Assembly: GCF_000015045.1 (NCBI RefSeq)
Contig: NC_008609.1
Location: forward strand, 3,461,501 to 3,525,500
Direction: 5' to 3'
DNA length: 64,000 nucleotides
Origin: Pelobacter propionicus DSM 2379
GTDB taxonomy: Bacteria > Desulfobacterota > Desulfuromonadia > Geobacterales > Pseudopelobacteraceae
This document shows positions 1 through 64,000 of the stretch, piece after piece (the first letter of the stretch is position 1; every line of letters starts with the position of its first letter). A program made the translations under genes and the position numbers. Below the pieces are notes generated by a model, which did not search any database, was not told the DNA's origin, and was given only the letters and a program-made list of their open reading frames with translations.

Positions 1-159
1 TACAACCTCCATTTTCTCTCCGTGTCTGCCTCTACCATAGACCAGGATTATTACGATACAGTTGCGATCACCAAAAAGGTGTGTGAAACATCACCGGATC
101 CTATCAGTGCCCCCCCCAGACGGCCTGTCAACCAAACTTCTACGCACTATTTTACAAAT

Positions 160-177
160 CGACACAGAGTTGTAACA
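160..177 (+). promoter_or_regulatory. Candidate Pho box upstream of phoB
   Basis: Two heptamers, CGACACA (160-166) and TGTAACA (171-177), are spaced 11 bases apart, the period of PhoB direct repeats. They resemble the pair before pstS (TGTGACA, CGTAACA). Autoregulation of phoB by PhoB is known in other bacteria; its occurrence here is inferred from this match only. Confidence 0.45.
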
Positions 178-191
178 TTCCTATGTTACAA
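170..191. promoter_or_regulatory. Perfect 9-bp inverted repeat upstream of phoB
   Basis: TTGTAACAT (170-178) and ATGTTACAA (183-191) are exact reverse complements around the 4-base spacer TCCT. The repeat overlaps the right half of the Pho-box candidate and ends 57 bases before the phoB start. It is short and AT-rich with no T-run, so it looks more like a protein-binding operator than a terminator. The binding protein is unknown. Confidence 0.5.
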
Positions 192-248
192 GCTCATGAA
201 TCGTACACGGATACAGTGTGTCAGATCACGACCACCGAGGAGTCACCC

Positions 249-935
249 ATGAAACAGAGGATCCTGATCATCGAAGACGAGCGGGACCTTGCCGAGCTTT
301 TGGCCTTCAACCTGGAGAAGGAGGGGTTTGCGCCCCGCTGCGCCTTTGACGGCATTTCAGGGCTCGAGGCGGCCCGCGACAGCAAGCCCGACCTGATCGT
401 CCTGGACCTGATGCTGCCCGGAATGCTGGGCACCGAGGTCTGCAAGGCCCTGCGCAAGGACACGACCACCAGCCGCATACCGGTCCTGATGGTCACCGCC
501 AAGGGGGACGAGATCGACCGGGTGGTGGGGTTCGAGCTGGGGGCCGACGACTATATCGTCAAGCCCTTCTCCATGCGGGAACTCTGCCTGCGCATCAGGG
601 CAATTCTCAGGCGCTGCGACGTTGAACAGCCAACCGGATCGCCGCTTCTCACCCTGGGTGATATCGTCATCGACCGGGAGCGCCACCGGGTGGTCAGCGC
701 CGATGCGGAAACCGACCTGACCTCCACGGAGTTCAAGCTGCTGCTCTACCTGGTGGAGCGCCGCGGCCGGGTAATCAGCCGGGACCAGCTGCTGCAGGAC
801 GTGTGGAGCTACCATGATGTGGGGGATACGCGCACCGTGGATACGCACATCACCCGACTGCGCGGCAAGCTGGGCGCTCCGGGAGAGCAGATCAAGACGG
901 TTCGGGGTTTCGGCTACAAAATCGAGGAGAACTAG
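249..935 (+). CDS. phoB: Phosphate regulon response regulator PhoB
   Basis: OmpR/PhoB-family two-component transcription factor of 228 residues. The receiver domain covers about residues 3-118, with acidic pocket residues near E9-D10, the phospho-acceptor D53 in a VLDLMLPG context, and the conserved lysine in a VKPF motif. A winged-helix DNA-binding domain follows (about 135-225), ending in a typical RGFGYK motif. The ATG at 249 is chosen over an in-frame ATG at 183 because it follows GAGGAG and begins with the family-typical MKQRILIIEDE. It lies 4 bases before phoR and heads the pst operon, so the PhoB assignment is firm. Phosphorylated PhoB is expected to bind the Pho boxes near 160 and 2727. 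Confidence 0.95.
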   Translation: MKQRILIIEDERDLAELLAFNLEKEGFAPRCAFDGISGLEAARDSKPDLIVLDLMLPGMLGTEVCKALRKDTTTSRIPVLMVTAKGDEIDRVVGFELGADDYIVKPFSMRELCLRIRAILRRCDVEQPTGSPLLTLGDIVIDRERHRVVSADAETDLTSTEFKLLLYLVERRGRVISRDQLLQDVWSYHDVGDTRTVDTHITRLRGKLGAPGEQIKTVRGFGYKIEEN

Positions 936-939
936 TCCC

Positions 940-2703
940 ATGACATTCCGCTGGAAACTGATGCTTTCCTACCTGCTGCTGATTCTCTTGCTGTCCGGCT
1001 CCTATTACCTGAGTTTCGATCACAGCGCCCAGAGCTACTTTCTGGACGAGAGCCGCGAGAACCTGATCAGCCAGACCAGACTGGCCAAGCTGCTGGCCGA
1101 GCAGGAGAGGGATACGATGCCGCCCCAACAGCTGGCCGAGAGGATCGGCTCCGCCATCAAGGCCCGCGTCACCCTGATCGACCGCTCGGGCCTGGTCAGG
1201 GGCGACTCCGATGTCAGCAAGGTCGAACTATCCCATCTGGAAAACCACCTCAAACGTCCGGAAGTCGTCCAGGCCATGCAGGGTGGGATCGGCAGCAGCC
1301 TGCGCTATTCCGAGACCCTGAAGACCGACATGCTCTACACGGCCCTTGGTTACGAGAGCAACGGCCACTACGGCTTCATCAGACTGTCGCTCCCCCTGGA
1401 GCGCCTCTCCAGCGCCACGGCCGCCCTGCACCGCATGACCGCAGGCTCCGTGGGCATGGCGCTCCTGGCCGCCCTGGCCTTCAGCCTGCTCCTCTCCCGC
1501 GTCACCTCCCGCCCTTTGCGCGAAATGGCGGAGGTGGCCGCCCGCATCGGCAGAGATGGCGAGTACAGCCGCATCCCGGTCGCCTCCCAGGACGAGATCG
1601 GCGCCCTGGCCTCGGTCCTGAACGACATGGCCGAGCGCATCGACGCTCAGATGCACGGGTTGGACGCGGAAAAGACCCGGCTGGACGCGATCCTGCGCGG
1701 CATGGGCGAGGGGGTCATGGTGGCCAGCGCTGACGGTGCCATCACCCTGGTCAATCCCGCCTTCAGGAAGATGTTCGCCATGACGGACGGGGTAGAGGGG
1801 AAAAAGCTGATCGAGGTATGCCGCAACCCCGACCTGCAGGCTGCCTTCCATGACCTGGCTCGTTGCGGGGGAGAGCTGAGCCGTGAGATCCGCATCCAGC
1901 CGGGTGATGTCACGCTGCTGACCCATTGGGTGCCCCTGGCCATGGATGGCGCCGGCCAGGGGGTCGTGGCGGTGTTTCACGACATTACCGACATGAAACA
2001 CGTGGAGGAGATGCGCCGCGACTTCGTGGCCAACGTATCCCATGAGCTACGCACCCCGGTCTCGGTCATCAAGGGATATGCCGAAACCCTCATGCAGAAT
2101 GACATGCTCGTCTCCGAACCGGAGCACGCCACCCGCTTCGTGGAGATCATCCGCAGGCATGCCGAACGGTTGACCACCCTGATCAACGACATCCTGACCC
2201 TCTCCTGCCTGGAGGCCAGGAACAGCGCCCTGGAGCTCAACGCCATGGATGTGGGCACGACCATCGCCAAATCCTGCGCCCTGCTCGCCCCCCGGGCAGC
2301 GGAAAAGAAGATTTGCCTCCATAACGAAGTTGGCAACAATCTTCCCCGGACACTTGTCGACCAGGGTCGGCTGGAGCAGGTGCTGGTGAACCTGATCGAC
2401 AACGCCGTCAAGTACACTCCCGAGGGGGGCACGATCCGCCTGTTTGCGGAACAGGGAGAAACGTTCCTCAGAATCTCCGTGCAGGACAGTGGCATCGGCA
2501 TCCCGCCCAGGGACCTCCCCCGCATCTTCGAGCGCTTCTACCGCGTGGATGAGGGACGCAGCCGCGAGCAGGGGGGCACCGGCCTGGGGCTCGCCATCGC
2601 CAAGCACATCGTCCAACTCCACGGCGGCGAACTGACGGTCACGAGCACTCCGGGCAAGGGCTCGACCTTCTCCTTCACCCTGCGCATGGCCACAAACAGC
2701 TGA
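940..2703 (+). CDS. phoR: Phosphate regulon sensor histidine kinase PhoR
   Basis: Membrane sensor kinase of 587 residues that phosphorylates PhoB when phosphate is scarce. An N-terminal membrane helix (about 8-24), an extracytoplasmic segment with no family I recognise (about 25-165), a second helix (about 168-190), a HAMP region, a PAS domain (about 250-350), a HisKA domain and a HATPase domain (about 470-585) can be read in order. The phosphorylated histidine is H368 in VSHELRTP. N, G1 (DSGIGI) and G2 (GTGLGL) boxes are intact. The ATG at 940 is 4 bases after phoB, so the two are co-transcribed. The long in-frame extension overlapping phoB is not supported. Confidence 0.94.
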   Translation: MTFRWKLMLSYLLLILLLSGSYYLSFDHSAQSYFLDESRENLISQTRLAKLLAEQERDTMPPQQLAERIGSAIKARVTLIDRSGLVRGDSDVSKVELSHLENHLKRPEVVQAMQGGIGSSLRYSETLKTDMLYTALGYESNGHYGFIRLSLPLERLSSATAALHRMTAGSVGMALLAALAFSLLLSRVTSRPLREMAEVAARIGRDGEYSRIPVASQDEIGALASVLNDMAERIDAQMHGLDAEKTRLDAILRGMGEGVMVASADGAITLVNPAFRKMFAMTDGVEGKKLIEVCRNPDLQAAFHDLARCGGELSREIRIQPGDVTLLTHWVPLAMDGAGQGVVAVFHDITDMKHVEEMRRDFVANVSHELRTPVSVIKGYAETLMQNDMLVSEPEHATRFVEIIRRHAERLTTLINDILTLSCLEARNSALELNAMDVGTTIAKSCALLAPRAAEKKICLHNEVGNNLPRTLVDQGRLEQVLVNLIDNAVKYTPEGGTIRLFAEQGETFLRISVQDSGIGIPPRDLPRIFERFYRVDEGRSREQGGTGLGLAIAKHIVQLHGGELTVTSTPGKGSTFSFTLRMATNS

Positions 2704-2726
2704 GTTTTCACACACTGTTTCCCCTT

Positions 2727-2760
2727 CTGTGACAGAATCGTAACAGTGCCGTGCTAGGGT
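2727..2760 (+). promoter_or_regulatory. Pho box and extended -10 upstream of pstS
   Basis: TGTGACA (2728-2734) and CGTAACA (2739-2745) form a direct repeat with an 11-base period, the classic PhoB geometry. A weaker CTGTTTC at 2715-2721 may be a third unit. A TGC-TAGGGT extended -10 candidate (2752-2760) lies 6 bases downstream, where PhoB replaces a -35 element. An AGGAGG Shine-Dalgarno precedes pstS at 2803. The match is by eye. Confidence 0.6.
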
Positions 2761-2802
2761 AACAACCATTGAAAAGCACCACCCACATCTCAGGAGGATT
2801 CC

Positions 2803-3768
2803 ATGATTAAGAAGGCAATTGTCACAGCTGCGTTACTGGCCCTGTCGGTCGCATCGGCGCAGGCAGCGCCAACTCACATCGATGCCAAGATCAAGACGTA
2901 CACTCCCGTCGCCGGTGTTGCCGGCAACCTCAACAGCATCGGGTCAGACTCCCTCAACAACCTGATGACCTACTGGGCCGAGGGCTTCAAGAAGAAATAC
3001 CCCAACGTGAACCTGCAGATCGAAGGCAAGGGCTCCAGCACCGCCCCTCCTGCGCTGGTTGCCGGCACCGCCCAGCTTGGCCCCATGTCCCGGGAGATGA
3101 AGGGGACCGAGATCGAGGCGTTCCAGAAGAAGTACGGCTACAAGCCGACAAAAATAGGCGTAGCCCTGGACTCCCTGGCCGTATTCGTCAACAAGGACAA
3201 CCCGGTCAAATCCCTCTCCCTGGACCAGGTGGACGCCATCTTCTCCAAGACCCGCAAGAGCGGGCACGCCGAAATAACCACCTGGGGCCAGGTGGGGGTA
3301 ACCGGAAAACTGGCCAGCAAGCCGATCAGCCTCTACGGTCGCAACTCGGCCTCGGGAACCTACGGCTATTTCAAGGAGCACGCCCTCAAAAAGGGTGACT
3401 TCAAGAACACGGTCAAGGAACAGCCCGGCTCCGCCTCGGTGGTGGAAGGGGTTGCCAGGGATGTGGCCGCGGTGGGCTACTCCGGCATCGGCTACACCAC
3501 CTCGGGCGTTCGCGCAGTGCCCCTCTCCGTCAAGGACGGCGCCCCGGCCGCCGCAGCCACCTACCAGAACGTGCTCAGCGGCACCTACCCCTTAAGCCGC
3601 ATGCTCTACATCTATGTGGCCAAGAAACCGGGCCAGCCGCTGCCCAAGGTAGTGTCGGAGTTCCTCAAGTATGTGCTCTCCAAGGAGGGGCAGCAAATTG
3701 TCGTCAAGGATGGCTATGACCCGCTAACCGCAAAGTTGGTGGACAATCAGCTCAAGAACCTGAAATAG
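2803..3768 (+). CDS. pstS: Periplasmic phosphate-binding protein PstS
   Basis: Substrate-binding protein of the PstSCAB phosphate ABC importer, 321 residues. A signal peptide (residues 1 to about 22, ending SAQA) directs export. The mature part is a type II periplasmic binding protein with the family-typical GSDSLNNLM near its N-terminus, a central SREMKG loop, and a GRNSASGTYGYF phosphate-binding segment. The start follows AGGAGG. It is the first pst gene after phoR and has its own Pho-box promoter. A strong stem-loop after its stop suggests that pstS is made in excess over the membrane genes. Confidence 0.95.
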   Translation: MIKKAIVTAALLALSVASAQAAPTHIDAKIKTYTPVAGVAGNLNSIGSDSLNNLMTYWAEGFKKKYPNVNLQIEGKGSSTAPPALVAGTAQLGPMSREMKGTEIEAFQKKYGYKPTKIGVALDSLAVFVNKDNPVKSLSLDQVDAIFSKTRKSGHAEITTWGQVGVTGKLASKPISLYGRNSASGTYGYFKEHALKKGDFKNTVKEQPGSASVVEGVARDVAAVGYSGIGYTTSGVRAVPLSVKDGAPAAAATYQNVLSGTYPLSRMLYIYVAKKPGQPLPKVVSEFLKYVLSKEGQQIVVKDGYDPLTAKLVDNQLKNLK

Positions 3769-3791
3769 ACCAGGCGGCGTTCCACCCATCC

Positions 3792-3834
3792 CCTCCCGGC
3801 AGCCCCTGATGTTCCGCCGGGAGGAGATCCTTTT
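3792..3834 (+). terminator. Stem-loop between pstS and pstC (partial terminator or 3' stabiliser)
   Basis: CCTCCCGGC (3792-3800) pairs perfectly with GCCGGGAGG (3816-3824) across a 15-base loop, followed by AGATCC and four T. The weak T-run and operon position suggest partial termination or protection of the pstS mRNA 3' end, not full termination. Confidence 0.55.
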
Positions 3835-3867
3835 GCCCCAGCATACGGCACCCAGATAAAGACACCC

Positions 3868-6096
3868 ATGAAAACAGACCTCTCGAAAAAATCCCGACGG
3901 CAGGACCGGCTGGCCGAATGGTTCATCAGGATAGGCGGCATACTGGTCATCGTATCGGTTGCCTGGATCCTGGTGATGATCGCCCGGGTCGCGCTGCCGC
4001 TCTTCAACCCGCCCAGGGCCGACATCAGCTCGTCATGCACGCTCCCCTCTCCCCTGAGGGGACAGAGGATGGTGACCAGCGGCGTCGACGATAGCCTGTC
4101 CCGGGTCTTCCTGATGGACGAGAAAGGCTCGCTCCATCTTGTCCAGGCATCCAGCGGCCGGCTGATGGAGTCGCTCACGGTGCCCGCCATCCCTGCCGGC
4201 GCAACCAGGATCGTCTCCGTTGACCATCTGGGAGCATCGACCTGCAACCTGCTCTGGGACAATGGCGCCGTAAGCTCCGTCACTATCTCCTTCACCTCCT
4301 CCGGCGTAGGCTCTGACAAAACGGCTGTTTCAGCGACCCTCACCTCCAATGACGAGCTGGCCTTTCCGGCAGCGAAGCCGGTGGAACGGACCTTCGTGCG
4401 CCGGCAGGACAATGGCGCCCTGAGAGTCGATCAGCTAAAGGATGGGCGCTTCGGCATCCATCAGCGCCTCGTGGAGAAGGACCTGCTGGACAACGAAACC
4501 ACCCGCGACCTCTTCGGGGAAATTACCGACAAGCTGCCCGGAACGGTCACGGCAGCCATACTGGACCAGAAAGGGCACTACCTGTACGCCGGAACCGACA
4601 ACGGCTGGGTCATGCGCTGGGACCTGTCCGACGTGGCCGTCCCGCGGCTGCTCGACACGGTCTCCGCAACCGGAGGCGCGGCCATAACCGCACTCAACCT
4701 GGTTTTGGGCGATGTTTCCCTGGCCATCGGCGACGCACGTGGCGGCTATGCCACCTGGTTCCCGGTCTCCTCCGCCGGGAGCGGCCAGGACAAGCGCCTG
4801 ACCCGCATCCACACCCTGCCGCAACAGGCGGGCGCGGTGACCATGATCGCCCCCTCTCCGCGCAACAAGTCGCTGCTCTCCCTGGATAGCAGGGGAGTCG
4901 TACGCCTGGACCACACCACCTCTGAGCGCACCCTGGTCACCCCCAAGGAGAACTCGTCAGCAGTACTCCAAGCAGCGCTCTCTCCCCAGGGAAATGTCCT
5001 GACCGTTCTGGAGAGTTCGGGAAAGCTCACCACCTGGAATCTGCACATACCGCACCCGGAAATCACCCTGGGAACGCTGTTCGGCAAGGTCTGGTACGAG
5101 GGGTACGACAGGCCGGAGTACGTCTGGCAGTCATCCAGCGCCAACGACGATTTCGAGCCCAAGATGAGCCTGATGCCGCTTCTGTTCGGGACCATAAAGG
5201 CGACCCTCTTCGCCATGCTCTTTGCCATCCCCCTGGCGCTGTGCGGCGCCCTCTACACCAGCCAGTTCATGGCCCCGGCGCTCAAGTCGCGGGTCAAGCC
5301 GGCGGTGGAGATCATGGCGGCCATCCCCTCGGTGGTGGTCGGCTTCCTGGCCGGCCTCTGGCTGGCGCCGCTGGTTGACCATTCCCTGCTGGCGCTGTTC
5401 CTGGCCATGGCCATCGTTCCGCTCCTGATCATCATCTTCCTGCTCTTCTGGAAGCGGGTCAAACCGGCCTCCCGGCTGGATCAGTTGAGCCGTGGCAAGG
5501 AGTTCATCATCCTGATCCCGCTGGCGCTGGTGGGCATACTCATCTCCTGGCAGCTGGGGGGACTGGTGGAGGTCTCGCTCTTCGACAGCGATTTCAAGCA
5601 GTGGCTCTACAGCGTCCTGGGAATCCGCTACGACCAGCGCAACAGCATCATCATCGCCATCGCCCTTGGCTTCGCGGTGATACCGATCATCTTCACCATC
5701 GCCGAGGACGCCATCTCCAACGTGCCGCGCAACCTGACCGCCGCCTCCCTGGCCCTGGGCGCCAGCCGCTGGCAGACCGCCTGGAGGGTCGTGCTCCCCT
5801 CGGCCCTGCCGGGGGTCTTCTCGGCGGTGATGATCGGCTTCGGCCGGGCCATCGGGGAGACCATGATCGTGCTGATGGCCACCGGCAACACACCGATCAT
5901 GAGCTGGAGCATCTTCAACGGCCTGCGCTCCCTGTCCGCCAACATCGCGGTAGAGATACCGGAAGCCCCCCTGGATGGCTCCCTCTACCGGGTGCTGTTC
6001 CTGTCGGCGGTGCTGCTGTTCATCTTCACCTTTGTCATCAACAGCGTCGCCGAGGCGCTGCGCCAGCGCTTCCGCAGGAAGTACGGCCGGTACTGA
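3868..6096 (+). CDS. pstC: Phosphate ABC transporter permease PstC, enlarged form
   Basis: Inner-membrane permease subunit of 742 residues, far longer than the roughly 300-residue E. coli PstC. One membrane helix (about 22-44) precedes a large predicted periplasmic region (about 45-430) with beta-rich repeats resembling a propeller. The ABC permease core with several helices and an EAA loop follows (about 612-640, with NVPRNLTAASLALGAS). Enlarged PstC proteins are known in Geobacter and some gamma-proteobacteria. The gene sits between pstS and pstA. The role of the periplasmic insertion is unknown; a link to PstS docking is only a guess. Confidence 0.9.
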   Translation: MKTDLSKKSRRQDRLAEWFIRIGGILVIVSVAWILVMIARVALPLFNPPRADISSSCTLPSPLRGQRMVTSGVDDSLSRVFLMDEKGSLHLVQASSGRLMESLTVPAIPAGATRIVSVDHLGASTCNLLWDNGAVSSVTISFTSSGVGSDKTAVSATLTSNDELAFPAAKPVERTFVRRQDNGALRVDQLKDGRFGIHQRLVEKDLLDNETTRDLFGEITDKLPGTVTAAILDQKGHYLYAGTDNGWVMRWDLSDVAVPRLLDTVSATGGAAITALNLVLGDVSLAIGDARGGYATWFPVSSAGSGQDKRLTRIHTLPQQAGAVTMIAPSPRNKSLLSLDSRGVVRLDHTTSERTLVTPKENSSAVLQAALSPQGNVLTVLESSGKLTTWNLHIPHPEITLGTLFGKVWYEGYDRPEYVWQSSSANDDFEPKMSLMPLLFGTIKATLFAMLFAIPLALCGALYTSQFMAPALKSRVKPAVEIMAAIPSVVVGFLAGLWLAPLVDHSLLALFLAMAIVPLLIIIFLLFWKRVKPASRLDQLSRGKEFIILIPLALVGILISWQLGGLVEVSLFDSDFKQWLYSVLGIRYDQRNSIIIAIALGFAVIPIIFTIAEDAISNVPRNLTAASLALGASRWQTAWRVVLPSALPGVFSAVMIGFGRAIGETMIVLMATGNTPIMSWSIFNGLRSLSANIAVEIPEAPLDGSLYRVLFLSAVLLFIFTFVINSVAEALRQRFRRKYGRY

Positions 6097-6133
6097 TCAT
6101 CCGGCAGGTGGAGCTGTCCGTAGAGAGCGACTT

Positions 6134-6251
6134 ATCCCTGATCCGTCGTGGTTCCCGGCGAACTGGAGCGACAAGCAGCCGGACTGTTTGAGTCTGCAGG
6201 CGAGTTTCCGGCTGCCGCGGACATGAGCCGTGGAACCACAGGATCAGGGAT
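6134..6251. repeat. Palindromic intergenic element, copy A (pstC-pstA)
   Basis: A long interrupted palindrome fills much of the 244-base gap. The outer arms are ATCCCTGATCC (6134-6144) with GGATCAGGGAT (6241-6251), and GTGGTTCC (6148-6155) with GGAACCAC (6232-6239). The inner arms are GCAGCCGGA (6175-6183) with TCCGGCTGC (6207-6215). Read on the minus strand, the apical core (6183-6207) begins AAACTCGCC and ends CTCAAACAGT, nearly matching the core of the element upstream of argB (26992-27167). The two are copies of one repeat family. Confidence 0.8.
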
Positions 6252-6340
6252 CCGGAGCAAACGAAGGACGGCTTGACCTGCCGAATCCGGAATTTATTGT
6301 TGATGTACCGCACCACTGCACAACCATGAGGTTTGACCCG

Positions 6341-7939
6341 ATGAAAACCTATCTGAAAACCGGCGAACCGTTTGTCCTCCTGACCGGAGCGGCCCTGGCC
6401 CTGGTGCTGCTCATGACCATGACGCTGATCGGCGTGGTCATGACCAATGGCCTGGGCTACTTCTGGCCCCGCGAGCTGGTGCGCTACGAACTGAAGGACG
6501 GCAGCGTCGCCCTGGGGCAGCTGGTTGCCAGCGAAAAGAACCCGGACACCGGCGGCCACCGCCTCCAGCTCAAGGTATCCAACCGTGACGTATTCGGACA
6601 GGATTTCCGCTGGATCGACGAGCAGGAGATCAGCAGCCGAAGCATCCCCAAGAACGCGGTGTTGATTGAGCGCAAAGAACATGGCAACTATGTCGGTTTT
6701 CTGAAAAACGTCCAGGCTGAAGGCCTTGTATCCGAAACAACAGGCGACCCCTGGGAGCTCCTTACCCGGGCCAGGAGTGCCCTGCAGCCCAGGGTCGAGG
6801 CCATCGCTGAACTGAAGGAGAAGATGTCCGACCTGAACCATGAGGCCGAGCAATTGCGCCTGAAGATCCTCAAGCTCGAGTACAACGGGCGCCAGCAGAA
6901 CGCCGCCAGTATCGGAGAGTTGACAGCCACCAGGGAGAACATCCTGACCAGGTTCGACGCGCTCAACGAGCAGATGAGCGCACGGCAGACCGAGCTGGCC
7001 GCGTTCAAGGCTGAGCTTGTGGATGCCGGCGGGGGCCTGAAAGAGGTGGAGCTGACGGAGATTGTCCGGGTACAGCGGCCCAACTCCATGTCCCTTGCGG
7101 CCAAGATAGCCGCCTACGCCGAACGGATTCGCGAACTACTGCTGGACGACCCGCGGGAATCCAACACCGAGGGGGGGCTCTTCCCGGCCATCTTCGGCAC
7201 GGTGATGATGGTGCTCCTGATGAGCGTCTTCTCCCTCCCCTTCGGCGTCATCGCCGCAGTCTATTTGCGGGAATACGCCAAAGACGGTCTGCTGACCCGC
7301 ATGGTGCGCATCGCGGTCAACAACCTGGCCGGCGTCCCCTCCATCGTCTACGGCGTGTTCGGTCTGGGCTTCTTCGTCTACGGCATCGGCGGTAGCCTGG
7401 ACCAGCTCTTCTTTCCTGAGCGACTGCCCACGCCCACCTTCGGCACCGGCGGTATCCTCTGGTCCAGCCTGACCCTGGCGCTTTTGACGGTCCCGGTGGT
7501 AATCATCGCCACGGAAGAATCCCTGGCCTCCATCCCCCGCGGCATCCGCGAGGGTTCCCTGGCCCTGGGAGCGACCAAGTTCCAGACCCTGACGCGAATC
7601 CTGCTCCCCATGGCCACTCCCGGCATCATGACCGGCCTGATCCTCTCCATGGCCCGGGCAGCGGGTGAAGTGGCGCCGCTGATGATCGTGGGGGTGGTCA
7701 AACTGGCGCCGACGCTCCCCTTCGACGGCTACTTCCCCTTCTTCCACATGGACCGCAAGTTCATGCACCTGGGATTCCACATCTATGACGTGGGCTTCCA
7801 GTCACCCAACGTGGAGGCGGCCAAGCCCATGGTCTATGTCACCACCATGCTGCTGATCGCCATCGTGATCGTCGCCAGCAGCCTGGCGATCCGCTTCCGC
7901 ACCAGGATGCGCAAGCGCTACGTAACCTCCAACTTCTGA
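6341..7939 (+). CDS. pstA: Phosphate ABC transporter permease PstA, enlarged form
   Basis: Second membrane subunit of the Pst importer, 532 residues. A membrane helix (about 13-37) is followed by an insertion that includes a strong heptad-rich coiled coil (roughly residues 145-235). The ABC permease core comes next, with an EAA loop containing [20 protein letters not shown]. The ATG at 6341 is chosen because GAGG lies 9 bases upstream and the product starts at the membrane helix; upstream in-frame starts at 6326 and in the palindrome at 6230 are less likely. Enlarged PstA pairs with the enlarged PstC here, so the two insertions may contact each other. That is inference. Confidence 0.9.
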
Positions 7940-7958
7940 GAAAACAGGGATGAACACC

Positions 7959-8735
7959 ATGACACACACCCACACCCCGGCGGACGCCATCCTGTCGGTC
8001 AGGGACCTGAACCTGCACTACGGCGACAAACACGCGCTGAAGAACATCAACCTGGACATGGCCCGTAACCAGGTGACCGCCTTCATCGGCCCCTCGGGCT
8101 GCGGCAAGTCCACGCTTTTGCGCTGCTTCAATCGCATGAACGACCTGGTGGACAACGTGCGCATCCAGGGGAGCATCACCTTCGAGGGGGAGGAGGTCAA
8201 CACCCCGGACATGGACGTGATATCCCTGCGCCGCCGCATCGGCATGGTCTTCCAGCAGTCCAACCCCTTTCCCAAGTCGATCTACGAGAACATCGTCTAC
8301 GGCCTGCGCATCGCCGGCGTCAGCGACCGGGCGATTCTGGACGAGACGGTGGAACGCAGCCTGAAGAACGCAGCCATCTGGGACGAAGTCAAGGATCGCC
8401 TGCACGACTCGGCCCTGGGGCTGTCCGGCGGCCAGGCCCAGCGCATCTGCATCGCCCGCGCCATCGCCGTGAACCCGGACATCATCCTGATGGACGAGCC
8501 CTGTTCGGCCCTGGACCCCATCTCGACCCTGAAGATCGAGGAGTTGATCGACGAACTGAAGCGCAAGTACACCATCATCATCGTCACCCACAACATGCAG
8601 CAGGCAGCCCGGGTGTCGGACGTGACCGCCTTCTTCTACCTGGGGGAACTGATCGAGGCCGGGGAGACCCGTTCCATCTTCACCAACCCGGAGAAGAAGC
8701 AGACCGAGGATTACATCACCGGGCGCTTCGGGTAG
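7959..8735 (+). CDS. pstB: Phosphate ABC transporter ATP-binding protein PstB
   Basis: Cytoplasmic ATPase that powers phosphate import, 258 residues from this start. The Walker A motif GPSGCGKST (44-52), Q-loop (VFQQSNPFP), signature LSGGQ (155-159), Walker B (IILMDEP) and switch histidine (VTHNMQQA) are all intact. The ATG at 7959 has AGGGA 8 bases upstream; an in-frame ATG at 7950 would sit on top of that site and adds three residues. It lies about 20 bases after pstA. Length and motifs are typical of the family. Confidence 0.95.
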
Positions 8736-8799
8736 CGAAAAAAACGGCGATGAGCAGGCACTAGTGTGCGATAGTGCGCCGTTATTCCAAACCAAAAGC

Positions 8800-8904
8800 A
8801 TGGAACGCGGATCACATCTGAAAAAGCGGAAGATCAGGATACGAATCAGGCCGAAAGGCTCAAATCCGACCCTATCCGTTTCATCCGCCTTTTCCGCGTT
8901 CCAT
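8800..8904. repeat. Palindromic intergenic element between pstB and phoU
   Basis: ATGGAACGCGGA (8800-8811) and TCCGCGTTCCAT (8893-8904) are a perfect 12-bp inverted repeat. Inside it AAAAAGCGGA and TCCGCCTTTT form a near-perfect second pair, and a small GCC-GAAA-GGC hairpin sits near the centre. The right arm's repeated ATCCG-type words resemble decayed intergenic repeats I associate with many proteobacterial genomes. It lacks the AAACTCGCC core of the elements at 6134 and 26992, so I treat it as a different family. Confidence 0.7.
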
Positions 8905-8958
8905 TGGCATCGATTTCCGGGTTTCACCATTACATCACATACGATTCGAGAGGAAGAT

Positions 8959-9633
8959 ATGGAAAGAAGAGAGCACATCAGCGCGACATTCGACCTGGAA
9001 CTGGACGAACTGCGCAACAACATCCTGGCCATGGGGGGCAAGGTGGAGATGATGATCGCCGATTCGGTGGCTGCCCTGGCCAACCGGGATTCGGCCCTGG
9101 CCGAGCGGATCATCGCCATGGACCGCGAGGTGAACGGGCTGGAGGTGGCCATCGACGAGAAGTGCCTGCAACTTTTGGCCCTGCGCCAGCCCGCTGCCCG
9201 GGACCTGCGCTTCATCACCCTGGCGCTGAAGATCGTCACCGACCTGGAGCGCATCGGCGACCAGTGCACCAGCGTCGCCAAACGGGTCAAGGAGCTGAAC
9301 GAGGAGCCGCCGCTCAAGCCGTACATCGACATCCCCCGCATGGCCCACTGGACGGAGACCATGGTCAGGGAGGCGCTGGACGCCTTCGTGCGCGGCGACG
9401 TGGATCTGGCCATCAAGGTCTGCACCGACGACCAGACCGTGGACGACCTGAACGTCCAGATCCAGCGCGAGCTGCTGACCTTCATGATCGAGGAGCCGGC
9501 TACGATCTCCCGGGCCATCAAGCTCAACTACATCTCCAAGTGCCTTGAGCGCATCGCCGACCACGCCACCAACATCGCCGAGATGGTGATCTTCATGGTC
9601 AAGGGGAAGGACATCCGCCACACCATGCCGTAG
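8959..9633 (+). CDS. phoU: Phosphate signalling protein PhoU
   Basis: Cytoplasmic, all-helical regulator of 224 residues linking Pst to PhoR; in other bacteria it damps PhoB activation when phosphate is plentiful. Two tandem PhoU three-helix repeats are seen (about 15-105 and 120-210), each with metal-binding-type acidic clusters such as LERIGDQC and LERIADHA. The start at 8959 follows GAGAGGAAG and gives a family-normal length; the upstream in-frame extension falls in the palindromic element. It is the last gene of the pho-pst operon. Confidence 0.95.
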   Translation: MERREHISATFDLELDELRNNILAMGGKVEMMIADSVAALANRDSALAERIIAMDREVNGLEVAIDEKCLQLLALRQPAARDLRFITLALKIVTDLERIGDQCTSVAKRVKELNEEPPLKPYIDIPRMAHWTETMVREALDAFVRGDVDLAIKVCTDDQTVDDLNVQIQRELLTFMIEEPATISRAIKLNYISKCLERIADHATNIAEMVIFMVKGKDIRHTMP

Positions 9634-9690
9634 GATTTCCGTTTTCCACCCTTCCGGCCGGTTTTCCATAAAGCCGTCCATTCGTCACGC

Positions 9691-9731
9691 ATGCCCCCCG
9701 ACAGCCCAAGTCTCTGCCGGGGGGCATTCCT
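9691..9731 (+). terminator. Terminator-like hairpin after phoU
   Basis: ATGCCCCCCG (9691-9700) pairs perfectly with CGGGGGGCAT (9718-9727), with a 17-base loop. The downstream run is TCCTCCCC and not poly-T, so intrinsic termination may be weak, but the position after phoU fits the end of the phosphate operon. Confidence 0.55.
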
Positions 9732-9846
9732 CCCCCCGCTCCTTTCCGGATACCCAACAGGGAAAAACCATGGTATGTATCCAGCGCTGAGTTCATCGCG
9801 CCACAGGGGCGCGCCACGGTTCACACAACTTCCATCAGGTGAAGGC

Positions 9847-10992
9847 ATGGGCGAGAAAAAGCAGACAGCAGGCCGGTCATCCTGTTCGGTGGGGGATTTC
9901 TTTCGACTCGCCTGCGAAGAGCATGGCGCGGCGATGCTCCTGGTCGATCCGGCACATGGCGCCATCGTCAGAGCCAACCAGCAAGCCTGTGTCCTCCTGG
10001 GAGAGACCGGTTCAGAGTTGGAGGGAAAGGGAATCACGGATATTTTCCTGCCGAATGGGGATATCAGTCCCCCCCGTGACCTCGAAACCAATCGCACCGG
10101 CCTGCGCAGAGACACAAACGGCGAGGAGCGACCGATTGAGATCCTGCCCCGACGCCTGCCACTGCGGGAGGGAGACATCCTCTTCTGCGTGCTGCGCGAC
10201 ATGACGGAGCCGACCGGGTTTCGGCATGAACGGGCGGAGCAGGATAACGTCAGGCGCCAGCTGGAAATCGTCGTGGAGGAGAGGACAGGGCAGCTGAACG
10301 AAACCATGGAGGCACTCAGGCAGGAAACAGCCAGACGCCAGCAGATCGAAACCAATGTGACCACCATGCGGGAAAACCTGGAAAACCAGGAACGCGCGAG
10401 GGTGGCCCGCGATATCCACGACGGCATCGGCCAGACCCTGCAGGCGATAAAACTGCAGCTCAAGATACGTCAGGCCCGCTGCAGGGAAGGAGAGCCGTGC
10501 GGCGGTCAGGCACTGAACGAGATTATCGGGGAGCTGACGTCGGCCGCCACGGAACTGCGTGAAATTATTTTGGCTCTACGGCCGCTGTTCCTGGAGGACA
10601 CCGACCTGGACCTGGCGGTCAGGTCACTGTGCGAGCGGAGCGCGAAACGGACCGGCCTTGACGTGCGGGCGGAGTGTCAGGGCTCATTCCGCGGTCTCGG
10701 TTCCTCCTTCAAACTCTCTATCTTCCGCATCTGCCAGGAGGCACTCACCAACATCGTCAAGCATTCCGGTTGCCGTTCGGCACTCATCCGCCTGGAACGC
10801 GAGCCGCATACCATGCGCATCACCATCCGTGACGACGGCAGAGGAGGGGTCTCCTGCCCGACCATCATCAGCCAGGAAGGATCGGGACTGGCTATCATGC
10901 GCGAACGGGCCGAACTTCTGGGCGGCGCTTTATCCGTCATCTCGCCACCCGGCATGGGCACCGCCATCACCGTGGAGGTACCGTTGCAATGA
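9847..10992 (+). CDS. PAS sensor histidine kinase, NarL/DegS (HisKA_3) type
   Basis: Predicted soluble kinase of 381 residues. A PAS domain (about 15-120) is followed by a coiled coil (about 125-175), a HisKA_3 dimerisation segment with phospho-histidine H191 in ARDIHDGIGQTLQ, and a HATPase domain with GSGLAIMRERA near the C-terminus. There is no membrane segment, so the input should be cytoplasmic; the PAS ligand is not evident. The ATG at 9847 follows an AGGTGAAGG stretch; an in-frame ATG at 9778 is possible. The stop overlaps the next gene's start (ATGA), so the cognate partner is the LuxR-type regulator that follows. Confidence 0.85.
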   Translation: MGEKKQTAGRSSCSVGDFFRLACEEHGAAMLLVDPAHGAIVRANQQACVLLGETGSELEGKGITDIFLPNGDISPPRDLETNRTGLRRDTNGEERPIEILPRRLPLREGDILFCVLRDMTEPTGFRHERAEQDNVRRQLEIVVEERTGQLNETMEALRQETARRQQIETNVTTMRENLENQERARVARDIHDGIGQTLQAIKLQLKIRQARCREGEPCGGQALNEIIGELTSAATELREIILALRPLFLEDTDLDLAVRSLCERSAKRTGLDVRAECQGSFRGLGSSFKLSIFRICQEALTNIVKHSGCRSALIRLEREPHTMRITIRDDGRGGVSCPTIISQEGSGLAIMRERAELLGGALSVISPPGMGTAITVEVPLQ

Positions 10993-11600
10993 TCCGGGTT
11001 CTCATCGCCGACGACCACGTCATGTTCCGCCAGGGACTCATCAACCTGCTGACAACCGCTGAAGACATCCATATCGCCGCCGAATGCGGCGACGGCGCCA
11101 CGGCCCTGGAACTGATCCGCTCCCTGGAACCGGACATCGCCGTGCTGGACATCACCATGCCCAAGCTGGACGGCATCTCCATCACCCGCGCCATGGGGAA
11201 CCTGGGGCTGGCGACGAGGGCGATCATCCTGACCATGCACGATGACCCCCTGATGTATGGCCGGGCCGTCAGCGCCGGGGCGCACGGCTTCATCCTCAAG
11301 GACGATGCCTACGAGGAACTCCTGAGCGCCCTGCGTACCGTGGCCGCGGGAGGAACCGCCATCAGCCGTGCCATACAGCATGCCGCAATCGAGCCGGAGC
11401 CGCCCGTGGCGGAGCTGACGGAACGGGAGAGAGAGATCCTGGGGCTGATAGCCCACGGCTGCACCAACCGCATGATCGCCCAACATCTGGGCATCAGCAT
11501 CAAGACCGTCAACAACCATCGCACCAACCTGATGGGCAAGCTCAACCTCCACTCCACTGCCGAACTGGTCCGCTACTCCCTCCTGACCGGTGGCCTGTAG
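10989..11600 (+). CDS. NarL/FixJ-family response regulator
   Basis: Two-component transcription factor of 203 residues. The receiver domain (about 2-118) has acidic residues D8-D9, phospho-acceptor D54 in AVLDITMP, and lysine in LKDD. A LuxR-type helix-turn-helix follows (about 138-200), with LTEREREILGLIAHG and a TVNNHRTNLMGKL recognition helix. It overlaps the upstream kinase by 4 bases, marking translational coupling and a cognate pair. Target genes cannot be told from this sequence. Confidence 0.9.
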   Translation: MIRVLIADDHVMFRQGLINLLTTAEDIHIAAECGDGATALELIRSLEPDIAVLDITMPKLDGISITRAMGNLGLATRAIILTMHDDPLMYGRAVSAGAHGFILKDDAYEELLSALRTVAAGGTAISRAIQHAAIEPEPPVAELTEREREILGLIAHGCTNRMIAQHLGISIKTVNNHRTNLMGKLNLHSTAELVRYSLLTGGL

Positions 11601-11832
11601 CCCCCTCCGCGCTCCCCTTCCCCGCCTTGCCAGCAACGCTCCCGGCGCCCGTCTCCGACCCCAGAGGCGCGCATGGCGCTCCTTCTAGGGTGTTCATCCT
11701 ATTGTCACTTCCCCCCGAGAGAGGTATGCATACAAACTGGATGTTTGTCGTACCCGCGCTCCCTGGCCGAGTTCACGACAGTTACCCGCCGGCAGCGCCC
11801 CCCAACCCCGCGACACCGAGGAGAGGAAGATT
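11601..11832. other. Intergenic region before the GGDEF gene
   Basis: I see no gene and no clear promoter or terminator in these 232 bases. Frames crossing it lack ribosome sites and overlap the next gene out of frame. A GAGGAGAGGAAG Shine-Dalgarno lies at the 3' end (about 11817-11828). Confidence 0.5.
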
Positions 11833-13905
11833 ATGCAACGCCATACGATTTCCCCCCCATCCAGGCACCACGGCAACAGCACAGCTCCGGAAGCGCTTCC
11901 GGCGAATCGGAGTCAGCAGCCGAACCTGGGCAGCGGACTCCCTCCTTTCGAATTGCAAGCGGGGCCACACGCCATCCACGGCCGGGAGAAGTCATATTCC
12001 CGGAGCTACATTCAGTTCCGTCGCCAGGGGGAGCTGCAGGCACTGAACAAGGAGTTGCAGGCGGCCACCAGCGACTTGCGGGAGGCGAACCGGAAGCTCG
12101 GCCAACGAGTTTTGGAGCTGGAACGGAGGAATCGGGAATCAGCCCATCAGGCCAATGGGTACCTGCCGGGAAATGACCGGAGCATAGGCAGCATCATTAT
12201 CGACCCGCACCTGCGAATCGGCGTCTTCAATCCGGGCTGTGCCCGACTCTTCAGGCTGCGGCCTGAAGATGTGGGCCAGCCTGTAGACCGCCTCACCCGC
12301 ACCATCTGGGACCGGGATGAGTTCTTGAGCGACATCCTGGCGGCATTCCAAAACGGTCTCCCCATCACGCGGGAAACCCGCCGCGGCAGGGAGTCATGGT
12401 TGTTGGCCCATCTGGCCCCCGCATACGACCTGAAGGGCCGGGTGGAGGCGCTGATCGTCTACTTCAGCGACATTTCCCCATTCAAACAAGAGCAGGAGCG
12501 CAACCGGCTCCTGGCGCGGATGTTCCAAGAGAGCAACGAGGCGCAGCTCATAACCGGCGCCGACGGCCGGATCATGGGCAGCAACGACAGCTTCAGCCAG
12601 CTGACCGGTTACACGGGTGAAGAGATTGTCGGCCGCACCACCCGGCGACTGCTGGCTGGCCAAAAATCGAAGGAGCTCTTCGCGACGCTGGCCGAAGCGC
12701 TGCGCAGTGGAAACCCCTGGCAGGGAGAGCTGCACATCAGAAACAAGGACGGAAATGTCCTTTCCACCTGGACAACCGCAACCCCCCTGAGAGACGAACG
12801 ACGGAAAACAATCAACTACACGGCCACGTTACTCGACGTTGCCGCTCGGGCAGGACGCGAACAGGACAACGAGTACCGGGCCAACCACGACGCACTGACC
12901 GGACTCCTCAACCGCTTCAGCCTGATGCAGCGCCTGGCTCAATCGCTGGAGCAGGCCAGGAGCGACGAGCACCACTTTGCGGTCCTGTTCATCGACCTGG
13001 ACCGCTTCAAGGAGATCAATGACTCCCTGGGGCACCACATGGGGGACCTGCTGCTGGTCGAGGTCGCCGCCCGCCTGGTTGCCGCGGTACGCGCCTCCGA
13101 CATTGTTGCCCGGCTGGGCGGTGACGAATTCGTGGTAGCGATGCCCCACATCCGGTCCGCCATCGATCCGGCCTTTCTGGCGGACAAGATACGGCGCGCC
13201 ATCTCGCAACCTTTCCTGCTGGAGGGACACGAACTCCTCACCACCCCCAGCATCGGCATCAGCGTGTTTCCCGATGATGGAGGAAACGTGGAGGAATTGC
13301 TCAAGAATGCCGATACCGCCATGTACCACGCCAAATCCCGGGGGCGGAACAACTACCAGTTCTTCATGCGGGAGATGCACGCCATCACCCGGGAGCGCCT
13401 CCTGCTTGAACATGACCTGCGCCTGGCGGTGGAACGCAACGAGTTTATCCTGCACTTTCAGCCGCAGATTGACCTTGCGACCGGTTTGGTGATAGGTGTG
13501 AAGGCCATGCTGCGCTGGCGGCACCCCCTGCGCGGCATCATCACCCCCGACAGGTTTATCTCCACTGCCGATGCCTCGGGACTGATCCTGCGCATCGACC
13601 ATCTCAGCCTGGAGATGGCATGCCGTCAGCTGGCGGCCACCATCTCCCTCGCCCACAGCATCGGCACGCAGGTTGCCGCCAAGGGGATCGAAGCGGAGGC
13701 TCAGCTGAACCTGCTTGCCGCTCAACGGTGCGACGTGGGACAGGGATACCTTTTCAGCCGTCCCCTTGCGGCGGACAGAATCGTGGAATTTATTCGCCGC
13801 CATGCCGGCCGGGCGGTGTGGGAGCGAAACGGAACACCCCCGGGGATGGTGGCTGCTCCGTTTCTGGCGGAAACAGCGCCAGCAACCTTCAGCTCAGGAG
13901 AGTAG
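11833..13905 (+). CDS. PAS-PAS-GGDEF protein with a collapsed EAL remnant
   Basis: Predicted diguanylate cyclase of 690 residues. A low-complexity N-terminus and coiled coil (about 60-105) precede two PAS domains (about 110-220 and 230-345) and a GGDEF domain (about 350-510). GGDEF is intact (G429-F433) and an RxxD inhibitory site sits at R420-D423, five residues upstream, so c-di-GMP synthesis with feedback inhibition is plausible. The C-terminus (about 528-660) begins like an EAL domain, but EAL reads KAM (K557). After MACRQLA (about 601) it jumps straight to the barrel's last strands (ISLAHSIG, then QGYLFSRPL), losing roughly 120 residues with the ELTES and DDFGTG motifs. AEGVE reads AKGIE. 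No phosphodiesterase activity is expected. Confidence 0.88.
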   Translation: MQRHTISPPSRHHGNSTAPEALPANRSQQPNLGSGLPPFELQAGPHAIHGREKSYSRSYIQFRRQGELQALNKELQAATSDLREANRKLGQRVLELERRNRESAHQANGYLPGNDRSIGSIIIDPHLRIGVFNPGCARLFRLRPEDVGQPVDRLTRTIWDRDEFLSDILAAFQNGLPITRETRRGRESWLLAHLAPAYDLKGRVEALIVYFSDISPFKQEQERNRLLARMFQESNEAQLITGADGRIMGSNDSFSQLTGYTGEEIVGRTTRRLLAGQKSKELFATLAEALRSGNPWQGELHIRNKDGNVLSTWTTATPLRDERRKTINYTATLLDVAARAGREQDNEYRANHDALTGLLNRFSLMQRLAQSLEQARSDEHHFAVLFIDLDRFKEINDSLGHHMGDLLLVEVAARLVAAVRASDIVARLGGDEFVVAMPHIRSAIDPAFLADKIRRAISQPFLLEGHELLTTPSIGISVFPDDGGNVEELLKNADTAMYHAKSRGRNNYQFFMREMHAITRERLLLEHDLRLAVERNEFILHFQPQIDLATGLVIGVKAMLRWRHPLRGIITPDRFISTADASGLILRIDHLSLEMACRQLAATISLAHSIGTQVAAKGIEAEAQLNLLAAQRCDVGQGYLFSRPLAADRIVEFIRRHAGRAVWERNGTPPGMVAAPFLAETAPATFSSGE

Positions 13906-13906
13906 C

Positions 13907-16900
13907 ATGCCAGCAGTAGATCCGATCAGTGAAGAGACAACCTCGCCCACCTGCAGCTACATCGTCGGCATCGGCGCCTCCGCCGGAGGGCTGAACGCCC
14001 TGGAGCAGTTTTTCGACAACATGCCCCCCACCAGCGGCATGGCGTTCGTGGTCATCCAGCACCTTTCGCCGGACTTCAAGAGCCTGATGGACGACCTGCT
14101 TTCCCGCCACACCTCCATGTCCATCCACCGGGTGACCAACGGCATCGATCTCAGACCTGACACCGTTTACCTGATCCCCCCCAAAAGCCAGATGACGGTC
14201 AGGGAACAGAAGCTGTACCTGACCGAAAAGACCTCCAGCCAGCACCTGGAACTCCCCATCGACATCTTCTTCAAGTCACTGGCCGAAGACGTGGCCGAGC
14301 GGGCCATCGGCATCATCCTCTCCGGCACCGGCTCCGACGGCTCCCGCGGCATCAGATCGATCCATAACAACGGCGGCCTGGTGCTGGCCCAGTCGCCCGA
14401 GTCGGCCCAGTTCGACGGTATGCCGCGCAACGCCATAGCGGCGGGGGTATGCGACCTGATCCTCCCGCCGGACCGTATGCCGCGCATCCTGGTGGAATAC
14501 GCCGCCAATCCCCTCCTGATACGCGGCAAACTGCGCCATGACCTGGATGTGTTCGAGGACGAAGGGGAGTTCGCCGAGATTTTCGCCCTCCTGCGCCGCA
14601 GCTACGATCTGGATTTCTCCAAATACAAGGGCTCCACCGTGGGGCGCCGCATCAGGCGCCGCATGGAATTCCGCCAGATTCCCGAGGTAGCGGATTACGC
14701 TTCGATCCTGTCCGGCGACCATGGAGAGCTGGAATCGCTTTACAAGGACCTGCTGATCGGTGTCACCGAATTTTTCCGCGACAAGCAGGCCTTCCGCCAT
14801 CTGGAGCAGGAGATTGTGCCCAAACTGTTCACCAGGCTGCAGGCAGGAGAAGATCTGCGAGTCTGGTCAACGGGCTGCGCCACCGGGGAGGAAGCCTACT
14901 CTCTGGCCATCCTCCTGGCCGAGCGGGCCGAGGACATGGGGTTCATGGGCAAGATCACCGTCTTTGCCACCGACGTGCACCGTTCATCGCTGGATATTGC
15001 CTCCCAGGGAATATACGAACGGGAACGCCTGACCAACGTCAGCCCGGCGCGCCTGGAGCGTTTCTTCAGGAAGGAGGGGGGCAACCTGTTCCGGATCTGC
15101 GCGGAGCTGCGCAAGATTGTGGTCTTCGCCCCCCACAACCTGCTCAAGGACCCTCCCTTTACCCGGCTGGACCTGATCTGTTGCCGCAACCTGCTGATCT
15201 ACTTCCAGCCGGCCGTACAGGAAAAGATCATCTCCCTGTTCCACTTCGCCCTCAAGACGGACGGCATCCTGTTTCTGGGGACCAGCGAGGGATTGGGCGC
15301 GTTCGCCGACGACTTCGAGGTTGTCGCCGGCCAGCACAAGATGTTCCGCAAGATCCGCGACCTGAAACTGGCTATCACCCTGGACACGGTGCGCTCCGAC
15401 AAGGAACGCTCCCAGGCGCTGCCGCTCTTGCAGCCGACCCAGAGCAAGATGGTCAACCTGGACCGGCAGCTCCTGTTCGACTACGACACCCTCATGCGCA
15501 GGCACATGCCGCCCGGAGTGCTGATCAGCGAGAACCGCCAGATCATCCACTACTTTGGCAACGTGTCGGAATATCTGCGCATGCCGGAGGGGCGCATCGA
15601 AAACGATATTCTGCAGTTGGCCGAGGACAACCTGCACATCGCCCTCAGCACGGCGCTGCTGCGGGTCACCAAGTCCCGTCAGAGCGTCAGAACCCGCAAT
15701 GTGCGCGTCAAGCGGGGTGCGGAAGAATTCCTGGTGGACCTGAGCGTGGAGCCGATACCGGATGACAAGAGCCGCACCAGCCATTACCACATCTTTTTCG
15801 AACGGGTCCGGACGACGGAGACCCCCGAGAACATCGACGAGGGCAGCTTCGACAGCAACCAGCAGTTCCGGCAGCACCTGCAGGACCTGGAGATGGAGTT
15901 GCAGTCGACCCGCGAGAACCTGCAGACCACCGTGGAGGAGTTGCAGACCAGCAACGAAGAACTCCAGGCGGCCAATGAGGAACTTCTTGCGGCCAACGAG
16001 GAGTTGCAGAGCACCAACGAGGAGCTGCATTCGGTCAACGAGGAGCTGTACTCGGTCAACTCGGAGTTCGAGCGGAAGAACATCGAGCTGAAACAGCTCA
16101 ACACCGACCACGACAACCTGCTGGCCAGCATCGACATCGGCACGATCTTCCTGGACAACCAGATGCGCATTCGCAAGTTCAACCAGGCCATTGTCTCCTT
16201 CTTCAGACTGCTCCCCCAGGACATCGGTCGGCCCATCGATCACATCGCCTATCACCTCTCCCGACAGGAAGAACTCCTGGCCGACATCCAGCGCGTCCTG
16301 AACGAAGGAATCTGCCTGGAAAACGAGGAAACGACCCGGGACGGCACATGCCTGCTCAACCGCATCGTCCCCTTTCGAACCGAAACCGGCCAGATCGAGG
16401 GGGTGGTAATCACCTTCACGGATATCTCGCGGGTCAAGGAGGCGGAAATAAAAGTGACCCGCCTCAACGAAGAGCTCACCGGGCTGAACGCAGACCTGGA
16501 GAACAAGGTGGCCGAACGGACCCAGGAGCTGCGGGAAGAGGTCCGCGAGCGCCAGAGCGCCGAGGAGGCCGTGCGGGAACAGGACCGGTTCACCCGTTCA
16601 TCACTGGATGCGCTGACCGCCCATATCTGCGTGATCGATGAATCGGGCAGCATCATCATCACAAACCGTTCCTGGTCCGAGTACGCCACAACCAACTGTT
16701 CCCGTAAATGCGCCGACGACAGCTTTGTCTGCAGTCTGTACCTGCTGTGCGAAAAGAAGAAGTTCAGCCATGATTCGGGGAACGTCTCACCCTCTCCGCA
16801 GTTCCTTGCGACGGCAAATCCGAAACCGGAAGGCAATTCAACGAAGTTTTTCGAAGGGGTCGCCGCGGCCCTGTCCGGCGAACAGCCCGAGTTTGTCATG

Positions 16901-17827
16901 GAGTACACCTGCAGTTCGACTAAGGGCCGAAAATGGTTCATTGTCAGGGTGAACGGGTTTACCTCGAATGGGCGCCGCTATGCGGTCATAGCCCATGAGA
17001 ACATCACTGCCCGGAAGCAGATGGAAGAGGAATTGTCCCATAACCAGGAACAACTCAAAGAAATCAACCGTTCACTGGGGGAGCGTATAGACGAGTCCGT
17101 ACTGGAACTGCGCAGAAAGGACCAATTCCTGATCAGCCAGAGCAGACGTGCCGCAATGGGAGAAATGATCGCCCATATTGCCCATCAGTGGCGGCAACCG
17201 CTGAACGCGCTCAGCCTGATGCTGGCTGATATCGAAGGAGCGCAATCTTACAATGAGCTGACACCGGAATACCTGCAACAATCCCTTGTCGACTGCAATA
17301 TACTGATCCAGAAAATGTCTTCCACCATCGACGATTTCCGTAATTTTTTCAAACCGGACAAGGAAATTGTCGCCTTTTCCGCGCAACAGCAGATCAATGC
17401 CGCCATCTCGTTGGTAGCCCCGGAGTTCCGGGGCAGCAACATCGATATCCGTTTCGATGCGCCGCATGATGTAACCCTGCTGGGGTTTCCCAATGAATTT
17501 TCCCAGGTGCTGCTCAACCTGATTTCCAACGCCAGGGAAGCGGTCAGCTCCACGGATTCGGATAAAGGGTTGATTGAAATAGAACTAAAGGAAAGCAACG
17601 GACAGGGGTGCGTCGTGGTGCGTGATAACGGCGGCGGTATACCAAACGAAATTCACTCCAGGATTTTCGAGCCCTATTTTTCAACCAAAACTCATGGGAC
17701 CGGCATCGGTCTGTCCATGTCAAAGATGATTATCGAACGCAACATGGGGGGAAACCTCGAGGCGCGCAACATTGAGGGGGGATCGGAGTTCCTCGTCACA
17801 ATCCCGCTTGCAAACAGCAATCAGTAA
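13907..17827 (+). CDS. CheB-CheR-PAS-histidine kinase hybrid
   Basis: Very large signalling protein of 1306 residues. A CheB methylesterase domain (about 17-195) keeps catalytic S25 (GIGASAGG), a histidine in QHLSPDF and an aspartate in [10 protein letters not shown] CheR methyltransferase follows (about 214-480), with SAM motif [12 protein letters not shown] near 318. A long heptad coil of repeated EEL-type units (about 660-740), a PAS domain (about 743-841), a second coil, a second PAS (about 900-1036) with cysteines C931, C935, C942 and C948, and a C-terminal kinase follow. The kinase has H1093 in AHQWRQPLN and a G2 box GTGIGLSM. It starts 1 base after the GGDEF gene, after CAGGAGAG. The part from about 16600 on looks less GC-rich than the CheB/CheR part, suggesting fusion of modules of different origin. 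Confidence 0.9.
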
Positions 17828-17881
17828 ATGCACCGGGCCACATACCTGGCCAGACACCATCGCAGAGGGAAACAATTTGTT

Positions 17882-18268
17882 ATGACAGTTTGTAACGAGC
17901 GGGAGATAAAAACAATTCTCCACGCCGAGGACGACGATCTTGTGCGTAAATTAATGGCAAAAACGCTGTCACGTATGGGATACATGCTGATACCGGCAGT
18001 GAACGGGCAGGACGCGGTTGCGCAGTTCATCACCCACAGACAGGAGATCCAGTTGCTGGTGCTGGATCTGATCATGCCGAAAATGAACGGCTTGGAAGCA
18101 TTAAATGAAATCAGAAAACTACAACCGGAAATCAAGGCCATATTTTGCAGCGCCTGCCCCGAGGCCATACTTCAGACCAGGGACAGCCTGGGTGACGGAG
18201 TCGCCATATTTTCAAAGCCCGTCAACATGATTCAGCTCACAGGCAAAATCCGGGAAATGCTCGGATAA
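17882..18268 (+). CDS. Single-domain response regulator (receiver only)
   Basis: Receiver protein of 128 residues without an output domain. Acidic residues E16-D19, phospho-acceptor D62 in LVLDLIMPKMNG, a serine in FCSAC and the lysine of FSKPVN match the receiver fold. The ATG at 17882 is preferred: GAGGG lies about 13 bases upstream and the product starts like a receiver. An ATG at 17828, abutting the previous stop, would add 18 residues but has no ribosome site. Its position right after the CheB-CheR-kinase makes it the likely phosphoryl acceptor of that kinase. Like the 3' part of that gene it is relatively AT-rich. Confidence 0.82.
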   Translation: MTVCNEREIKTILHAEDDDLVRKLMAKTLSRMGYMLIPAVNGQDAVAQFITHRQEIQLLVLDLIMPKMNGLEALNEIRKLQPEIKAIFCSACPEAILQTRDSLGDGVAIFSKPVNMIQLTGKIREMLG

Positions 18269-18440
18269 AGGGCGTGGAATGCCCCATTAAGAGCGCACAG
18301 CAAGGCGGGCTGAAAGCTGTCGTGACTTCACGGTATCCAGCGCTGCTGATACGCCCGTACCAGGAAGTTCAGGCAAACCTGTGCAGAGCAAATCTGCGCT
18401 GACAATGAAAGAGAGCCTTCTGATGCAGGGTGAACACGCA
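18269..18440. other. Intergenic region, nothing recognised
   Basis: These bases separate the receiver gene from the convergent terminator. I see only short inverted words such as CAGCGCTG and no coding potential or known RNA. Confidence 0.45.
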
Positions 18441-18475
18441 AAGAGCCGCCACCCCTTGCCGGGTGGCGGCTCTTT
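18441..18475. terminator. Bidirectional intrinsic terminator
   Basis: AAGAGCCGCCACCC (18441-18454) pairs perfectly over 14 bp with GGGTGGCGGCTCTT (18461-18474), with a 6-base loop. T and A runs flank the stem. It lies between the convergent receiver gene (+) and the lipoprotein gene (-) and can serve both. Confidence 0.85.
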
Positions 18476-18519
18476 CATGTCTCGCTGCGGGAGGCTCCCG
18501 CCCGATCGTCAACCCTATC

Positions 18520-19284
18520 CTACTCGTCCGTGACTCTCGTCAGCACCTGGTTGGAGAGTTCGCTCTCCACCAGTTCACCGTTGGGCATCTTCACGACGCT
18601 GCGGGCGGCATAGAGATAACTCAGCCTCCTGTCCAGCGTGCCGTCCAGATAGCGTGGTCCCCTGACCGGCTCCGGATTAAGCGGAACAGAGGGCAGACGT
18701 TCCCCCTGGACCGCCCGGTAGATGTTGTACCCCGCGAACGTCCCCTGTTCCACGGCACCGGGAGCCATGACCAGCTCGATCTGGATCGGATCCGGAACCG
18801 CCGTAAGCCCGGGCGGTGGAGGTGGCGCAACCATGGTCGCCGTAACCCGGGGGGAGGCCTGCCCTTCGGTACCGTCGGCAGTGAATGGTGTTACCGTATA
18901 GCTGTAGGCCTCGCCACCCCTCACGTCGCTGTCCAGGAGCCGTATCTGGCTGCCGGTGCGCTGTACGTCGTTTCCGGACAGCGGCTCAAGGTACAGGGTG
19001 CGGAAGAGGGCAAAATCCTCCGTGCAGGCGTTGCAACCGACCTCCTGGCCCGCGACCGTGACCCGCCTGAATATCTTCACCCCGGACAGATCCTTGAGCT
19101 CCCGGCCAGCCCGGTCCTTCCGGGGCAGCGTAAAGGAGAGCCTGATGGCCTGGCCTGCCTGGCGGGCGCTTACGGCAGCGGGTTGCGCCGGCACCAGCAT
19201 GTCGGGATAGATCAGCGCCCCCCGTTTGCCACAGGCGGTCAGGGCCAGAGCAACAATGAACAGCAGGATTGCACGTATGCGCAT
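18520..19284 (-). CDS. Predicted lipoprotein downstream of argH
   Basis: Exported lipoprotein of 254 residues. A short signal sequence ends in the lipobox LTAC with C18 as the lipidated residue. The mature N-terminus, GKRGALIYPD, recalls the CGxKGPLYxP motif of small LptM-type lipoproteins. The body is beta-rich with two stretches resembling fibronectin type III repeats (about 45-135 and 145-250). The ATG at 19284 follows AAAGG and places the signal peptide first; a longer frame reaching 19467 overlaps argH and is rejected. It is the last gene of the argB-to-argH run. Function unknown; an envelope role is inferred. Confidence 0.75.
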   Translation of the reverse strand: MRIRAILLFIVALALTACGKRGALIYPDMLVPAQPAAVSARQAGQAIRLSFTLPRKDRAGRELKDLSGVKIFRRVTVAGQEVGCNACTEDFALFRTLYLEPLSGNDVQRTGSQIRLLDSDVRGGEAYSYTVTPFTADGTEGQASPRVTATMVAPPPPPGLTAVPDPIQIELVMAPGAVEQGTFAGYNIYRAVQGERLPSVPLNPEPVRGPRYLDGTLDRRLSYLYAARSVVKMPNGELVESELSNQVLTRVTDE

Positions 19285-19378
19285 ACAAGAACCTTTCGGG
19301 AAACATGGAGTTGGCATGGGACGCAGCCTTAACCGCCCGGCAATGCCATAAATTACTCTTTCATGCGGCCGGAGAGCG

Positions 19379-20755
19379 CTACTTCCCCTTCCGGCAGCGG
19401 GCGATCTCGCCCTTGACCTGCTCCCGGGCCGTGCCGCCCGGCACGTTGCGCGCGTCGATGCAGGCATCCACGGTGATCGCCTCGAAGATGTCCTGCTCGA
19501 AACGGGGGGAGAAGAGCTCCCACTCGGTCAGGGTCAGGTCGGTGAGCTCCATCTCGTTCTCGACGCAGTAGGCAACAGCCTTGCCCACCGCCTCGTGGGC
19601 GTCGCGGAAGGCCACCCCCTTGCGCACCAGGTAGTCGGCCACATCCGTGGCAGTGGAGAAACCCTGGCCTGCGGCCCGGCCCATGGCCTCGGGATAGATG
19701 CTCATCTCCCTGATCATGTCGCTGAACACCTTCAGGCTCCCCTTGACCGTGTCGATGGTGTCGAAGAGCGGCTCCTTGTCCTCCTGCATGTCCTTGTTGT
19801 AGGCCAGGGGCAGGGACTTCATCACTGTCAGGAGCGCCATCAGGTTGCCGTAGACCCGGCCGGTCTTGCCCCGCACCAGCTCCGGCACATCGGGGTTCTT
19901 CTTCTGGGGCATGATGGAGGAGCCGGTGCAGAAGCCGTCGGACAGCTCGATGAACTTGAACTGGCTGGTGGACCAGAGGATCAGCTCCTCGGAGAGGCGG
20001 GACAGGTGCATCATCAGGATCGACGAGGCGGAGATGAACTCCAGGGCAAAGTCGCGGTCTGAGACGGAATCCAGGGAGTTGCGGGTGATGGCCGGGAAGC
20101 CGAGTTGCTCGGCCACGTAGTCACGATCGATGGGAAAGGTGGTGCCGGCCAGGGCGCCGGCGCCCAGGGGGAGCACGTTGACCCGTTTCAGGCAATCCTC
20201 CATGCGGCCGCTGTCCCTTTTAAACATCTCCACGTAGGCCAGCATGTGGTGGGCGAAGAGGATCGGCTGGGCGGTCTGCAGATGGGTGAAGCCGGGCATG
20301 ACCACGTCCACGTTCTCCTCGGCCTGGGTCAGCAGCGCGTCGATCAAGAGGTCGATGTAGGAGGTGATCTCCACGATCTCGTCCCGCAGGTAGAGGCGGA
20401 TGTCCAGGGCCACCTGATCGTTGCGCGAGCGGCCGGTGTGCAGACGCTTGCCCGCCTCGCCGATCCTGGCCGACAGGCGGGACTCGATGTTCATGTGGAT
20501 ATCTTCCAGGGAGATGGAGAAGTCGAAACTCCCCTCCTCGATCTGCAGCAGGATCTGCTGCAGCCCCTCCACGATGGCCTCCACATCCGCCTGGGGGATG
20601 ATCCCCTGCTTGCCCAGCATGCGGGCATGGGCGATGGATCCCCGGATGTCCTGGTGGTACAGGCGCTTGTCAAACTGGATCGAGGCGGTGAACTCCTCGA
20701 CAAAAGCATCGGTGGGCTGGGTGAAGCGGCCGCCCCAGAGTTTATCCTTGGACAT
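19379..20755 (-). CDS. argH: Argininosuccinate lyase ArgH
   Basis: Catalyses the last step of arginine synthesis, cleaving argininosuccinate to arginine and fumarate. The 458 residues match the family length. The fumarase/aspartase signature [12 protein letters not shown], with its catalytic serine loop, is intact, as are the N-terminal KLWGGRF and the TGRSRNDQ substrate motif. The start follows AGGAGAAG. It is separated from argG by the NUDIX and nitrilase-fold genes, all on one strand. Confidence 0.96.
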
Positions 20756-20831
20756 ATCTTCTCCTGTTGGCTTTCAGAATCAATCTCACAATCCCTGAAT
20801 TCCCCCTCCCTTCAAGGGAGAGGATAGTGCA

Positions 20832-22001
20832 TTACTGCCCCGGCGCCCGCGCCAGCTCGTAGCCCGAGGTCGAGCCGCCAACCTTCAGCTTGTGCCAGAC
20901 ACCGGTATCGTCCACCCCCATGACCGCATGCACCTTAAGGGAGATGCGCGACGTGCGCGGATCAAGTTGGTGCTCATGGGGAAGGTTGAAGTACAGAAGC
21001 CGCGTCCCCCTACCGAAGCGCAGCCGGCAAAACGGCGCACCGTCGAAGTCGTCACTGGAAATTTCCGGCAGCGCCACCCGCGCCAGGCGGTGCTTCCGGT
21101 TGATCACCACCGACGAATTGCCGAAGCCGTTTGCCTGGGGGATGTCCTCCATCCAGCTCTCGCCCGAGGCATTGCCGAACACGGTCACGGTCTCGCGAAC
21201 GCCCGGGGTTTCCTCCAGGTACTCACCGTAGAAGCCGCTCAGCACGTCGCGATAGGCGCGGTGCTCAGGCTTGGGATTGCACTGGATCACGAACAGTGCG
21301 TTCAGCCCCTGGCGGGTCTTGAAAAAAAGCGTGTCGGCATGGTCGATGATCTGCCGGATGTTGGACGCGTACATGTCGCGGTAGAGGTAATCCAGGCAGA
21401 TGATAGCCATGAAGTTGAAGCAGGCCGGGTACGAGCGGAATAGGTAGAAATGCCGCCCCCGGTAGAGATCGTGGAACTTGTCGATGTACTCCTCGCCATG
21501 GAAGGGGTGGCTCTTGGCCTCCAGGAACACCCGAAGATTGCCGTCGCTCTCCTTGATGGCGATGCAGCACCAGTTGACCGGCATGTCCAACACATCGCCC
21601 GAATCGATATCCCTGTCCACCAGGGCGAGCGCCTGGGCATTGTCCTCGCGGAAGCGCTCCAAGAGAGCCCGGTAGTCGCGCAGCCGCACATGCTCCACGC
21701 CGAAGATGGTCACCGTATCGGGGCGAAAACTCCTCGCGATGACCCCCAGCATGTCGTCGAAGCGGGCCATGGGCAGACAGGTCTCGGGAAAGAGCAGGAT
21801 GTGCAGTTTCTTGAAGTTCCCCTCGCCGGCTGCCACCAACTCCAGCACCGACGAGACCATGCGCCAGGCATCGTCCGGGTCAACCACCGCGAACCCGGTC
21901 GCGGCCCGGGCAAGACGGTTGGGCAGTTGGGCGATCATGCAGTGCAGGTGATGCCCCAGGGGGAAATCCAGGTTCACCTTCGCAGGGATGATCTCAGGCA
22001 T
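20832..22001 (-). CDS. Nitrilase-fold (carbon-nitrogen hydrolase-like) protein in the arg cluster
   Basis: Uncharacterised protein of 389 residues. Three segments match the Glu-Lys-Cys triad of the carbon-nitrogen hydrolase superfamily in order and spacing: E73 in LLFPETC, K163 in FLEAKSHPFHGE, and C202 in AIICLDYLY. The remaining sequence is divergent and carries a C-terminal extension of about 100 residues that is predicted beta-rich. If active it would hydrolyse an amide or nitrile; the substrate is unknown. Its ATG overlaps the NUDIX gene's stop by 8 bases (ATGCCTGA), so translation is coupled. It lies between argG and argH, but no arginine-pathway role is established. Assignment rests on motif reading only. 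Confidence 0.7.
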   Translation of the reverse strand: MPEIIPAKVNLDFPLGHHLHCMIAQLPNRLARAATGFAVVDPDDAWRMVSSVLELVAAGEGNFKKLHILLFPETCLPMARFDDMLGVIARSFRPDTVTIFGVEHVRLRDYRALLERFREDNAQALALVDRDIDSGDVLDMPVNWCCIAIKESDGNLRVFLEAKSHPFHGEEYIDKFHDLYRGRHFYLFRSYPACFNFMAIICLDYLYRDMYASNIRQIIDHADTLFFKTRQGLNALFVIQCNPKPEHRAYRDVLSGFYGEYLEETPGVRETVTVFGNASGESWMEDIPQANGFGNSSVVINRKHRLARVALPEISSDDFDGAPFCRLRFGRGTRLLYFNLPHEHQLDPRTSRISLKVHAVMGVDDTGVWHKLKVGGSTSGYELARAPGQ

Positions 22002-22455
22002 GTGCGCTACCCGAAACGCCGCTTTTCCGGAATTTTGGAATGACCTTTTCGAGGATGAAGCCGGCCCCCTCGGCCAGGTGGTAGCCGGCCAGGTCAGGGA
22101 AGGCTACCCAGGCAACCTCGCTGACCTCATCCTCGTTATGGACGATGCTGCAGGAGAGCGGGCGGCAGAGGTAGTAGATGATCACGAAATGATACTTGTC
22201 CTCGCCCGGCGTCACATGCTCGAAGACATCGATCAGGTCGTCCACATCCACCTCGATGCCCACCTCTTCGCGCACCTCGCGCTTGAGCGCATCGAGAATG
22301 GGCTCTCCCAGGTCGATCTTGCCCCCCGGCATGACCCACAGATTCTTGAAGGGGGGAATGCTCCGCCTGGTCAGGAGTACCCGTTCTTCCTCGTCCACGA
22401 TCACCGCCACCACGGAGGTGACGATGTGCTCTTTCTTGAAGCGTTTCTTTTTCAT
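21994..22455 (-). CDS. NUDIX hydrolase
   Basis: NUDIX-family pyrophosphohydrolase of 153 residues. The NUDIX box is complete: G-x5-E-x7-RE-x2-EE-x-G reads from GGKIDLGE through REVREEVGI. These enzymes hydrolyse nucleoside diphosphates linked to another group; the substrate here cannot be inferred. The start at 22455 (MKKKRFKKEH) gives a normal-length domain, though no good Shine-Dalgarno is visible. An in-frame extension to 22542 is possible. The stop overlaps the start of the nitrilase-fold gene, so the two are probably expressed as a unit. Confidence 0.85.
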   Translation of the reverse strand: MKKKRFKKEHIVTSVVAVIVDEEERVLLTRRSIPPFKNLWVMPGGKIDLGEPILDALKREVREEVGIEVDVDDLIDVFEHVTPGEDKYHFVIIYYLCRPLSCSIVHNEDEVSEVAWVAFPDLAGYHLAEGAGFILEKVIPKFRKSGVSGSAHA

Positions 22456-22559
22456 CGGGAGAGCGGTGGTTAAAAATGTATCCGGGAATTGGGGGGCCGG
22501 GATCAGGAAGAGTGGCATGCTGAACCTGCCCATTCCCCTCATATCCCACAGGCCTGCCG

Positions 22560-22588
22560 CGAGGGGGAGCGCAGAGACCTCCCCCTCG
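22560..22588. terminator. Hairpin between argG and the NUDIX gene
   Basis: CGAGGGGGAG (22560-22569) pairs perfectly with CTCCCCCTCG (22579-22588) across a 9-base loop. There is no T-run on either side, so it may attenuate or process the arg transcript after argG and not end it outright. Confidence 0.45.
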
Positions 22589-22623
22589 ACAGCAGGATCA
22601 CCTTACTCTGTACCTCTCACTCC

Positions 22624-23850
22624 TCACTTCTTCTTGGCCGCCTGCATCATGGACCTGATGCGCAGGCGGAGCGAATTGATCCTGATGAACCCTTCGGCGT
22701 CGGCCTGGTTGTAGACCTGGTCCTTCTCGAAGGTGGCGAAATCCTGGTTGAAGAGCGAGTCAGTATCGGACTTGCGCCCCACGGTGCGGCAGTATCCCTT
22801 GTAGAGTTTCAGGCGGGCCACGCCGTTGACGCACTTCTGGGAATCGTCGATCAGCGCCTGCAGCATCTCGCGCTCCGGCGAAAACCAGTAGCCGGCATAG
22901 ACGAGGCGGGCGTACTCGGGGATCAGGCCGTCGCGGATGCGCATGACCTCGCGGTCCATGGTGATCTGCTCCACCGCCATGTGGGCCTCGCGCAGGATGG
23001 TGCCGCCCGGCGTCTCGTACACACCGCGGGACTTCATGCCCACCGAGCGGTTCTCCAGCAGGTCCACCCGGCCAATGCCGTGCTGTCCACCCAGGTAGTT
23101 GAGGTGGGCCAAAAGCTGGGCCGGGGTCATCTTCTCGCCATCCACGGCAACGGCGTTGCCGTTCTTGAACTCGATCTCCACGTACTGCGGCTTGTTGGGC
23201 GCCTTTTCCGGAGCCGTGGTCAGCACGTACATCTCCTCGGGCGCCTCGGCCCAGGTATCCTCCAGGATGCCCCCTTCGAAGGAGATGTGCAGCAGGTTGC
23301 GGTCCGAGGACCAGGGGCGCTTCTTGGTGACCGGCACCGGAATGCCGTTCTTCTTGGCGTAGTCGATCAGGGCCTGGCGGCTGTTCAGGTCCCAGGTGCG
23401 CCAGGGGGCCACGATCTTGATGTTGGGATTGAAGTGGTAGTAGCCCAGCTCGAAGCGGACCTGGTCGTTGCCCTTGCCGGTGGAGCCGTGGGAGACCGCG
23501 TCACACCCCTCTTTGGCGGCGATCTCCATCTGGCGCTTGGCGATCAGCGGCCGGGCGATGGAGGTGCCCAGCAGGTAGTGCCCCTCGTAGATGGCGTTGG
23601 CGCGGAACATGGGAAAGACGAAGTCGCGCACGAACTCCTCGCGCAGGTCGTCGATGTAGACCACGTCGGCACCGGTGGCCAGTGCCTTTTCGCGCACCGG
23701 GTCCAGCTCCTCCCCCTGCCCCAGGTCGGCGGAAAAGGCCACTACCCTGCAGCCGTACTCGTTCTTGAGCCACTTAAGGATGATCGAGGTATCCAAACCG
23801 CCCGAATATGCCAGGACGACGTTTTTGATGTCCATTTTCTGCTGTGTCAT
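22624..23850 (-). CDS. argG: Argininosuccinate synthase ArgG
   Basis: Joins citrulline and aspartate using ATP to give argininosuccinate. The 408 residues fit the family. The P-loop-like AYSGGLDTS motif near the N-terminus binds ATP, and the GRVDLLENR and [15 protein letters not shown] segments are typical. The ATG at 23850 follows AAGGAGAAG with 6-base spacing; an upstream in-frame start at 23883 has none. It lies between argF and the NUDIX gene. Confidence 0.96.
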
Positions 23851-23936
23851 GCGCTTCTCCTTACCATGTTGAATGTGTCGCAAAGCCCTGCCGCGGCCGG
23901 TTCTCTCCCCAGGGGAGGAGGGGCACGGGAAAGGCC

Positions 23937-24854
23937 CTACTCTCCGCCCATCAGGGTGGCCATGATCGCCTTCTGAGCGTGCAGCCGGTTCTCGGCCTCG
24001 TCCCAGACCCGGGAGTTGGACCCCTCGATGACCGAATCGGAAATTTCCTCGCCGCGATGGGCGGGCAGGCAGTGCAGTACGATGTGGTCCGGATGGGCCA
24101 GCCCTGCCAGTGCGTCGTCAAGGCAAAAGCCGCCGAAGGCCTGCTCGCGCACCTTCTGCTCGGCCTCCATGCCCATGCTGGCCCAGACGTCGGTGTTGAT
24201 CACATGGGCACCGCTCACCGCCTCTTTGGGGTCAGCCGTGAGGGTAACCCTGCCGGGCGCCCGCTCCGCGGCCCAGGCCATGACCTTGGCATCCGGCTCG
24301 TACCCCTGCGGGCAGGCAAGGGCCAGGTCGAAGCCGAAGATGGCGGCAGCCTCGATCCAGGTGTTGGCCATGTTGTTGCCGTCGCCGACCCAGGCGAACT
24401 TCAGCCCGGCGTAGCCCCCCTTATGCTCCATGACCGTCATCACGTCGGCCATGATCTGGCAGGGGTGGAACAGGTCGGTCAGGCCGTTGATCACCGGCAC
24501 CGTGGCGTAGGCGGCCAGCTCGTCCACGATCTCCTGCCCGAAGGTGCGGATCATGATGCCGTCGCAGTAGCGGGAGAGCACGCGGGCAGTGTCCTTGAGC
24601 GGTTCGCCGCGCCCCATCTGGGATGTGCCGGTGGAGATGAATAGACCGTGCCCCCCCAGCTGGTAGATGCCGACCTCGAAGGAGATGCGGGTGCGGGTGG
24701 ATGATTTGTCGAAGATCATGGCCAGGGTCTTGCCCTTGAGCAGATGATGTTCGCCCCCCTGCTTCTGCTCCTGCTTAAGCTCGATGGCCAGCGCCAGCAG
24801 CCGGTCCAGTTCTTCCTTGGTGTAGTCGTGCAGCGAGAGAAAGTGTCGCGCCAT
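23937..24854 (-). CDS. argF: Ornithine carbamoyltransferase ArgF
   Basis: Transfers the carbamoyl group from carbamoyl phosphate to ornithine, making citrulline. The 305 residues carry the carbamoyl-phosphate motif SSTRTR (about 51-56), the HPCQIMAD segment and the [10 protein letters not shown] ornithine-binding motif near the C-terminus. AAGGGGG precedes the ATG. The gene sits 14 bases from argD in the same operon. Confidence 0.96.
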
Positions 24855-24868
24855 AGTGCACCCCCTTG

Positions 24869-26065
24869 TTATGCCTCGACCTCGGCCAAGATGCCGTCGA
24901 GAATGAAAATCATCTGATCAACTTCCTGTTTGGTTACGATCAGCGGCGGCACGAAACGCAGTACCGTGTCGTGCACCGCATTGAGCAGCACGCCCCGTTC
25001 ATGCCCCTTCCTGACGATGTCCCCCGCCGGAATGGAGAGGGGCATGCCGACCATCAGGCCGATGCCGCGCACCGGGCCGGCAAAGGGATACGTCTGCGCC
25101 AGTTTTTCCAGCTCTGCCATGAGATAGGCGCCGGTTTCCCTGGTGCGGGCAAGGATATCCTCGTCCAGCATGACGCGCAGGGTCGCCACGGCGGCTGCGC
25201 AGACCAGCGGATTGCCCCCGAAGGTGGAGCCGTGGGTGCCGGGGGTGAAGGAGGCGGCGATCTCGTCCTTGGCCAGCATGGCGCCGATGGGCGCTCCCCC
25301 TGCCAGGGCCTTGGCCAGGGTCATGATGTCCGGGGTGCAGTCGAAGTTTTCGTAGGCGAAGAGCCTGCCGGTGCGTCCCATGCCCACCTGGACCTCGTCG
25401 AAGATGAGCAGCAGGTTGTACTCGTCGCAGATGCGGCGCACCTCCCGGAAATAGTCCGACGAGGGGATGTTGACCCCGCTCTCCCCCTGGATCGGCTCCA
25501 GCATGATGGCGCAGGTGGCCGGCGTAATCGCCGCCTCCAGCGCCGCCGGGTCGTTGAAGGGGACGTGGCTGAAGCCGTGCAGCAGCGGATCGAAGAAGCG
25601 CTGCACCTTCTCCTGGCCGGTGGCGGAGACGGTGGCCATGGTGCGGCCGTGGAATGAGTCGGTGGCGGTGATGATGGCGAACCGCTCCGGTCCAAAATTG
25701 TCACGGCTGTACTTGCGGGCCAGCTTGATGGCCGCCTCGTTGGCCTCGGCCCCGCTGTTGCAGAAGAAGGCCTTGTCGGCAAAGGAGTTCTGGCAGAGCA
25801 GTTCAGCCAGTTCGATCTGGCGCGGTATCTGGTACAGGTTGGAGCAGTGGATCATCTCGCCGGCCTGGCGTCTCAGTGCCTCGACAACCTTGGGGGGGCA
25901 GTGCCCCAGGTTGTTGACCGCGATGCCGCCCAGGAAATCCAGATATTCCCTGCCGTCGGCATCCCACAGACGGCATCCCTCGCCGCGCAGCGGCACCAGC
26001 GGGAAACGTCCGTAGTTCTTCATGATGTACCTGTCCGATTTTTCGATCCACTGTTCAGAATTCAT
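24869..26065 (-). CDS. argD: Acetylornithine aminotransferase ArgD
   Basis: Pyridoxal-phosphate enzyme interconverting N-acetylglutamate semialdehyde and N2-acetylornithine; family members may also serve in lysine synthesis. The 398 residues show the class-III aminotransferase pattern: NSGAEANEAAIK for cofactor phosphate, LLIFDEVQVGMGRTG, and the Schiff-base lysine in TLAKALAGG. GAGGTAACC precedes the ATG. It is 13 bases downstream of argB. Confidence 0.94.
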   Translation of the reverse strand: MNSEQWIEKSDRYIMKNYGRFPLVPLRGEGCRLWDADGREYLDFLGGIAVNNLGHCPPKVVEALRRQAGEMIHCSNLYQIPRQIELAELLCQNSFADKAFFCNSGAEANEAAIKLARKYSRDNFGPERFAIITATDSFHGRTMATVSATGQEKVQRFFDPLLHGFSHVPFNDPAALEAAITPATCAIMLEPIQGESGVNIPSSDYFREVRRICDEYNLLLIFDEVQVGMGRTGRLFAYENFDCTPDIMTLAKALAGGAPIGAMLAKDEIAASFTPGTHGSTFGGNPLVCAAAVATLRVMLDEDILARTRETGAYLMAELEKLAQTYPFAGPVRGIGLMVGMPLSIPAGDIVRKGHERGVLLNAVHDTVLRFVPPLIVTKQEVDQMIFILDGILAEVEA

Positions 26066-26078
26066 GGTTACCTCGCTG

Positions 26079-26957
26079 TCACTTTTGTATCTCGGTCCCG
26101 ATGCCCACGTCGGTGAAGATCTCCAGCAGCACCGCGTGTTCCACCCGGCCGTCGATGATATGGGCCTTTTTCACCCCTTCTTCCAGGGCGTCGGCGCAAC
26201 AGACCACCTTGGGGATCATGCCACCGGTGATGGCCTCCTCGCGGATCAGGCGATGCATGTCCGCCACGGCAATGCTGGAAAGGAGCTGCCCGGCCTTGTC
26301 CTTGACCCCTTCGATGTCGGTCAAAAGGATCAGTTTCTCGGCATTGAGCGCCGCCGCCACCCGGCCAGCCACCAGGTCGGCGTTGATGTTGTAGCTCTCC
26401 CCCTGGGGGCCCACCCCCACCGGCGCGATGACCGGGAGATAGTTGCCGTTTTCCAGTGCCTTGAGCAGGTCGGTGTTGACCTTGACCACGTCCCCCACAT
26501 AGCCCATGTCCACCTGCTCCGTCGTGCCGTCATCACCGACCACATCCTGGAGCAGCTTTTTGGAGAGGAGCAGCGTACCGTCCTTGCCGGACAGACCGAC
26601 GGCCCTGCCACCGTGCTGGTTCAGGTAGCCCACGACCTCCTTGTTGACCTGCCCCACCAGCACCATCTCCACCACCGCCATGGTCTCGCTGTCGGTGACC
26701 CGCATCCCTTTGACGAACTGGGAGACGATACCATAGCGCTTGAGGGTCTGGTTGATCTGCGGCCCACCGCCGTGGACGATGACCGCGTTGATCCCCAGCG
26801 ACCTGAGCATGATCACGTCCAGGGCAAAAGACTCCTTCAGCTTCTCGTCGGACATGGCGTGGCCGCCGTACTTGATGACAAAGGTTTTTCCGGCAAAGCG
26901 CCTGATATAGGGGAGCGCCTCCATCAGGTTGTTTGCCTTCTCAATCAGTTTTTCCAT
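26079..26957 (-). CDS. argB: Acetylglutamate kinase ArgB
   Basis: Phosphorylates N-acetylglutamate, the second step of arginine synthesis and often the arginine-inhibited one. The 292 residues include the [10 protein letters not shown] and VHGGGPQIN phosphate-binding loops and a C-terminal GGMIPK segment. The N-terminal helix (about 1-25, [16 protein letters not shown]) is of the kind found in hexameric, arginine-sensitive forms, so feedback inhibition is plausible. AGAGGA precedes the ATG. It is the first gene of the arg run and has a structured 323-base upstream region. Confidence 0.95.
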
Positions 26958-27280
26958 GGGGTAGTCCTCTGCTGCAACGTTTGAAATTCGTCAGGTGACA
27001 ACCGACTGCGTTCGTGCGGACGGGCTCTTTCTGTAACTCCAGGATTATTTCGCTACAGCCGATAAACTCGCCCTTCGGGCTCAGACAGTATCGGCTGTTG
27101 ACGCTTCATTTCGCCAGGAATTACGACGAAAGAGCCCTGATGCACTCACTCCGGCGGTTGTCACCTGCCCTTTTCAGAATACAGCAAACCTGTATCGGGG
27201 TTGCCTGACTCCCGGCGCCGAAAAAAAAAGCCATCCGCAAAGGTGGCAGTCTAACGCAAAATAAACAAAACCTCAAAAAC
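26958..27280. other. Region between argB and the receiver-kinase gene
   Basis: The region upstream of argB is dominated by the palindromic element at 26992-27167. I do not see a convincing -35/-10 pair for argB. The remaining bases next to the receiver-kinase stop hold an A-rich stretch (about 27223-27231) and no gene. Confidence 0.55.
26992..27167. repeat. Palindromic intergenic element, copy C (upstream of argB)
   Basis: The nested arms are CAGGTGACAACCG (26992-27004) with CGGTTGTCACCTG (27155-27167), GGGCTCTTTC (27022-27031) with GAAAGAGCCC (27128-27137), GTAACTCC (27033-27040) with GGAATTAC (27117-27124, one mismatch), and CAGCCGAT (27056-27063) with ATCGGCTG (27090-27097). The apical core 27064-27089 begins AAACTCGCC and ends CTCAGACAGT. 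It is homologous to the element at 6134-6251 (opposite orientation), with compensatory changes in the stems. Confidence 0.85.
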
Positions 27281-28393
27281 TTATTGCAGGGGAAGCACGA
27301 TGGTGACGGTCGTTCCCGACCCGGGTTCGCTCTCCAGGGTGATTGCCCCTCCGTGCAGAAGGACGTATTCCCTGGCGTAGAACAGTCCCAACCCCAGGCC
27401 GCGCACCTGTCCGGTGCCGTCCGGATCCACCTGGTAGAACTTGTCGAACACCTTTTCCTGCTCCTCACGGGGGATGCCGGAGCCTGAATCGACGACAACG
27501 ATCTTGATCTCGCCGTTACCCTGACAGAGGGCGACGGACACCCGGCCCGGCTCTGGTGAAAACTTGTAGGCGTTGTCGATGACCTGCTGGAGGGCGAAGG
27601 CGATCTTGCGGAGGTCGAGGTTCAAGGATTCTAGGGTGCTCGGTTCAAAAAACGTCTCCACACCCGGCTTGGCCTGGGACTCGGGTGACTCCTGCAGCGC
27701 GTTGGCCACCAGGGAGACGAGGTCGACCTTCTCAGGCCGCACCTCTTCTCCTCCCATTACCTGGCTGAACAGCAACAGCTCATCCACCAACCGCCCCAGA
27801 TAGGAGGCTTCCTCACCGGCTGTGGCAATGGCCTGGCGGCAGCCGTTCGCGCCCGAGCCGCAGACGCTCTGATCGAGGTATTCCAGAATCAGCGAGATAT
27901 TGGTGATCGGCGTGCGCAGCTTGTGGGAGATGAGGGAGAGGAAACCGCTTCTCAGGCACTCCAACCTCTTCTTATCAGCCGCCTCCGCCCGCAGGATCTT
28001 CCTGAAAAGCACCTTTTCAATGGATTCCCGCAGCTGCAGCTGGATGAACTGCTTGCAGATGAAGTCGTCCACCCCTTCCCTCAGGGACCTGAGCACGGTT
28101 TCCTGGTCGGCGCAAGCGCTCATGATGATCACCAGCGCATCGGGCTGAAGTCCCTTGATGCGCCTGAGCAGGTCGATGCCGCACTCACCCGGAATCTTCG
28201 CATCGGTCAGGACGAGGTCAACCGCTTCGTTCTCGAACATTTTCAGGGCTTCGGTACAGTTCCGCGCCTGGAGCACCCGATACCCTCTCAGCACCCGGCC
28301 ACAGAGGGCGAGGATGGCGCTGTCGTCATCCACGACCAGAATCGTCCTCTTTTGCCGATGATCTCCTCTGTCGTTCCGATGGCGTCGTTTCAC
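27281..28393 (-). CDS. Receiver-histidine kinase protein
   Basis: Soluble signalling protein of 370 residues with the receiver first. The receiver (about 16-130) has D22-D24, phospho-acceptor D64 in VLTDAKIPG and K114, which is followed by glutamine where proline is usual. The kinase core has H157 in LISHKLRTP (K where E is usual after the histidine) and a HATPase domain with DSGSGI and GLGLGLFY. Such proteins often relay signals from another kinase. The GTG at 28393 has GGAGG just upstream; a GTG at 28405 is the alternative. It lies 31 bases after alaS and is probably the last gene of the recA-pilT-recX-alaS run. Confidence 0.8.
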   Translation of the reverse strand: MKRRHRNDRGDHRQKRTILVVDDDSAILALCGRVLRGYRVLQARNCTEALKMFENEAVDLVLTDAKIPGECGIDLLRRIKGLQPDALVIIMSACADQETVLRSLREGVDDFICKQFIQLQLRESIEKVLFRKILRAEAADKKRLECLRSGFLSLISHKLRTPITNISLILEYLDQSVCGSGANGCRQAIATAGEEASYLGRLVDELLLFSQVMGGEEVRPEKVDLVSLVANALQESPESQAKPGVETFFEPSTLESLNLDLRKIAFALQQVIDNAYKFSPEPGRVSVALCQGNGEIKIVVVDSGSGIPREEQEKVFDKFYQVDPDGTGQVRGLGLGLFYAREYVLLHGGAITLESEPGSGTTVTIVLPLQ

Positions 28394-28424
28394 GCACCCT
28401 CCCACAAGACACCCATGGGCGCTG

Positions 28425-31061
28425 CTACTGCTCAGCCAGCACCTGTCTCGCGGCAGCCAGGGCCTCGGCCAGGTTTTCCGGACGGGAACCGCCCGCCTGG
28501 GCCAGTTCCGGTTTTCCGCCGCCGCTCCCCCCCACCAGGGGGGCCAGCTTCTTCACCAGATCGCCGGCCTTGACGGTTCCGCTCAGTTCCCTGGTCACCG
28601 CCACCAGCAGGTTGGCCTTGCCGCCGATTGCCGCCCCCAGCACGATCACCCCCTGGCCGATGCGCTCCTTGAGGGTGTCGGAGAGGTCGCGCAGCGCCTT
28701 CACATCCTCCACCCGCACCTCGGCCGCCAGCAGTTTGATGCCGCCAACCTCCTCCACACCGGAGAGCAGGTCTCCCGAGGCTGCCGCGTTGAGCTTACCC
28801 TGCAGCGACTCGATCTCGCGCTGCATCTCCCTCTGGCGGGCCAGGAGCTTCTCCAGTCGCTCAGGCAGGTTGCCCCCCTCGGCCTTCAGCAAGCCGGCCA
28901 GGGCCCGCTGCTCGTCCTCCATCTGGCGCACGAAGGAGAGCGCGCCGCCTCCGGTTTGTGCCTCGATACGGCGCACGCCGGCGGCTATGCCGGTCTCGGT
29001 AATGATCTTGAACAGCCCGATTTCGCCCGTGGCACGCACATGGGTTCCGCCGCACAGCTCCATGCTCACCTCACCGGCCCGCACGACGCGCACATTATCA
29101 CCGTACTTCTCGTCGAAGAGCGCCGTGGCGCCGGCTTCGATGGCGCTGGCCATATCCATCTGGGTGATCACGACCGGCTGGTTGTCCATGACAAACCCGT
29201 TGACCAGTGTCTCGACCCTACGAATCTCCTCTGTGGTCATGGCGGTGAAGTGGATGAAGTCGAAGCGGAGCCGGTCAGGGGAGACCAGCGAACCGGCCTG
29301 TTTGACATGTTCTCCCAGCACCCTGCGCAAGGCGGCCTGAAGCAGGTGGGTGGCGGTGTGGTTGCGCGCCGTGGCGCTCCGCTCGGGACGCGAGACCCTG
29401 AGGTCGGCCCCGTCTCCCTTCCTGATGATGCCCTCCCTGACGGTTGCGTGGTGCACGATCAGGTCGCTGTAGGGGCGGCTGGCACCGCTCACCTCCAGGT
29501 GGCTGTTGCCGGTGGAGATGGAACCACAATCCCCTTTCTGGCCTCCCGACTCGCCGTAGAAGGGGGTCGATTCCGTTACCAACTCGATGGTCTCCCCCGC
29601 TGTTGCGCTCTCCACCTCCACGCCGTCACGGATGATCGCCAGAACCGGCGACAGGGCCGACAGCCCGTCATAGCCGACGAATTCTCCGCGGATGCCGCGG
29701 GAGTACAGTTCCTTGTAGACCCGGCCGATCCCCTCGGCACCGGATCCCTTCCAGTGTTCGCGGGCCTGTTCCCGCTGGCGCTCCATGCACTGCTCGAACC
29801 CGGCTTCGTCGATGGTGAATCCCTCGCTCTCCACGATGTCAGCGGTAAGGTCGATGGGAAAGCCGTAGGTGTCGTAGAGCCTGAAAAGCACATCCCCCGG
29901 AATGACCGTCGATCCGGCCGCGCGCATCCTGGCCACCTCGTCGTTGAGCATGGCCAGCCCGCGGTCCAGGGTCTCGGCGAAACGCTGCTCCTCGGCCAGG
30001 ATGACCTTTTTGATGTATTCCTCGCGTTCCACGAGCTCCGGATAGGCAGCCCCCATCATGTCGCGCACAGCGTCCACCATGTGGCAGAGCATGGGGTCGG
30101 CGAGCCCCAGCATCTTGGCATGGCGGGCGGCGCGGCGCATGATGCGGCGCAGCACGTAGCCACGCCCCTCGTTGCTGGGCAGGGCACCGTCGCAGATCAG
30201 AAAGGTCACCGCCCGGGCGTGGTCGGCGATAACCCGCATGGAGACGTCGTCCCGCTCGTCCTTCCCGTATGTCTTGCCCGAAAGCCGCTCCACATGGCGG
30301 ATGATCCCCTGGATCAGATCGGTGTCGTAGTTGCTGGTCACCCCCTGCATGACCGCCGAGATGCGCTCCAGCCCCATGCCGGTGTCCACCGACGGCTTGG
30401 GAAGCGGCGTCAGCACGCCGTCGGTCGAGCGGTCGAACTGCATGAAGACGTTGTTCCAGATCTCCATGTAGCGATCGCAGTCGCACCCCACGGTACAGTC
30501 GGGACTGCCGCAGCCGGCTGCCTCCCCCTGGTCGTAGAAGATCTCCGAGCAGGGGCCGCAGGGGCCGGTGTCGCCCATGGACCAGAAGTTGTCCTTCTCG
30601 CCGAAGCGGAAGATGCGTTCCAGCGGCACCCCCTCCTGCTGGTGCCAGATATCGGCGGCCTCCTGGTCGTCCGTGTAGACGGAGACGTAGAGGCGGTTTT
30701 TGTCCAGCTTCAGGTCCCGGGTCAGGAACTCCCAGGCAAAGGCGATGGCCTCTTTTTTGAAATAATCCCCAAAGGAGAAGTTCCCCAGCATCTCGAAGAA
30801 GGTATGGTGGCGTGCCGTGCGGCCGACGTTCTCCAGGTCGTTGTGCTTGCCGCCGGCCCGCACGCATTTCTGGGAGCTGCAGGCCCGTGTATAGTCACGT
30901 TTTTCCATGCCGAGGAAGCAATCCTTGAACTGGTTCATGCCGGCATTGGCGAACATGAGCGTGGGGTCGTTCTTGGGAATGATGCCCGAGCTGGGCACGA
31001 TGGTATGCCCCCGCTCCGCGAAAAATGTCAAAAACCGTCTGCGAATCTCGCTGCCTGTCAT
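28425..31061 (-). CDS. alaS: Alanine-tRNA ligase AlaS
   Basis: Charges tRNA-Ala in the cytoplasm. The 878 residues cover the full enzyme: class-II aminoacylation core (1 to about 460, with [11 protein letters not shown] and the [10 protein letters not shown] region), the editing domain with zinc-type HTATH and CGGTH motifs, and the C-terminal coiled-coil/DHHA1 domain with a [12 protein letters not shown] motif. The ATG at 31061 follows AAGGA with 8-base spacing. A longer in-frame start at 31082 is rejected. It lies 37 bases after recX. Confidence 0.96.
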
Positions 31062-31098
31062 CTGGTAGTCCTTACATTGCATGAAAGTAGTGGTACGG

Positions 31099-31614
31099 CT
31101 ATGCGTTCCTCATGGCTCGCATGACCGTGGAAAAGCGGAAGCCGCGGCGTTGCAGAAATCCGGCCACGCGGCGTTTTTCGTGGTCGCCGGATGCCGCGAA
31201 GGTGAAAGCGGGAAACCGTTTGGCCAGCATCTGGCACGCCTGTTCATCCTCGTCATGATCAAGGCAGAGACGGGCCAGCTGCTCGTCAATCAGCTCTTCG
31301 GGCACCCCACGCCGGAGCATTTCCTGCCTCAGGCGCACGCCGACGTAGCGGCCCGAGGTCAGCGCCGACTCGGAGAAGCGTTCGGCAAAGCGGCGGTCGC
31401 TGAGCCACCCTTCCTCTTCCAGCCGCGAAACCACCTGCTCCAGATCCTCCTCCCGCAACTGCCTGGCACGAAGCTTCTGTTTCAAGGCGGCAACCGTGTA
31501 GTCGCGGCCGGCCAGGAGTCTCAGGGCGTACTGCCTCCCCTGTTCGGGAGAGGATGGGTCAGTATTTTTCGATCTCGATCTTGTCGTCAACTTTGACCGG
31601 CTCGGAAGCGTCAT
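31099..31614 (-). CDS. recX: RecA regulator RecX
   Basis: Small helical protein of 171 residues that in other bacteria binds and modulates RecA filaments. Three tandem three-helix repeats are visible, including [12 protein letters not shown], a [17 protein letters not shown] motif typical of the family, and [14 protein letters not shown]. The best start, ATG 31614, lies inside the 3' end of pilT and gives a 56-base overlap; the first 25 or so residues are basic, low in complexity and unlike RecX, so the real start could be later. Closeness to recA supports the name. Confidence 0.82.
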
Positions 31615-32725
31615 CTTCCCTGTGCTCGAAACCATCCCAGGAGGAATCGGAAGTGGACGAGATGCCGGAGATCTTGAGGGCAAAGTCATCCGGGTTGGAG
31701 CACTGCCTCAAGGCCTCTTCGTAGGTGATCATCTTGGAGCTGAACAGCTTCATCAGCGACTGGTCGAAGGTCTGCATGCCGTAGGAGATGAAACCCTGGG
31801 CGATGGCGTCTCCCAGCTGCTTGGTCTTGTCCTTGTCGTCGATGCATTCCCGCACGCGGGCGGTTCCCAGCAGGATCTCCACCGCCGGCACGCGTCCCTT
31901 GCCGTCGGCCCGGGGCACCAGGCGCTGGGAGATAACCCCCTTGATGACCCCGGCCAGTTGCATGCGAACCTGGCGCTGGTGGTAGGGGGGGAACACACTG
32001 ATGATGCGGTTGACCGTCTCGGCGGCATCCAGGGTGTGCAGGGTGGACATGACCAGGTGGCCGGTCTCGGCCGCGGTCAGGGCGGTCTCGATGGTCTCGT
32101 AGTCGCGCATCTCGCCCACCAGGATCACGTCCGGGTCCTGACGCAGTGCACCCTTGAGCGCTCCGGAAAAGGTTGGGGTATCCGTACCCACCTCACGCTG
32201 ACTGATGATGCTCTTGTTGTCTCGGTGCAGGAACTCCACCGGGTCTTCGATGGTGATGATGTTGCAGGTGCGGCTCTGGTTGATGGTATCGATCATGGCC
32301 GCCAGGGTACTGGACTTGCCCGAACCGGTGGTGCCGGTAACCAAGATCAGGCCGCGTTCCTCCATGCACATCTTTTTGATCACCGGCGGCAGGTTGAGAC
32401 CATCCAAGGTGGGGATGGCGAAGGAGATGGCGCGAAAGACCATGGCAACGGTGCCGCGCTGGCGGTACACGCTGACCCTGAAGCGTCCCAGGCCGGGCAC
32501 GGCATAGGCCAGGTCCACCTCGGAACTTTCCTCGAAGATGCGCCGCTGGCGGTCGTTCATCATGGACTGGGCCATGTTTCCCACGATATCGGGTGCCAGC
32601 CGGGGGGCATTGGGGATGGGGTGCAGCCTGCCGTCGATGCGCACGATGGGGGGCAGGCCGGTCTTGATGTGAATGTCGGAACCCTTGGCCTTGACGGCAA
32701 TGGTGAGAATCTCGTTCAGATTCAT
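31559..32725 (-). CDS. pilT: Type IV pilus retraction ATPase, PilT/PilU family
   Basis: Cytoplasmic hexameric ATPase that powers pilus retraction and twitching motility. The 388 residues contain Walker A GTTGSGKSS (131-139), the Asp box, Walker B (LRQDPDVILVGEMRD) and His-box motifs (STLHTLDAAETVNRI). An acidic tail (about 350-388) extends beyond the usual PilT end. The ATG follows GGGGGAG. It is 13 bases from recA, and its 3' end overlaps recX. Geobacter-type genomes carry several PilT paralogues; which one this is cannot be told here. Confidence 0.92.
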   Translation of the reverse strand: MNLNEILTIAVKAKGSDIHIKTGLPPIVRIDGRLHPIPNAPRLAPDIVGNMAQSMMNDRQRRIFEESSEVDLAYAVPGLGRFRVSVYRQRGTVAMVFRAISFAIPTLDGLNLPPVIKKMCMEERGLILVTGTTGSGKSSTLAAMIDTINQSRTCNIITIEDPVEFLHRDNKSIISQREVGTDTPTFSGALKGALRQDPDVILVGEMRDYETIETALTAAETGHLVMSTLHTLDAAETVNRIISVFPPYHQRQVRMQLAGVIKGVISQRLVPRADGKGRVPAVEILLGTARVRECIDDKDKTKQLGDAIAQGFISYGMQTFDQSLMKLFSSKMITYEEALRQCSNPDDFALKISGISSTSDSSWDGFEHREDDASEPVKVDDKIEIEKY

Positions 32726-32738
32726 GGCAAAGCTCCCC

Positions 32739-33761
<1,023 letters not shown>

Positions 33762-33819
33762 GGCGTGGGTCTCCTGGCTGGGTTTGTGCGTTCAATATAA
33801 TGCTCTTAAGTAGCATACA

Positions 33820-33835
33820 TGCGGCTTTAGCCGCA
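33820..33835. promoter_or_regulatory. Short palindrome upstream of recA
   Basis: TGCGGCT (33820-33826) and AGCCGCA (33829-33835) are exact reverse complements separated by TT, 59 bases before the recA ATG. The location allows an operator role, but the sequence does not match the Geobacter LexA pattern as I recall it (GGTT-N2-C-N4-G-N3-ACC). Function uncertain. Confidence 0.3.
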
Positions 33836-33886
33836 AGCGATTATCCGACTGGGCTTTATCCCCCATCGTCCTCCCCCCCAAACATC

Positions 33887-33930
33887 AAGGGCGCGTTACC
33901 GTGCGGTTTAACCGTCGGCAACGCGCCCTT
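33887..33930. terminator. Hairpin at the end of the nuo operon
   Basis: AAGGGCGCGTT (33887-33897) pairs perfectly with AACGCGCCCTT (33920-33930). A smaller GGTT/AACC hairpin sits inside. It lies between the nuoN stop and the recA promoter region, in the right place to end nuo transcription on the minus strand. There is no long T-run. Confidence 0.6.
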
Positions 33931-33952
33931 GAAGGGTGGTATGTACCTGTGT

Positions 33953-35344
33953 CTAGATTCCCGCCATCACCCAGTGGAAGATATTGGGCAGCAGCATGAA
34001 CAGTGCCAGGGCCAGGGTACCCAGGAGCGCTCCGCCCCAGGTCCAGCAGAGGCAGGTGGCGTTGGCTGGCTGCTCCACGGTTTCGGCGTCGGAGCGGAAC
34101 ATCCGCAGCACCACGCCCAGGTAGAAGAAGGTGCCGATGTAGCTGGCAACGAAGGCCAGGACGGCGGCGGTCAGGTGACCGGAGGCGATGACGGTCTTGA
34201 AGACGAAGAACTTGGCCAGGAAGCCTGGCAGCGGCGGGATGCCGGCCAGGGAGAGTACGCACAGGGAAAGCAGGATGGCGGCCACCGGCTTCTTCCTGAA
34301 GATGCCGTTCAGGTTGTCCAGGTTGTCGTCCTCGCCGCTCAAGATGCTGAAGCAGGCGCAGGCGGTGATGGTGGTGACGGCGTAGACGGCCACGTAGTAC
34401 AGAAGCGCCTCGGTTCTGGCTCCGGTGTTGTCAACCAGGGCGAACATCATGTAGCCGGCGTGGGAGATGGAGGAGTAGGCCAGCATCTTCTTGAAGGCGG
34501 TCTGGTGGATGGCGGTGATGTTGCCGTAGAACATGGAGAGCATGGAGAGGAGCGCAATCACGGTGACCGCTTCCGGGTTGAGTACGGCGTTGCCCAGGAT
34601 GCGCACCAGGCCCAGCACCACGGCGGCCTTGACGATGGAGGCCAGGAAAGCCGTTACCGGCAGACGGGCGCTGGAGTAGGCGTCGGGTGCCCAGCCGTGG
34701 AAGGGGAACACGGAGGCTTTCAGGAAGAAGCCAGAGAGGATCATGACGCTGGCGGCCAGGTTCTGCACGCCGCCGGTGGCGACGGCTGCGGTGAAGGAAC
34801 TGATGTTCAGGTTGCCGGTAGAGCCGTACACCAAGGAGAGTCCGAACAGGACCAGTGCCGTGGCCACGGAGGAGAGCAGGAGATACTTGATGGAGCCTTC
34901 GGAGGCGGTTGATTTACCGTTGTTCAGGACCATCAGGGCGAAGCCGGGGAGCGAGAGGATCTCGATGCCCATGAAGAGCGAGATGAAGCCGGCGCTGTCC
35001 AGGATGATCATGGCGCCCAGAAGCGATGAGGCGATGAGGATCCAGTATTTGTGCCCCGCTTCGCTGGAGAGGGAGTAGACCCCCAGGATGGCGCCGCAGC
35101 TTACGATGATCAGGCGGCCGATCTCGGAGAAGCGGTCGATGCGGATCTCATTCATGACGATGTCGGCAGTGTACCCGGTTTGAAGCTGCATGACCAGGAC
35201 GCCGGCGCCGGCCAGGAGCGAGGCGATGAACAGGGCGCTGCCGGCACGCTTGTCAACGCTGAGTATCTCCAGCAGCATGAGGACCAGGATCAGGCCCAAG
35301 AGGATGTGTTCCGGCAGAAGGCCGTACAGAAGATCAGTGGCCAT
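33953..35344 (-). CDS. nuoN: NADH-quinone oxidoreductase subunit N
   Basis: Antiporter-like membrane subunit of complex I, 463 residues with about 14 hydrophobic helices. It belongs to the Mrp-antiporter-related family (NuoL/M/N) that forms the proton channels of the membrane arm. The conserved membrane-embedded acidic and lysine positions fall in typical segments such as LFMGIEILSLPGFAL. The ATG at 35344 (MATDLLYGLLPEH) overlaps nuoM by 11 bases; a longer in-frame start at 35440 would lie in nuoM. It is the last gene of the operon. Confidence 0.94.
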   Translation of the reverse strand: MATDLLYGLLPEHILLGLILVLMLLEILSVDKRAGSALFIASLLAGAGVLVMQLQTGYTADIVMNEIRIDRFSEIGRLIIVSCGAILGVYSLSSEAGHKYWILIASSLLGAMIILDSAGFISLFMGIEILSLPGFALMVLNNGKSTASEGSIKYLLLSSVATALVLFGLSLVYGSTGNLNISSFTAAVATGGVQNLAASVMILSGFFLKASVFPFHGWAPDAYSSARLPVTAFLASIVKAAVVLGLVRILGNAVLNPEAVTVIALLSMLSMFYGNITAIHQTAFKKMLAYSSISHAGYMMFALVDNTGARTEALLYYVAVYAVTTITACACFSILSGEDDNLDNLNGIFRKKPVAAILLSLCVLSLAGIPPLPGFLAKFFVFKTVIASGHLTAAVLAFVASYIGTFFYLGVVLRMFRSDAETVEQPANATCLCWTWGGALLGTLALALFMLLPNIFHWVMAGI

Positions 35345-36938
35345 TGGCGCCTCCCTTGACAGATGGTGTGGGCGCCGCGGGTGACGCCGCCGGTTGTGCC
35401 GCCGCCGGTTGGATCTGGGCGTTTGCCGGCTGGGTGCCAAGCGCGCTTACCGCGGTGGTTACCTTGTTCATGATCGGCATGGGGTTGACGCCGATCCAGA
35501 TGATCATGACAAGCAGCGGGATGAAGCCGATCCCTTCCATGAGGCTCATGTCCTTGACCCCTACCCCCTCTTTGGTCTGACCGTAGAGGATGGCCCGGCC
35601 GAAGCGCAGCATGTAGGTTGCGCCAAGCACCATGCCGGTGGAGGCCAGAAGCACGCTGGTGAGCATGGTGGCTCCGGCGTTGGCCTGGAAGGCGGCGATG
35701 CCCTGCTGGAAGGCGCCGAACAGGATCAGGAATTCGGAGGTGAAGCCGCTGGTCAAGGGCAGCGCGACGGAGGCCAGGATGAAGAGCATGAGCATGACCG
35801 CAAGCCTTGGCGCATGGGTGGAAAGGGCGGTCAGGTTCAGGTACTCCCTGCCCAGGCGCAGTTCCAGAAGTCCCAGGAGCAGGAACAGGCCGGCAACGGC
35901 GACGCCGTGGCTCAAGATCTGGAACAGGGCACCGTGGATGGCGGCCTGGTGGAAGCTGAAGATGCCCAGGACGATGTAGCCCATGTGGGACAGGGACGAG
36001 AAGGCGACCAGCTTCTTGAAGTCGGTCTGTTTCAGGGCGATGATGGCGCCGTAGAGGATGCTGATCACGGCAAAGAGCATGACCGTGGGTCCGAAGGCCC
36101 GGGCAACGTCGGGGCACAAGGGTAAGGCCAGTTTGATGATGCCGAAGGCGCCCATCTTGGACAGGGCGCCGGCCATGAGGGCGGTGCCTGCCGGAGGAGC
36201 TTCGTAATAGGCCAAGGGCAGCCAGGAGTGGAACGGGAACAGCGGGCACTTGATGGCGCAGGCCAGCATGACGGCGATGAAGACGAACAGCTGCGTGTTC
36301 CAGTCAAGTTTCAGGGCCATGAGATGTGCGAATTCGAAGTTCCAGGCACCTGTCTGGTTCAGGCTCTCCATGCCCATCATGATGACGGCGGCCAGAAAGA
36401 GGATACTGCCTGCCATGGTGTACATGAAGAAGGTGAAGGCGGCGGAGCGCTTGTTCTCACCGCCAAAGGCAAGGACGATGATGAACATGGGGATCAGGAC
36501 CACTTCCCAGAAGACGAAGAAGAGCATCAGGTTCTGGGCCAGGAAGGTGCCGAGAAGGGTCGCCTCCAGGAAGAGCGCCATGGCGACAAACAGGTTGTTC
36601 TGGGTCTCCGGCCGTTTCCAGCAGCAGCCCAGCACCACCGGGAAGAGCAGTCCGGTGAGAAGCAGCAGGTAGATGTTCAGGCCATCCACGGCCAGGTGGA
36701 AGTTGATGCCAAGGCTCCCCACCCAGGGGATGTTCAGGTCAAGCAGGGAGGCGGGCAGGCAGGGGGTGCCGAAGCCGGCGAAGATGCCGCCTGCCATGAC
36801 CAGCACAGCCAGCATGCAGAGCATGCCCCACATGCGGGCGATTTTACCGTTTTCGCTTGCGGGCAGAAACGGTACGGCCAGGGCGCCCACCAGCGGCAGG
36901 CAGAACAGGGCGAGGATTAGAAGACCGTTGCTAGGCAT
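35334..36938 (-). CDS. nuoM: NADH-quinone oxidoreductase subunit M
   Basis: Antiporter-like membrane subunit of complex I, 534 residues with about 14 helices. Typical NuoM segments are seen: FFVFWEVVLIPMFIIV, AIKCPLFPFHSWLPLAY with the discontinuous-helix region, and SSLSHMGYIVLGIF. A proline/alanine-rich tail (about 505-534) is longer than in E. coli. It overlaps nuoL by 8 bases and nuoN by 11, indicating coupled translation. Confidence 0.95.
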   Translation of the reverse strand: MPSNGLLILALFCLPLVGALAVPFLPASENGKIARMWGMLCMLAVLVMAGGIFAGFGTPCLPASLLDLNIPWVGSLGINFHLAVDGLNIYLLLLTGLLFPVVLGCCWKRPETQNNLFVAMALFLEATLLGTFLAQNLMLFFVFWEVVLIPMFIIVLAFGGENKRSAAFTFFMYTMAGSILFLAAVIMMGMESLNQTGAWNFEFAHLMALKLDWNTQLFVFIAVMLACAIKCPLFPFHSWLPLAYYEAPPAGTALMAGALSKMGAFGIIKLALPLCPDVARAFGPTVMLFAVISILYGAIIALKQTDFKKLVAFSSLSHMGYIVLGIFSFHQAAIHGALFQILSHGVAVAGLFLLLGLLELRLGREYLNLTALSTHAPRLAVMLMLFILASVALPLTSGFTSEFLILFGAFQQGIAAFQANAGATMLTSVLLASTGMVLGATYMLRFGRAILYGQTKEGVGVKDMSLMEGIGFIPLLVMIIWIGVNPMPIMNKVTTAVSALGTQPANAQIQPAAAQPAASPAAPTPSVKGGANGH

Positions 36939-38850
36939 TGGCCACCCCCCACCAGATGATCAGGGCCAGCCCGGCCAGGGCGTAGAGCACATAGGCCTGG
37001 ACGTTGCCGCTCTGCATGCGGGAGAGGAGGTTGGCGCTGTAGCGCGCTGTGGCTCCTGCTTTGACGATGGTGACGTAGTTCAAGAGTTTCTCCGCTATGT
37101 TGTAGAGTACTGAGTCCGATAGCGTGTCCAGGGATTTGACGATGACTTTCTCGTAGATGGCGTCGAAGTAGTATCCCTGGCTGATGGTAGTGTAGATGCA
37201 GCCGGCTTTCTTCTTGATGGCTTCGGGCAGGGCCGGGTTCAGGCCGTAGAAGACCCATGCCAGGAAGATGCCGCCCAGGGCGATGGCGATGGAGATACCC
37301 ATGAACATGAGTTCGGTCTGGTGGGTGACGCCCGCTTTCAGGGCGTGGTGACCGAAGACCGGTTCAAGGAAGCTGAAGAAGGGGGAGCCGAAGCCAAACT
37401 TGTCGGCCAGTACCTGGGGCAGGCCGATGAAGCCGGCAGCGACGGAGCTTACGCCTAAGATGATCAGGACGATGGCCATGCTGAAGGGGGGCTCGTGGAT
37501 GCCGTGTTTCAGTTTCGCGGGCACGTTGTCTTGACCAAAGAAGGTCATGATGATGGCCCGGAACATGTAGAAGGAGGTCATGCCGGCGGCGACTGCGCCC
37601 ACCAGCCACAGGGCGGTGGAGCCGCCGTGGGCCGAGGCAAAGGCGCTCCAGAGGATCTCGTCCTTGGAGAAGAAGCCGGCAAAGGGGGGCACGCCGCACA
37701 GGGCCAGGCTGCCCGCCAGGAAGGTGACAAAGGTGAGGGGCATCTTCTTGGCCAGGCCGCCCATTTTCCTCATGTCTTCTTCGCCGTGCAGGGCGTGCAG
37801 GACGGCGCCGGCGCCGAGGAACAGGCAGGCTTTGAAGAAGGCATGGCTGTACAGGTGGAACATGGCGGCGGAGAAGGAGCCCAGGCCGCAGGCCATGAAC
37901 ATGTAGCCGATCTGGCTCATGGTGGAGTAGGCCAGCACTTTCTTCAGGTTGTACTGGGTGAGACCCATGGTGGCGCCCACAAAGGCGGTGAGTGCCCCGC
38001 CCCACATGACGACCTGCATGGCGCCGGGGGCCTGCAAGAGGACACCGTTCATGCGGGAGAGGAGATACACGCCGGCGGTGACCATGGTGGCGGCGTGGAT
38101 CAGGGCCGAGACCGGGGTGGGGCCGGCCATGGCGTCGGGCAGCCAGACATGGAGCGGAATCTGGGCCGATTTGCCGCAGGCGCCGATCAAGAGCAGGATC
38201 CCGATCAGGTTCATGGTGGAGACCGGAAGCCCGGCCGTACCGAAGTAGGCGTTTATCCCCTGGAAGTCAAGGGTGTGGGAGTAGGAGAAGATCAGAAGCG
38301 CGGCCAGGACAAAGCCGGTGTCGCCTACGCGGTTGACGATGAAGGCTTTCATGCCGGCGGCGGATTTCTCGTCGTCCTGGTACCAGAAGCCGATGAGCAG
38401 GTAGGAGGCCAGACCCACCCCTTCCCAGCCGGCGAAGAGCATGATCATGTTCTTGCCCAGGACCAGCATGAGCATGAAGAACAAAAACAGGTTCAGGTAC
38501 GCGAAGTAGCGCGGCTGGTCTTCGTCATGGGACATGTAGCCCACGGAGTACAGGTGGATCAGGGTACCGACCCCGGTGACCACCAGGCACATGACGGCGG
38601 AGGCCTGGTCCAGGTAGAAGGCCACGTCCACGTTGAGCGGATCCAGGGCCACCCAGGTGTAGAGGGTCTCGGCTATGGGCTGGCCCGTGGCGACGAGGCT
38701 ACTGTACAGGACCAGCGTGACCAGGAAGGAGAGCGCAGGCAGCCCGCAGGCGATGGTGGAGACCACCCAGCGGGGAAGACGGTTGCCGAAGAGGCCGTTG
38801 AACAAAAAGCCCAACAACGGCAGGAGCGGTATGAGCGTCAGTTTGATCAT
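36931..38850 (-). CDS. nuoL: NADH-quinone oxidoreductase subunit L
   Basis: Largest antiporter-like subunit at the distal end of the membrane arm, 639 residues. About 16 helices are followed by the long lateral amphipathic helix region and a final helix. Signature segments include MLFAGWEGVGLASYLLIGF, SAQIPLHVWLPDAMAGPTPV and STMSQIGYMFMACGLG. It lies 3 bases after nuoK and overlaps nuoM by 8 bases. Confidence 0.95.
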   Translation of the reverse strand: MIKLTLIPLLPLLGFLFNGLFGNRLPRWVVSTIACGLPALSFLVTLVLYSSLVATGQPIAETLYTWVALDPLNVDVAFYLDQASAVMCLVVTGVGTLIHLYSVGYMSHDEDQPRYFAYLNLFLFFMLMLVLGKNMIMLFAGWEGVGLASYLLIGFWYQDDEKSAAGMKAFIVNRVGDTGFVLAALLIFSYSHTLDFQGINAYFGTAGLPVSTMNLIGILLLIGACGKSAQIPLHVWLPDAMAGPTPVSALIHAATMVTAGVYLLSRMNGVLLQAPGAMQVVMWGGALTAFVGATMGLTQYNLKKVLAYSTMSQIGYMFMACGLGSFSAAMFHLYSHAFFKACLFLGAGAVLHALHGEEDMRKMGGLAKKMPLTFVTFLAGSLALCGVPPFAGFFSKDEILWSAFASAHGGSTALWLVGAVAAGMTSFYMFRAIIMTFFGQDNVPAKLKHGIHEPPFSMAIVLIILGVSSVAAGFIGLPQVLADKFGFGSPFFSFLEPVFGHHALKAGVTHQTELMFMGISIAIALGGIFLAWVFYGLNPALPEAIKKKAGCIYTTISQGYYFDAIYEKVIVKSLDTLSDSVLYNIAEKLLNYVTIVKAGATARYSANLLSRMQSGNVQAYVLYALAGLALIIWWGVANA

Positions 38851-38853
38851 TGC

Positions 38854-39156
38854 CTACCCTTTCAGTTCCTGGTGTGCGCCCAGATCCAGTGAACCGCGGC
38901 GTTTGACAAGCAGTACGACGATGGCCATGGCCAGGGCGATTTCGCAGGATGCGGCGACGTAGATGAAGAAGGTCATGGCGATGCCCGGCAGGGTCTGGCT
39001 TCTGACGGCGAAGCCGACGAAGCTTAACACAACGGCGTTGAGCAGGATTTCCAGGCACATCATGACCACCAGCAGGTTGCGGCGAAGGACGACTCCCAGA
39101 AGACCCAGGGAGAAGATGAGTCCCGCAAGGGTAGTCAGGAATTGATACCGATCCAT
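38854..39156 (-). CDS. nuoK: NADH-quinone oxidoreductase subunit K
   Basis: Small membrane subunit of 100 residues with three helices. The conserved glutamate of helix 2 falls in MMCLEILLNAVVL, as expected for proton translocation. Length matches the family. The start codon overlaps the nuoJ stop by 1 base, and nuoL follows 3 bases later. Confidence 0.95.
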   Translation of the reverse strand: MDRYQFLTTLAGLIFSLGLLGVVLRRNLLVVMMCLEILLNAVVLSFVGFAVRSQTLPGIAMTFFIYVAASCEIALAMAIVVLLVKRRGSLDLGAHQELKG

Positions 39157-39650
39157 TAGAGCCCCTCCTTGACCGCGGTCCAGGCGGCGACGACGCCGAT
39201 CAGGAGCAGCACGGTGGCAAGTTCGAAGTGAAACCAGTAGTACTTCATGAACGAAAGCGAAAAGGCGGCGAAGGTGAAGGGGTCGACGGCCGGCGCGGCA
39301 GCGGCGGGCTGCGCGGGCAGGTAGCCGATGGCGGCCCAGACAACGGCGGCGAAGCCCAAGCCAACCACGACAGCCGGGACGATCTTCCGGGCATAGGGGT
39401 GGCGGTAGGAGTCGTCGCGGTCGTCAAGCAGCATGATGGTGTAGACCATGAAGACCATGACGGCGCCGACGTAGATCAGGACCTGGAACATGGCGATGAC
39501 ATGGGCGCCAAGGGCGGCGTAGATGCCGGCAAGGCAGATCATGTGGCTGACCAGGGCCAGGGCGCAGCGCATGGGCTGACGCAGTGTCAGGACCAGAGCG
39601 GCGAAGATGACCGCCAGCAGACTGAAGAAGGCGATGAAGACGTCGATCAC
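39156..39650 (-). CDS. nuoJ: NADH-quinone oxidoreductase subunit J
   Basis: Membrane subunit of 164 residues with five helices. The typical segment QVLIYVGAVMVFMVY in helix 3 carries the flexible pi-bulge region implicated in coupling in other complexes I. It overlaps nuoI by 4 bases and nuoK by 1. Confidence 0.94.
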   Translation of the reverse strand: MIDVFIAFFSLLAVIFAALVLTLRQPMRCALALVSHMICLAGIYAALGAHVIAMFQVLIYVGAVMVFMVYTIMLLDDRDDSYRHPYARKIVPAVVVGLGFAAVVWAAIGYLPAQPAAAAPAVDPFTFAAFSLSFMKYYWFHFELATVLLLIGVVAAWTAVKEGL

Positions 39651-40207
39651 GGATGAACCTCCTGATGGGCCTGACCGGAGCCGGGGTAGCTCTTGGCCGC
39701 GTCACTCGCAGGCTGCCAGTTCATGAGCAGGTCCTGGGTGGCCCACATGTTCTCCCGGTCGAAGCCGGGGAAGTTGGGCGTGTCCTTGGACATGCGGATG
39801 GCGTCTTCGGGGCAGGCTTCGACACAGAAACCGCAGAAGATGCAGCGCGAGTAGTCGATCTCGAACCGGTCCGGGGACTTGGGGTGGAACGGGTCGTTAA
39901 AGTCGGCGGCGGACTGGATCTCGATGCAGTAGGCAGGGCAGACCGTGGCGCACATGTTGCACGATACGCACTGTACCTTGCCGTCGGCACGCGTGGTCAG
40001 GAGGTGCCGGCCCCGGTTGGCGCTGGAGTAGTCGGCCCGCAGTTCTTCCGGATAGTAGGCGGTTAAGGCACCCTTGCGGAAGGTGAGCCATTTCCACATG
40101 TTGCCGAAGAAGACCGATCCGGTGATGCAGAGCCCGCGGATCACCTCGAAGATGTAGAGGCGATCCCACAGATCCATGGTTGGCTTATTCCAGTACTCTT
40201 TCTTCAT
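39647..40207 (-). CDS. nuoI: NADH-quinone oxidoreductase subunit I
   Basis: Ferredoxin-like subunit of the peripheral arm, 186 residues. Two [4Fe-4S] motifs are complete: CVSCNMCATVCP and CIFCGFCVEACP, which form the clusters called N6a and N6b. An N-terminal amphipathic region anchors it at the membrane. The C-terminal tail is proline- and histidine-containing and a little longer than the minimal family. It overlaps nuoJ and lies 1 base after nuoH. Confidence 0.95.
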   Translation of the reverse strand: MKKEYWNKPTMDLWDRLYIFEVIRGLCITGSVFFGNMWKWLTFRKGALTAYYPEELRADYSSANRGRHLLTTRADGKVQCVSCNMCATVCPAYCIEIQSAADFNDPFHPKSPDRFEIDYSRCIFCGFCVEACPEDAIRMSKDTPNFPGFDRENMWATQDLLMNWQPASDAAKSYPGSGQAHQEVHP

Positions 40208-40208
40208 A

Positions 40209-41378
40209 TCATCCTTTCAGCGTGAACCAGCGGACACATGCCGTGGCAACGAGGTTCAGGGCGGCCAGGGGAAGCAGGAACTTCCAGCCGAATCGCATGA
40301 GCTGGTCATAGCGGAAACGGGGCACGGACCAGCGAATCTGGATCTGGAAGCAGCCGATCAGGAATACCTTCACCAGGAAGGTGACTATCTGCACAAGGAC
40401 AACAGTTGCATGGGACAGGGCGATGGTTTTGCCCATGGGGAGCACGAACCCGGCGTCGGTTAAGTACGGCAGGTTGTAGCCGCCCAGAAAGACGGTGACC
40501 AGAAGCGCCGAGACGACGACGATCTCGATGAATTCACTGAGCATGAAGATACCCATCTTCATGGCGGTGTATTCGGTGAAGTAGCCGGAAACCAGTTCCG
40601 ATTCACATTCCGGAAGGTCGAAGGGGACGCGTTTGTTCTCGGCGATGCAGGCGGTGAGGAACAGCACAAAGGCCAGGGGCTGCAGGATGATGCCCCAGGC
40701 GGGAAGTACGCCGAAGAGCAGGCCCGACTGCCAGACCACCATGTCGTTGAGATCCAGGGTGCCGTAGGTGACCACCAGGCTGATTAAAGCCAGACCCATG
40801 GAGACTTCGTAGGAGATCATCTGCGAGGCGGCGCGGGCGGCGCCCAGCAGGGAGAATTTGTTGTTGGAGGACCAGCCGGCCAGCATGGTGCCCAGGATGC
40901 CGATGCCGGAGATGGCCAGGATCACCAGGATGCCGGCGTCAAGTCGGGCTACCTGCATGACATAGCTCTTGTCCCCGAAGAAGTTGACCATGATCTGGGA
41001 GAGCTGGGGGAAGCTGGCCGGGTCGATCAGTTTGCCCGGGACAAGCGTCCCGCCGAAGGGGATGGCGGAGAAGACCAGGAGCACCGGGGCGAGGGCCAGC
41101 CAGGGGGCCAGGTTGTAGCAGAAGCGGTCGTAGGTGGTGGGGGTGAAGTTCTCCTTTAAGAGCATCTTGCTGCCGTCGGCGATACCGTGGATGAGGCCCC
41201 AGGCAACGATCTTGACGTTGGTGAAGGGGATGCGCAGGTAGCAGCGGTTGGCGCCGATGCGGTCGGCCATGATGGCCGACTGCTTGCGCTCCACCCAGGT
41301 GAAGATGGTGGCGACGCCGGCCATGACGGCGATGGCGTAGCCCATGAAGATGAGGTAGACGATCAGGTCCTGTATCAT
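40209..41378 (-). CDS. nuoH: NADH-quinone oxidoreductase subunit H
   Basis: Membrane subunit that joins the two arms and lines the quinone chamber, 389 residues with eight or more helices. Typical motifs are WVERKQSAIMADRIGANR in loop 1, the acidic segment VPFDLPECESELVSGYFTEY, and GGYNLPYL. It overlaps nuoG by 4 bases. Confidence 0.95.
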   Translation of the reverse strand: MIQDLIVYLIFMGYAIAVMAGVATIFTWVERKQSAIMADRIGANRCYLRIPFTNVKIVAWGLIHGIADGSKMLLKENFTPTTYDRFCYNLAPWLALAPVLLVFSAIPFGGTLVPGKLIDPASFPQLSQIMVNFFGDKSYVMQVARLDAGILVILAISGIGILGTMLAGWSSNNKFSLLGAARAASQMISYEVSMGLALISLVVTYGTLDLNDMVVWQSGLLFGVLPAWGIILQPLAFVLFLTACIAENKRVPFDLPECESELVSGYFTEYTAMKMGIFMLSEFIEIVVVSALLVTVFLGGYNLPYLTDAGFVLPMGKTIALSHATVVLVQIVTFLVKVFLIGCFQIQIRWSVPRFRYDQLMRFGWKFLLPLAALNLVATACVRWFTLKG

Positions 41379-42781
41379 GCGAGCCTCCCGAACAGTTCGC
41401 CGGCATGCTGGACCAGCTCCGGTTTGTCGAACACTTTGTCAAAACAGTTCGCCGTGCCTTCGAAGTTGGTGAAGCTCCCGCTCCGCTCCATGAAGGTGGA
41501 GATGGGGATCAGGATGTCGGCGTTTTTGTCCTGGGCGTTCTCAAAGGAGGACAGCTGGATGACGGTGGCGCTGCCCAGGTCGGAGAGTCTGACCCCTTCG
41601 CCCCAGACGATGACCAGGTCGTGGCCGGCCTGGCTGTAGGCCTGGCTACCGAACAGGTCTGCCACGCCTCTGCTGTTGGGGTTCTTGTCACCCTTGATCA
41701 GGACGTTGTCTTCGACGATCTCCCCTTTCTCGGGGCCTGCGTCCTGGCGGGTGTAGACGGTGAAGCGCTCGCCCAGGTGCTGTTTGAAGGCGGCCAGCTC
41801 TTCGTTGGAGGCCCACGCCGAGACCAGGATGGCCGGGCTCGATGCCTGGGAGATGAGCCGTTTGGCTTCGCCGATGGTTTCTTCCAGGCCGACGAAGGCG
41901 CCGTGCACCAGGGGACGCAGCGCCCTGGGGCGTTTCATGAGTTCTTTGGGCAGGTCGAAGCCTTTGTTGCAGATCCAGGGACCGTTGATCTCCGGGTTGT
42001 CGCACGGCGTGACCCTATAGACCATGCGGTTTTTCTCTTCGCCCAGGGCGCGCAGATGCCAGTGGTGGGCCCGTTTCCAGATGTTGATGCTGCAGCCCCT
42101 GGCGCAGCCGGGACAGACGGAACGAACCGGCTCCAGGTACCAGACCCGGCTCTTGTAGAGGAAGTCGCGGGAGAGGAGCGCTCCCACGGGACAGATGGTG
42201 GTGACGTTGTCCGAGTAGGGGTCGTCGAAGGTCCCCTGGTCCAGGCGCTCGACCCGGGAGTGGCTGCCCCGCTCGACGATGCCCAACTGGAAGGAGCCGG
42301 AGACTTCGCGGGTGAAGCGCACGCAGCGGCTGCAGAGGATGCAGCGCTCGGCGTCGTAGACGATCCTGTCGGAGAGGTCGTAGAACTTGGGCTTGTGGTG
42401 CTTGGCATCGATGTTGAACGGTTCATCCGCCCCGTACTTCATCTGGTATTCCTGCAGCCGGCACTCGCCCGCCTTGTCGCAGATGCCGCAGTCCACCGGG
42501 TGGTTTAAGGTGATGAACTGCATGACGGCACGCCGGGCGGCCCGAACCGGTTCGCTGTCCGTTTCGATCTCCATTCCCGGGGTGATGGGCAGGTTGCAGG
42601 CCGGCATGAGTTTGGGACGACCGTTGACCTGCACCAGGCAGATGCGGCAGTTACCGGCGATGGAGAGGCAGGGGTGATAGCAGAGGTGGGGAATATGGAT
42701 GCCGTGCCTGAGCGCCGCTTCCATTACGGTTTCGCCTTCCTGCGTCTCGATGACTTGGTTGTCGATCTTTAGTTCAATCAT
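41375..42781 (-). CDS. nuoG: NADH-quinone oxidoreductase subunit G, short form
   Basis: Iron-sulphur subunit of the NADH module, 468 residues against roughly 780-910 in T. thermophilus and E. coli. Cluster ligands are intact: [2Fe-2S] C34, C45, C48, C62; the His-Cys [4Fe-4S] H94, C98, C101, C107; a second [4Fe-4S] C147, C150, C153, C197; and an N7-type set C223, C226, C230, C271. The molybdopterin-oxidoreductase-like fold that normally follows is strongly shortened (about 280-468). The frame is continuous and overlaps nuoH, so this appears to be a natural short form and not a frameshift. Confidence 0.9.
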   Translation of the reverse strand: MIELKIDNQVIETQEGETVMEAALRHGIHIPHLCYHPCLSIAGNCRICLVQVNGRPKLMPACNLPITPGMEIETDSEPVRAARRAVMQFITLNHPVDCGICDKAGECRLQEYQMKYGADEPFNIDAKHHKPKFYDLSDRIVYDAERCILCSRCVRFTREVSGSFQLGIVERGSHSRVERLDQGTFDDPYSDNVTTICPVGALLSRDFLYKSRVWYLEPVRSVCPGCARGCSINIWKRAHHWHLRALGEEKNRMVYRVTPCDNPEINGPWICNKGFDLPKELMKRPRALRPLVHGAFVGLEETIGEAKRLISQASSPAILVSAWASNEELAAFKQHLGERFTVYTRQDAGPEKGEIVEDNVLIKGDKNPNSRGVADLFGSQAYSQAGHDLVIVWGEGVRLSDLGSATVIQLSSFENAQDKNADILIPISTFMERSGSFTNFEGTANCFDKVFDKPELVQHAGELFGRLA

Positions 42782-42788
42782 GGCGCCT

Positions 42789-44072
42789 TCAGATTTCCAA
42801 ACGACCGTCGTTCATGGAACGACCGTGTTCGATGTAGTAGTCGAATTCCGCTCTGAATTTCGTGATGAAGTTTATGACCGGCATGGAGGCGGCGTCGCCC
42901 AGGGCGCAGACGGTGTTGCCCATGATGCCCTTGGTGATCCGCTCCAGACTCTCCAGGTCTCCCTTGACTCCCTTGCCAGCTACGATGCGGCTGATGATGT
43001 CGTTCATCCAGGCGCTTCCCTCGCGGCAGGGGGTGCACTGGCCGCAGGATTCGTGGGCGTAGAAGCGGCTTAGCGTGTGCAGCAGTCTGACCATGCAGAC
43101 CCCTTCGGCGATGACGATGACCCCGCCGGAACCGAGCATGGTGCGGTAGGTGGAGAGGCATTCGGCATCCAGGTTGGCGGTCTCCACGTCTTGGGGCAAG
43201 AGAATCGGGGTGGAGGAGCCGCCCGGGATGACGGCTTTGAGCTCTTTGCCGTTCAGGATTCCGCCGCACTCCTCGAAGATCAGTTTCTTTAAGGGGTAGC
43301 CCAGGGGAAGTTCATACAGGCCCGGTTTTTTGACGTGGCCGGAGACGCCGAAGATCTTGGTGCCGGGGTGCTTCTCGGTGCCCATGGCGCTAAAGGCCTT
43401 GGCGCCGTTGGTCATGATCCAGGGAACGTTGGCCAAGGTCTCCACGTTGTTGACGACGGTGGGGGCTTTGTAGAGGCCCTGCACGGCCGGGAAGGGCGGC
43501 TTGTTGCGCGGGTAGCCCTTGAAGCCTTCGATGGATGTATAAAGGCTGGATTCCTCGCCGCAGACGTAGGCGCCGCCACCCTGCATGACCCGGATGTCGC
43601 AGGAGAAGGAGCTGCCCAGGATGTTCTCGCCCAGGTAGCCGGCTTTGTAGGCCTCACTCATGGCGTCCATGAGCCTTCTGAAGGAGAGGTCGAATTCACC
43701 CCTGATGTAGATGAAGGCGTTTCTGACGTTAAGCGCGTAGGCGGCCAGGATCATCCCTTCGATGAGCTGGTGGGAGTTGTGCTCGAAGATCCAGCGGTCT
43801 TTGAAGGTGCCCGGCTCCCCTTCGTCGGCGTTGCAGCAGAGGTAGACGACGGGGGCCTTCTTGTTGACGAAGGACCATTTGCTGCCGGTGGGGAAGCCGG
43901 CGCCGCCGCGGCCACGAAGACCCGATGCCATGACTTCCTTCTCCACGTCGATGGGCTGCAGGGTCTTGAGGGCGTTCTCAAGGGCCTGGTAGCCGCCACG
44001 CCCCTGGTACGCTTTAAGCGTATGGGAGTCGGCGGTTACGGGGAAATTGAAGAAGATTCTCTCGCTTGTCAT
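42789..44072 (-). CDS. nuoF: NADH-quinone oxidoreductase subunit F
   Basis: NADH- and FMN-binding subunit of complex I, 427 residues. The glycine-rich NADH loop GLRGRGGAGFPTG, the FMN segment NADEGEPGTFKDR, and the [4Fe-4S] (N3) motif ESCGQCTPCREGS are all present. The ATG at 44072 overlaps nuoE by 4 bases; the longer in-frame start at 44174 would lie in nuoE. It passes electrons from NADH to NuoE/NuoG clusters. Confidence 0.95.
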   Translation of the reverse strand: MTSERIFFNFPVTADSHTLKAYQGRGGYQALENALKTLQPIDVEKEVMASGLRGRGGAGFPTGSKWSFVNKKAPVVYLCCNADEGEPGTFKDRWIFEHNSHQLIEGMILAAYALNVRNAFIYIRGEFDLSFRRLMDAMSEAYKAGYLGENILGSSFSCDIRVMQGGGAYVCGEESSLYTSIEGFKGYPRNKPPFPAVQGLYKAPTVVNNVETLANVPWIMTNGAKAFSAMGTEKHPGTKIFGVSGHVKKPGLYELPLGYPLKKLIFEECGGILNGKELKAVIPGGSSTPILLPQDVETANLDAECLSTYRTMLGSGGVIVIAEGVCMVRLLHTLSRFYAHESCGQCTPCREGSAWMNDIISRIVAGKGVKGDLESLERITKGIMGNTVCALGDAASMPVINFITKFRAEFDYYIEHGRSMNDGRLEI

Positions 44073-44533
44073 GAAAGCCCCTTCAAGATCTGATCGATTT
44101 TTGCTTCGGTCAGTTGCTCGTGATAGGTGTCGTCGATCTGCATGACCGGGGCGGTGCCGCAGGAGGCCAGGCATTCGACGAGAAGCAGGGTGAAACGGCC
44201 GTCAGCGGTGGTCTCGCCCGGTTTGATACCCAGTTTCTGGGAGAGGTGGTCGATGATCCGCTCGGCGCCCATGAGGGAGCAGGCGATGTTGCGGCAGACC
44301 TTGATGACGTGCGTGCCCACCGGGTGGCGGTAGAACATGGTGTACCAGGTGAGCGCTTCTTTGACCTGCATGGCCGGAAGACCCAGGTAGTTGGCGATGA
44401 AGACGGCGTCGCTCTCGCCAAGGCTCTTCTTCTCGTCCAGCATGATCCTTAAGAAAGGCATGACCAGGGAGGAGTTCAGCTCCTTGGGGTAGGTGGCGCG
44501 CAATTGGGCGAATTTCTCTTCTATACAGCTCAT
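44069..44533 (-). CDS. nuoE: NADH-quinone oxidoreductase subunit E
   Basis: Thioredoxin-like [2Fe-2S] subunit (cluster N1a), 154 residues. The four ligands appear as KVCRNIAC and VECLASCG, the usual spacing. An N-terminal helical bundle precedes the thioredoxin fold. The gene overlaps nuoD and nuoF by 4 bases each, keeping the NADH module in one coupled unit. Confidence 0.95.
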   Translation of the reverse strand: MSCIEEKFAQLRATYPKELNSSLVMPFLRIMLDEKKSLGESDAVFIANYLGLPAMQVKEALTWYTMFYRHPVGTHVIKVCRNIACSLMGAERIIDHLSQKLGIKPGETTADGRFTLLLVECLASCGTAPVMQIDDTYHEQLTEAKIDQILKGLS

Positions 44534-45750
44534 CGGTCACACTCCCCGCCGATCATGTTCATGGAGCCGAAGGTGGCGATGACGTCGGCGACTTGATATC
44601 CCTCCAGCAGGGTGTGCATGCCACCCATGTGCGCGAAGCTGGGACTTCTGACATGCAGTTTGTAGGGACGGCCGCTGCCGTCGCTGATCAGGTAGAAGCC
44701 GAGCTCGCCGTTGGGCGCTTCGTGGCTTACGTAGATTTCGCCGGCAGGTACCTGGATGCCGTCGATGACCAGTTTGAAGTGGCTGATCAGGTATTCGATC
44801 TTGGTGTAGACCTTGTCTTTGGTGGGATACATGATCCGGCGGTCGTCGATGTTGACCGGGCCGTCGGGAAGTTTCTTCATGCACTGCCTGACCATGGAGA
44901 TTGATTCGTCGATCTCGCGCATGCGCACGTAGTAACGGTCGTAGTTGTCCCCCTTGATACCGACGGGGACTTCGAAGTCAAGGTCGGCATAGGCGAGATA
45001 CGGGTTGTCTTTCCTGATGTCGATCTTGGCGCCGGTGGAGCGCAGGATCGGGCCGGTGTAGCCCCAGTTGAGCGCGTGCTCGGGACTCATGGCGCCCACG
45101 TCGCGGGTACGGTCGATGAAGATGCGGTTACGGTCCAGAAGCCCGTGGATGCGGCCGCAGTACTTCTCGGTGAACTGCAGGATCTCTTCCAGCCGCTCCA
45201 GCCAGCCGTCGGGCAGGTCGTTCTTTAAGCCGCCGACACGGGCAAAGGAGTAGGTGAGGCGCGCGCCGGTGAGCTGATTCAAGTGCTCGAAGATATAGTC
45301 GCGGATGGTCATCAGGTACAAAAACGCGGTCATGGCGCCCATTTCCATGACAGTGGCAGCAACGCAGGTGACGTGGTCGGCGACCCGGTTGTATTCGGCC
45401 AGGAGCGTGCGCAGGTAGATGCAGCGCGGCGTGAGTTCGATGCCTAAGAGTTTCTCCACACCTTCCACGTAGGCGAAGTTGTTGTTCAGGGCCGAGCAGT
45501 AGTTCAAACGGTCGGTGAAGGGGATGATCTTGTGGTAGGTGTGGTGCTCCGATTCCTTCTCGAAGCCACGGTGCAGGTAGCCGCAGTGGATGTCGGCTTT
45601 GGCGACTCTCTCTCCGTCCAGGGCGGCGATGATCTGTATGGTGCCGTGGGTGGCCGGATGGGAGGGACCCATGTTGACCAGAACATGGTTCGGGTCGGCG
45701 GTCTGTTCCAGGTTTGATCGTACCGGGGATTTGTATTCCACGCTGTTCAC
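44530..45750 (-). CDS. nuoD: NADH-quinone oxidoreductase subunit D
   Basis: 49-kDa-type subunit forming the quinone site with NuoB, 406 residues. The N-terminal VNMGPSHPATHG loop with its quinone-binding histidine, the HCGYLHRGFEK segment, and the C-terminal GGMHTLLEGYQVADVIATFG and GECDR end are family hallmarks. It is separate from nuoC here, unlike the nuoCD fusion of E. coli; the stop of nuoC directly precedes its start. Confidence 0.95.
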   Translation of the reverse strand: MNSVEYKSPVRSNLEQTADPNHVLVNMGPSHPATHGTIQIIAALDGERVAKADIHCGYLHRGFEKESEHHTYHKIIPFTDRLNYCSALNNNFAYVEGVEKLLGIELTPRCIYLRTLLAEYNRVADHVTCVAATVMEMGAMTAFLYLMTIRDYIFEHLNQLTGARLTYSFARVGGLKNDLPDGWLERLEEILQFTEKYCGRIHGLLDRNRIFIDRTRDVGAMSPEHALNWGYTGPILRSTGAKIDIRKDNPYLAYADLDFEVPVGIKGDNYDRYYVRMREIDESISMVRQCMKKLPDGPVNIDDRRIMYPTKDKVYTKIEYLISHFKLVIDGIQVPAGEIYVSHEAPNGELGFYLISDGSGRPYKLHVRSPSFAHMGGMHTLLEGYQVADVIATFGSMNMIGGECDR

Positions 45751-46215
45751 CTATTTCCGATATTCGACGATGGGTTGTTCCCTGTCGATGGGGTAGTCTT
45801 TACGCAGGGGATGGCCTTCGAACCCTTCGTACAAAAGGATCGGACGAAGGTCGTCGTTGCCGATGGAGACGATGCCGTACATCTCGTGCACTTCGCGCTC
45901 GATGTAGCGGGCCGAACCGTACAGGCCGGTTAGGGTCGGGACGTTGGGCTCGGCTTCCGTGACCGGTACCTTGATCCTGACCCGCACGTTGTTGCGCGGG
46001 CTGTACAGGTGGTAGACGACGTCGAAGCGAGGGTCCCGCTCGGGATAGTCCACGCCGGTTATGTCCAGAAGAAGATCGAAGTAGAAGGAGCGCTTCAGGC
46101 GGGTGATCAGGGGAAGGATACGGCCGGCGTCGGTCTCAAGGACCAGCATGCCGTGACTGTCCCAGGATCGATCGTACAACTCACTGACGGTGGTGCGTAT
46201 TGTCTCGTTGACCAT
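45751..46215 (-). CDS. nuoC: NADH-quinone oxidoreductase subunit C
   Basis: 30-kDa-type peripheral subunit, 154 residues. The signature REVHEMYGI (E-R-E-x2-D/E-MYGI-type) and HPLRKDYP near the C-terminus are diagnostic. The ATG at 46215 follows AGAGAGAA; a longer frame reaching 46257 has weaker support. It abuts nuoD directly and is separated from nuoB by 158 bases with small hairpins, unusual in this otherwise tight operon. Confidence 0.93.
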   Translation of the reverse strand: MVNETIRTTVSELYDRSWDSHGMLVLETDAGRILPLITRLKRSFYFDLLLDITGVDYPERDPRFDVVYHLYSPRNNVRVRIKVPVTEAEPNVPTLTGLYGSARYIEREVHEMYGIVSIGNDDLRPILLYEGFEGHPLRKDYPIDREQPIVEYRK

Positions 46216-46266
46216 GGAGTTCTCTCTTATGTCCGCAAATAACGGTTCAGGTACCAAAGGAGGAGA

Positions 46267-46327
46267 CGCCTAAGGCGCAAAAACCCTCCCCTATGTCGTA
46301 ACTCTCCCAGTCCGGCAAAACGCCGGA
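46267..46327. promoter_or_regulatory. Small hairpins in the nuoB-nuoC gap
   Basis: CGCC-TAA-GGCG (46267-46277) and TCCGGC-AAAAC-GCCGGA (46311-46327) are short perfect hairpins. On the minus-strand transcript the second is not followed by a T-run. They may mark an mRNA processing or stability site between nuoB and nuoC. Confidence 0.4.
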
Positions 46328-46373
46328 GAGGAAAGCGTGTATCTGCGTTGATACCGCGGGGTAATGCGGGGGA

Positions 46374-46865
46374 TCAGACCGGTACCGGGTTCTGTTTCTC
46401 GTACGGGAAGATCGGGTGGCGCTCGCCGGCTATCTTGTCCTGCAGTTTCATGATGGCGTCGATGACCATCTCGGGGCGCGGCGGGCAGCCGGGGATGTAG
46501 ATATCCACCGGGATGATCCGGTCCACACCCTGAAGCACGGTGTAGTTGCGATAGACACCACCACTGGTGGCGCAGGCGCCAAACGCCATGACCCATTTGG
46601 GATCGCACATCTGGTCGTAGACTCTTTTAATGACCGGGGCTTCCTTGTGGGTGATGGTGCCGACTACCATCAAAAGGTCGGACTGACGGGGGGTAAAGCG
46701 GGGAAGCGCGGCACCGAAACGGTCGGTGTCGTACAGGGTGGAGGCAACGGCCATGAATTCCATGCCGCAGCAGGCGGTGACGAAAGGATAGGGGAAAATA
46801 CTGAACTTGCGGACCCAGCCGATCAGTTCGTCCTTACGGGTTGTCAGATACTCCATCATCGCCAT
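46374..46865 (-). CDS. nuoB: NADH-quinone oxidoreductase subunit B
   Basis: Carries the terminal [4Fe-4S] cluster N2 next to the quinone site, 163 residues. The tandem cysteines in TACCGMEFMA, FGACATSGGVYRNY, and IPGCPPRPE supply the ligands. Its start overlaps the nuoA 3' end by 10 bases. Length is normal for the family. Confidence 0.95.
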   Translation of the reverse strand: MAMMEYLTTRKDELIGWVRKFSIFPYPFVTACCGMEFMAVASTLYDTDRFGAALPRFTPRQSDLLMVVGTITHKEAPVIKRVYDQMCDPKWVMAFGACATSGGVYRNYTVLQGVDRIIPVDIYIPGCPPRPEMVIDAIMKLQDKIAGERHPIFPYEKQNPVPV

Positions 46866-47227
46866 TCAAGACCACCTTCCTTCCAGATATAGATGAATGC
46901 CAAAGAAAGCACGCCCATGAAAAACAGAAACGAGAACAACGAGAGCGTGGCCATGTCGCGGTTGCCGGCGGATACCGCCCAGATGAACAGAAGCACGGCT
47001 TCCAGATCGAACAGAAGAAAAAAGATGGCGATGGGGTAGTACTTGATGGACAGCGGACGGACGTTGCGCTGTTGCAGGGGGTTGGAACCGCACTCGAACG
47101 GCTCCAGCTTGATGGCGCTCGGCTCGCTGCGCGGACCCAGAAGCGCGTTCAGACCGACAATCAAACCGACAAAACCGACCGACGCCAGAAGAAACAGAAA
47201 AAACGAAAAGTACGGGCTCATATCCAT
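46856..47227 (-). CDS. nuoA: NADH-quinone oxidoreductase subunit A
   Basis: Small three-helix membrane subunit next to NuoH, 123 residues. The loop motif FECGSNPL with its conserved cysteine and the acidic helix FFLLFDLEAVLLFIWA are typical. Start choice is uncertain: ATG 47227 (MDMSPYF), GTG 47236 just 3 bases after AAGGA, or ATG 47221. It is the first gene of the nuo operon, about 110 bases downstream of a strong promoter candidate. Confidence 0.93.
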   Translation of the reverse strand: MDMSPYFSFFLFLLASVGFVGLIVGLNALLGPRSEPSAIKLEPFECGSNPLQQRNVRPLSIKYYPIAIFFLLFDLEAVLLFIWAVSAGNRDMATLSLFSFLFFMGVLSLAFIYIWKEGGLEWR

Positions 47228-47262
47228 ATCAGTCACTCATCCTTGCCGTTTAAATCTCAGCC

Positions 47263-47278
47263 CCGACACAAACCGCAC
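47263..47278. repeat. Direct repeat of the nuo control region, downstream copy
   Basis: CCGACACAAACCGCAC occurs here and again, identically, at 47400-47415. This copy lies in the nuo leader, about 60-75 bases after the inferred transcription start. The AAACCGCA part (47270-47277) pairs with TGCGGTTT (47289-47296), so this copy contributes one arm of an 8-bp hairpin in the nuo leader RNA. Confidence 0.7.
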
Positions 47279-47344
47279 AAAAAAGAAATGCGGTTTCAGC
47301 GATCACAAAAAAACAAAGAAAACACCAGCCAAAAAGCGGAAACA

Positions 47345-47373
47345 GTAATACACATTATCAACGGACAAGTCAA
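47345..47373 (-). promoter_or_regulatory. Sigma-70-type promoter of the nuo operon
   Basis: On the minus strand, TTGACT (47373-47368) and TATTAC (47350-47345) are separated by exactly 17 bases. This matches the sigma-70 consensus at 5 of 6 and 4 of 6 positions. Transcription would begin near 47338, leaving a leader of about 110 bases before nuoA. Confidence 0.7.
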
Positions 47374-47399
47374 GCAACTATTAAAAAGCAGTACCCTTT

Positions 47400-47415
47400 C
47401 CGACACAAACCGCAC
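47400..47415. repeat. Direct repeat of the nuo control region, upstream copy
   Basis: Identical in all 16 bases to 47263-47278. It lies upstream of the nuo -35 element, centred near -70 relative to the inferred start, a position open to an activator. Unlike the other copy it has no pairing partner next to it. Confidence 0.65.
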
Positions 47416-47605
47416 TCACAAAACAACCAATCCACACGGTGAAACAACTACACAGGGGGAGGGAGAGACTGTGCCGGTACCCGCTGGCCATGGCCCATGC
47501 GCCGTGACGGACAGATGCGGGCAACATGAATTCACGCTCGAAGGAACGCGGCATGAAATATCCTGTTGCCTTGTTTCCGCGACTTCATGTAGATATGCTT
47601 CCACC

Positions 47606-48886
47606 ATGATCTCCAACCAAACATTGACCACATTCCGGCTCAGGGGGGCGCGACTCCTTGCCGTAGCAGGAACAGCCATCCTGTTTTCGGTTACGCCCTG
47701 CAACGCGGATTCCCGTGAAAACGCACGCACGGCGCTATCCACCCTGCAGCGGGCCGCCATTTCCCCGGAACGATCCGGAGAACTCGCCAGCATCACGGAG
47801 TCATTCACAACTGCCGAGGAGTATCAGCAGAGCAATAACCGCGACATGGCAGAGCGCTACTATCTGCTCTGCATCCAGAAGAGCCGAGTTCTGTTCTCTT
47901 CCCTGGCAGAGCGGGGACAGAAGAACGCCCCTTTACCCCCGCCTGACCAACCTCCCGCCCAGGCAGACGACAAGCAGCTTTCTTCTCCAGAGCCCACCGG
48001 TCAAGCCGCCGCTGAAGCAGATGCGAACAGGCCGGCGGAAAACGATTTCATCCCGGACAGCACCGTATCCAAACACCTCGTCGGCCGCACGTCACTCTAC
48101 ACCGTCAGGAAGCACGATACGCTCAGGCTGATCTCCTCCAAACTGGGCGTGAGCCAGCAGCACCTGATCAGGATGAACAGGCTTGCGTCGGCAACGACAG
48201 TCAAACCTGGGCAAAAGTTGAAATACAACAACCGCAAGATCATTCCCCGCCGCATGTCCCATGGCATTGTCATCAATATCCCCGATCGCACCCTGTACTA
48301 CTTCAAGGAGGGGAAGCTGACCACGTCCCTCCCCGTTGCGCTCGGGCAGCCCCAGAAGGGAGCAACCTACGACTGGATGACGCCCACCGGAAAATTCAGG
48401 GTCGTGGCCAAGCAAACGGATCCCACCTGGTACGTACCGCGCTCGATCCGCTCGGAGATGGAGGCCAGGGGAAAGGACGTAAAAACCGTCGTCCCCCCCG
48501 GCCCCCGCAACCCGCTGGGAAAATACGCCATAAAAACCTCCCTGCCCGGCATCCTGATTCACAGCACCACCAGGCCGGGCTCGATCTACCGCTTTGCCAG
48601 CCACGGCTGCATCAGGGTTTATCCGGAGCAGATGAAGGATTTTTTCAACGAGGTCAGGGTGAATACGCCGGGCGAGATCATCTACCAGCCGGTCAAGCTG
48701 GCGGTCACCGAAGAGGGGCGAGTGTTTCTGGAGGTGCACCACGATGCCTACGGCAGGGGGGTGGAGTTGCATGCGTTGGCACGGCAACTGATCGAGCGAC
48801 GGAATATCGCCGACCTAGTGGACTGGAACAAGGTGGAATCGGTGGTCAAGCGCAGGGAGGGACTGGCCGAGGATGTGAGCCTCTGA
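47606..48886 (+). CDS. LysM and L,D-transpeptidase (YkuD/ErfK) protein
   Basis: Exported peptidoglycan enzyme of 426 residues that would form or attach 3-3 type cross-links. A signal peptide (about 1-34, ending PCNA), a helical stretch, and a proline/alanine-rich linker precede a LysM domain (about 162-210, with YTVRKHDTL) and a YkuD domain (about 215-360). The catalytic motif HGCIR gives H333 and C335. The start at 47606 places the signal peptide first but has no clear Shine-Dalgarno; an in-frame extension upstream runs antisense to nuoA and is rejected. It is divergent from nuo. Confidence 0.88.
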   Translation: MISNQTLTTFRLRGARLLAVAGTAILFSVTPCNADSRENARTALSTLQRAAISPERSGELASITESFTTAEEYQQSNNRDMAERYYLLCIQKSRVLFSSLAERGQKNAPLPPPDQPPAQADDKQLSSPEPTGQAAAEADANRPAENDFIPDSTVSKHLVGRTSLYTVRKHDTLRLISSKLGVSQQHLIRMNRLASATTVKPGQKLKYNNRKIIPRRMSHGIVINIPDRTLYYFKEGKLTTSLPVALGQPQKGATYDWMTPTGKFRVVAKQTDPTWYVPRSIRSEMEARGKDVKTVVPPGPRNPLGKYAIKTSLPGILIHSTTRPGSIYRFASHGCIRVYPEQMKDFFNEVRVNTPGEIIYQPVKLAVTEEGRVFLEVHHDAYGRGVELHALARQLIERRNIADLVDWNKVESVVKRREGLAEDVSL

Positions 48887-48922
48887 GACGCGGCCGCGCA
48901 CCGACCGGTATGCCACGAACAG

Positions 48923-48953
48923 AAACGGGCGCCCTTTCGTGGGCGCCCGTTTT
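48923..48953. terminator. Bidirectional intrinsic terminator
   Basis: AAACGGGCGCCC (48923-48934) pairs perfectly with GGGCGCCCGTTT (48941-48952) across the loop TTTCGT, with T-rich sequence following. It lies between the convergent transpeptidase (+) and PBP (-) genes. Confidence 0.88.
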
Positions 48954-48993
48954 GCTTTCTTACTCCGGATCCAGACAGAGGGGACGCGGAGCC

Positions 48994-51315
48994 TCAGTCA
49001 CCGTCATAGCTGGACGGTTCGGCGCCCTTGACGAAGCACTCCATGATGGCGCCCGGCGTTCCCTCCCGGGCAAGCCTGCCGGTGCGCGGGTTTATCAGCA
49101 CGAAGGTGACATTCTCCGGAGCCTCAAAATCCTCCACTGGCAACTCGGACACCGCCTTCTGCATGAATTCCGCCCAGATGGGGGCGGCTGCCTGACCGCC
49201 CGACCCTCCCGCCCCCAGGGAGCGCTCCTGGTCATAGCCAACCCAGACCCCGGCCGCCAGTTGGGGGACATAGCCGACGAACCAGGCATCCTTGGAGTCA
49301 TTGGTGGTGCCGGTTTTACCGGCCACCGGCCGGCCGACGATGGACGCGCGGTGCCCGGTCCCGCTGGACACCACGCTCTGCATCAGGTTGGTGATAACGT
49401 AGGCGTTCTCGGGTGACAGGATCGGAGTCGCCACCGGAACCGAATCCTGCTGCTGGAGCACCACGCCGTCATTGTCCGTCACCTTGGTGATCACCGACCT
49501 GGGCAGGGAGACCCCCTTGTTGGCAAAGACAGCGTAGGCGGATGTCAACTCCAGGGGAGAGACCGAGGCTGCTCCCAGTGCCAGGGCCAGGTTAGCGGAA
49601 ATGGGGCTGGTAAAACCGAACTTCCTGGCATAGTCGGCGGCATAGGAGGCGCCGATCTGATCCATGATCTTGACGCTGACGATGTTGATGGAATTGGTCA
49701 GGGCCTCGCGCATGGTTACCGGCCCCCTGAAGGTGCCATCGTAGTTCTTCGGCTTCCAGATGCCACCGGAACCGTCCGGATATTCAACCTCCACGTCCTC
49801 GATCACCGTGGCCGGCGTAAAGCCCTTGTCCAGGGCGGCAGCGTAGATGATCGGCTTGAAGGCCGAACCGGCATTACGCCTGGACTGCATGGCCCGGTTG
49901 AACTGGCTCTTCCTGAAGTCATAGCCGCCGACCATGGCCTTGATACCGCCGCTGCGGGGATCAATGGCCACCAGGGCCGCCTGCACATCGGGAGTCTGGT
50001 CCAGGCTGAACTGGGCACCCTGCTTGTCGATCTCCGGCGAAACCACCGCCACATCGATCACCGAACCGAGACAGAGGGATTTACGCCCCTTGCGGGGCTG
50101 GTCATAGCCGTTGACCAGAGCCAGTCGGCCAGCCCAAGCCATGTTCTTTCTACTGAGAATCCCCGTGCGTTCCCCCACCCTGACCCTGGCCTCTCCCCTG
50201 GCCGGGTTCACGCCCACCACCACCCCCTGGTAGGTCTCGCCGGTCTTGAGCACGGCCGAATCGATCCCCGCCTCCACATTGGCGCAGAAAGCATCCACCT
50301 CGTCCGCCTGGAGATACTTCTGCGGCCCGCGGAACCCCTGGCGTTTGTCCACCGCCTTGAGGCCGGCCCGCAGGCTCTCGTAGGCGGCACGCTGCATGGC
50401 AGCATTCATGGTGGTGTAGATTTTCAGCCCCCCCTTGTAGAGCTGGTCCTCGCCATAGCGTTCCTCCAGCTGGATACGCAGGTATTCCAGGAAGTAGGCC
50501 GACTGTTCATTGTTGACCTTCTTCATGGGATGGATGGAGAGCGGGGTGTTCCGGGCATGTTCCGCCTCGGCTGGCGTGATGTAGGCCTCTTTGACCATCC
50601 GGTCCAGGACGTAGGCTTGGCGTTCCCGGGCTTTTTCCAGATGCTTGATGGGCGAATAGGCGTTGGGCGACTTGGGCAGACCGGCCAGCATGGCCATCTC
50701 GGCCAGGTTGAGATGATCAACATCTTTTCCGAAATAGGTCTCGGCCGCGGCCTGCACGCCATAGGCCCCCGCACCCATATAGATCTGATTGAGGTAAATA
50801 TAGAGGATTTCGTCCTTGGTGAGCTTCTCCTCCATGCGCTTGGCCAGGATGGCTTCCTTGATCTTGCGGGAGAACTTCTTCTCGGAGGTCAGCAGCATGG
50901 ACTTGGTCACCTGCTGGGTGATGGTGGAGGCGCCCTCCTTTTTACGCATGGAGAGGACGTTCTTGAACGCGGCGCGCAGGATGCCGAAGTAATCGATCCC
51001 CCGGTGGGAATAGAAGCTGGCATCTTCGGCGGCCACAAAGGCCTGGATCAGCTTGCGCGGCATCCGGTCCACCGGGACTACGATGCGCCGTTCCAGATAG
51101 AACTCACCCACCAGGCTGCCATCGTCGCCGAACACCTGTGACACGATGGGCGGTTTATAGTCGGCCAGGCGGTCGACCCTGGGAAGGCGGGAAAGCAGAT
51201 AAAACAGATACCCGCCCGCCCCCAGGGCGGATATGACGGCCAAGGTGGCGACACACAGCAGGACCACCTTGAGCAGGCCCTTCCCGCCGCCGGATGACGG
51301 CGCTCTTCTCTCCAT
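48994..51315 (-). CDS. mrcA: Class A penicillin-binding protein, PBP1A type
   Basis: Bifunctional peptidoglycan glycosyltransferase/transpeptidase, 773 residues, anchored by one N-terminal membrane helix (about 15-43). The glycosyltransferase domain (about 60-235) has the catalytic glutamate E97 in AAEDASFYSHRG and GASTITQQ. An OB-like insertion precedes the transpeptidase domain with S484 in AGSAFKP, the SIN motif (TNSINIV) and KTGTTND. The residues before the serine read RRNAG and not the common QPG. ATG 51315 is preferred because GAGAGGAT lies 8 bases upstream; ATG 51321 adds two residues. Confidence 0.93.
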   Translation of the reverse strand: MERRAPSSGGGKGLLKVVLLCVATLAVISALGAGGYLFYLLSRLPRVDRLADYKPPIVSQVFGDDGSLVGEFYLERRIVVPVDRMPRKLIQAFVAAEDASFYSHRGIDYFGILRAAFKNVLSMRKKEGASTITQQVTKSMLLTSEKKFSRKIKEAILAKRMEEKLTKDEILYIYLNQIYMGAGAYGVQAAAETYFGKDVDHLNLAEMAMLAGLPKSPNAYSPIKHLEKARERQAYVLDRMVKEAYITPAEAEHARNTPLSIHPMKKVNNEQSAYFLEYLRIQLEERYGEDQLYKGGLKIYTTMNAAMQRAAYESLRAGLKAVDKRQGFRGPQKYLQADEVDAFCANVEAGIDSAVLKTGETYQGVVVGVNPARGEARVRVGERTGILSRKNMAWAGRLALVNGYDQPRKGRKSLCLGSVIDVAVVSPEIDKQGAQFSLDQTPDVQAALVAIDPRSGGIKAMVGGYDFRKSQFNRAMQSRRNAGSAFKPIIYAAALDKGFTPATVIEDVEVEYPDGSGGIWKPKNYDGTFRGPVTMREALTNSINIVSVKIMDQIGASYAADYARKFGFTSPISANLALALGAASVSPLELTSAYAVFANKGVSLPRSVITKVTDNDGVVLQQQDSVPVATPILSPENAYVITNLMQSVVSSGTGHRASIVGRPVAGKTGTTNDSKDAWFVGYVPQLAAGVWVGYDQERSLGAGGSGGQAAAPIWAEFMQKAVSELPVEDFEAPENVTFVLINPRTGRLAREGTPGAIMECFVKGAEPSSYDGD

Positions 51316-51494
51316 GTTCATATCCTCTCGTGTTCCCGCGGCACTGTTTCAGTGCCTGCATGGGAACCTTCCGGCACTCGTTGCCCGGGAAAAATAGCGC
51401 AGACCGGCGGACGAATTCAAGCAGAATACGATTTCGCCCCCTCCGCCTGCCAGGGACAATGGCCAGGAACTGGCACGGGGCAAGCCGAAAAGGG

Positions 51495-52442
51495 CTACAG
51501 GGGCGACCCCTCCAGGTATTCCAGCAGGGCGGCCATGTCCGCCGGCATATCAACGGAAAACTCCAGGTAGTTGCCGCTGGCAGGGTGGATAAACCCCAGG
51601 GTGCGGGCATGCAGCGCCTGCCTGGCCAGGGTCGTGATCAGTTTGCGCAACCTGGGGTCGGTTAGGTTGTTGAAGCGCCCGCCGTCGGGGTAGAGCGGGT
51701 CGCCCAGCAGCGGAAAGCCGGCCTCGCTCATATGCACCCGGATCTGGTGGGTCCGGCCGGTCTCCAGCCGCAGCTCCATCAGGCAAATTCGGCCGTAGCG
51801 ACCGCGCACCCGCCAGCGGGTGACGGCATGCTTCCCCTGCCGCGCCAGGCCCGAGCGCCGCAGCCGGTCCGTGGGATGGCGGCCGATCTGCCCCTCCAGC
51901 CTCCCCGAGTCCTGTTGCGGGCTGCCGTAGACCAAAGCCTGATAGATGCGCTTGATGGAGTGCACGCTGAACTGGGCCGACAGCGCCTGGTGGCTGCGGT
52001 CGTTCTTGGCGACCACCATCACCCCGGATGTCCCCTTGTCCAGACGGTGCACGATGCCGGGGCGCAGTTCCCCACCAATGCCGGAGAGATCCGTGCAGTG
52101 GGCCAGCAGGGCATTCACCAGCGTGCCGGAGCTGTTGCCCGGCCCCGGATGCACCACCATGCCGGCCGGCTTGTTGATCACGATCAGATCCCCGTCCTCG
52201 TAGAGCACTTCCAGCGGTATGGATTCGGGCAGCGGCCTGGCAGCAACCGGTTCCGGCAGCTGTATCGAGATGGATTCGCCCCCCTTGAGCTTGAGCGAGG
52301 GGCGCACCTCTCTGCCGTCAACCATGATGTTGCCGGATTCGATCAGGCGCTGAATGGTGGAGCGGGTCTCGCTGGCCAACTGGCTACTGAGAAACAGGTC
52401 TAGCCTGACCGGCTCGGAATCCACGGGGAATACCAGGTTCAT
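51495..52442 (-). CDS. rluD: 23S rRNA pseudouridine synthase, RluD type
   Basis: Predicted to convert uridines of 23S rRNA helix 69 to pseudouridine. The 315 residues contain an N-terminal S4 RNA-binding domain (about 12-65) and the RluA/RluD catalytic domain with D135 in VHRLDKGTSG, plus LETGRTHQIRVH. ATG 52442 is chosen since AGAGAGG lies 9 bases upstream; ATG 52451 would overlap that site. It is 180 bases upstream of the PBP gene on the same strand. RluD versus RluC rests on similarity and the S4 domain arrangement. Confidence 0.88.
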   Translation of the reverse strand: MNLVFPVDSEPVRLDLFLSSQLASETRSTIQRLIESGNIMVDGREVRPSLKLKGGESISIQLPEPVAARPLPESIPLEVLYEDGDLIVINKPAGMVVHPGPGNSSGTLVNALLAHCTDLSGIGGELRPGIVHRLDKGTSGVMVVAKNDRSHQALSAQFSVHSIKRIYQALVYGSPQQDSGRLEGQIGRHPTDRLRRSGLARQGKHAVTRWRVRGRYGRICLMELRLETGRTHQIRVHMSEAGFPLLGDPLYPDGGRFNNLTDPRLRKLITTLARQALHARTLGFIHPASGNYLEFSVDMPADMAALLEYLEGSPL

Positions 52443-52451
52443 TACATCCAT

Positions 52452-52710
52452 CCTCTCTGTCTCGAATCAGCACGATACGCCCCCCGGGCAGTGGAGGCAC
52501 GCATCGCGCTACAAGGAAAAAACTGTCACATCTGGCGGAAAAAGGGAGAAACACGTTTGCCCCCGCCTGGAGGGGAGTGTTTTTTCGCCTGCCGCACCTG
52601 CCATTCCGGACACCACGGAAGAGGAGCCCCCCACCTGGTGTTGAACAGAAAAGGCGCACCCCACGCAGAGGTGCGCCCCTATCCATGTGCCGCGGGAATC
52701 GTTGCCCCGG
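52452..52710. other. Intergenic region between rluD and the small acidic gene
   Basis: Apart from the hairpin at 52653-52677 I see no gene here. A 100-codon frame crossing it on the minus strand has arginine/glycine-rich composition and no ribosome site, so it was not called. Confidence 0.5.
52649..52677 (-). terminator. Terminator after the small acidic gene
   Basis: GGCGCACC (52653-52660) and GGTGCGCC (52670-52677) form a perfect 8-bp stem. Read on the minus strand it is followed by TTTTCTGTT, a fair intrinsic terminator for the gene ending at 52711. Confidence 0.7.
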
Positions 52711-52974
52711 CTACCAGATGGACGATTCGATCTTGCCGGCCCGCTTGATCAGCACGTCCACCACCGCCAGATCAAAGATCTGCTCCGGCTTCAGGTCGGA
52801 AGAAACCCGCGAGAAGAAGTGCTGTCGTCCCTCCTCCAGCTGTTCCTGAAGCGTTTCAAAAATATCGTCGTTCTTGATGCCGCTCTCCACCTTCTCCTTG
52901 TTGTAGATGGCAACATCGGAGATGATGGCTCTCGCAAGGCGCTTGGCCTGTTCAGGATTGTCGATCAAGTTCAT
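52711..52974 (-). CDS. Small conserved helical protein, function unknown
   Basis: Protein of 87 residues with no signal peptide or membrane segment. It is predicted almost fully helical and acidic (for example an EQLEEGRQH stretch) and ends in a tryptophan. I recall similar short proteins near this position in Geobacter genomes but cannot name a function. It lies 46 bases downstream of the htrA gene on the same strand and is followed by its own terminator, so it may be read with htrA. Coding potential and a plausible start support it as real. Confidence 0.7.
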   Translation of the reverse strand: MNLIDNPEQAKRLARAIISDVAIYNKEKVESGIKNDDIFETLQEQLEEGRQHFFSRVSSDLKPEQIFDLAVVDVLIKRAGKIESSIW

Positions 52975-53020
52975 GGCTGCTCTTTCCTTGTGCGAAATTA
53001 GTGATGCACGGCTGCTTGCA

Positions 53021-54445
53021 CTATCTGCTCTTCAGGGCGAAATAGATGCTTGAATCGCCCCGACGGACAAGAATGATCAGGGTCCCCCCCTGGGCCTGGC
53101 GAATCGCCTTCTGGTACTCGGCTGTAGTGGCAATCCGTTTGCGGTTGATGGAGACGATCAGGTCTCCGGGGCGGATGCCCACATCGGCGGCACTACCGCC
53201 ATTGATCACATCGGCCACCACCACGCCTGCGCCATCCATATCCTCCACCACCAGCCCCAGCGGATCGGCCTGGACCTGGTGCCGCTCGCCGCCAGCGCCT
53301 CTCCTGGCCTGGGCTGCCGACTCGGCCGCCACGAGCGTCATGCTCAGCTCCAGCGACCTGCCGTTGCGGAACAGGGTAACCCTGACCGGCCTGCCGATGC
53401 CCGCCTCGGCCACCAGGCGCTGAAGCTGGGCGGGGTCCTTGACCTCGGTGCCGTTAAAGGCGGTGATGATGTCCCCCTGGCGCAGCCCCCCCTTGTCGGC
53501 TGGGCTGCCCGCCACGACCCCGCTGATCAGAGCGCCCTTGGCCTGGTGCAATCCGAAGGACCGCCCCAACTCTTCGGTGACCGGCTGGATGGTCACCCCC
53601 ATCCACCCCCGGCTGACACTCCCCTTGTTGATCAACTGGGTGAAGATCGGCTTGGCCATGGCCACCGGTATGGCGAAACCGATCCCCTGTCCGGCGGCCA
53701 CGATGGCGGTATTGATGCCGATCACCTCGCCATGGACGTTCAAGAGCGGCCCCCCCGAGTTGCCCGGGTTAATGGAGGCGTCGGTCTGGATGAAATTCTC
53801 GTAGGTCTCGATACCCACGTTGGAGCGTCCGGTGGCGGAGATGACGCCGACGGTCATGGTGCGGTCCAGGCCAAAGGGGTTGCCGATGGCAACGGCCCAC
53901 TGCCCCACCTCCAGCTTGTCGGAATCACCCAGCACGGCAACGGGAAGATCGCCGGCATTGATCTTGATCACGGCAATGTCGGTCTTCTGGTCGCTGCCCA
54001 CTACCCTGGCGTCGTAGACCTTGTCGTTGGAGAGCTTCACCTGGATGCTCTCGGCGTCGCGCACCACATGCTCATTGGTGACGATGTAGCCATCCCTGCT
54101 GATGATGAAACCAGAACCGAGGCTCTTGTTCTGACGGTACTGGGGGCCGCCGAAGAAGTCCTCGAACAGAGGCGACATCTGGAAGAAAGGCTGGACAGCC
54201 ATCTTCTTGCCGACGGTGGAGACGTTGACGACGCAGGGAGTGACCTTCTTCGCGACCTGACTGAAGGCCTTCTGGGTGGCCAGCATATCTGCCGGCACAT
54301 CCTTGACCGGGGCCTCGGCCTCCCCCCCCTTGCGCTTGGACTCATAGAAGAGCGGCCCGTCACCATCGCCGGAACAGCCGGCAAGAGCGGAAACCATCAG
54401 GGAGCAGATGACGATGCGGAGTACGGTTCGTAGAAAAAGCTTCAT
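53021..54445 (-). CDS. HtrA/Deg-family serine protease with lipoprotein signal
   Basis: Periplasmic quality-control protease/chaperone of 474 residues. The signal sequence ends in a lipobox (VSALAGC, C24), so it is probably membrane-tethered and not soluble like E. coli DegP. The catalytic triad is H126 (TNEHVV), D156 (TDIAVI) and S230 (GNSGGP). Two PDZ domains follow (about 275-365 and 385-470). The start has no strong Shine-Dalgarno, but the signal sequence fixes it. Whether it matches DegP, DegQ or DegS cannot be told; two PDZ domains favour DegP/DegQ. Confidence 0.92.
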   Translation of the reverse strand: MKLFLRTVLRIVICSLMVSALAGCSGDGDGPLFYESKRKGGEAEAPVKDVPADMLATQKAFSQVAKKVTPCVVNVSTVGKKMAVQPFFQMSPLFEDFFGGPQYRQNKSLGSGFIISRDGYIVTNEHVVRDAESIQVKLSNDKVYDARVVGSDQKTDIAVIKINAGDLPVAVLGDSDKLEVGQWAVAIGNPFGLDRTMTVGVISATGRSNVGIETYENFIQTDASINPGNSGGPLLNVHGEVIGINTAIVAAGQGIGFAIPVAMAKPIFTQLINKGSVSRGWMGVTIQPVTEELGRSFGLHQAKGALISGVVAGSPADKGGLRQGDIITAFNGTEVKDPAQLQRLVAEAGIGRPVRVTLFRNGRSLELSMTLVAAESAAQARRGAGGERHQVQADPLGLVVEDMDGAGVVVADVINGGSAADVGIRPGDLIVSINRKRIATTAEYQKAIRQAQGGTLIILVRRGDSSIYFALKSR

Positions 54446-54588
54446 GTTCTCGGGACCGGAATGGGGAAGTGGCGCAGCTTAAACCAGCTGAAAGATTAGC
54501 CAAACTCCACGGTTATGTCAACGGATATAATCCCGGCACAGACCCGGGGGAGCCCCCCGGAAAGCCGAGGACCGTGGCTGGCGTCCGT

Positions 54589-55851
54589 TCAGGACTGGCG
54601 CCGAGAGGATTCCGTCATCTCCCGCAGCGTCCGCACTCGCTCCACTGCCGGTGGATGGGAGTAGTAAAACCAGGCATACAGGGGGTGGGGGAACAGGTTG
54701 GAGAGATTCTCCACCGACAGCTTGACCATGGCCGAGGCCAGGTCGTGCGGCTTTCCGGTCAGATCGGCGGCAAAGCGGTCCGCCTCCCGTTCGTGTCGGC
54801 GCGAATACCAGGCGCTGAGAGGCTCAAACGGGAACAGCGCCAGCGACGCCAGGAAGCCGACCACGACCATTCTGGCCGGCAGCGAAATGGATAGGGGCAA
54901 CCCCAGCAGACCGGGCAATCCCGGCCAGTTCAGCAGCTGAAAGAAGAGCCATGATCCGGCCAGCGCCATCAGTTCCGCCCAGAGCAGGCGCTTCCACACA
55001 TGCCCCTTCTTCCAGTGGCCGATCTCGTGGGCCAGGACCGCCACGATCTCGCCATGACTCATCTGCCGGATCAGGGTGTCGTAGAGCACGATGCGCTTCA
55101 CCTTACCGATGCCGGTGAAATAGGCGTTGGAGTGCCTGCTACGTTTCGAGGCATCCATCTGCATCACCCGCCCCACCTTCAGCCCCGCCTTCTCCATCAG
55201 GCTGCGGATCTCGTCCTCCAGCCCCTCTTCCGTTACCGGCTCGAACGTATTGAACAGCGGTTCGACCACATAGGGGGAGATGAGCATCATGAACAGGCTG
55301 AAAACGGCCATGAAACCCCAGACCCATACCCACCAGCGGCCGGGGCTCCACTGGATCAGCCAGAAGACAGCACCCAGCAGAAACACCAGCAGCAGCGTGC
55401 CGATGGCCTGGGACTTGAGGAAATCCACCAGCCAGAGCCGCGGGGTGGTGGTGTTGAAACCGTAGCGGGCCTCGATGCGGAAGGTTCCGTAGAGGTCGAA
55501 GGGGATGTCCAGCACCGCCTGTCCCCATACCATGGCCACGAAAAAGAAAATGCCGTGGGTCATGAGCAGGGGGGTCAGGCCGGCCACGAAACCATCCAGC
55601 AGCGTCAGCAGGCCGCCGAACAGGAAGAGGATCAGCAGCAGGTTGTTGAAGAGCGACTCCCACAGCCCCAGGCGGCTGGAGTCAAGGGTGTAGGAAGTGC
55701 TGGAGCGGAGTTTCTCTTCGTCGATGGCCCCCTCGAACCCAGGGGGAACGGCCATGCCGTGGCGCTTGAGATGCTCCAGGTTGATGTGGCGCAACCAGTA
55801 GGCAAAGGCGGTCTCGACAACGAAGAGAATGAGCAGGGCGAACGTAGTCAA
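54589..55851 (-). CDS. M48-family membrane metalloprotease (Ste24/CAAX type)
   Basis: Zinc protease of 420 residues with about seven membrane helices. The zinc motif HEIGH (H275, E276, H279) is followed by a helix hairpin and the third ligand E356 in HEREADRFA. The arrangement matches Ste24-type CAAX protease 1; in bacteria such enzymes are linked to membrane-protein quality control. The start appears to be TTG at 55851, just before the first helix, with no clear ribosome site and no in-frame ATG upstream. It lies 143 bases upstream of htrA on the same strand, a functional neighbour. Confidence 0.85.
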   Translation of the reverse strand: MTTFALLILFVVETAFAYWLRHINLEHLKRHGMAVPPGFEGAIDEEKLRSSTSYTLDSSRLGLWESLFNNLLLILFLFGGLLTLLDGFVAGLTPLLMTHGIFFFVAMVWGQAVLDIPFDLYGTFRIEARYGFNTTTPRLWLVDFLKSQAIGTLLLVFLLGAVFWLIQWSPGRWWVWVWGFMAVFSLFMMLISPYVVEPLFNTFEPVTEEGLEDEIRSLMEKAGLKVGRVMQMDASKRSRHSNAYFTGIGKVKRIVLYDTLIRQMSHGEIVAVLAHEIGHWKKGHVWKRLLWAELMALAGSWLFFQLLNWPGLPGLLGLPLSISLPARMVVVGFLASLALFPFEPLSAWYSRRHEREADRFAADLTGKPHDLASAMVKLSVENLSNLFPHPLYAWFYYSHPPAVERVRTLREMTESSRRQS

Positions 55852-55906
55852 TGGCTGTTCCCGTGAGCAGGGCCGCCACGGTCTGGCGGCCCCTTCCTCC
55901 GCTGTT

Positions 55907-56563
55907 CTAGGAGATCATGTTGACGATATCGTTCACACACTTGCCGATACCCTCGTGCACCTGGGAGATGCGGTTGGCCAGCATGTAGGCCGGGGTGGTG
56001 ACGATCATCTTCTCGCAGTCGACGATGACGCCGGTCACCGGGCACTCCTGGTGCACGGCCCCGGTCTTGCTTATCTCGGCTGCGGTTCCGGCGTCGTTGC
56101 CGATGGTGACGCTGGGGGCCAGCTCCTTGCCCAGGACGGCCGCGATCACCACCGGGGCGATACAGATGGCGCCGATGGGCTTTCTGGCAGCCGCCATCTC
56201 CTTCAGCAGGCGGGCAACCTGGGGGTTTACCGTCGCGGCGGCCCCCTTGACGGCAAAGTCGCACAGGTTCTTGGCCGCCCCGAATCCGCCCGGCAGGATC
56301 ACCGCATCCAGGTCGGTCGCCTTGACATCCTTGATGTCGCGGATGTTGCCGCGGGCGATGCGTGCCGACTCCACCAGCACGTTGCGCATGGCGCCGGTCT
56401 CCTGCATGGTCAGGTGATCGGTCTCGGGGAACTCCACGTTGGGTGCCATGCAGACCGCCTCGGCACCGCACCTGTCTATGGCCAGCAGGGTCAGGACCGC
56501 CTCGTGGATCTCGCTGCCGTCGCGTACGCCGCAGCCGGAAAGGATAACGCCAATCTTTTTCAT
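55907..56563 (-). CDS. elbB: ElbB/DJ-1 superfamily protein
   Basis: Protein of 218 residues of the class I glutamine amidotransferase-like (DJ-1/PfpI) fold, called ElbB or isoprenoid biosynthesis glyoxalase in databases. ILSGCGVRDGSEIHEA at the N-terminus, LPGGFGAAKNL and the nucleophile elbow GAICIAP with its cysteine are typical. AAGGAGG precedes the ATG with 8-base spacing. The physiological substrate is not established; glyoxalase activity is reported for some relatives. Confidence 0.9.
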   Translation of the reverse strand: MKKIGVILSGCGVRDGSEIHEAVLTLLAIDRCGAEAVCMAPNVEFPETDHLTMQETGAMRNVLVESARIARGNIRDIKDVKATDLDAVILPGGFGAAKNLCDFAVKGAAATVNPQVARLLKEMAAARKPIGAICIAPVVIAAVLGKELAPSVTIGNDAGTAAEISKTGAVHQECPVTGVIVDCEKMIVTTPAYMLANRISQVHEGIGKCVNDIVNMIS

Positions 56564-56594
56564 GTCAGATGCCTCCTTGTGAGCAGTTGAATCA

Positions 56595-56614
56595 GCCCGC
56601 CATCAGCGGCGGGC
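56595..56614. terminator. Short GC hairpin between the epimerase-like and elbB genes
   Basis: GCCCGCC (56595-56601) pairs with GGCGGGC (56608-56614) around a 6-base loop. It follows the end of the epimerase-like gene on the minus strand but lacks a T-run, so its role as a terminator is uncertain. Confidence 0.35.
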
Positions 56615-56692
56615 GGTGGTGAGAAAAACCGTGTAACCGAAACAGCCCCCTCCCCCTGAAAGGGAAGGGACGTGAAACCGAATGTTGCGCCC

Positions 56693-57598
56693 CTACGACT
56701 TCAACTCCGCCAGCGCCCTGGCCACAGCCTTGTCATAGGTGGTGAGCGGGATCGCCAGAATCTGGCGGATTGCGTTCTCGCGGCAAACGACCTCGTTCTT
56801 CAACCCCTCGATGAGCGGCATGGAGACCGACGGCGGCACCGGGGTTATCAGGGCGACCCAGTAGGACGACAGCTTGGGGGTCAGCACCGGCACCGCCAGG
56901 ATGTACAGCCGCTTCCCCAGGATGCGGGCGAAGCGCTCCATCATCTCCCGGTAGGTCAGCACCTCCGGACCGCCGATGTCAAAGGTCTTGCCGGCGGTCC
57001 GTTCGTCCTCCAGGCAGCCGGTGAGATAGGCGATCACGTCGTCCACGGCGATGGGCTGGCAGCGGGTCGTCACCCAGCGCGGCGTGATCATCACCGGCAG
57101 GCGCTTCACCAGATAATGCACCATCTCGAAGGATGCACCGGAGGCGCCGATGATCACCGCTGCCCTGAGAAAGGTGGTGGCAAACGTTCCCTTGGCCAGG
57201 ATCCGGGCCACCTCCAGGCGGCTCCTCAGGTGTTCGGACAGCTCGTCACCGGTCTCGCCCAACCCTCCCAGGTAGATCACCCGCCGCACCCCGGCCCGAC
57301 TGGCCGCTTCCACGAAATTTTCGGCCGCCGTGCGATCGCGCTGTTCGAAGCCGCTCCTGCCGGCGGTCATGGAGTGCACCAGGTAATAGGCGGTGTCGAT
57401 TCCCGCCAGGGCGGCGTCAAGGGTCATAGGCTCCAGCATGTCGCCCCGCACCTGCTCCGCCTCCCGGGGAAGGTCTGGAGCATCCCTGCGCAGCATGCAG
57501 CGCACGCTGTACCCCTGTCGCACCAGCGCCACTGTCAGCCGCCTGCCGATGAAGCCGGTCGCGCCGGTAACCAGAATTTTCCCCGTTGTTTTTTTCAT
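56693..57598 (-). CDS. NAD(P)-binding Rossmann-fold (atypical SDR/epimerase-like) protein
   Basis: Atypical short-chain dehydrogenase of 301 residues. The nucleotide motif VTGATGFIGRRL opens the protein; the region around residue 100 holds a YLVHS segment, and the active-site YxxxK is not evident. The FDIGGPEVLTY segment matches NmrA/NAD(P)H-binding proteins related to complex I assembly-type and flavin-reductase-type families, but no substrate can be named. The start at 57598 (MKKTTGKIL) is fixed by the fold; the much longer in-frame frame upstream is antisense to nothing useful and overlaps the permease gene. Confidence 0.8.
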   Translation of the reverse strand: MKKTTGKILVTGATGFIGRRLTVALVRQGYSVRCMLRRDAPDLPREAEQVRGDMLEPMTLDAALAGIDTAYYLVHSMTAGRSGFEQRDRTAAENFVEAASRAGVRRVIYLGGLGETGDELSEHLRSRLEVARILAKGTFATTFLRAAVIIGASGASFEMVHYLVKRLPVMITPRWVTTRCQPIAVDDVIAYLTGCLEDERTAGKTFDIGGPEVLTYREMMERFARILGKRLYILAVPVLTPKLSSYWVALITPVPPSVSMPLIEGLKNEVVCRENAIRQILAIPLTTYDKAVARALAELKS

Positions 57599-57705
57599 AG
57601 AAGACAAGTGTGCCATACCCCCAAGGGATGACAAGGATACGGATGAATCCGGCATACCGGACAGGCACCCATGAGCAGACGGACTTCTGACGCTATTCCG
57701 ATGCG

Positions 57706-59262
57706 TTACCCGCGACCGGCCTGCCATGCTTTTTGCCTGCCCCTGCCTGCATCCAGGAGGGCAAAGGTCAGGGCCATGAGGAGGTACCCGGCTGCCAGAT
57801 GCCAGACCAGGGGCGATGGCGGCTGCAGCGGCGAGAAGAGCGCGCCGCTGGGGAGCGGCGAATGGATGGCGCCACACAGGGTAAGCAGGGCGCAGACCAG
57901 CAGATACCCGGCCGCCCGGCCGGGACAATGGTCCAGCACATGGGCGAAGGCCGCCCCCCACAAGAGCGAGGTGACGATGAAGCCGTTGCCCAGGACCGTG
58001 GTGGCGGTGTAGCTGACCAGCAGCTCGCCGGACAAATCGGAGACGCTCTTCCCCAATCCGGACAAGAGCTGGTTGAACTGGATGGAGACCAGGCAGGCCA
58101 CCACCGGGATGAAGGAGATGGCAACGGCCCGGAAATGCTGGCGCGGCGTGGCCTCGAAGGCCTGGGCCATGATCTCGATGCCGATGAAGATCAGGATCGG
58201 CGCCACGGCAGCCTCGGGAAGGAGCCCCACGAAGAAGGAGAGGTAGCCGCACACCGCCCCCAGGCCGATGAAGAGCGCCGTGGCAATGGTGTAGCCGGCC
58301 CGTCCCCCCATCTCCTTGTAGGCCGGGTGGCCGATGTAAGGGCAGGACTGGATCACCCCGCCGCACATGCCGGCCACAAGGGTGGCGAATCCCTCCACCA
58401 GCAGGATGTCGCGGGTGTTGTAGTCGTCGCCGGCCACCGCCGCGCTCTCGGTCACATCCACCCCGCCCACCACCGTGGCCAGGGCAAAGGGGATAGCCAG
58501 CGGCAGGTAGGTCAGTCCGCGGGTCATGCCGGCCAGGAATTCAAACGTGGGGAGCGGCAGGTGGAAGGCCAGTTCCGGCGGGGGAGGCAGAGCCTCCATC
58601 CCGTGGGGAAGCAGGCCGAAGGCGCCCAGCAGGTAGTGGGCGACAACGCCGCAGAGGATGCCGGCCAGGGCGCCGGGCAGGCGCAGGGGCAGCCTGAAGC
58701 GGGCCAAAAGCGAGATGAAGACGATCCCCAGTGAGAGGAAGCCGACCACCGGCGAGGCGAACAGCTTGAGGAACGGCAGGTAGGCGATGAGCAAAAGCGC
58801 CACCGCAGCGATGCTCCCCAGCAGGCCGGCCCGGGGGATCAATCGCCGCAGGAGAGGTCCAAAGAAGGAGGCAACTATCTTGAAGAGCCCCATCATGACG
58901 ATCACCGCCATGCCTACCTGCCAGGTCAGGAGGGGATCCTTCGTGGCCAGGTAGCAGGGGCCGATGACGCCGAAGGCCATGCCGAAGGAAGAGGGGGTAT
59001 CCAGCCCCAGGGGCATGGCGGTCACGTCGTCTCGCCCGCTGCGCTTGGCCAGGCGCCAGGCCATCCAGGAGTAGAGCAGGTCCCCGGCCAGCACCCCCAT
59101 GGCGCTTCCCGGCAGCATCCTGCCCAGCACCAGGTCGCGTGGCATGCCGAAGACGCCGGTAAGGATGGCCGCCATGATCACCAGGTCGCTGAGATTGTCC
59201 AGCATCAGGCCGAAGAAGGCGTTGATGTCACCGATGGCGAACAGGCGGGGTGTGTAGGGCAC
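57706..59262 (-). CDS. NCS2-type (xanthine/uracil family) permease-like membrane protein
   Basis: Membrane protein of 518 residues with about 13 helices. The pattern of repeated half-barrel segments, with GVDVTESAAVAGDDYNTRD and GGVIQSCPYIGHPAYKEMGG, is closest to the nucleobase:cation symporter-2 family and its AzgA-like branch, though SulP relatives share the fold. The substrate is unknown. GTG 59262 is preferred since GGAGGAA lies 6 bases upstream and the product begins at the first structured segment; the ATG further upstream at 59343 has no site. Transcribed away from the HAD gene. Confidence 0.8.
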   Translation of the reverse strand: MPYTPRLFAIGDINAFFGLMLDNLSDLVIMAAILTGVFGMPRDLVLGRMLPGSAMGVLAGDLLYSWMAWRLAKRSGRDDVTAMPLGLDTPSSFGMAFGVIGPCYLATKDPLLTWQVGMAVIVMMGLFKIVASFFGPLLRRLIPRAGLLGSIAAVALLLIAYLPFLKLFASPVVGFLSLGIVFISLLARFRLPLRLPGALAGILCGVVAHYLLGAFGLLPHGMEALPPPPELAFHLPLPTFEFLAGMTRGLTYLPLAIPFALATVVGGVDVTESAAVAGDDYNTRDILLVEGFATLVAGMCGGVIQSCPYIGHPAYKEMGGRAGYTIATALFIGLGAVCGYLSFFVGLLPEAAVAPILIFIGIEIMAQAFEATPRQHFRAVAISFIPVVACLVSIQFNQLLSGLGKSVSDLSGELLVSYTATTVLGNGFIVTSLLWGAAFAHVLDHCPGRAAGYLLVCALLTLCGAIHSPLPSGALFSPLQPPSPLVWHLAAGYLLMALTFALLDAGRGRQKAWQAGRG

Positions 59263-59582
59263 GGGCGGTTCCTCCGGAAGTGGGGGAAACGTGCCATAGG
59301 GGAGGCGTGAATGCAATATAAAATCGGGCAGATGATGGGGCAACTACATGAGGCTATGCCAAGCATCGAAAGTATGCTATGGCTTGAGCGTCCCACAGGG
59401 GCGGAAGACAGCAGAGAACAGCCATGCCGTGTCAATGACTCAGATGCTTGAAGATGAGGCAGCAAAGAAAACAAATATGTAGAGGAGCATCTGCGGGTCA
59501 GACTGGACATTTGGACATTTGGACATTCGCTGACAAATGCCCACCTGCCCCCTTTGTACTCCCTGGATTTGGAACAGAGAAC
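59263..59582. other. Divergent intergenic region, permease / HAD phosphatase
   Basis: 320 bases with no convincing gene. It includes three tandem copies of an 8-base word (59505-59528). A minus-strand frame overlapping it and the HAD gene (59205-60041) is a shadow. I do not see a strong -35/-10 pair for either side. Confidence 0.5.
59505..59528. repeat. Tandem octamer repeat
   Basis: GGACATTT (59505-59512), GGACATTT (59513-59520) and GGACATTC (59521-59528) are three head-to-tail copies, the last with one change. They lie 55 bases upstream of the HAD gene start. Confidence 0.8.
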
Positions 59583-60245
59583 ATGACCATCACCACCATC
59601 CTCTTCGACCTCGACGGAACACTCACCGACCCGAAGGCCGGGATAACCGGCTGCATCCGGTTTTCCCTGGAAAGGCTCGGCCTGACCCCGCCGCACGAAG
59701 ACCATCTCACCTGGTGCATCGGCCCGCCCCTCAGGGACTCCTTCTCGCGCCTGATGAACACCAGCGACGACGCGCTCCTTGACCAGGCCCTGGCCCTTTA
59801 CCGGGAACGTTACTCTCACACCGGCATGTATGAGAACGAACTCTACCCGGAGAGCATCCCCGCCCTGGAGAAAGCCAGGGACGCGGGACTGCGCATCTTT
59901 CTGGCCACAGCCAAACCCAGGGTCTTCGCCGTGCCGATTCTCGACCACTTCGACCTCACCCAATTCTTCCATGGCGTGCACGGCAGCGAACTGGACGGCC
60001 GCTTCACAAACAAGGGGGAATTGATCGCCCATATCCTCCACACCGAGAATCTAGACCCGAGAACGACGCTGATGGTCGGCGACCGCTGCCACGACATATT
60101 GGGCGGCAGGGGTAATGGTATACTGACGGCAGCGGTCACCTACGGCTATGGCAGCCGCGAAGAGATCGAGGAAGCGGCACCGGACATGGTCTTCGACGCG
60201 CTCCCGGAACTGACCGCGTTCCTGGAATCAAGGGCGCTGCCGTAA
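59583..60245 (+). CDS. HAD-family phosphatase, phosphoglycolate phosphatase-like
   Basis: Haloacid dehalogenase-type phosphatase of 220 residues. Motif I is DLDGT with nucleophile D9, motif II a threonine in ATAKP with its lysine, and motif III VGDRCHD. A helical cap (about 15-85) follows motif I, as in Gph-type enzymes. The ATG at 59583 places motif I at the start; an in-frame extension to 59448 runs through the tandem repeat and is rejected. Substrate could be phosphoglycolate or another small phosphoester. Confidence 0.88.
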   Translation: MTITTILFDLDGTLTDPKAGITGCIRFSLERLGLTPPHEDHLTWCIGPPLRDSFSRLMNTSDDALLDQALALYRERYSHTGMYENELYPESIPALEKARDAGLRIFLATAKPRVFAVPILDHFDLTQFFHGVHGSELDGRFTNKGELIAHILHTENLDPRTTLMVGDRCHDILGGRGNGILTAAVTYGYGSREEIEEAAPDMVFDALPELTAFLESRALP

Positions 60246-60373
60246 CGGTAGCCGGCACAAAACAGATTGCCGTATTCGCGTCAGTTGCCAAAAATGCTCC
60301 AACTCCGCTTCGAGTTGTACCTTTCATCCGGCTGCGGCTGGTGTCCGCAGAGAGTTTTCAAGGGGCAGCATCA

Positions 60374-60682
60374 ATGCACCTGATCCAGATCCTCCTGCCG
60401 TTGTACGACAACGGCGGCAACCCCTTTCCCCAACGGGACTACAGCCGTGTGCGGGACGAACTGACCGAGCGTTTCGGTGGCATCACCGCCTACCTCCGCT
60501 CGCCGGCCGAGGGGCTCTGGCGGGAGACCCCCTCTCAGACCATCCGCGACGAGATCGTGATCTACGAGATCATGAGCGACACCCTGGAGCGGGAGTGGTG
60601 GCAGACCTACCGGAAGGAACTGGCCAGACGCTTCCGCCAGGAGATGCTGATCATGCGGGCGCTGGAGATACAACTGCTGTAG
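60374..60682 (+). CDS. Small uncharacterised protein
   Basis: Protein of 102 residues, predicted soluble and mostly alpha/beta. The first strand reads MHLIQILLPLYDNGG and the C-terminal half is a charged helix (WWQTYRKELARRFRQE). AAGGGG lies about 9 bases before the ATG. I recognise the look of a family found in several proteobacteria but can assign no function. It begins a run of three close genes (with the cupin and the 193-residue protein) and may be co-transcribed with the HAD gene. Confidence 0.65.
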   Translation: MHLIQILLPLYDNGGNPFPQRDYSRVRDELTERFGGITAYLRSPAEGLWRETPSQTIRDEIVIYEIMSDTLEREWWQTYRKELARRFRQEMLIMRALEIQLL

Positions 60683-60732
60683 CGTCCATTCTTTCAGGTC
60701 CACAGAGAACAATCAGGGAGATGGAAGTCCCC

Positions 60733-61245
60733 ATGAGCCCACACAATTCACACCATGACGCCCCGTTCTGGATCGAAACCCTCGCTCTTACCCGCCACCC
60801 GGAAGGGGGCTGGTTCCGGGAGACCTACCGCTCGGCCGAAACCATCCCCGCCCCTGCCCTGCCGGAGCGCTTCGGGGGGGCACGCTGCTTCGCCACCGCC
60901 ATTCTGTTCCTGCTGCAGCGGGGGGAGATATCGGCCCTGCACCGCATCCAGTCCGACGAGATCTGGCATTTCCATGAGGGAGCCGCGCTCTGGGTGCACA
61001 TGATCACCCCCGAGGGGGAACAACGCCGGATTCTGCTCGGCCGCGATGCGGAAAAGGGGGAGCTTTTCCAGGCCGTTGTCCCGGCAGGTTGCTGGTTCGG
61101 CGCAGAGACCCTGGGCGACTTCTCCCTGGTGGGATGCACCGTGGCGCCCGGATTTGACTTCGCCGACTTCCAGATGGCCGATCGGCAGGAGCTGTCAGGC
61201 CGCTATCCCCGGCACACGGCGCTGATCCAGCGGCTGACCAGATAG
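60733..61245 (+). CDS. Cupin-fold protein (DUF985 type)
   Basis: Protein of 170 residues with a cupin barrel. The HRIQSDEIWHFHEGAAL segment gives a metal-ligand-type pattern of two His and Glu, and the ending VAPGFDFADFQMADR is typical of DUF985 proteins. Those are annotated as cupins of unknown function, with some epimerase-like structure. ATG 60733 has GGAAG about 5 bases upstream; ATG 60721 adds four residues and sits next to GGGAG. It is followed 3 bases later by the next gene, so the two are coupled. Confidence 0.85.
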   Translation: MSPHNSHHDAPFWIETLALTRHPEGGWFRETYRSAETIPAPALPERFGGARCFATAILFLLQRGEISALHRIQSDEIWHFHEGAALWVHMITPEGEQRRILLGRDAEKGELFQAVVPAGCWFGAETLGDFSLVGCTVAPGFDFADFQMADRQELSGRYPRHTALIQRLTR

Positions 61246-61248
61246 ACC

Positions 61249-61830
61249 ATGTTCCGCTCCCGGCCACAGACGATCGCCTGCCAGCAGGTGCTGGAGGAAG
61301 ACTCCTCAGTCTTCTCCATCCAGTGGAGCGTCTTTTCCCCTGACATCGCCCGCGGCCTCACCCCCCGGACCATCCAGCAGCGCTACCTGGAATACATCCG
61401 CTCCTGCACCCTGACCCTGATCCGGCCGACAACCACGCCGGCAGGAGTGGAATTCCGCCTGCTCAACAGCGCCATCAGCCTGATCAGCTTCCTCCCTCAG
61501 GATGACTCCCACGAGGGGCTGTCGATGCTGCGCATCCGCGGCGGCGTACTGGTCCAGCCCCACCAGTGCCACCGGGGCGAACTGCGCTTCGGTGTGGAAG
61601 ACACCCCCGAGGGGATCAGGGTCTCCCTGCTCCTGTGCGACTTCTGTCCGCTGATCCTGGGCGGCCCCTCCCCTTCCCCTGTGCGCTTCTGGCTCTACCG
61701 CCTGACCCAGGCGCTGATCCACCGCCTGGTCACGGTGCGCTTCCTGACCCTGCTCTACCGCGACCTGGCCGGTTCGCAGGCTCCGGTGCGACTGGTCAGG
61801 AGCCAGGTCAGAGAGGGACGTCCCCTGTAA
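61249..61830 (+). CDS. Uncharacterised protein downstream of the cupin gene
   Basis: Protein of 193 residues, predicted soluble and beta-rich, with hydrophobic strands (VEFRLLNSAISLISFLP, VSLLLCDFCPLILGG) and no signal peptide. It begins 3 bases after the cupin stop, so it is probably translated with it. I recognise no family. An alternative is that it is a lipid- or quinone-associated beta protein, but the sequence gives no solid support. Confidence 0.65.
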   Translation: MFRSRPQTIACQQVLEEDSSVFSIQWSVFSPDIARGLTPRTIQQRYLEYIRSCTLTLIRPTTTPAGVEFRLLNSAISLISFLPQDDSHEGLSMLRIRGGVLVQPHQCHRGELRFGVEDTPEGIRVSLLLCDFCPLILGGPSPSPVRFWLYRLTQALIHRLVTVRFLTLLYRDLAGSQAPVRLVRSQVREGRPL

Positions 61831-62048
61831 TCGTTTACTCTTTTGAATTGTGGCCAAAAACATGCTAGAGTTTTGCGACCGGCGCGCTCGGCCCGAAGAA
61901 TGCATACCCGAGACGACAGGCGTGTATCCCCCACGGTCAGTCCAGGCTCCCGCATACTGACGGGAACCAGCGTCATAATCGCCCCCGACAAACCGGTACA
62001 CCGCATAACAATCAATCAAAACATTACATACGCACACCAGGACCCCCT
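61831..62048. other. lon leader region
   Basis: 218 bases with no gene. It contains the promoter listed next and, in the leader, a GTCAGT/ACTGAC pairing (about 61936-61960). No CIRCE or sigma-32-type element is evident. AGGA (about 62037-62042) precedes the lon ATG. Confidence 0.55.
61843..61871 (+). promoter_or_regulatory. Sigma-70-type promoter candidate upstream of lon
   Basis: TTGAAT (61843-61848) and TAGAGT (61866-61871) are separated by 17 bases, with a TGC extended -10 directly before the -10. It matches the consensus at 4 of 6 positions in each hexamer. Transcription would start near 61879, giving a leader of about 170 bases. Confidence 0.6.

Positions 62049-64000
<1,952 letters not shown>

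Follow-up and report, generated by a model that had tools for sequence, protein, structure and literature searches.

We found that two palindromic intergenic sequences in a 64,000-nucleotide stretch of the Pelobacter propionicus DSM 2379 genome (hereafter the window) are copies of one dispersed family of about 190 bp, copy A1 belonging to its subfamily A and copy B1 to its subfamily B. The family probably consists of non-autonomous transposons (MITEs) whose structured interior is selected on one strand and is more stable than their ends. The two copies and their neighboring genes lie as follows, with element coordinates given as contig places minus an offset of 3461500 and with some spans and gene names taken from a preliminary description of the window.

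6098..6286, + strand (favored folded strand, sense with pst): element copy B1, from the covariance-model place 3467598-3467786 and a BLAST family of 5
6134..6251, + strand: inner part of B1 (the span of the preliminary description), comprising three helices (lower, middle and inner), the internal loops and the apical loop
26986..27174, - strand (favored folded strand, sense with argB): element copy A1, from the covariance-model place 3488486-3488674 and its BLAST family
27022..27137, - strand: inner part of A1 (the span of the preliminary description)
3868..6096, + strand: pstC-like ORF of 742 aa upstream of B1, named from the preliminary description and homologous gene order
6341..7939, + strand: pstA-like ORF downstream of B1, its start at 6341 picked by alignment with genome G058
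26079..26957, - strand: argB-like ORF of 292 aa adjoining A1, named from the preliminary description

B1 is situated in the pstC-pstA gap, and A1 between a response-regulator/kinase-like ORF and argB. The preliminary description had reported two palindromes that share one core, flanking stems that differ yet pair in both copies, and a GACG word following in each, all of which the sequences confirm. The inner part of B1, read on the minus strand (6134-6251), carries the core AAACTCGCC-TGCAGA-CTCAAACAGT with stems GTGGTTCC/GGAACCAC and CAGCCGG/CCGGCTG, while that of A1, read on the plus strand (27022-27137), carries the core AAACTCGCC-CTTCGGG-CTCAGACAGT with stems GTAACTCC/GGAATTAC, in which there is one C.A mismatch, and CAGCCGAT/ATCGGCTG. 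GACG stands directly after GGAACCAC in B1 and after GGAATTAC in A1. Folded as single-stranded DNA, B1 and A1 each beat 200 of 200 dinucleotide shuffles (z -4.6 and -6.5). The spans first described are real elements but cover only their inner part, as the elements reach approximately 6098-6286 and 26986-27174. In the related genome G057, a long pstC-pstA gap (locus L184) holds a different GC-rich palindrome.

BLAST searches of the host genome (4.24 Mb, 3 contigs) returned 8 long subfamily A matches with A1 as query (85-100% identity to A1) and 5 subfamily B matches with B1 as query (86-100% identity to B1), plus shorter pieces in each case. A covariance model built on the 8 subfamily A copies, termed R1, gave 29 matches, of which 6 were A copies re-read on the reverse strand, leaving 23 places: 8 A copies, 5 B copies, 2 diverged full-length copies, 2 broken or degenerate copies and 6 matches of 67-83 bp. 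Approximately 15 copies in the host are full-length, and the further copies for which the preliminary description had proposed a search are thus found. The six short forms (contig positions 92136-92205, 1001103-1001185, 1342915-1342981, 2719121-2719190, 2924244-2924312 and 2960810-2960878) retain the outer arms and resemble internal deletions; they may constitute a separate short MITE class.

R1 matched in 6 of 76 genomes of the host's family (E<=0.01) and in 28 of 141 genomes of its order (E<=1e-3), where per-genome copy numbers are lower bounds because 18 candidates were scored per genome. Genome G126, which we take to be possibly G. uraniireducens, has 2 R1 matches. Across 84,980 species genomes, the core pattern occurred in at least 117 stretches, many of them in Geobacter-like, Nitrospirota and Nitrospinota genomes and some in other metagenome-assembled genomes; the cross-phylum copies lie mostly in metagenome assemblies, where misbinning is possible. 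When R1 was applied to 34 of these 117 loci, all 34 matched (E<=1e-5; L234 and L238 in part), with the score partly built in by the approximately 24-base pattern used to fetch them, and full-length matches extended well beyond that pattern in L266 (1.2e-24), L221 (9e-23), L277 (1.9e-14) and L220 (5e-12). Three core-pattern loci (L235, L241 and L276) were judged to be chance occurrences, the right-hand motif being missing by eye. The core pattern had 0 matches in viral contigs, and blastn with copy A1 found no match in plasmid and phage collections.

We then examined the ends of the elements for signs of mobility, and MITE identity is firm for the Geobacterales type. In 84 copies, flank information ends on both sides at a 5-bp TTNAA-like word, and the left and right words were identical at 184 of 420 positions, compared to 131.2±9.1 with shuffled partners (maximum 166 in 5000). 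The full 5-bp word agreed in 11 of the 84 copies (shuffled mean 0.5). Inside the duplication word, the left end is CCTANATTCGGCAGTTG, and terminal inverted repeats are present in the family; in A1 and B1 these repeats are degenerate and the 5-bp words are identical at 1 of 5 positions each. The window copies are old as regards target duplication. Carrier genomes often have right ends of the kind CCTAAAAACGGCAGTTG, and this 17-bp MITE end is identical to both ends of the IS1380-type element L172/L191 in a relative, one locus under two names that lies at a contig edge. Another IS1380-type element, L162, is bounded by CCTAAAAACGGC ends and flanked on either side by TTTAA. In G058, a genome of the same genus as the host, the pstC-pstA gap is 2 bp long with no R1 match, compared to 244 bp in the host, and because of this near-empty site B1 appears to have been inserted in the host lineage.

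The end pattern occurred in 6 stretches of viral contigs: L179 and L180 hold another MITE, which shares the CCTAAATTCGGCAGTTG ends and has a TTTAT duplication but differs in its interior, L176-L178 are one near-identical sequence, and neither L176-L178 nor L181 has a second end in the stretch examined. L158, L160 and L170 form another IS1380-type group from related genomes, with CCCAGATTTTCCATTA-like ends approximately 1.45 kb apart.

An element of about 190 bp is too short for a transposase gene. IS1380-family transposases were detected in 21 of 141 order genomes (E<=1e-10), and relatives of the L162 type in 16 of 141, none of which is among the 28 carriers of R1 matches; other IS1380-family matches occurred in 5 of the 28 carriers, mostly as fragments. 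Weak NF033539 matches in G086 and G102 (L146-L149) were accompanied by no element with these ends. A search of the host genome found no IS1380- or L162-type transposase, and the transposase of B1 may have since been lost or have been supplied from elsewhere. Together with the 5-bp duplications, the end identity to an IS1380-type element and the near-empty site, this supports the earlier suggestion of a MITE-like element whose transposase is absent. The companion suggestion, REP/BIME-like elements dependent on a RAYT (Y1 transposase), is scarcely credible: 3 Y1_Tnp matches in the host genome would suit it, but target duplications are present, copy number is unrelated to Y1_Tnp (100 end matches and 0 Y1_Tnp in G135, 0 copies and 3 Y1_Tnp in G058), and none of 12 Y1 loci adjoins a full core, a single loose partial match being present in L345.

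From the tip outward, the interior comprises an apical hairpin, inner stem, internal loop, middle stem, small 1x3 loop, lower stem and second internal loop. The stems vary between groups while the loop motifs are kept (GCTCATTNCGCT, AAACTC..CTCARACAG and GCTNCATTTCGC on the strand of the preliminary description). In L091 and L111, additional 15- to 20-nt segments of one kind separate the inner stem from the apical loop. In an alignment of 86 distinct copies (A4), which was fitted to the model's structure, 91.3% of cells pair and 52 of 53 pairs changed on both sides, with a covariation score of 0.524 compared to a shuffled value of 0.156 and to no more than 0.092 when the arms were slid. Covariation above background, the other check proposed for the family, is therefore present. 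Arms parsed with alignment A4 unused gave a similar picture, own arms pairing at 7.5 of 8 and 6.5 of 7 positions and swapped arms at 5.4 and 4.6 (89 and 103 unique arm pairs), where the right motif was located by approximate matching to the middle helix; the strand tests below used the whole right arm. The parse yielded 141 elements, and 112 after removal of near-duplicates and rows with a short left arm; L299 (+ strand), a loose parse, is left out of the arm-swap, gene-orientation and strand counts. In the Nitrospirota/Nitrospinota copies L232, L249, L266 and L289, the outermost arms vary among copies but still complement each other, and no duplication was recognized in these four.

If only double-stranded DNA or conversion between arms were involved, G.T and A.C mismatches would be expected in equal numbers. 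On the strand read in the preliminary description, isolated mismatches numbered 125 A.C versus 49 G.T with no exclusion and 119 A.C versus 37 G.T outside the conserved motif (85 versus 30 in unique contexts, p=2.9e-7), the latter counted independently of alignment A4. By element, 65 leaned toward A.C, 8 leaned toward G.T and 39 were tied (112 elements), a count that omits positions beyond -50, with the bound set after the table of mismatch positions was known. The A.C:G.T ratio was 77:10 in Geobacterales and 24:10 in Nitrospirota/Nitrospinota; 6 other elements, at 1:0, carry no information. A hand count by position gave 83:10 from -54 to -18 versus 8:16 at -55 and beyond, a contrast suggesting that ends acting at the DNA level enclose a folded single strand. 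Alignment A4 contains 170 A.C and 117 G.T among 4428 cells, 55 of the G.T at one column pair. An A.C mismatch on this strand is a G.U wobble on its complement, and the complement folded better as RNA in 109 of 112 elements (mean 11.6 kcal/mol), an advantage that derives partly from tandem G.A pairs in the loops, which were paired by hand. The strand bias of the leftover mismatches thus indicates that one strand is the selected fold, namely the complement of the orientation first described; wobble cells are few and the bias fits single-stranded DNA equally well. One-strand selection is well supported. The strand read in the preliminary description is the less favored one. The structured-RNA option raised there stands insofar as mismatch bias, RNA folding and covariation all indicate a strand-specific structure, and falls short in that these data do not support RNA over single-stranded DNA; RNA is our favored reading of the selected strand.

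Several explanations other than a MITE with a selected interior have to be weighed against these data and against the setting of the copies among host genes. Among 125 scored copies, the folded strand was sense with both neighbors in 45, antisense in 31, and between divergent or convergent genes in 24 and 25, respectively, with gene orientation resting on a crude ORF rule. At orthologous sites (8 rows), the interior was flipped in 5 and unflipped in 3, the pair L252/L315 scoring once each way, as L252 has two cores. L240, L268 and L289 occupy one orthologous site in three Nitrospirota assemblies, with the interior flipped in L289 and another type of inner stem in L268. A host riboregulator or operon attenuator maintained because it regulates neighboring genes would account for the position of A1 and B1, both in short co-directional gaps with the folded strand sense, and for the excess of sense over antisense copies between co-directional genes. 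However, that excess is not significant, divergent and convergent settings occur at chance frequency, and the interior is flipped at the majority of orthologous rows, making this explanation very unlikely; we rejected a host switch on the near-random gene orientation and flipped interiors. The flips do suit plain MITEs whose arms are kept matched by a mutational process (template switching or conversion between arms), the fold itself being unselected, since they imply that arms recombine, and so do outer arms that vary yet stay complementary, in Nitrospirota copies as well. Conversion should nevertheless also erase the mismatched loops, which are the most conserved parts, and it would not be expected to generate a 65 versus 8 bias tied to the element's own orientation. 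This disfavored reading is unlikely, and a strand-symmetric cruciform or conversion acting as the only process was dropped because of the same bias.

The nature of the selected strand is a closer question. The fold could be one of single-stranded DNA, an extruded or replication-exposed strand recognized by a protein, somewhat as integron attC sites are, and DNA too accommodates stable G.T and tandem G.A pairs. All of the fold evidence speaks to strand specificity as such, and near-random orientation to genes would be expected if transcription were irrelevant. On the other side, RNA is the more typical setting for U.U- and G.U-like mismatches and for large internal loops, and no associated recombinase is known, so we regard single-stranded DNA as possible, if rather doubtful.

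The same core also occurs between other transposon ends, which were scored with a pattern separate from the strand and arm parsing. Exact 9-bp duplications flank CAGTRNTGTCCGG-like ends in L220, L251 and L255; in L277, GTAACTRTTCAGC is accompanied by an exact 8-bp duplication, and in L278, L310 and L325 the 8 bp contain one mismatch; and L328 has an 11-12 bp duplication beside yet another end. A combined duplication and end-repeat score of at least 19 was reached by 10 of 102 elements versus 4 of 400 swaps, and a score of at least 20 by 7 of 102 versus 3 of 400; given the swap control of 4 in 400, L221 and L231 probably score by chance. Divided by core type, duplications occurred in 4 of 5 L220-type and 4 of 9 L277-type copies. 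Exact duplications of at least 5 bp lay beside an end repeat in 33 of 134 elements, compared to 15 matches in up to 268 swaps, and several single rows are chance (e.g. GGATTC in L231 and L265). Ends resembling the CCTGAATCCGTGA of other IS1380-type copies (L150 and L154) were seen in L231, L239 and L265, with 5-bp duplications that are weak or judged by eye. Different duplication lengths imply different transposases, and the 8- and 9-bp types may be IS66-like and IS4-like. Unrelated transposases thus appear to have carried the same core. We tentatively raise the possibility, which we hold to be somewhat short of even, that the core is a self-standing RNA or single-stranded DNA satellite of approximately 165 nt, spread across phyla between unrelated transposase ends and selected for its own fold.

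Under the non-autonomous transposon reading that we prefer, the Geobacterales type has the ends and the 5-bp target duplications of an IS1380-type element. These ends enclose a long imperfect hairpin with covarying helices and fixed loop motifs, one strand of which is marked by the leftover mismatches as the selected fold. That strand would act as a folded single strand, most likely as read-through RNA from neighboring genes, and the tandem G.A internal loops could be recognition sites for a widespread host factor. The benefit would presumably fall to the element, for example through sparing the host operon or stabilizing the transcript, rather than through switching one host gene. The core would be a module that has also been joined to other types of transposon end, and its selection would consequently be independent of any one transposase. 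Among the points that speak against this explanation, L162-type transposases and R1 matches never occur in the same genome among the 141 of the order, and A1 and B1 have no clear target duplication.

The family is apparently undescribed and apparently present in several bacterial phyla. Rfam returned no match to the element, whether with the window at the gathering cut-off or with the loci of 6 copies in E-value mode, and we found no description in the open-licence literature, although genome-paper supplements or work on the Chunjie MITE may contain copies. IS1380 insertion sequences and derived MITEs share with our elements ends starting CCTA.., a 5-bp AT-rich duplication and the 17-bp end found in L172/L191; the present interior differs from those of IS1380-derived MITEs in being a conserved, covarying hairpin rather than a transposase-gene remnant, and in occurring between other ends as well. 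Comparing by description, we know of no ERIC, BOX, nemis/Correia or QMITE family with one core across unrelated transposon ends and phyla. Like our elements, these are short and dispersed, form long hairpins and may be transcribed, as generally understood and as outlined in PMC10969869. The same review describes Chunjie, a MITE found in Geobacter uraniireducens (Chen et al., 2008), as a multicopy element of 178-235 bp, with 38 copies with intact ends reported and one copy in a phosphate uptake operon (PMC10969869). Chunjie thus resembles our family as a multicopy MITE in a Geobacter relative, and B1 likewise sits in a phosphate-uptake operon. By copy number (2 R1 matches in G126, if that genome is G. 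uraniireducens, versus 38) it is probably a different family. According to a legend in PMC2700814, one palindromic family occurs in P. propionicus as well, and copies of the present family may be listed among the multicopy sequences of that paper. The relevant passages and legends of the Geobacter genome papers (PMC2700814, PMC2996986) contain no transposon, covariation or strand analysis of such a family.

MITEs are usually taken as transposon remnants, whereas here the interior is conserved and the ends are exchangeable. A core that proved to be a self-standing satellite would count as a partner or parasite of transposons and not as a transposon in decay. These observations make testable the existence of selected RNA or single-stranded DNA structures in small bacterial mobile elements, and of a host factor that reads them, and the covariance model can be used to annotate unexplained intergenic palindromes in Geobacter-like and Nitrospirota genomes.
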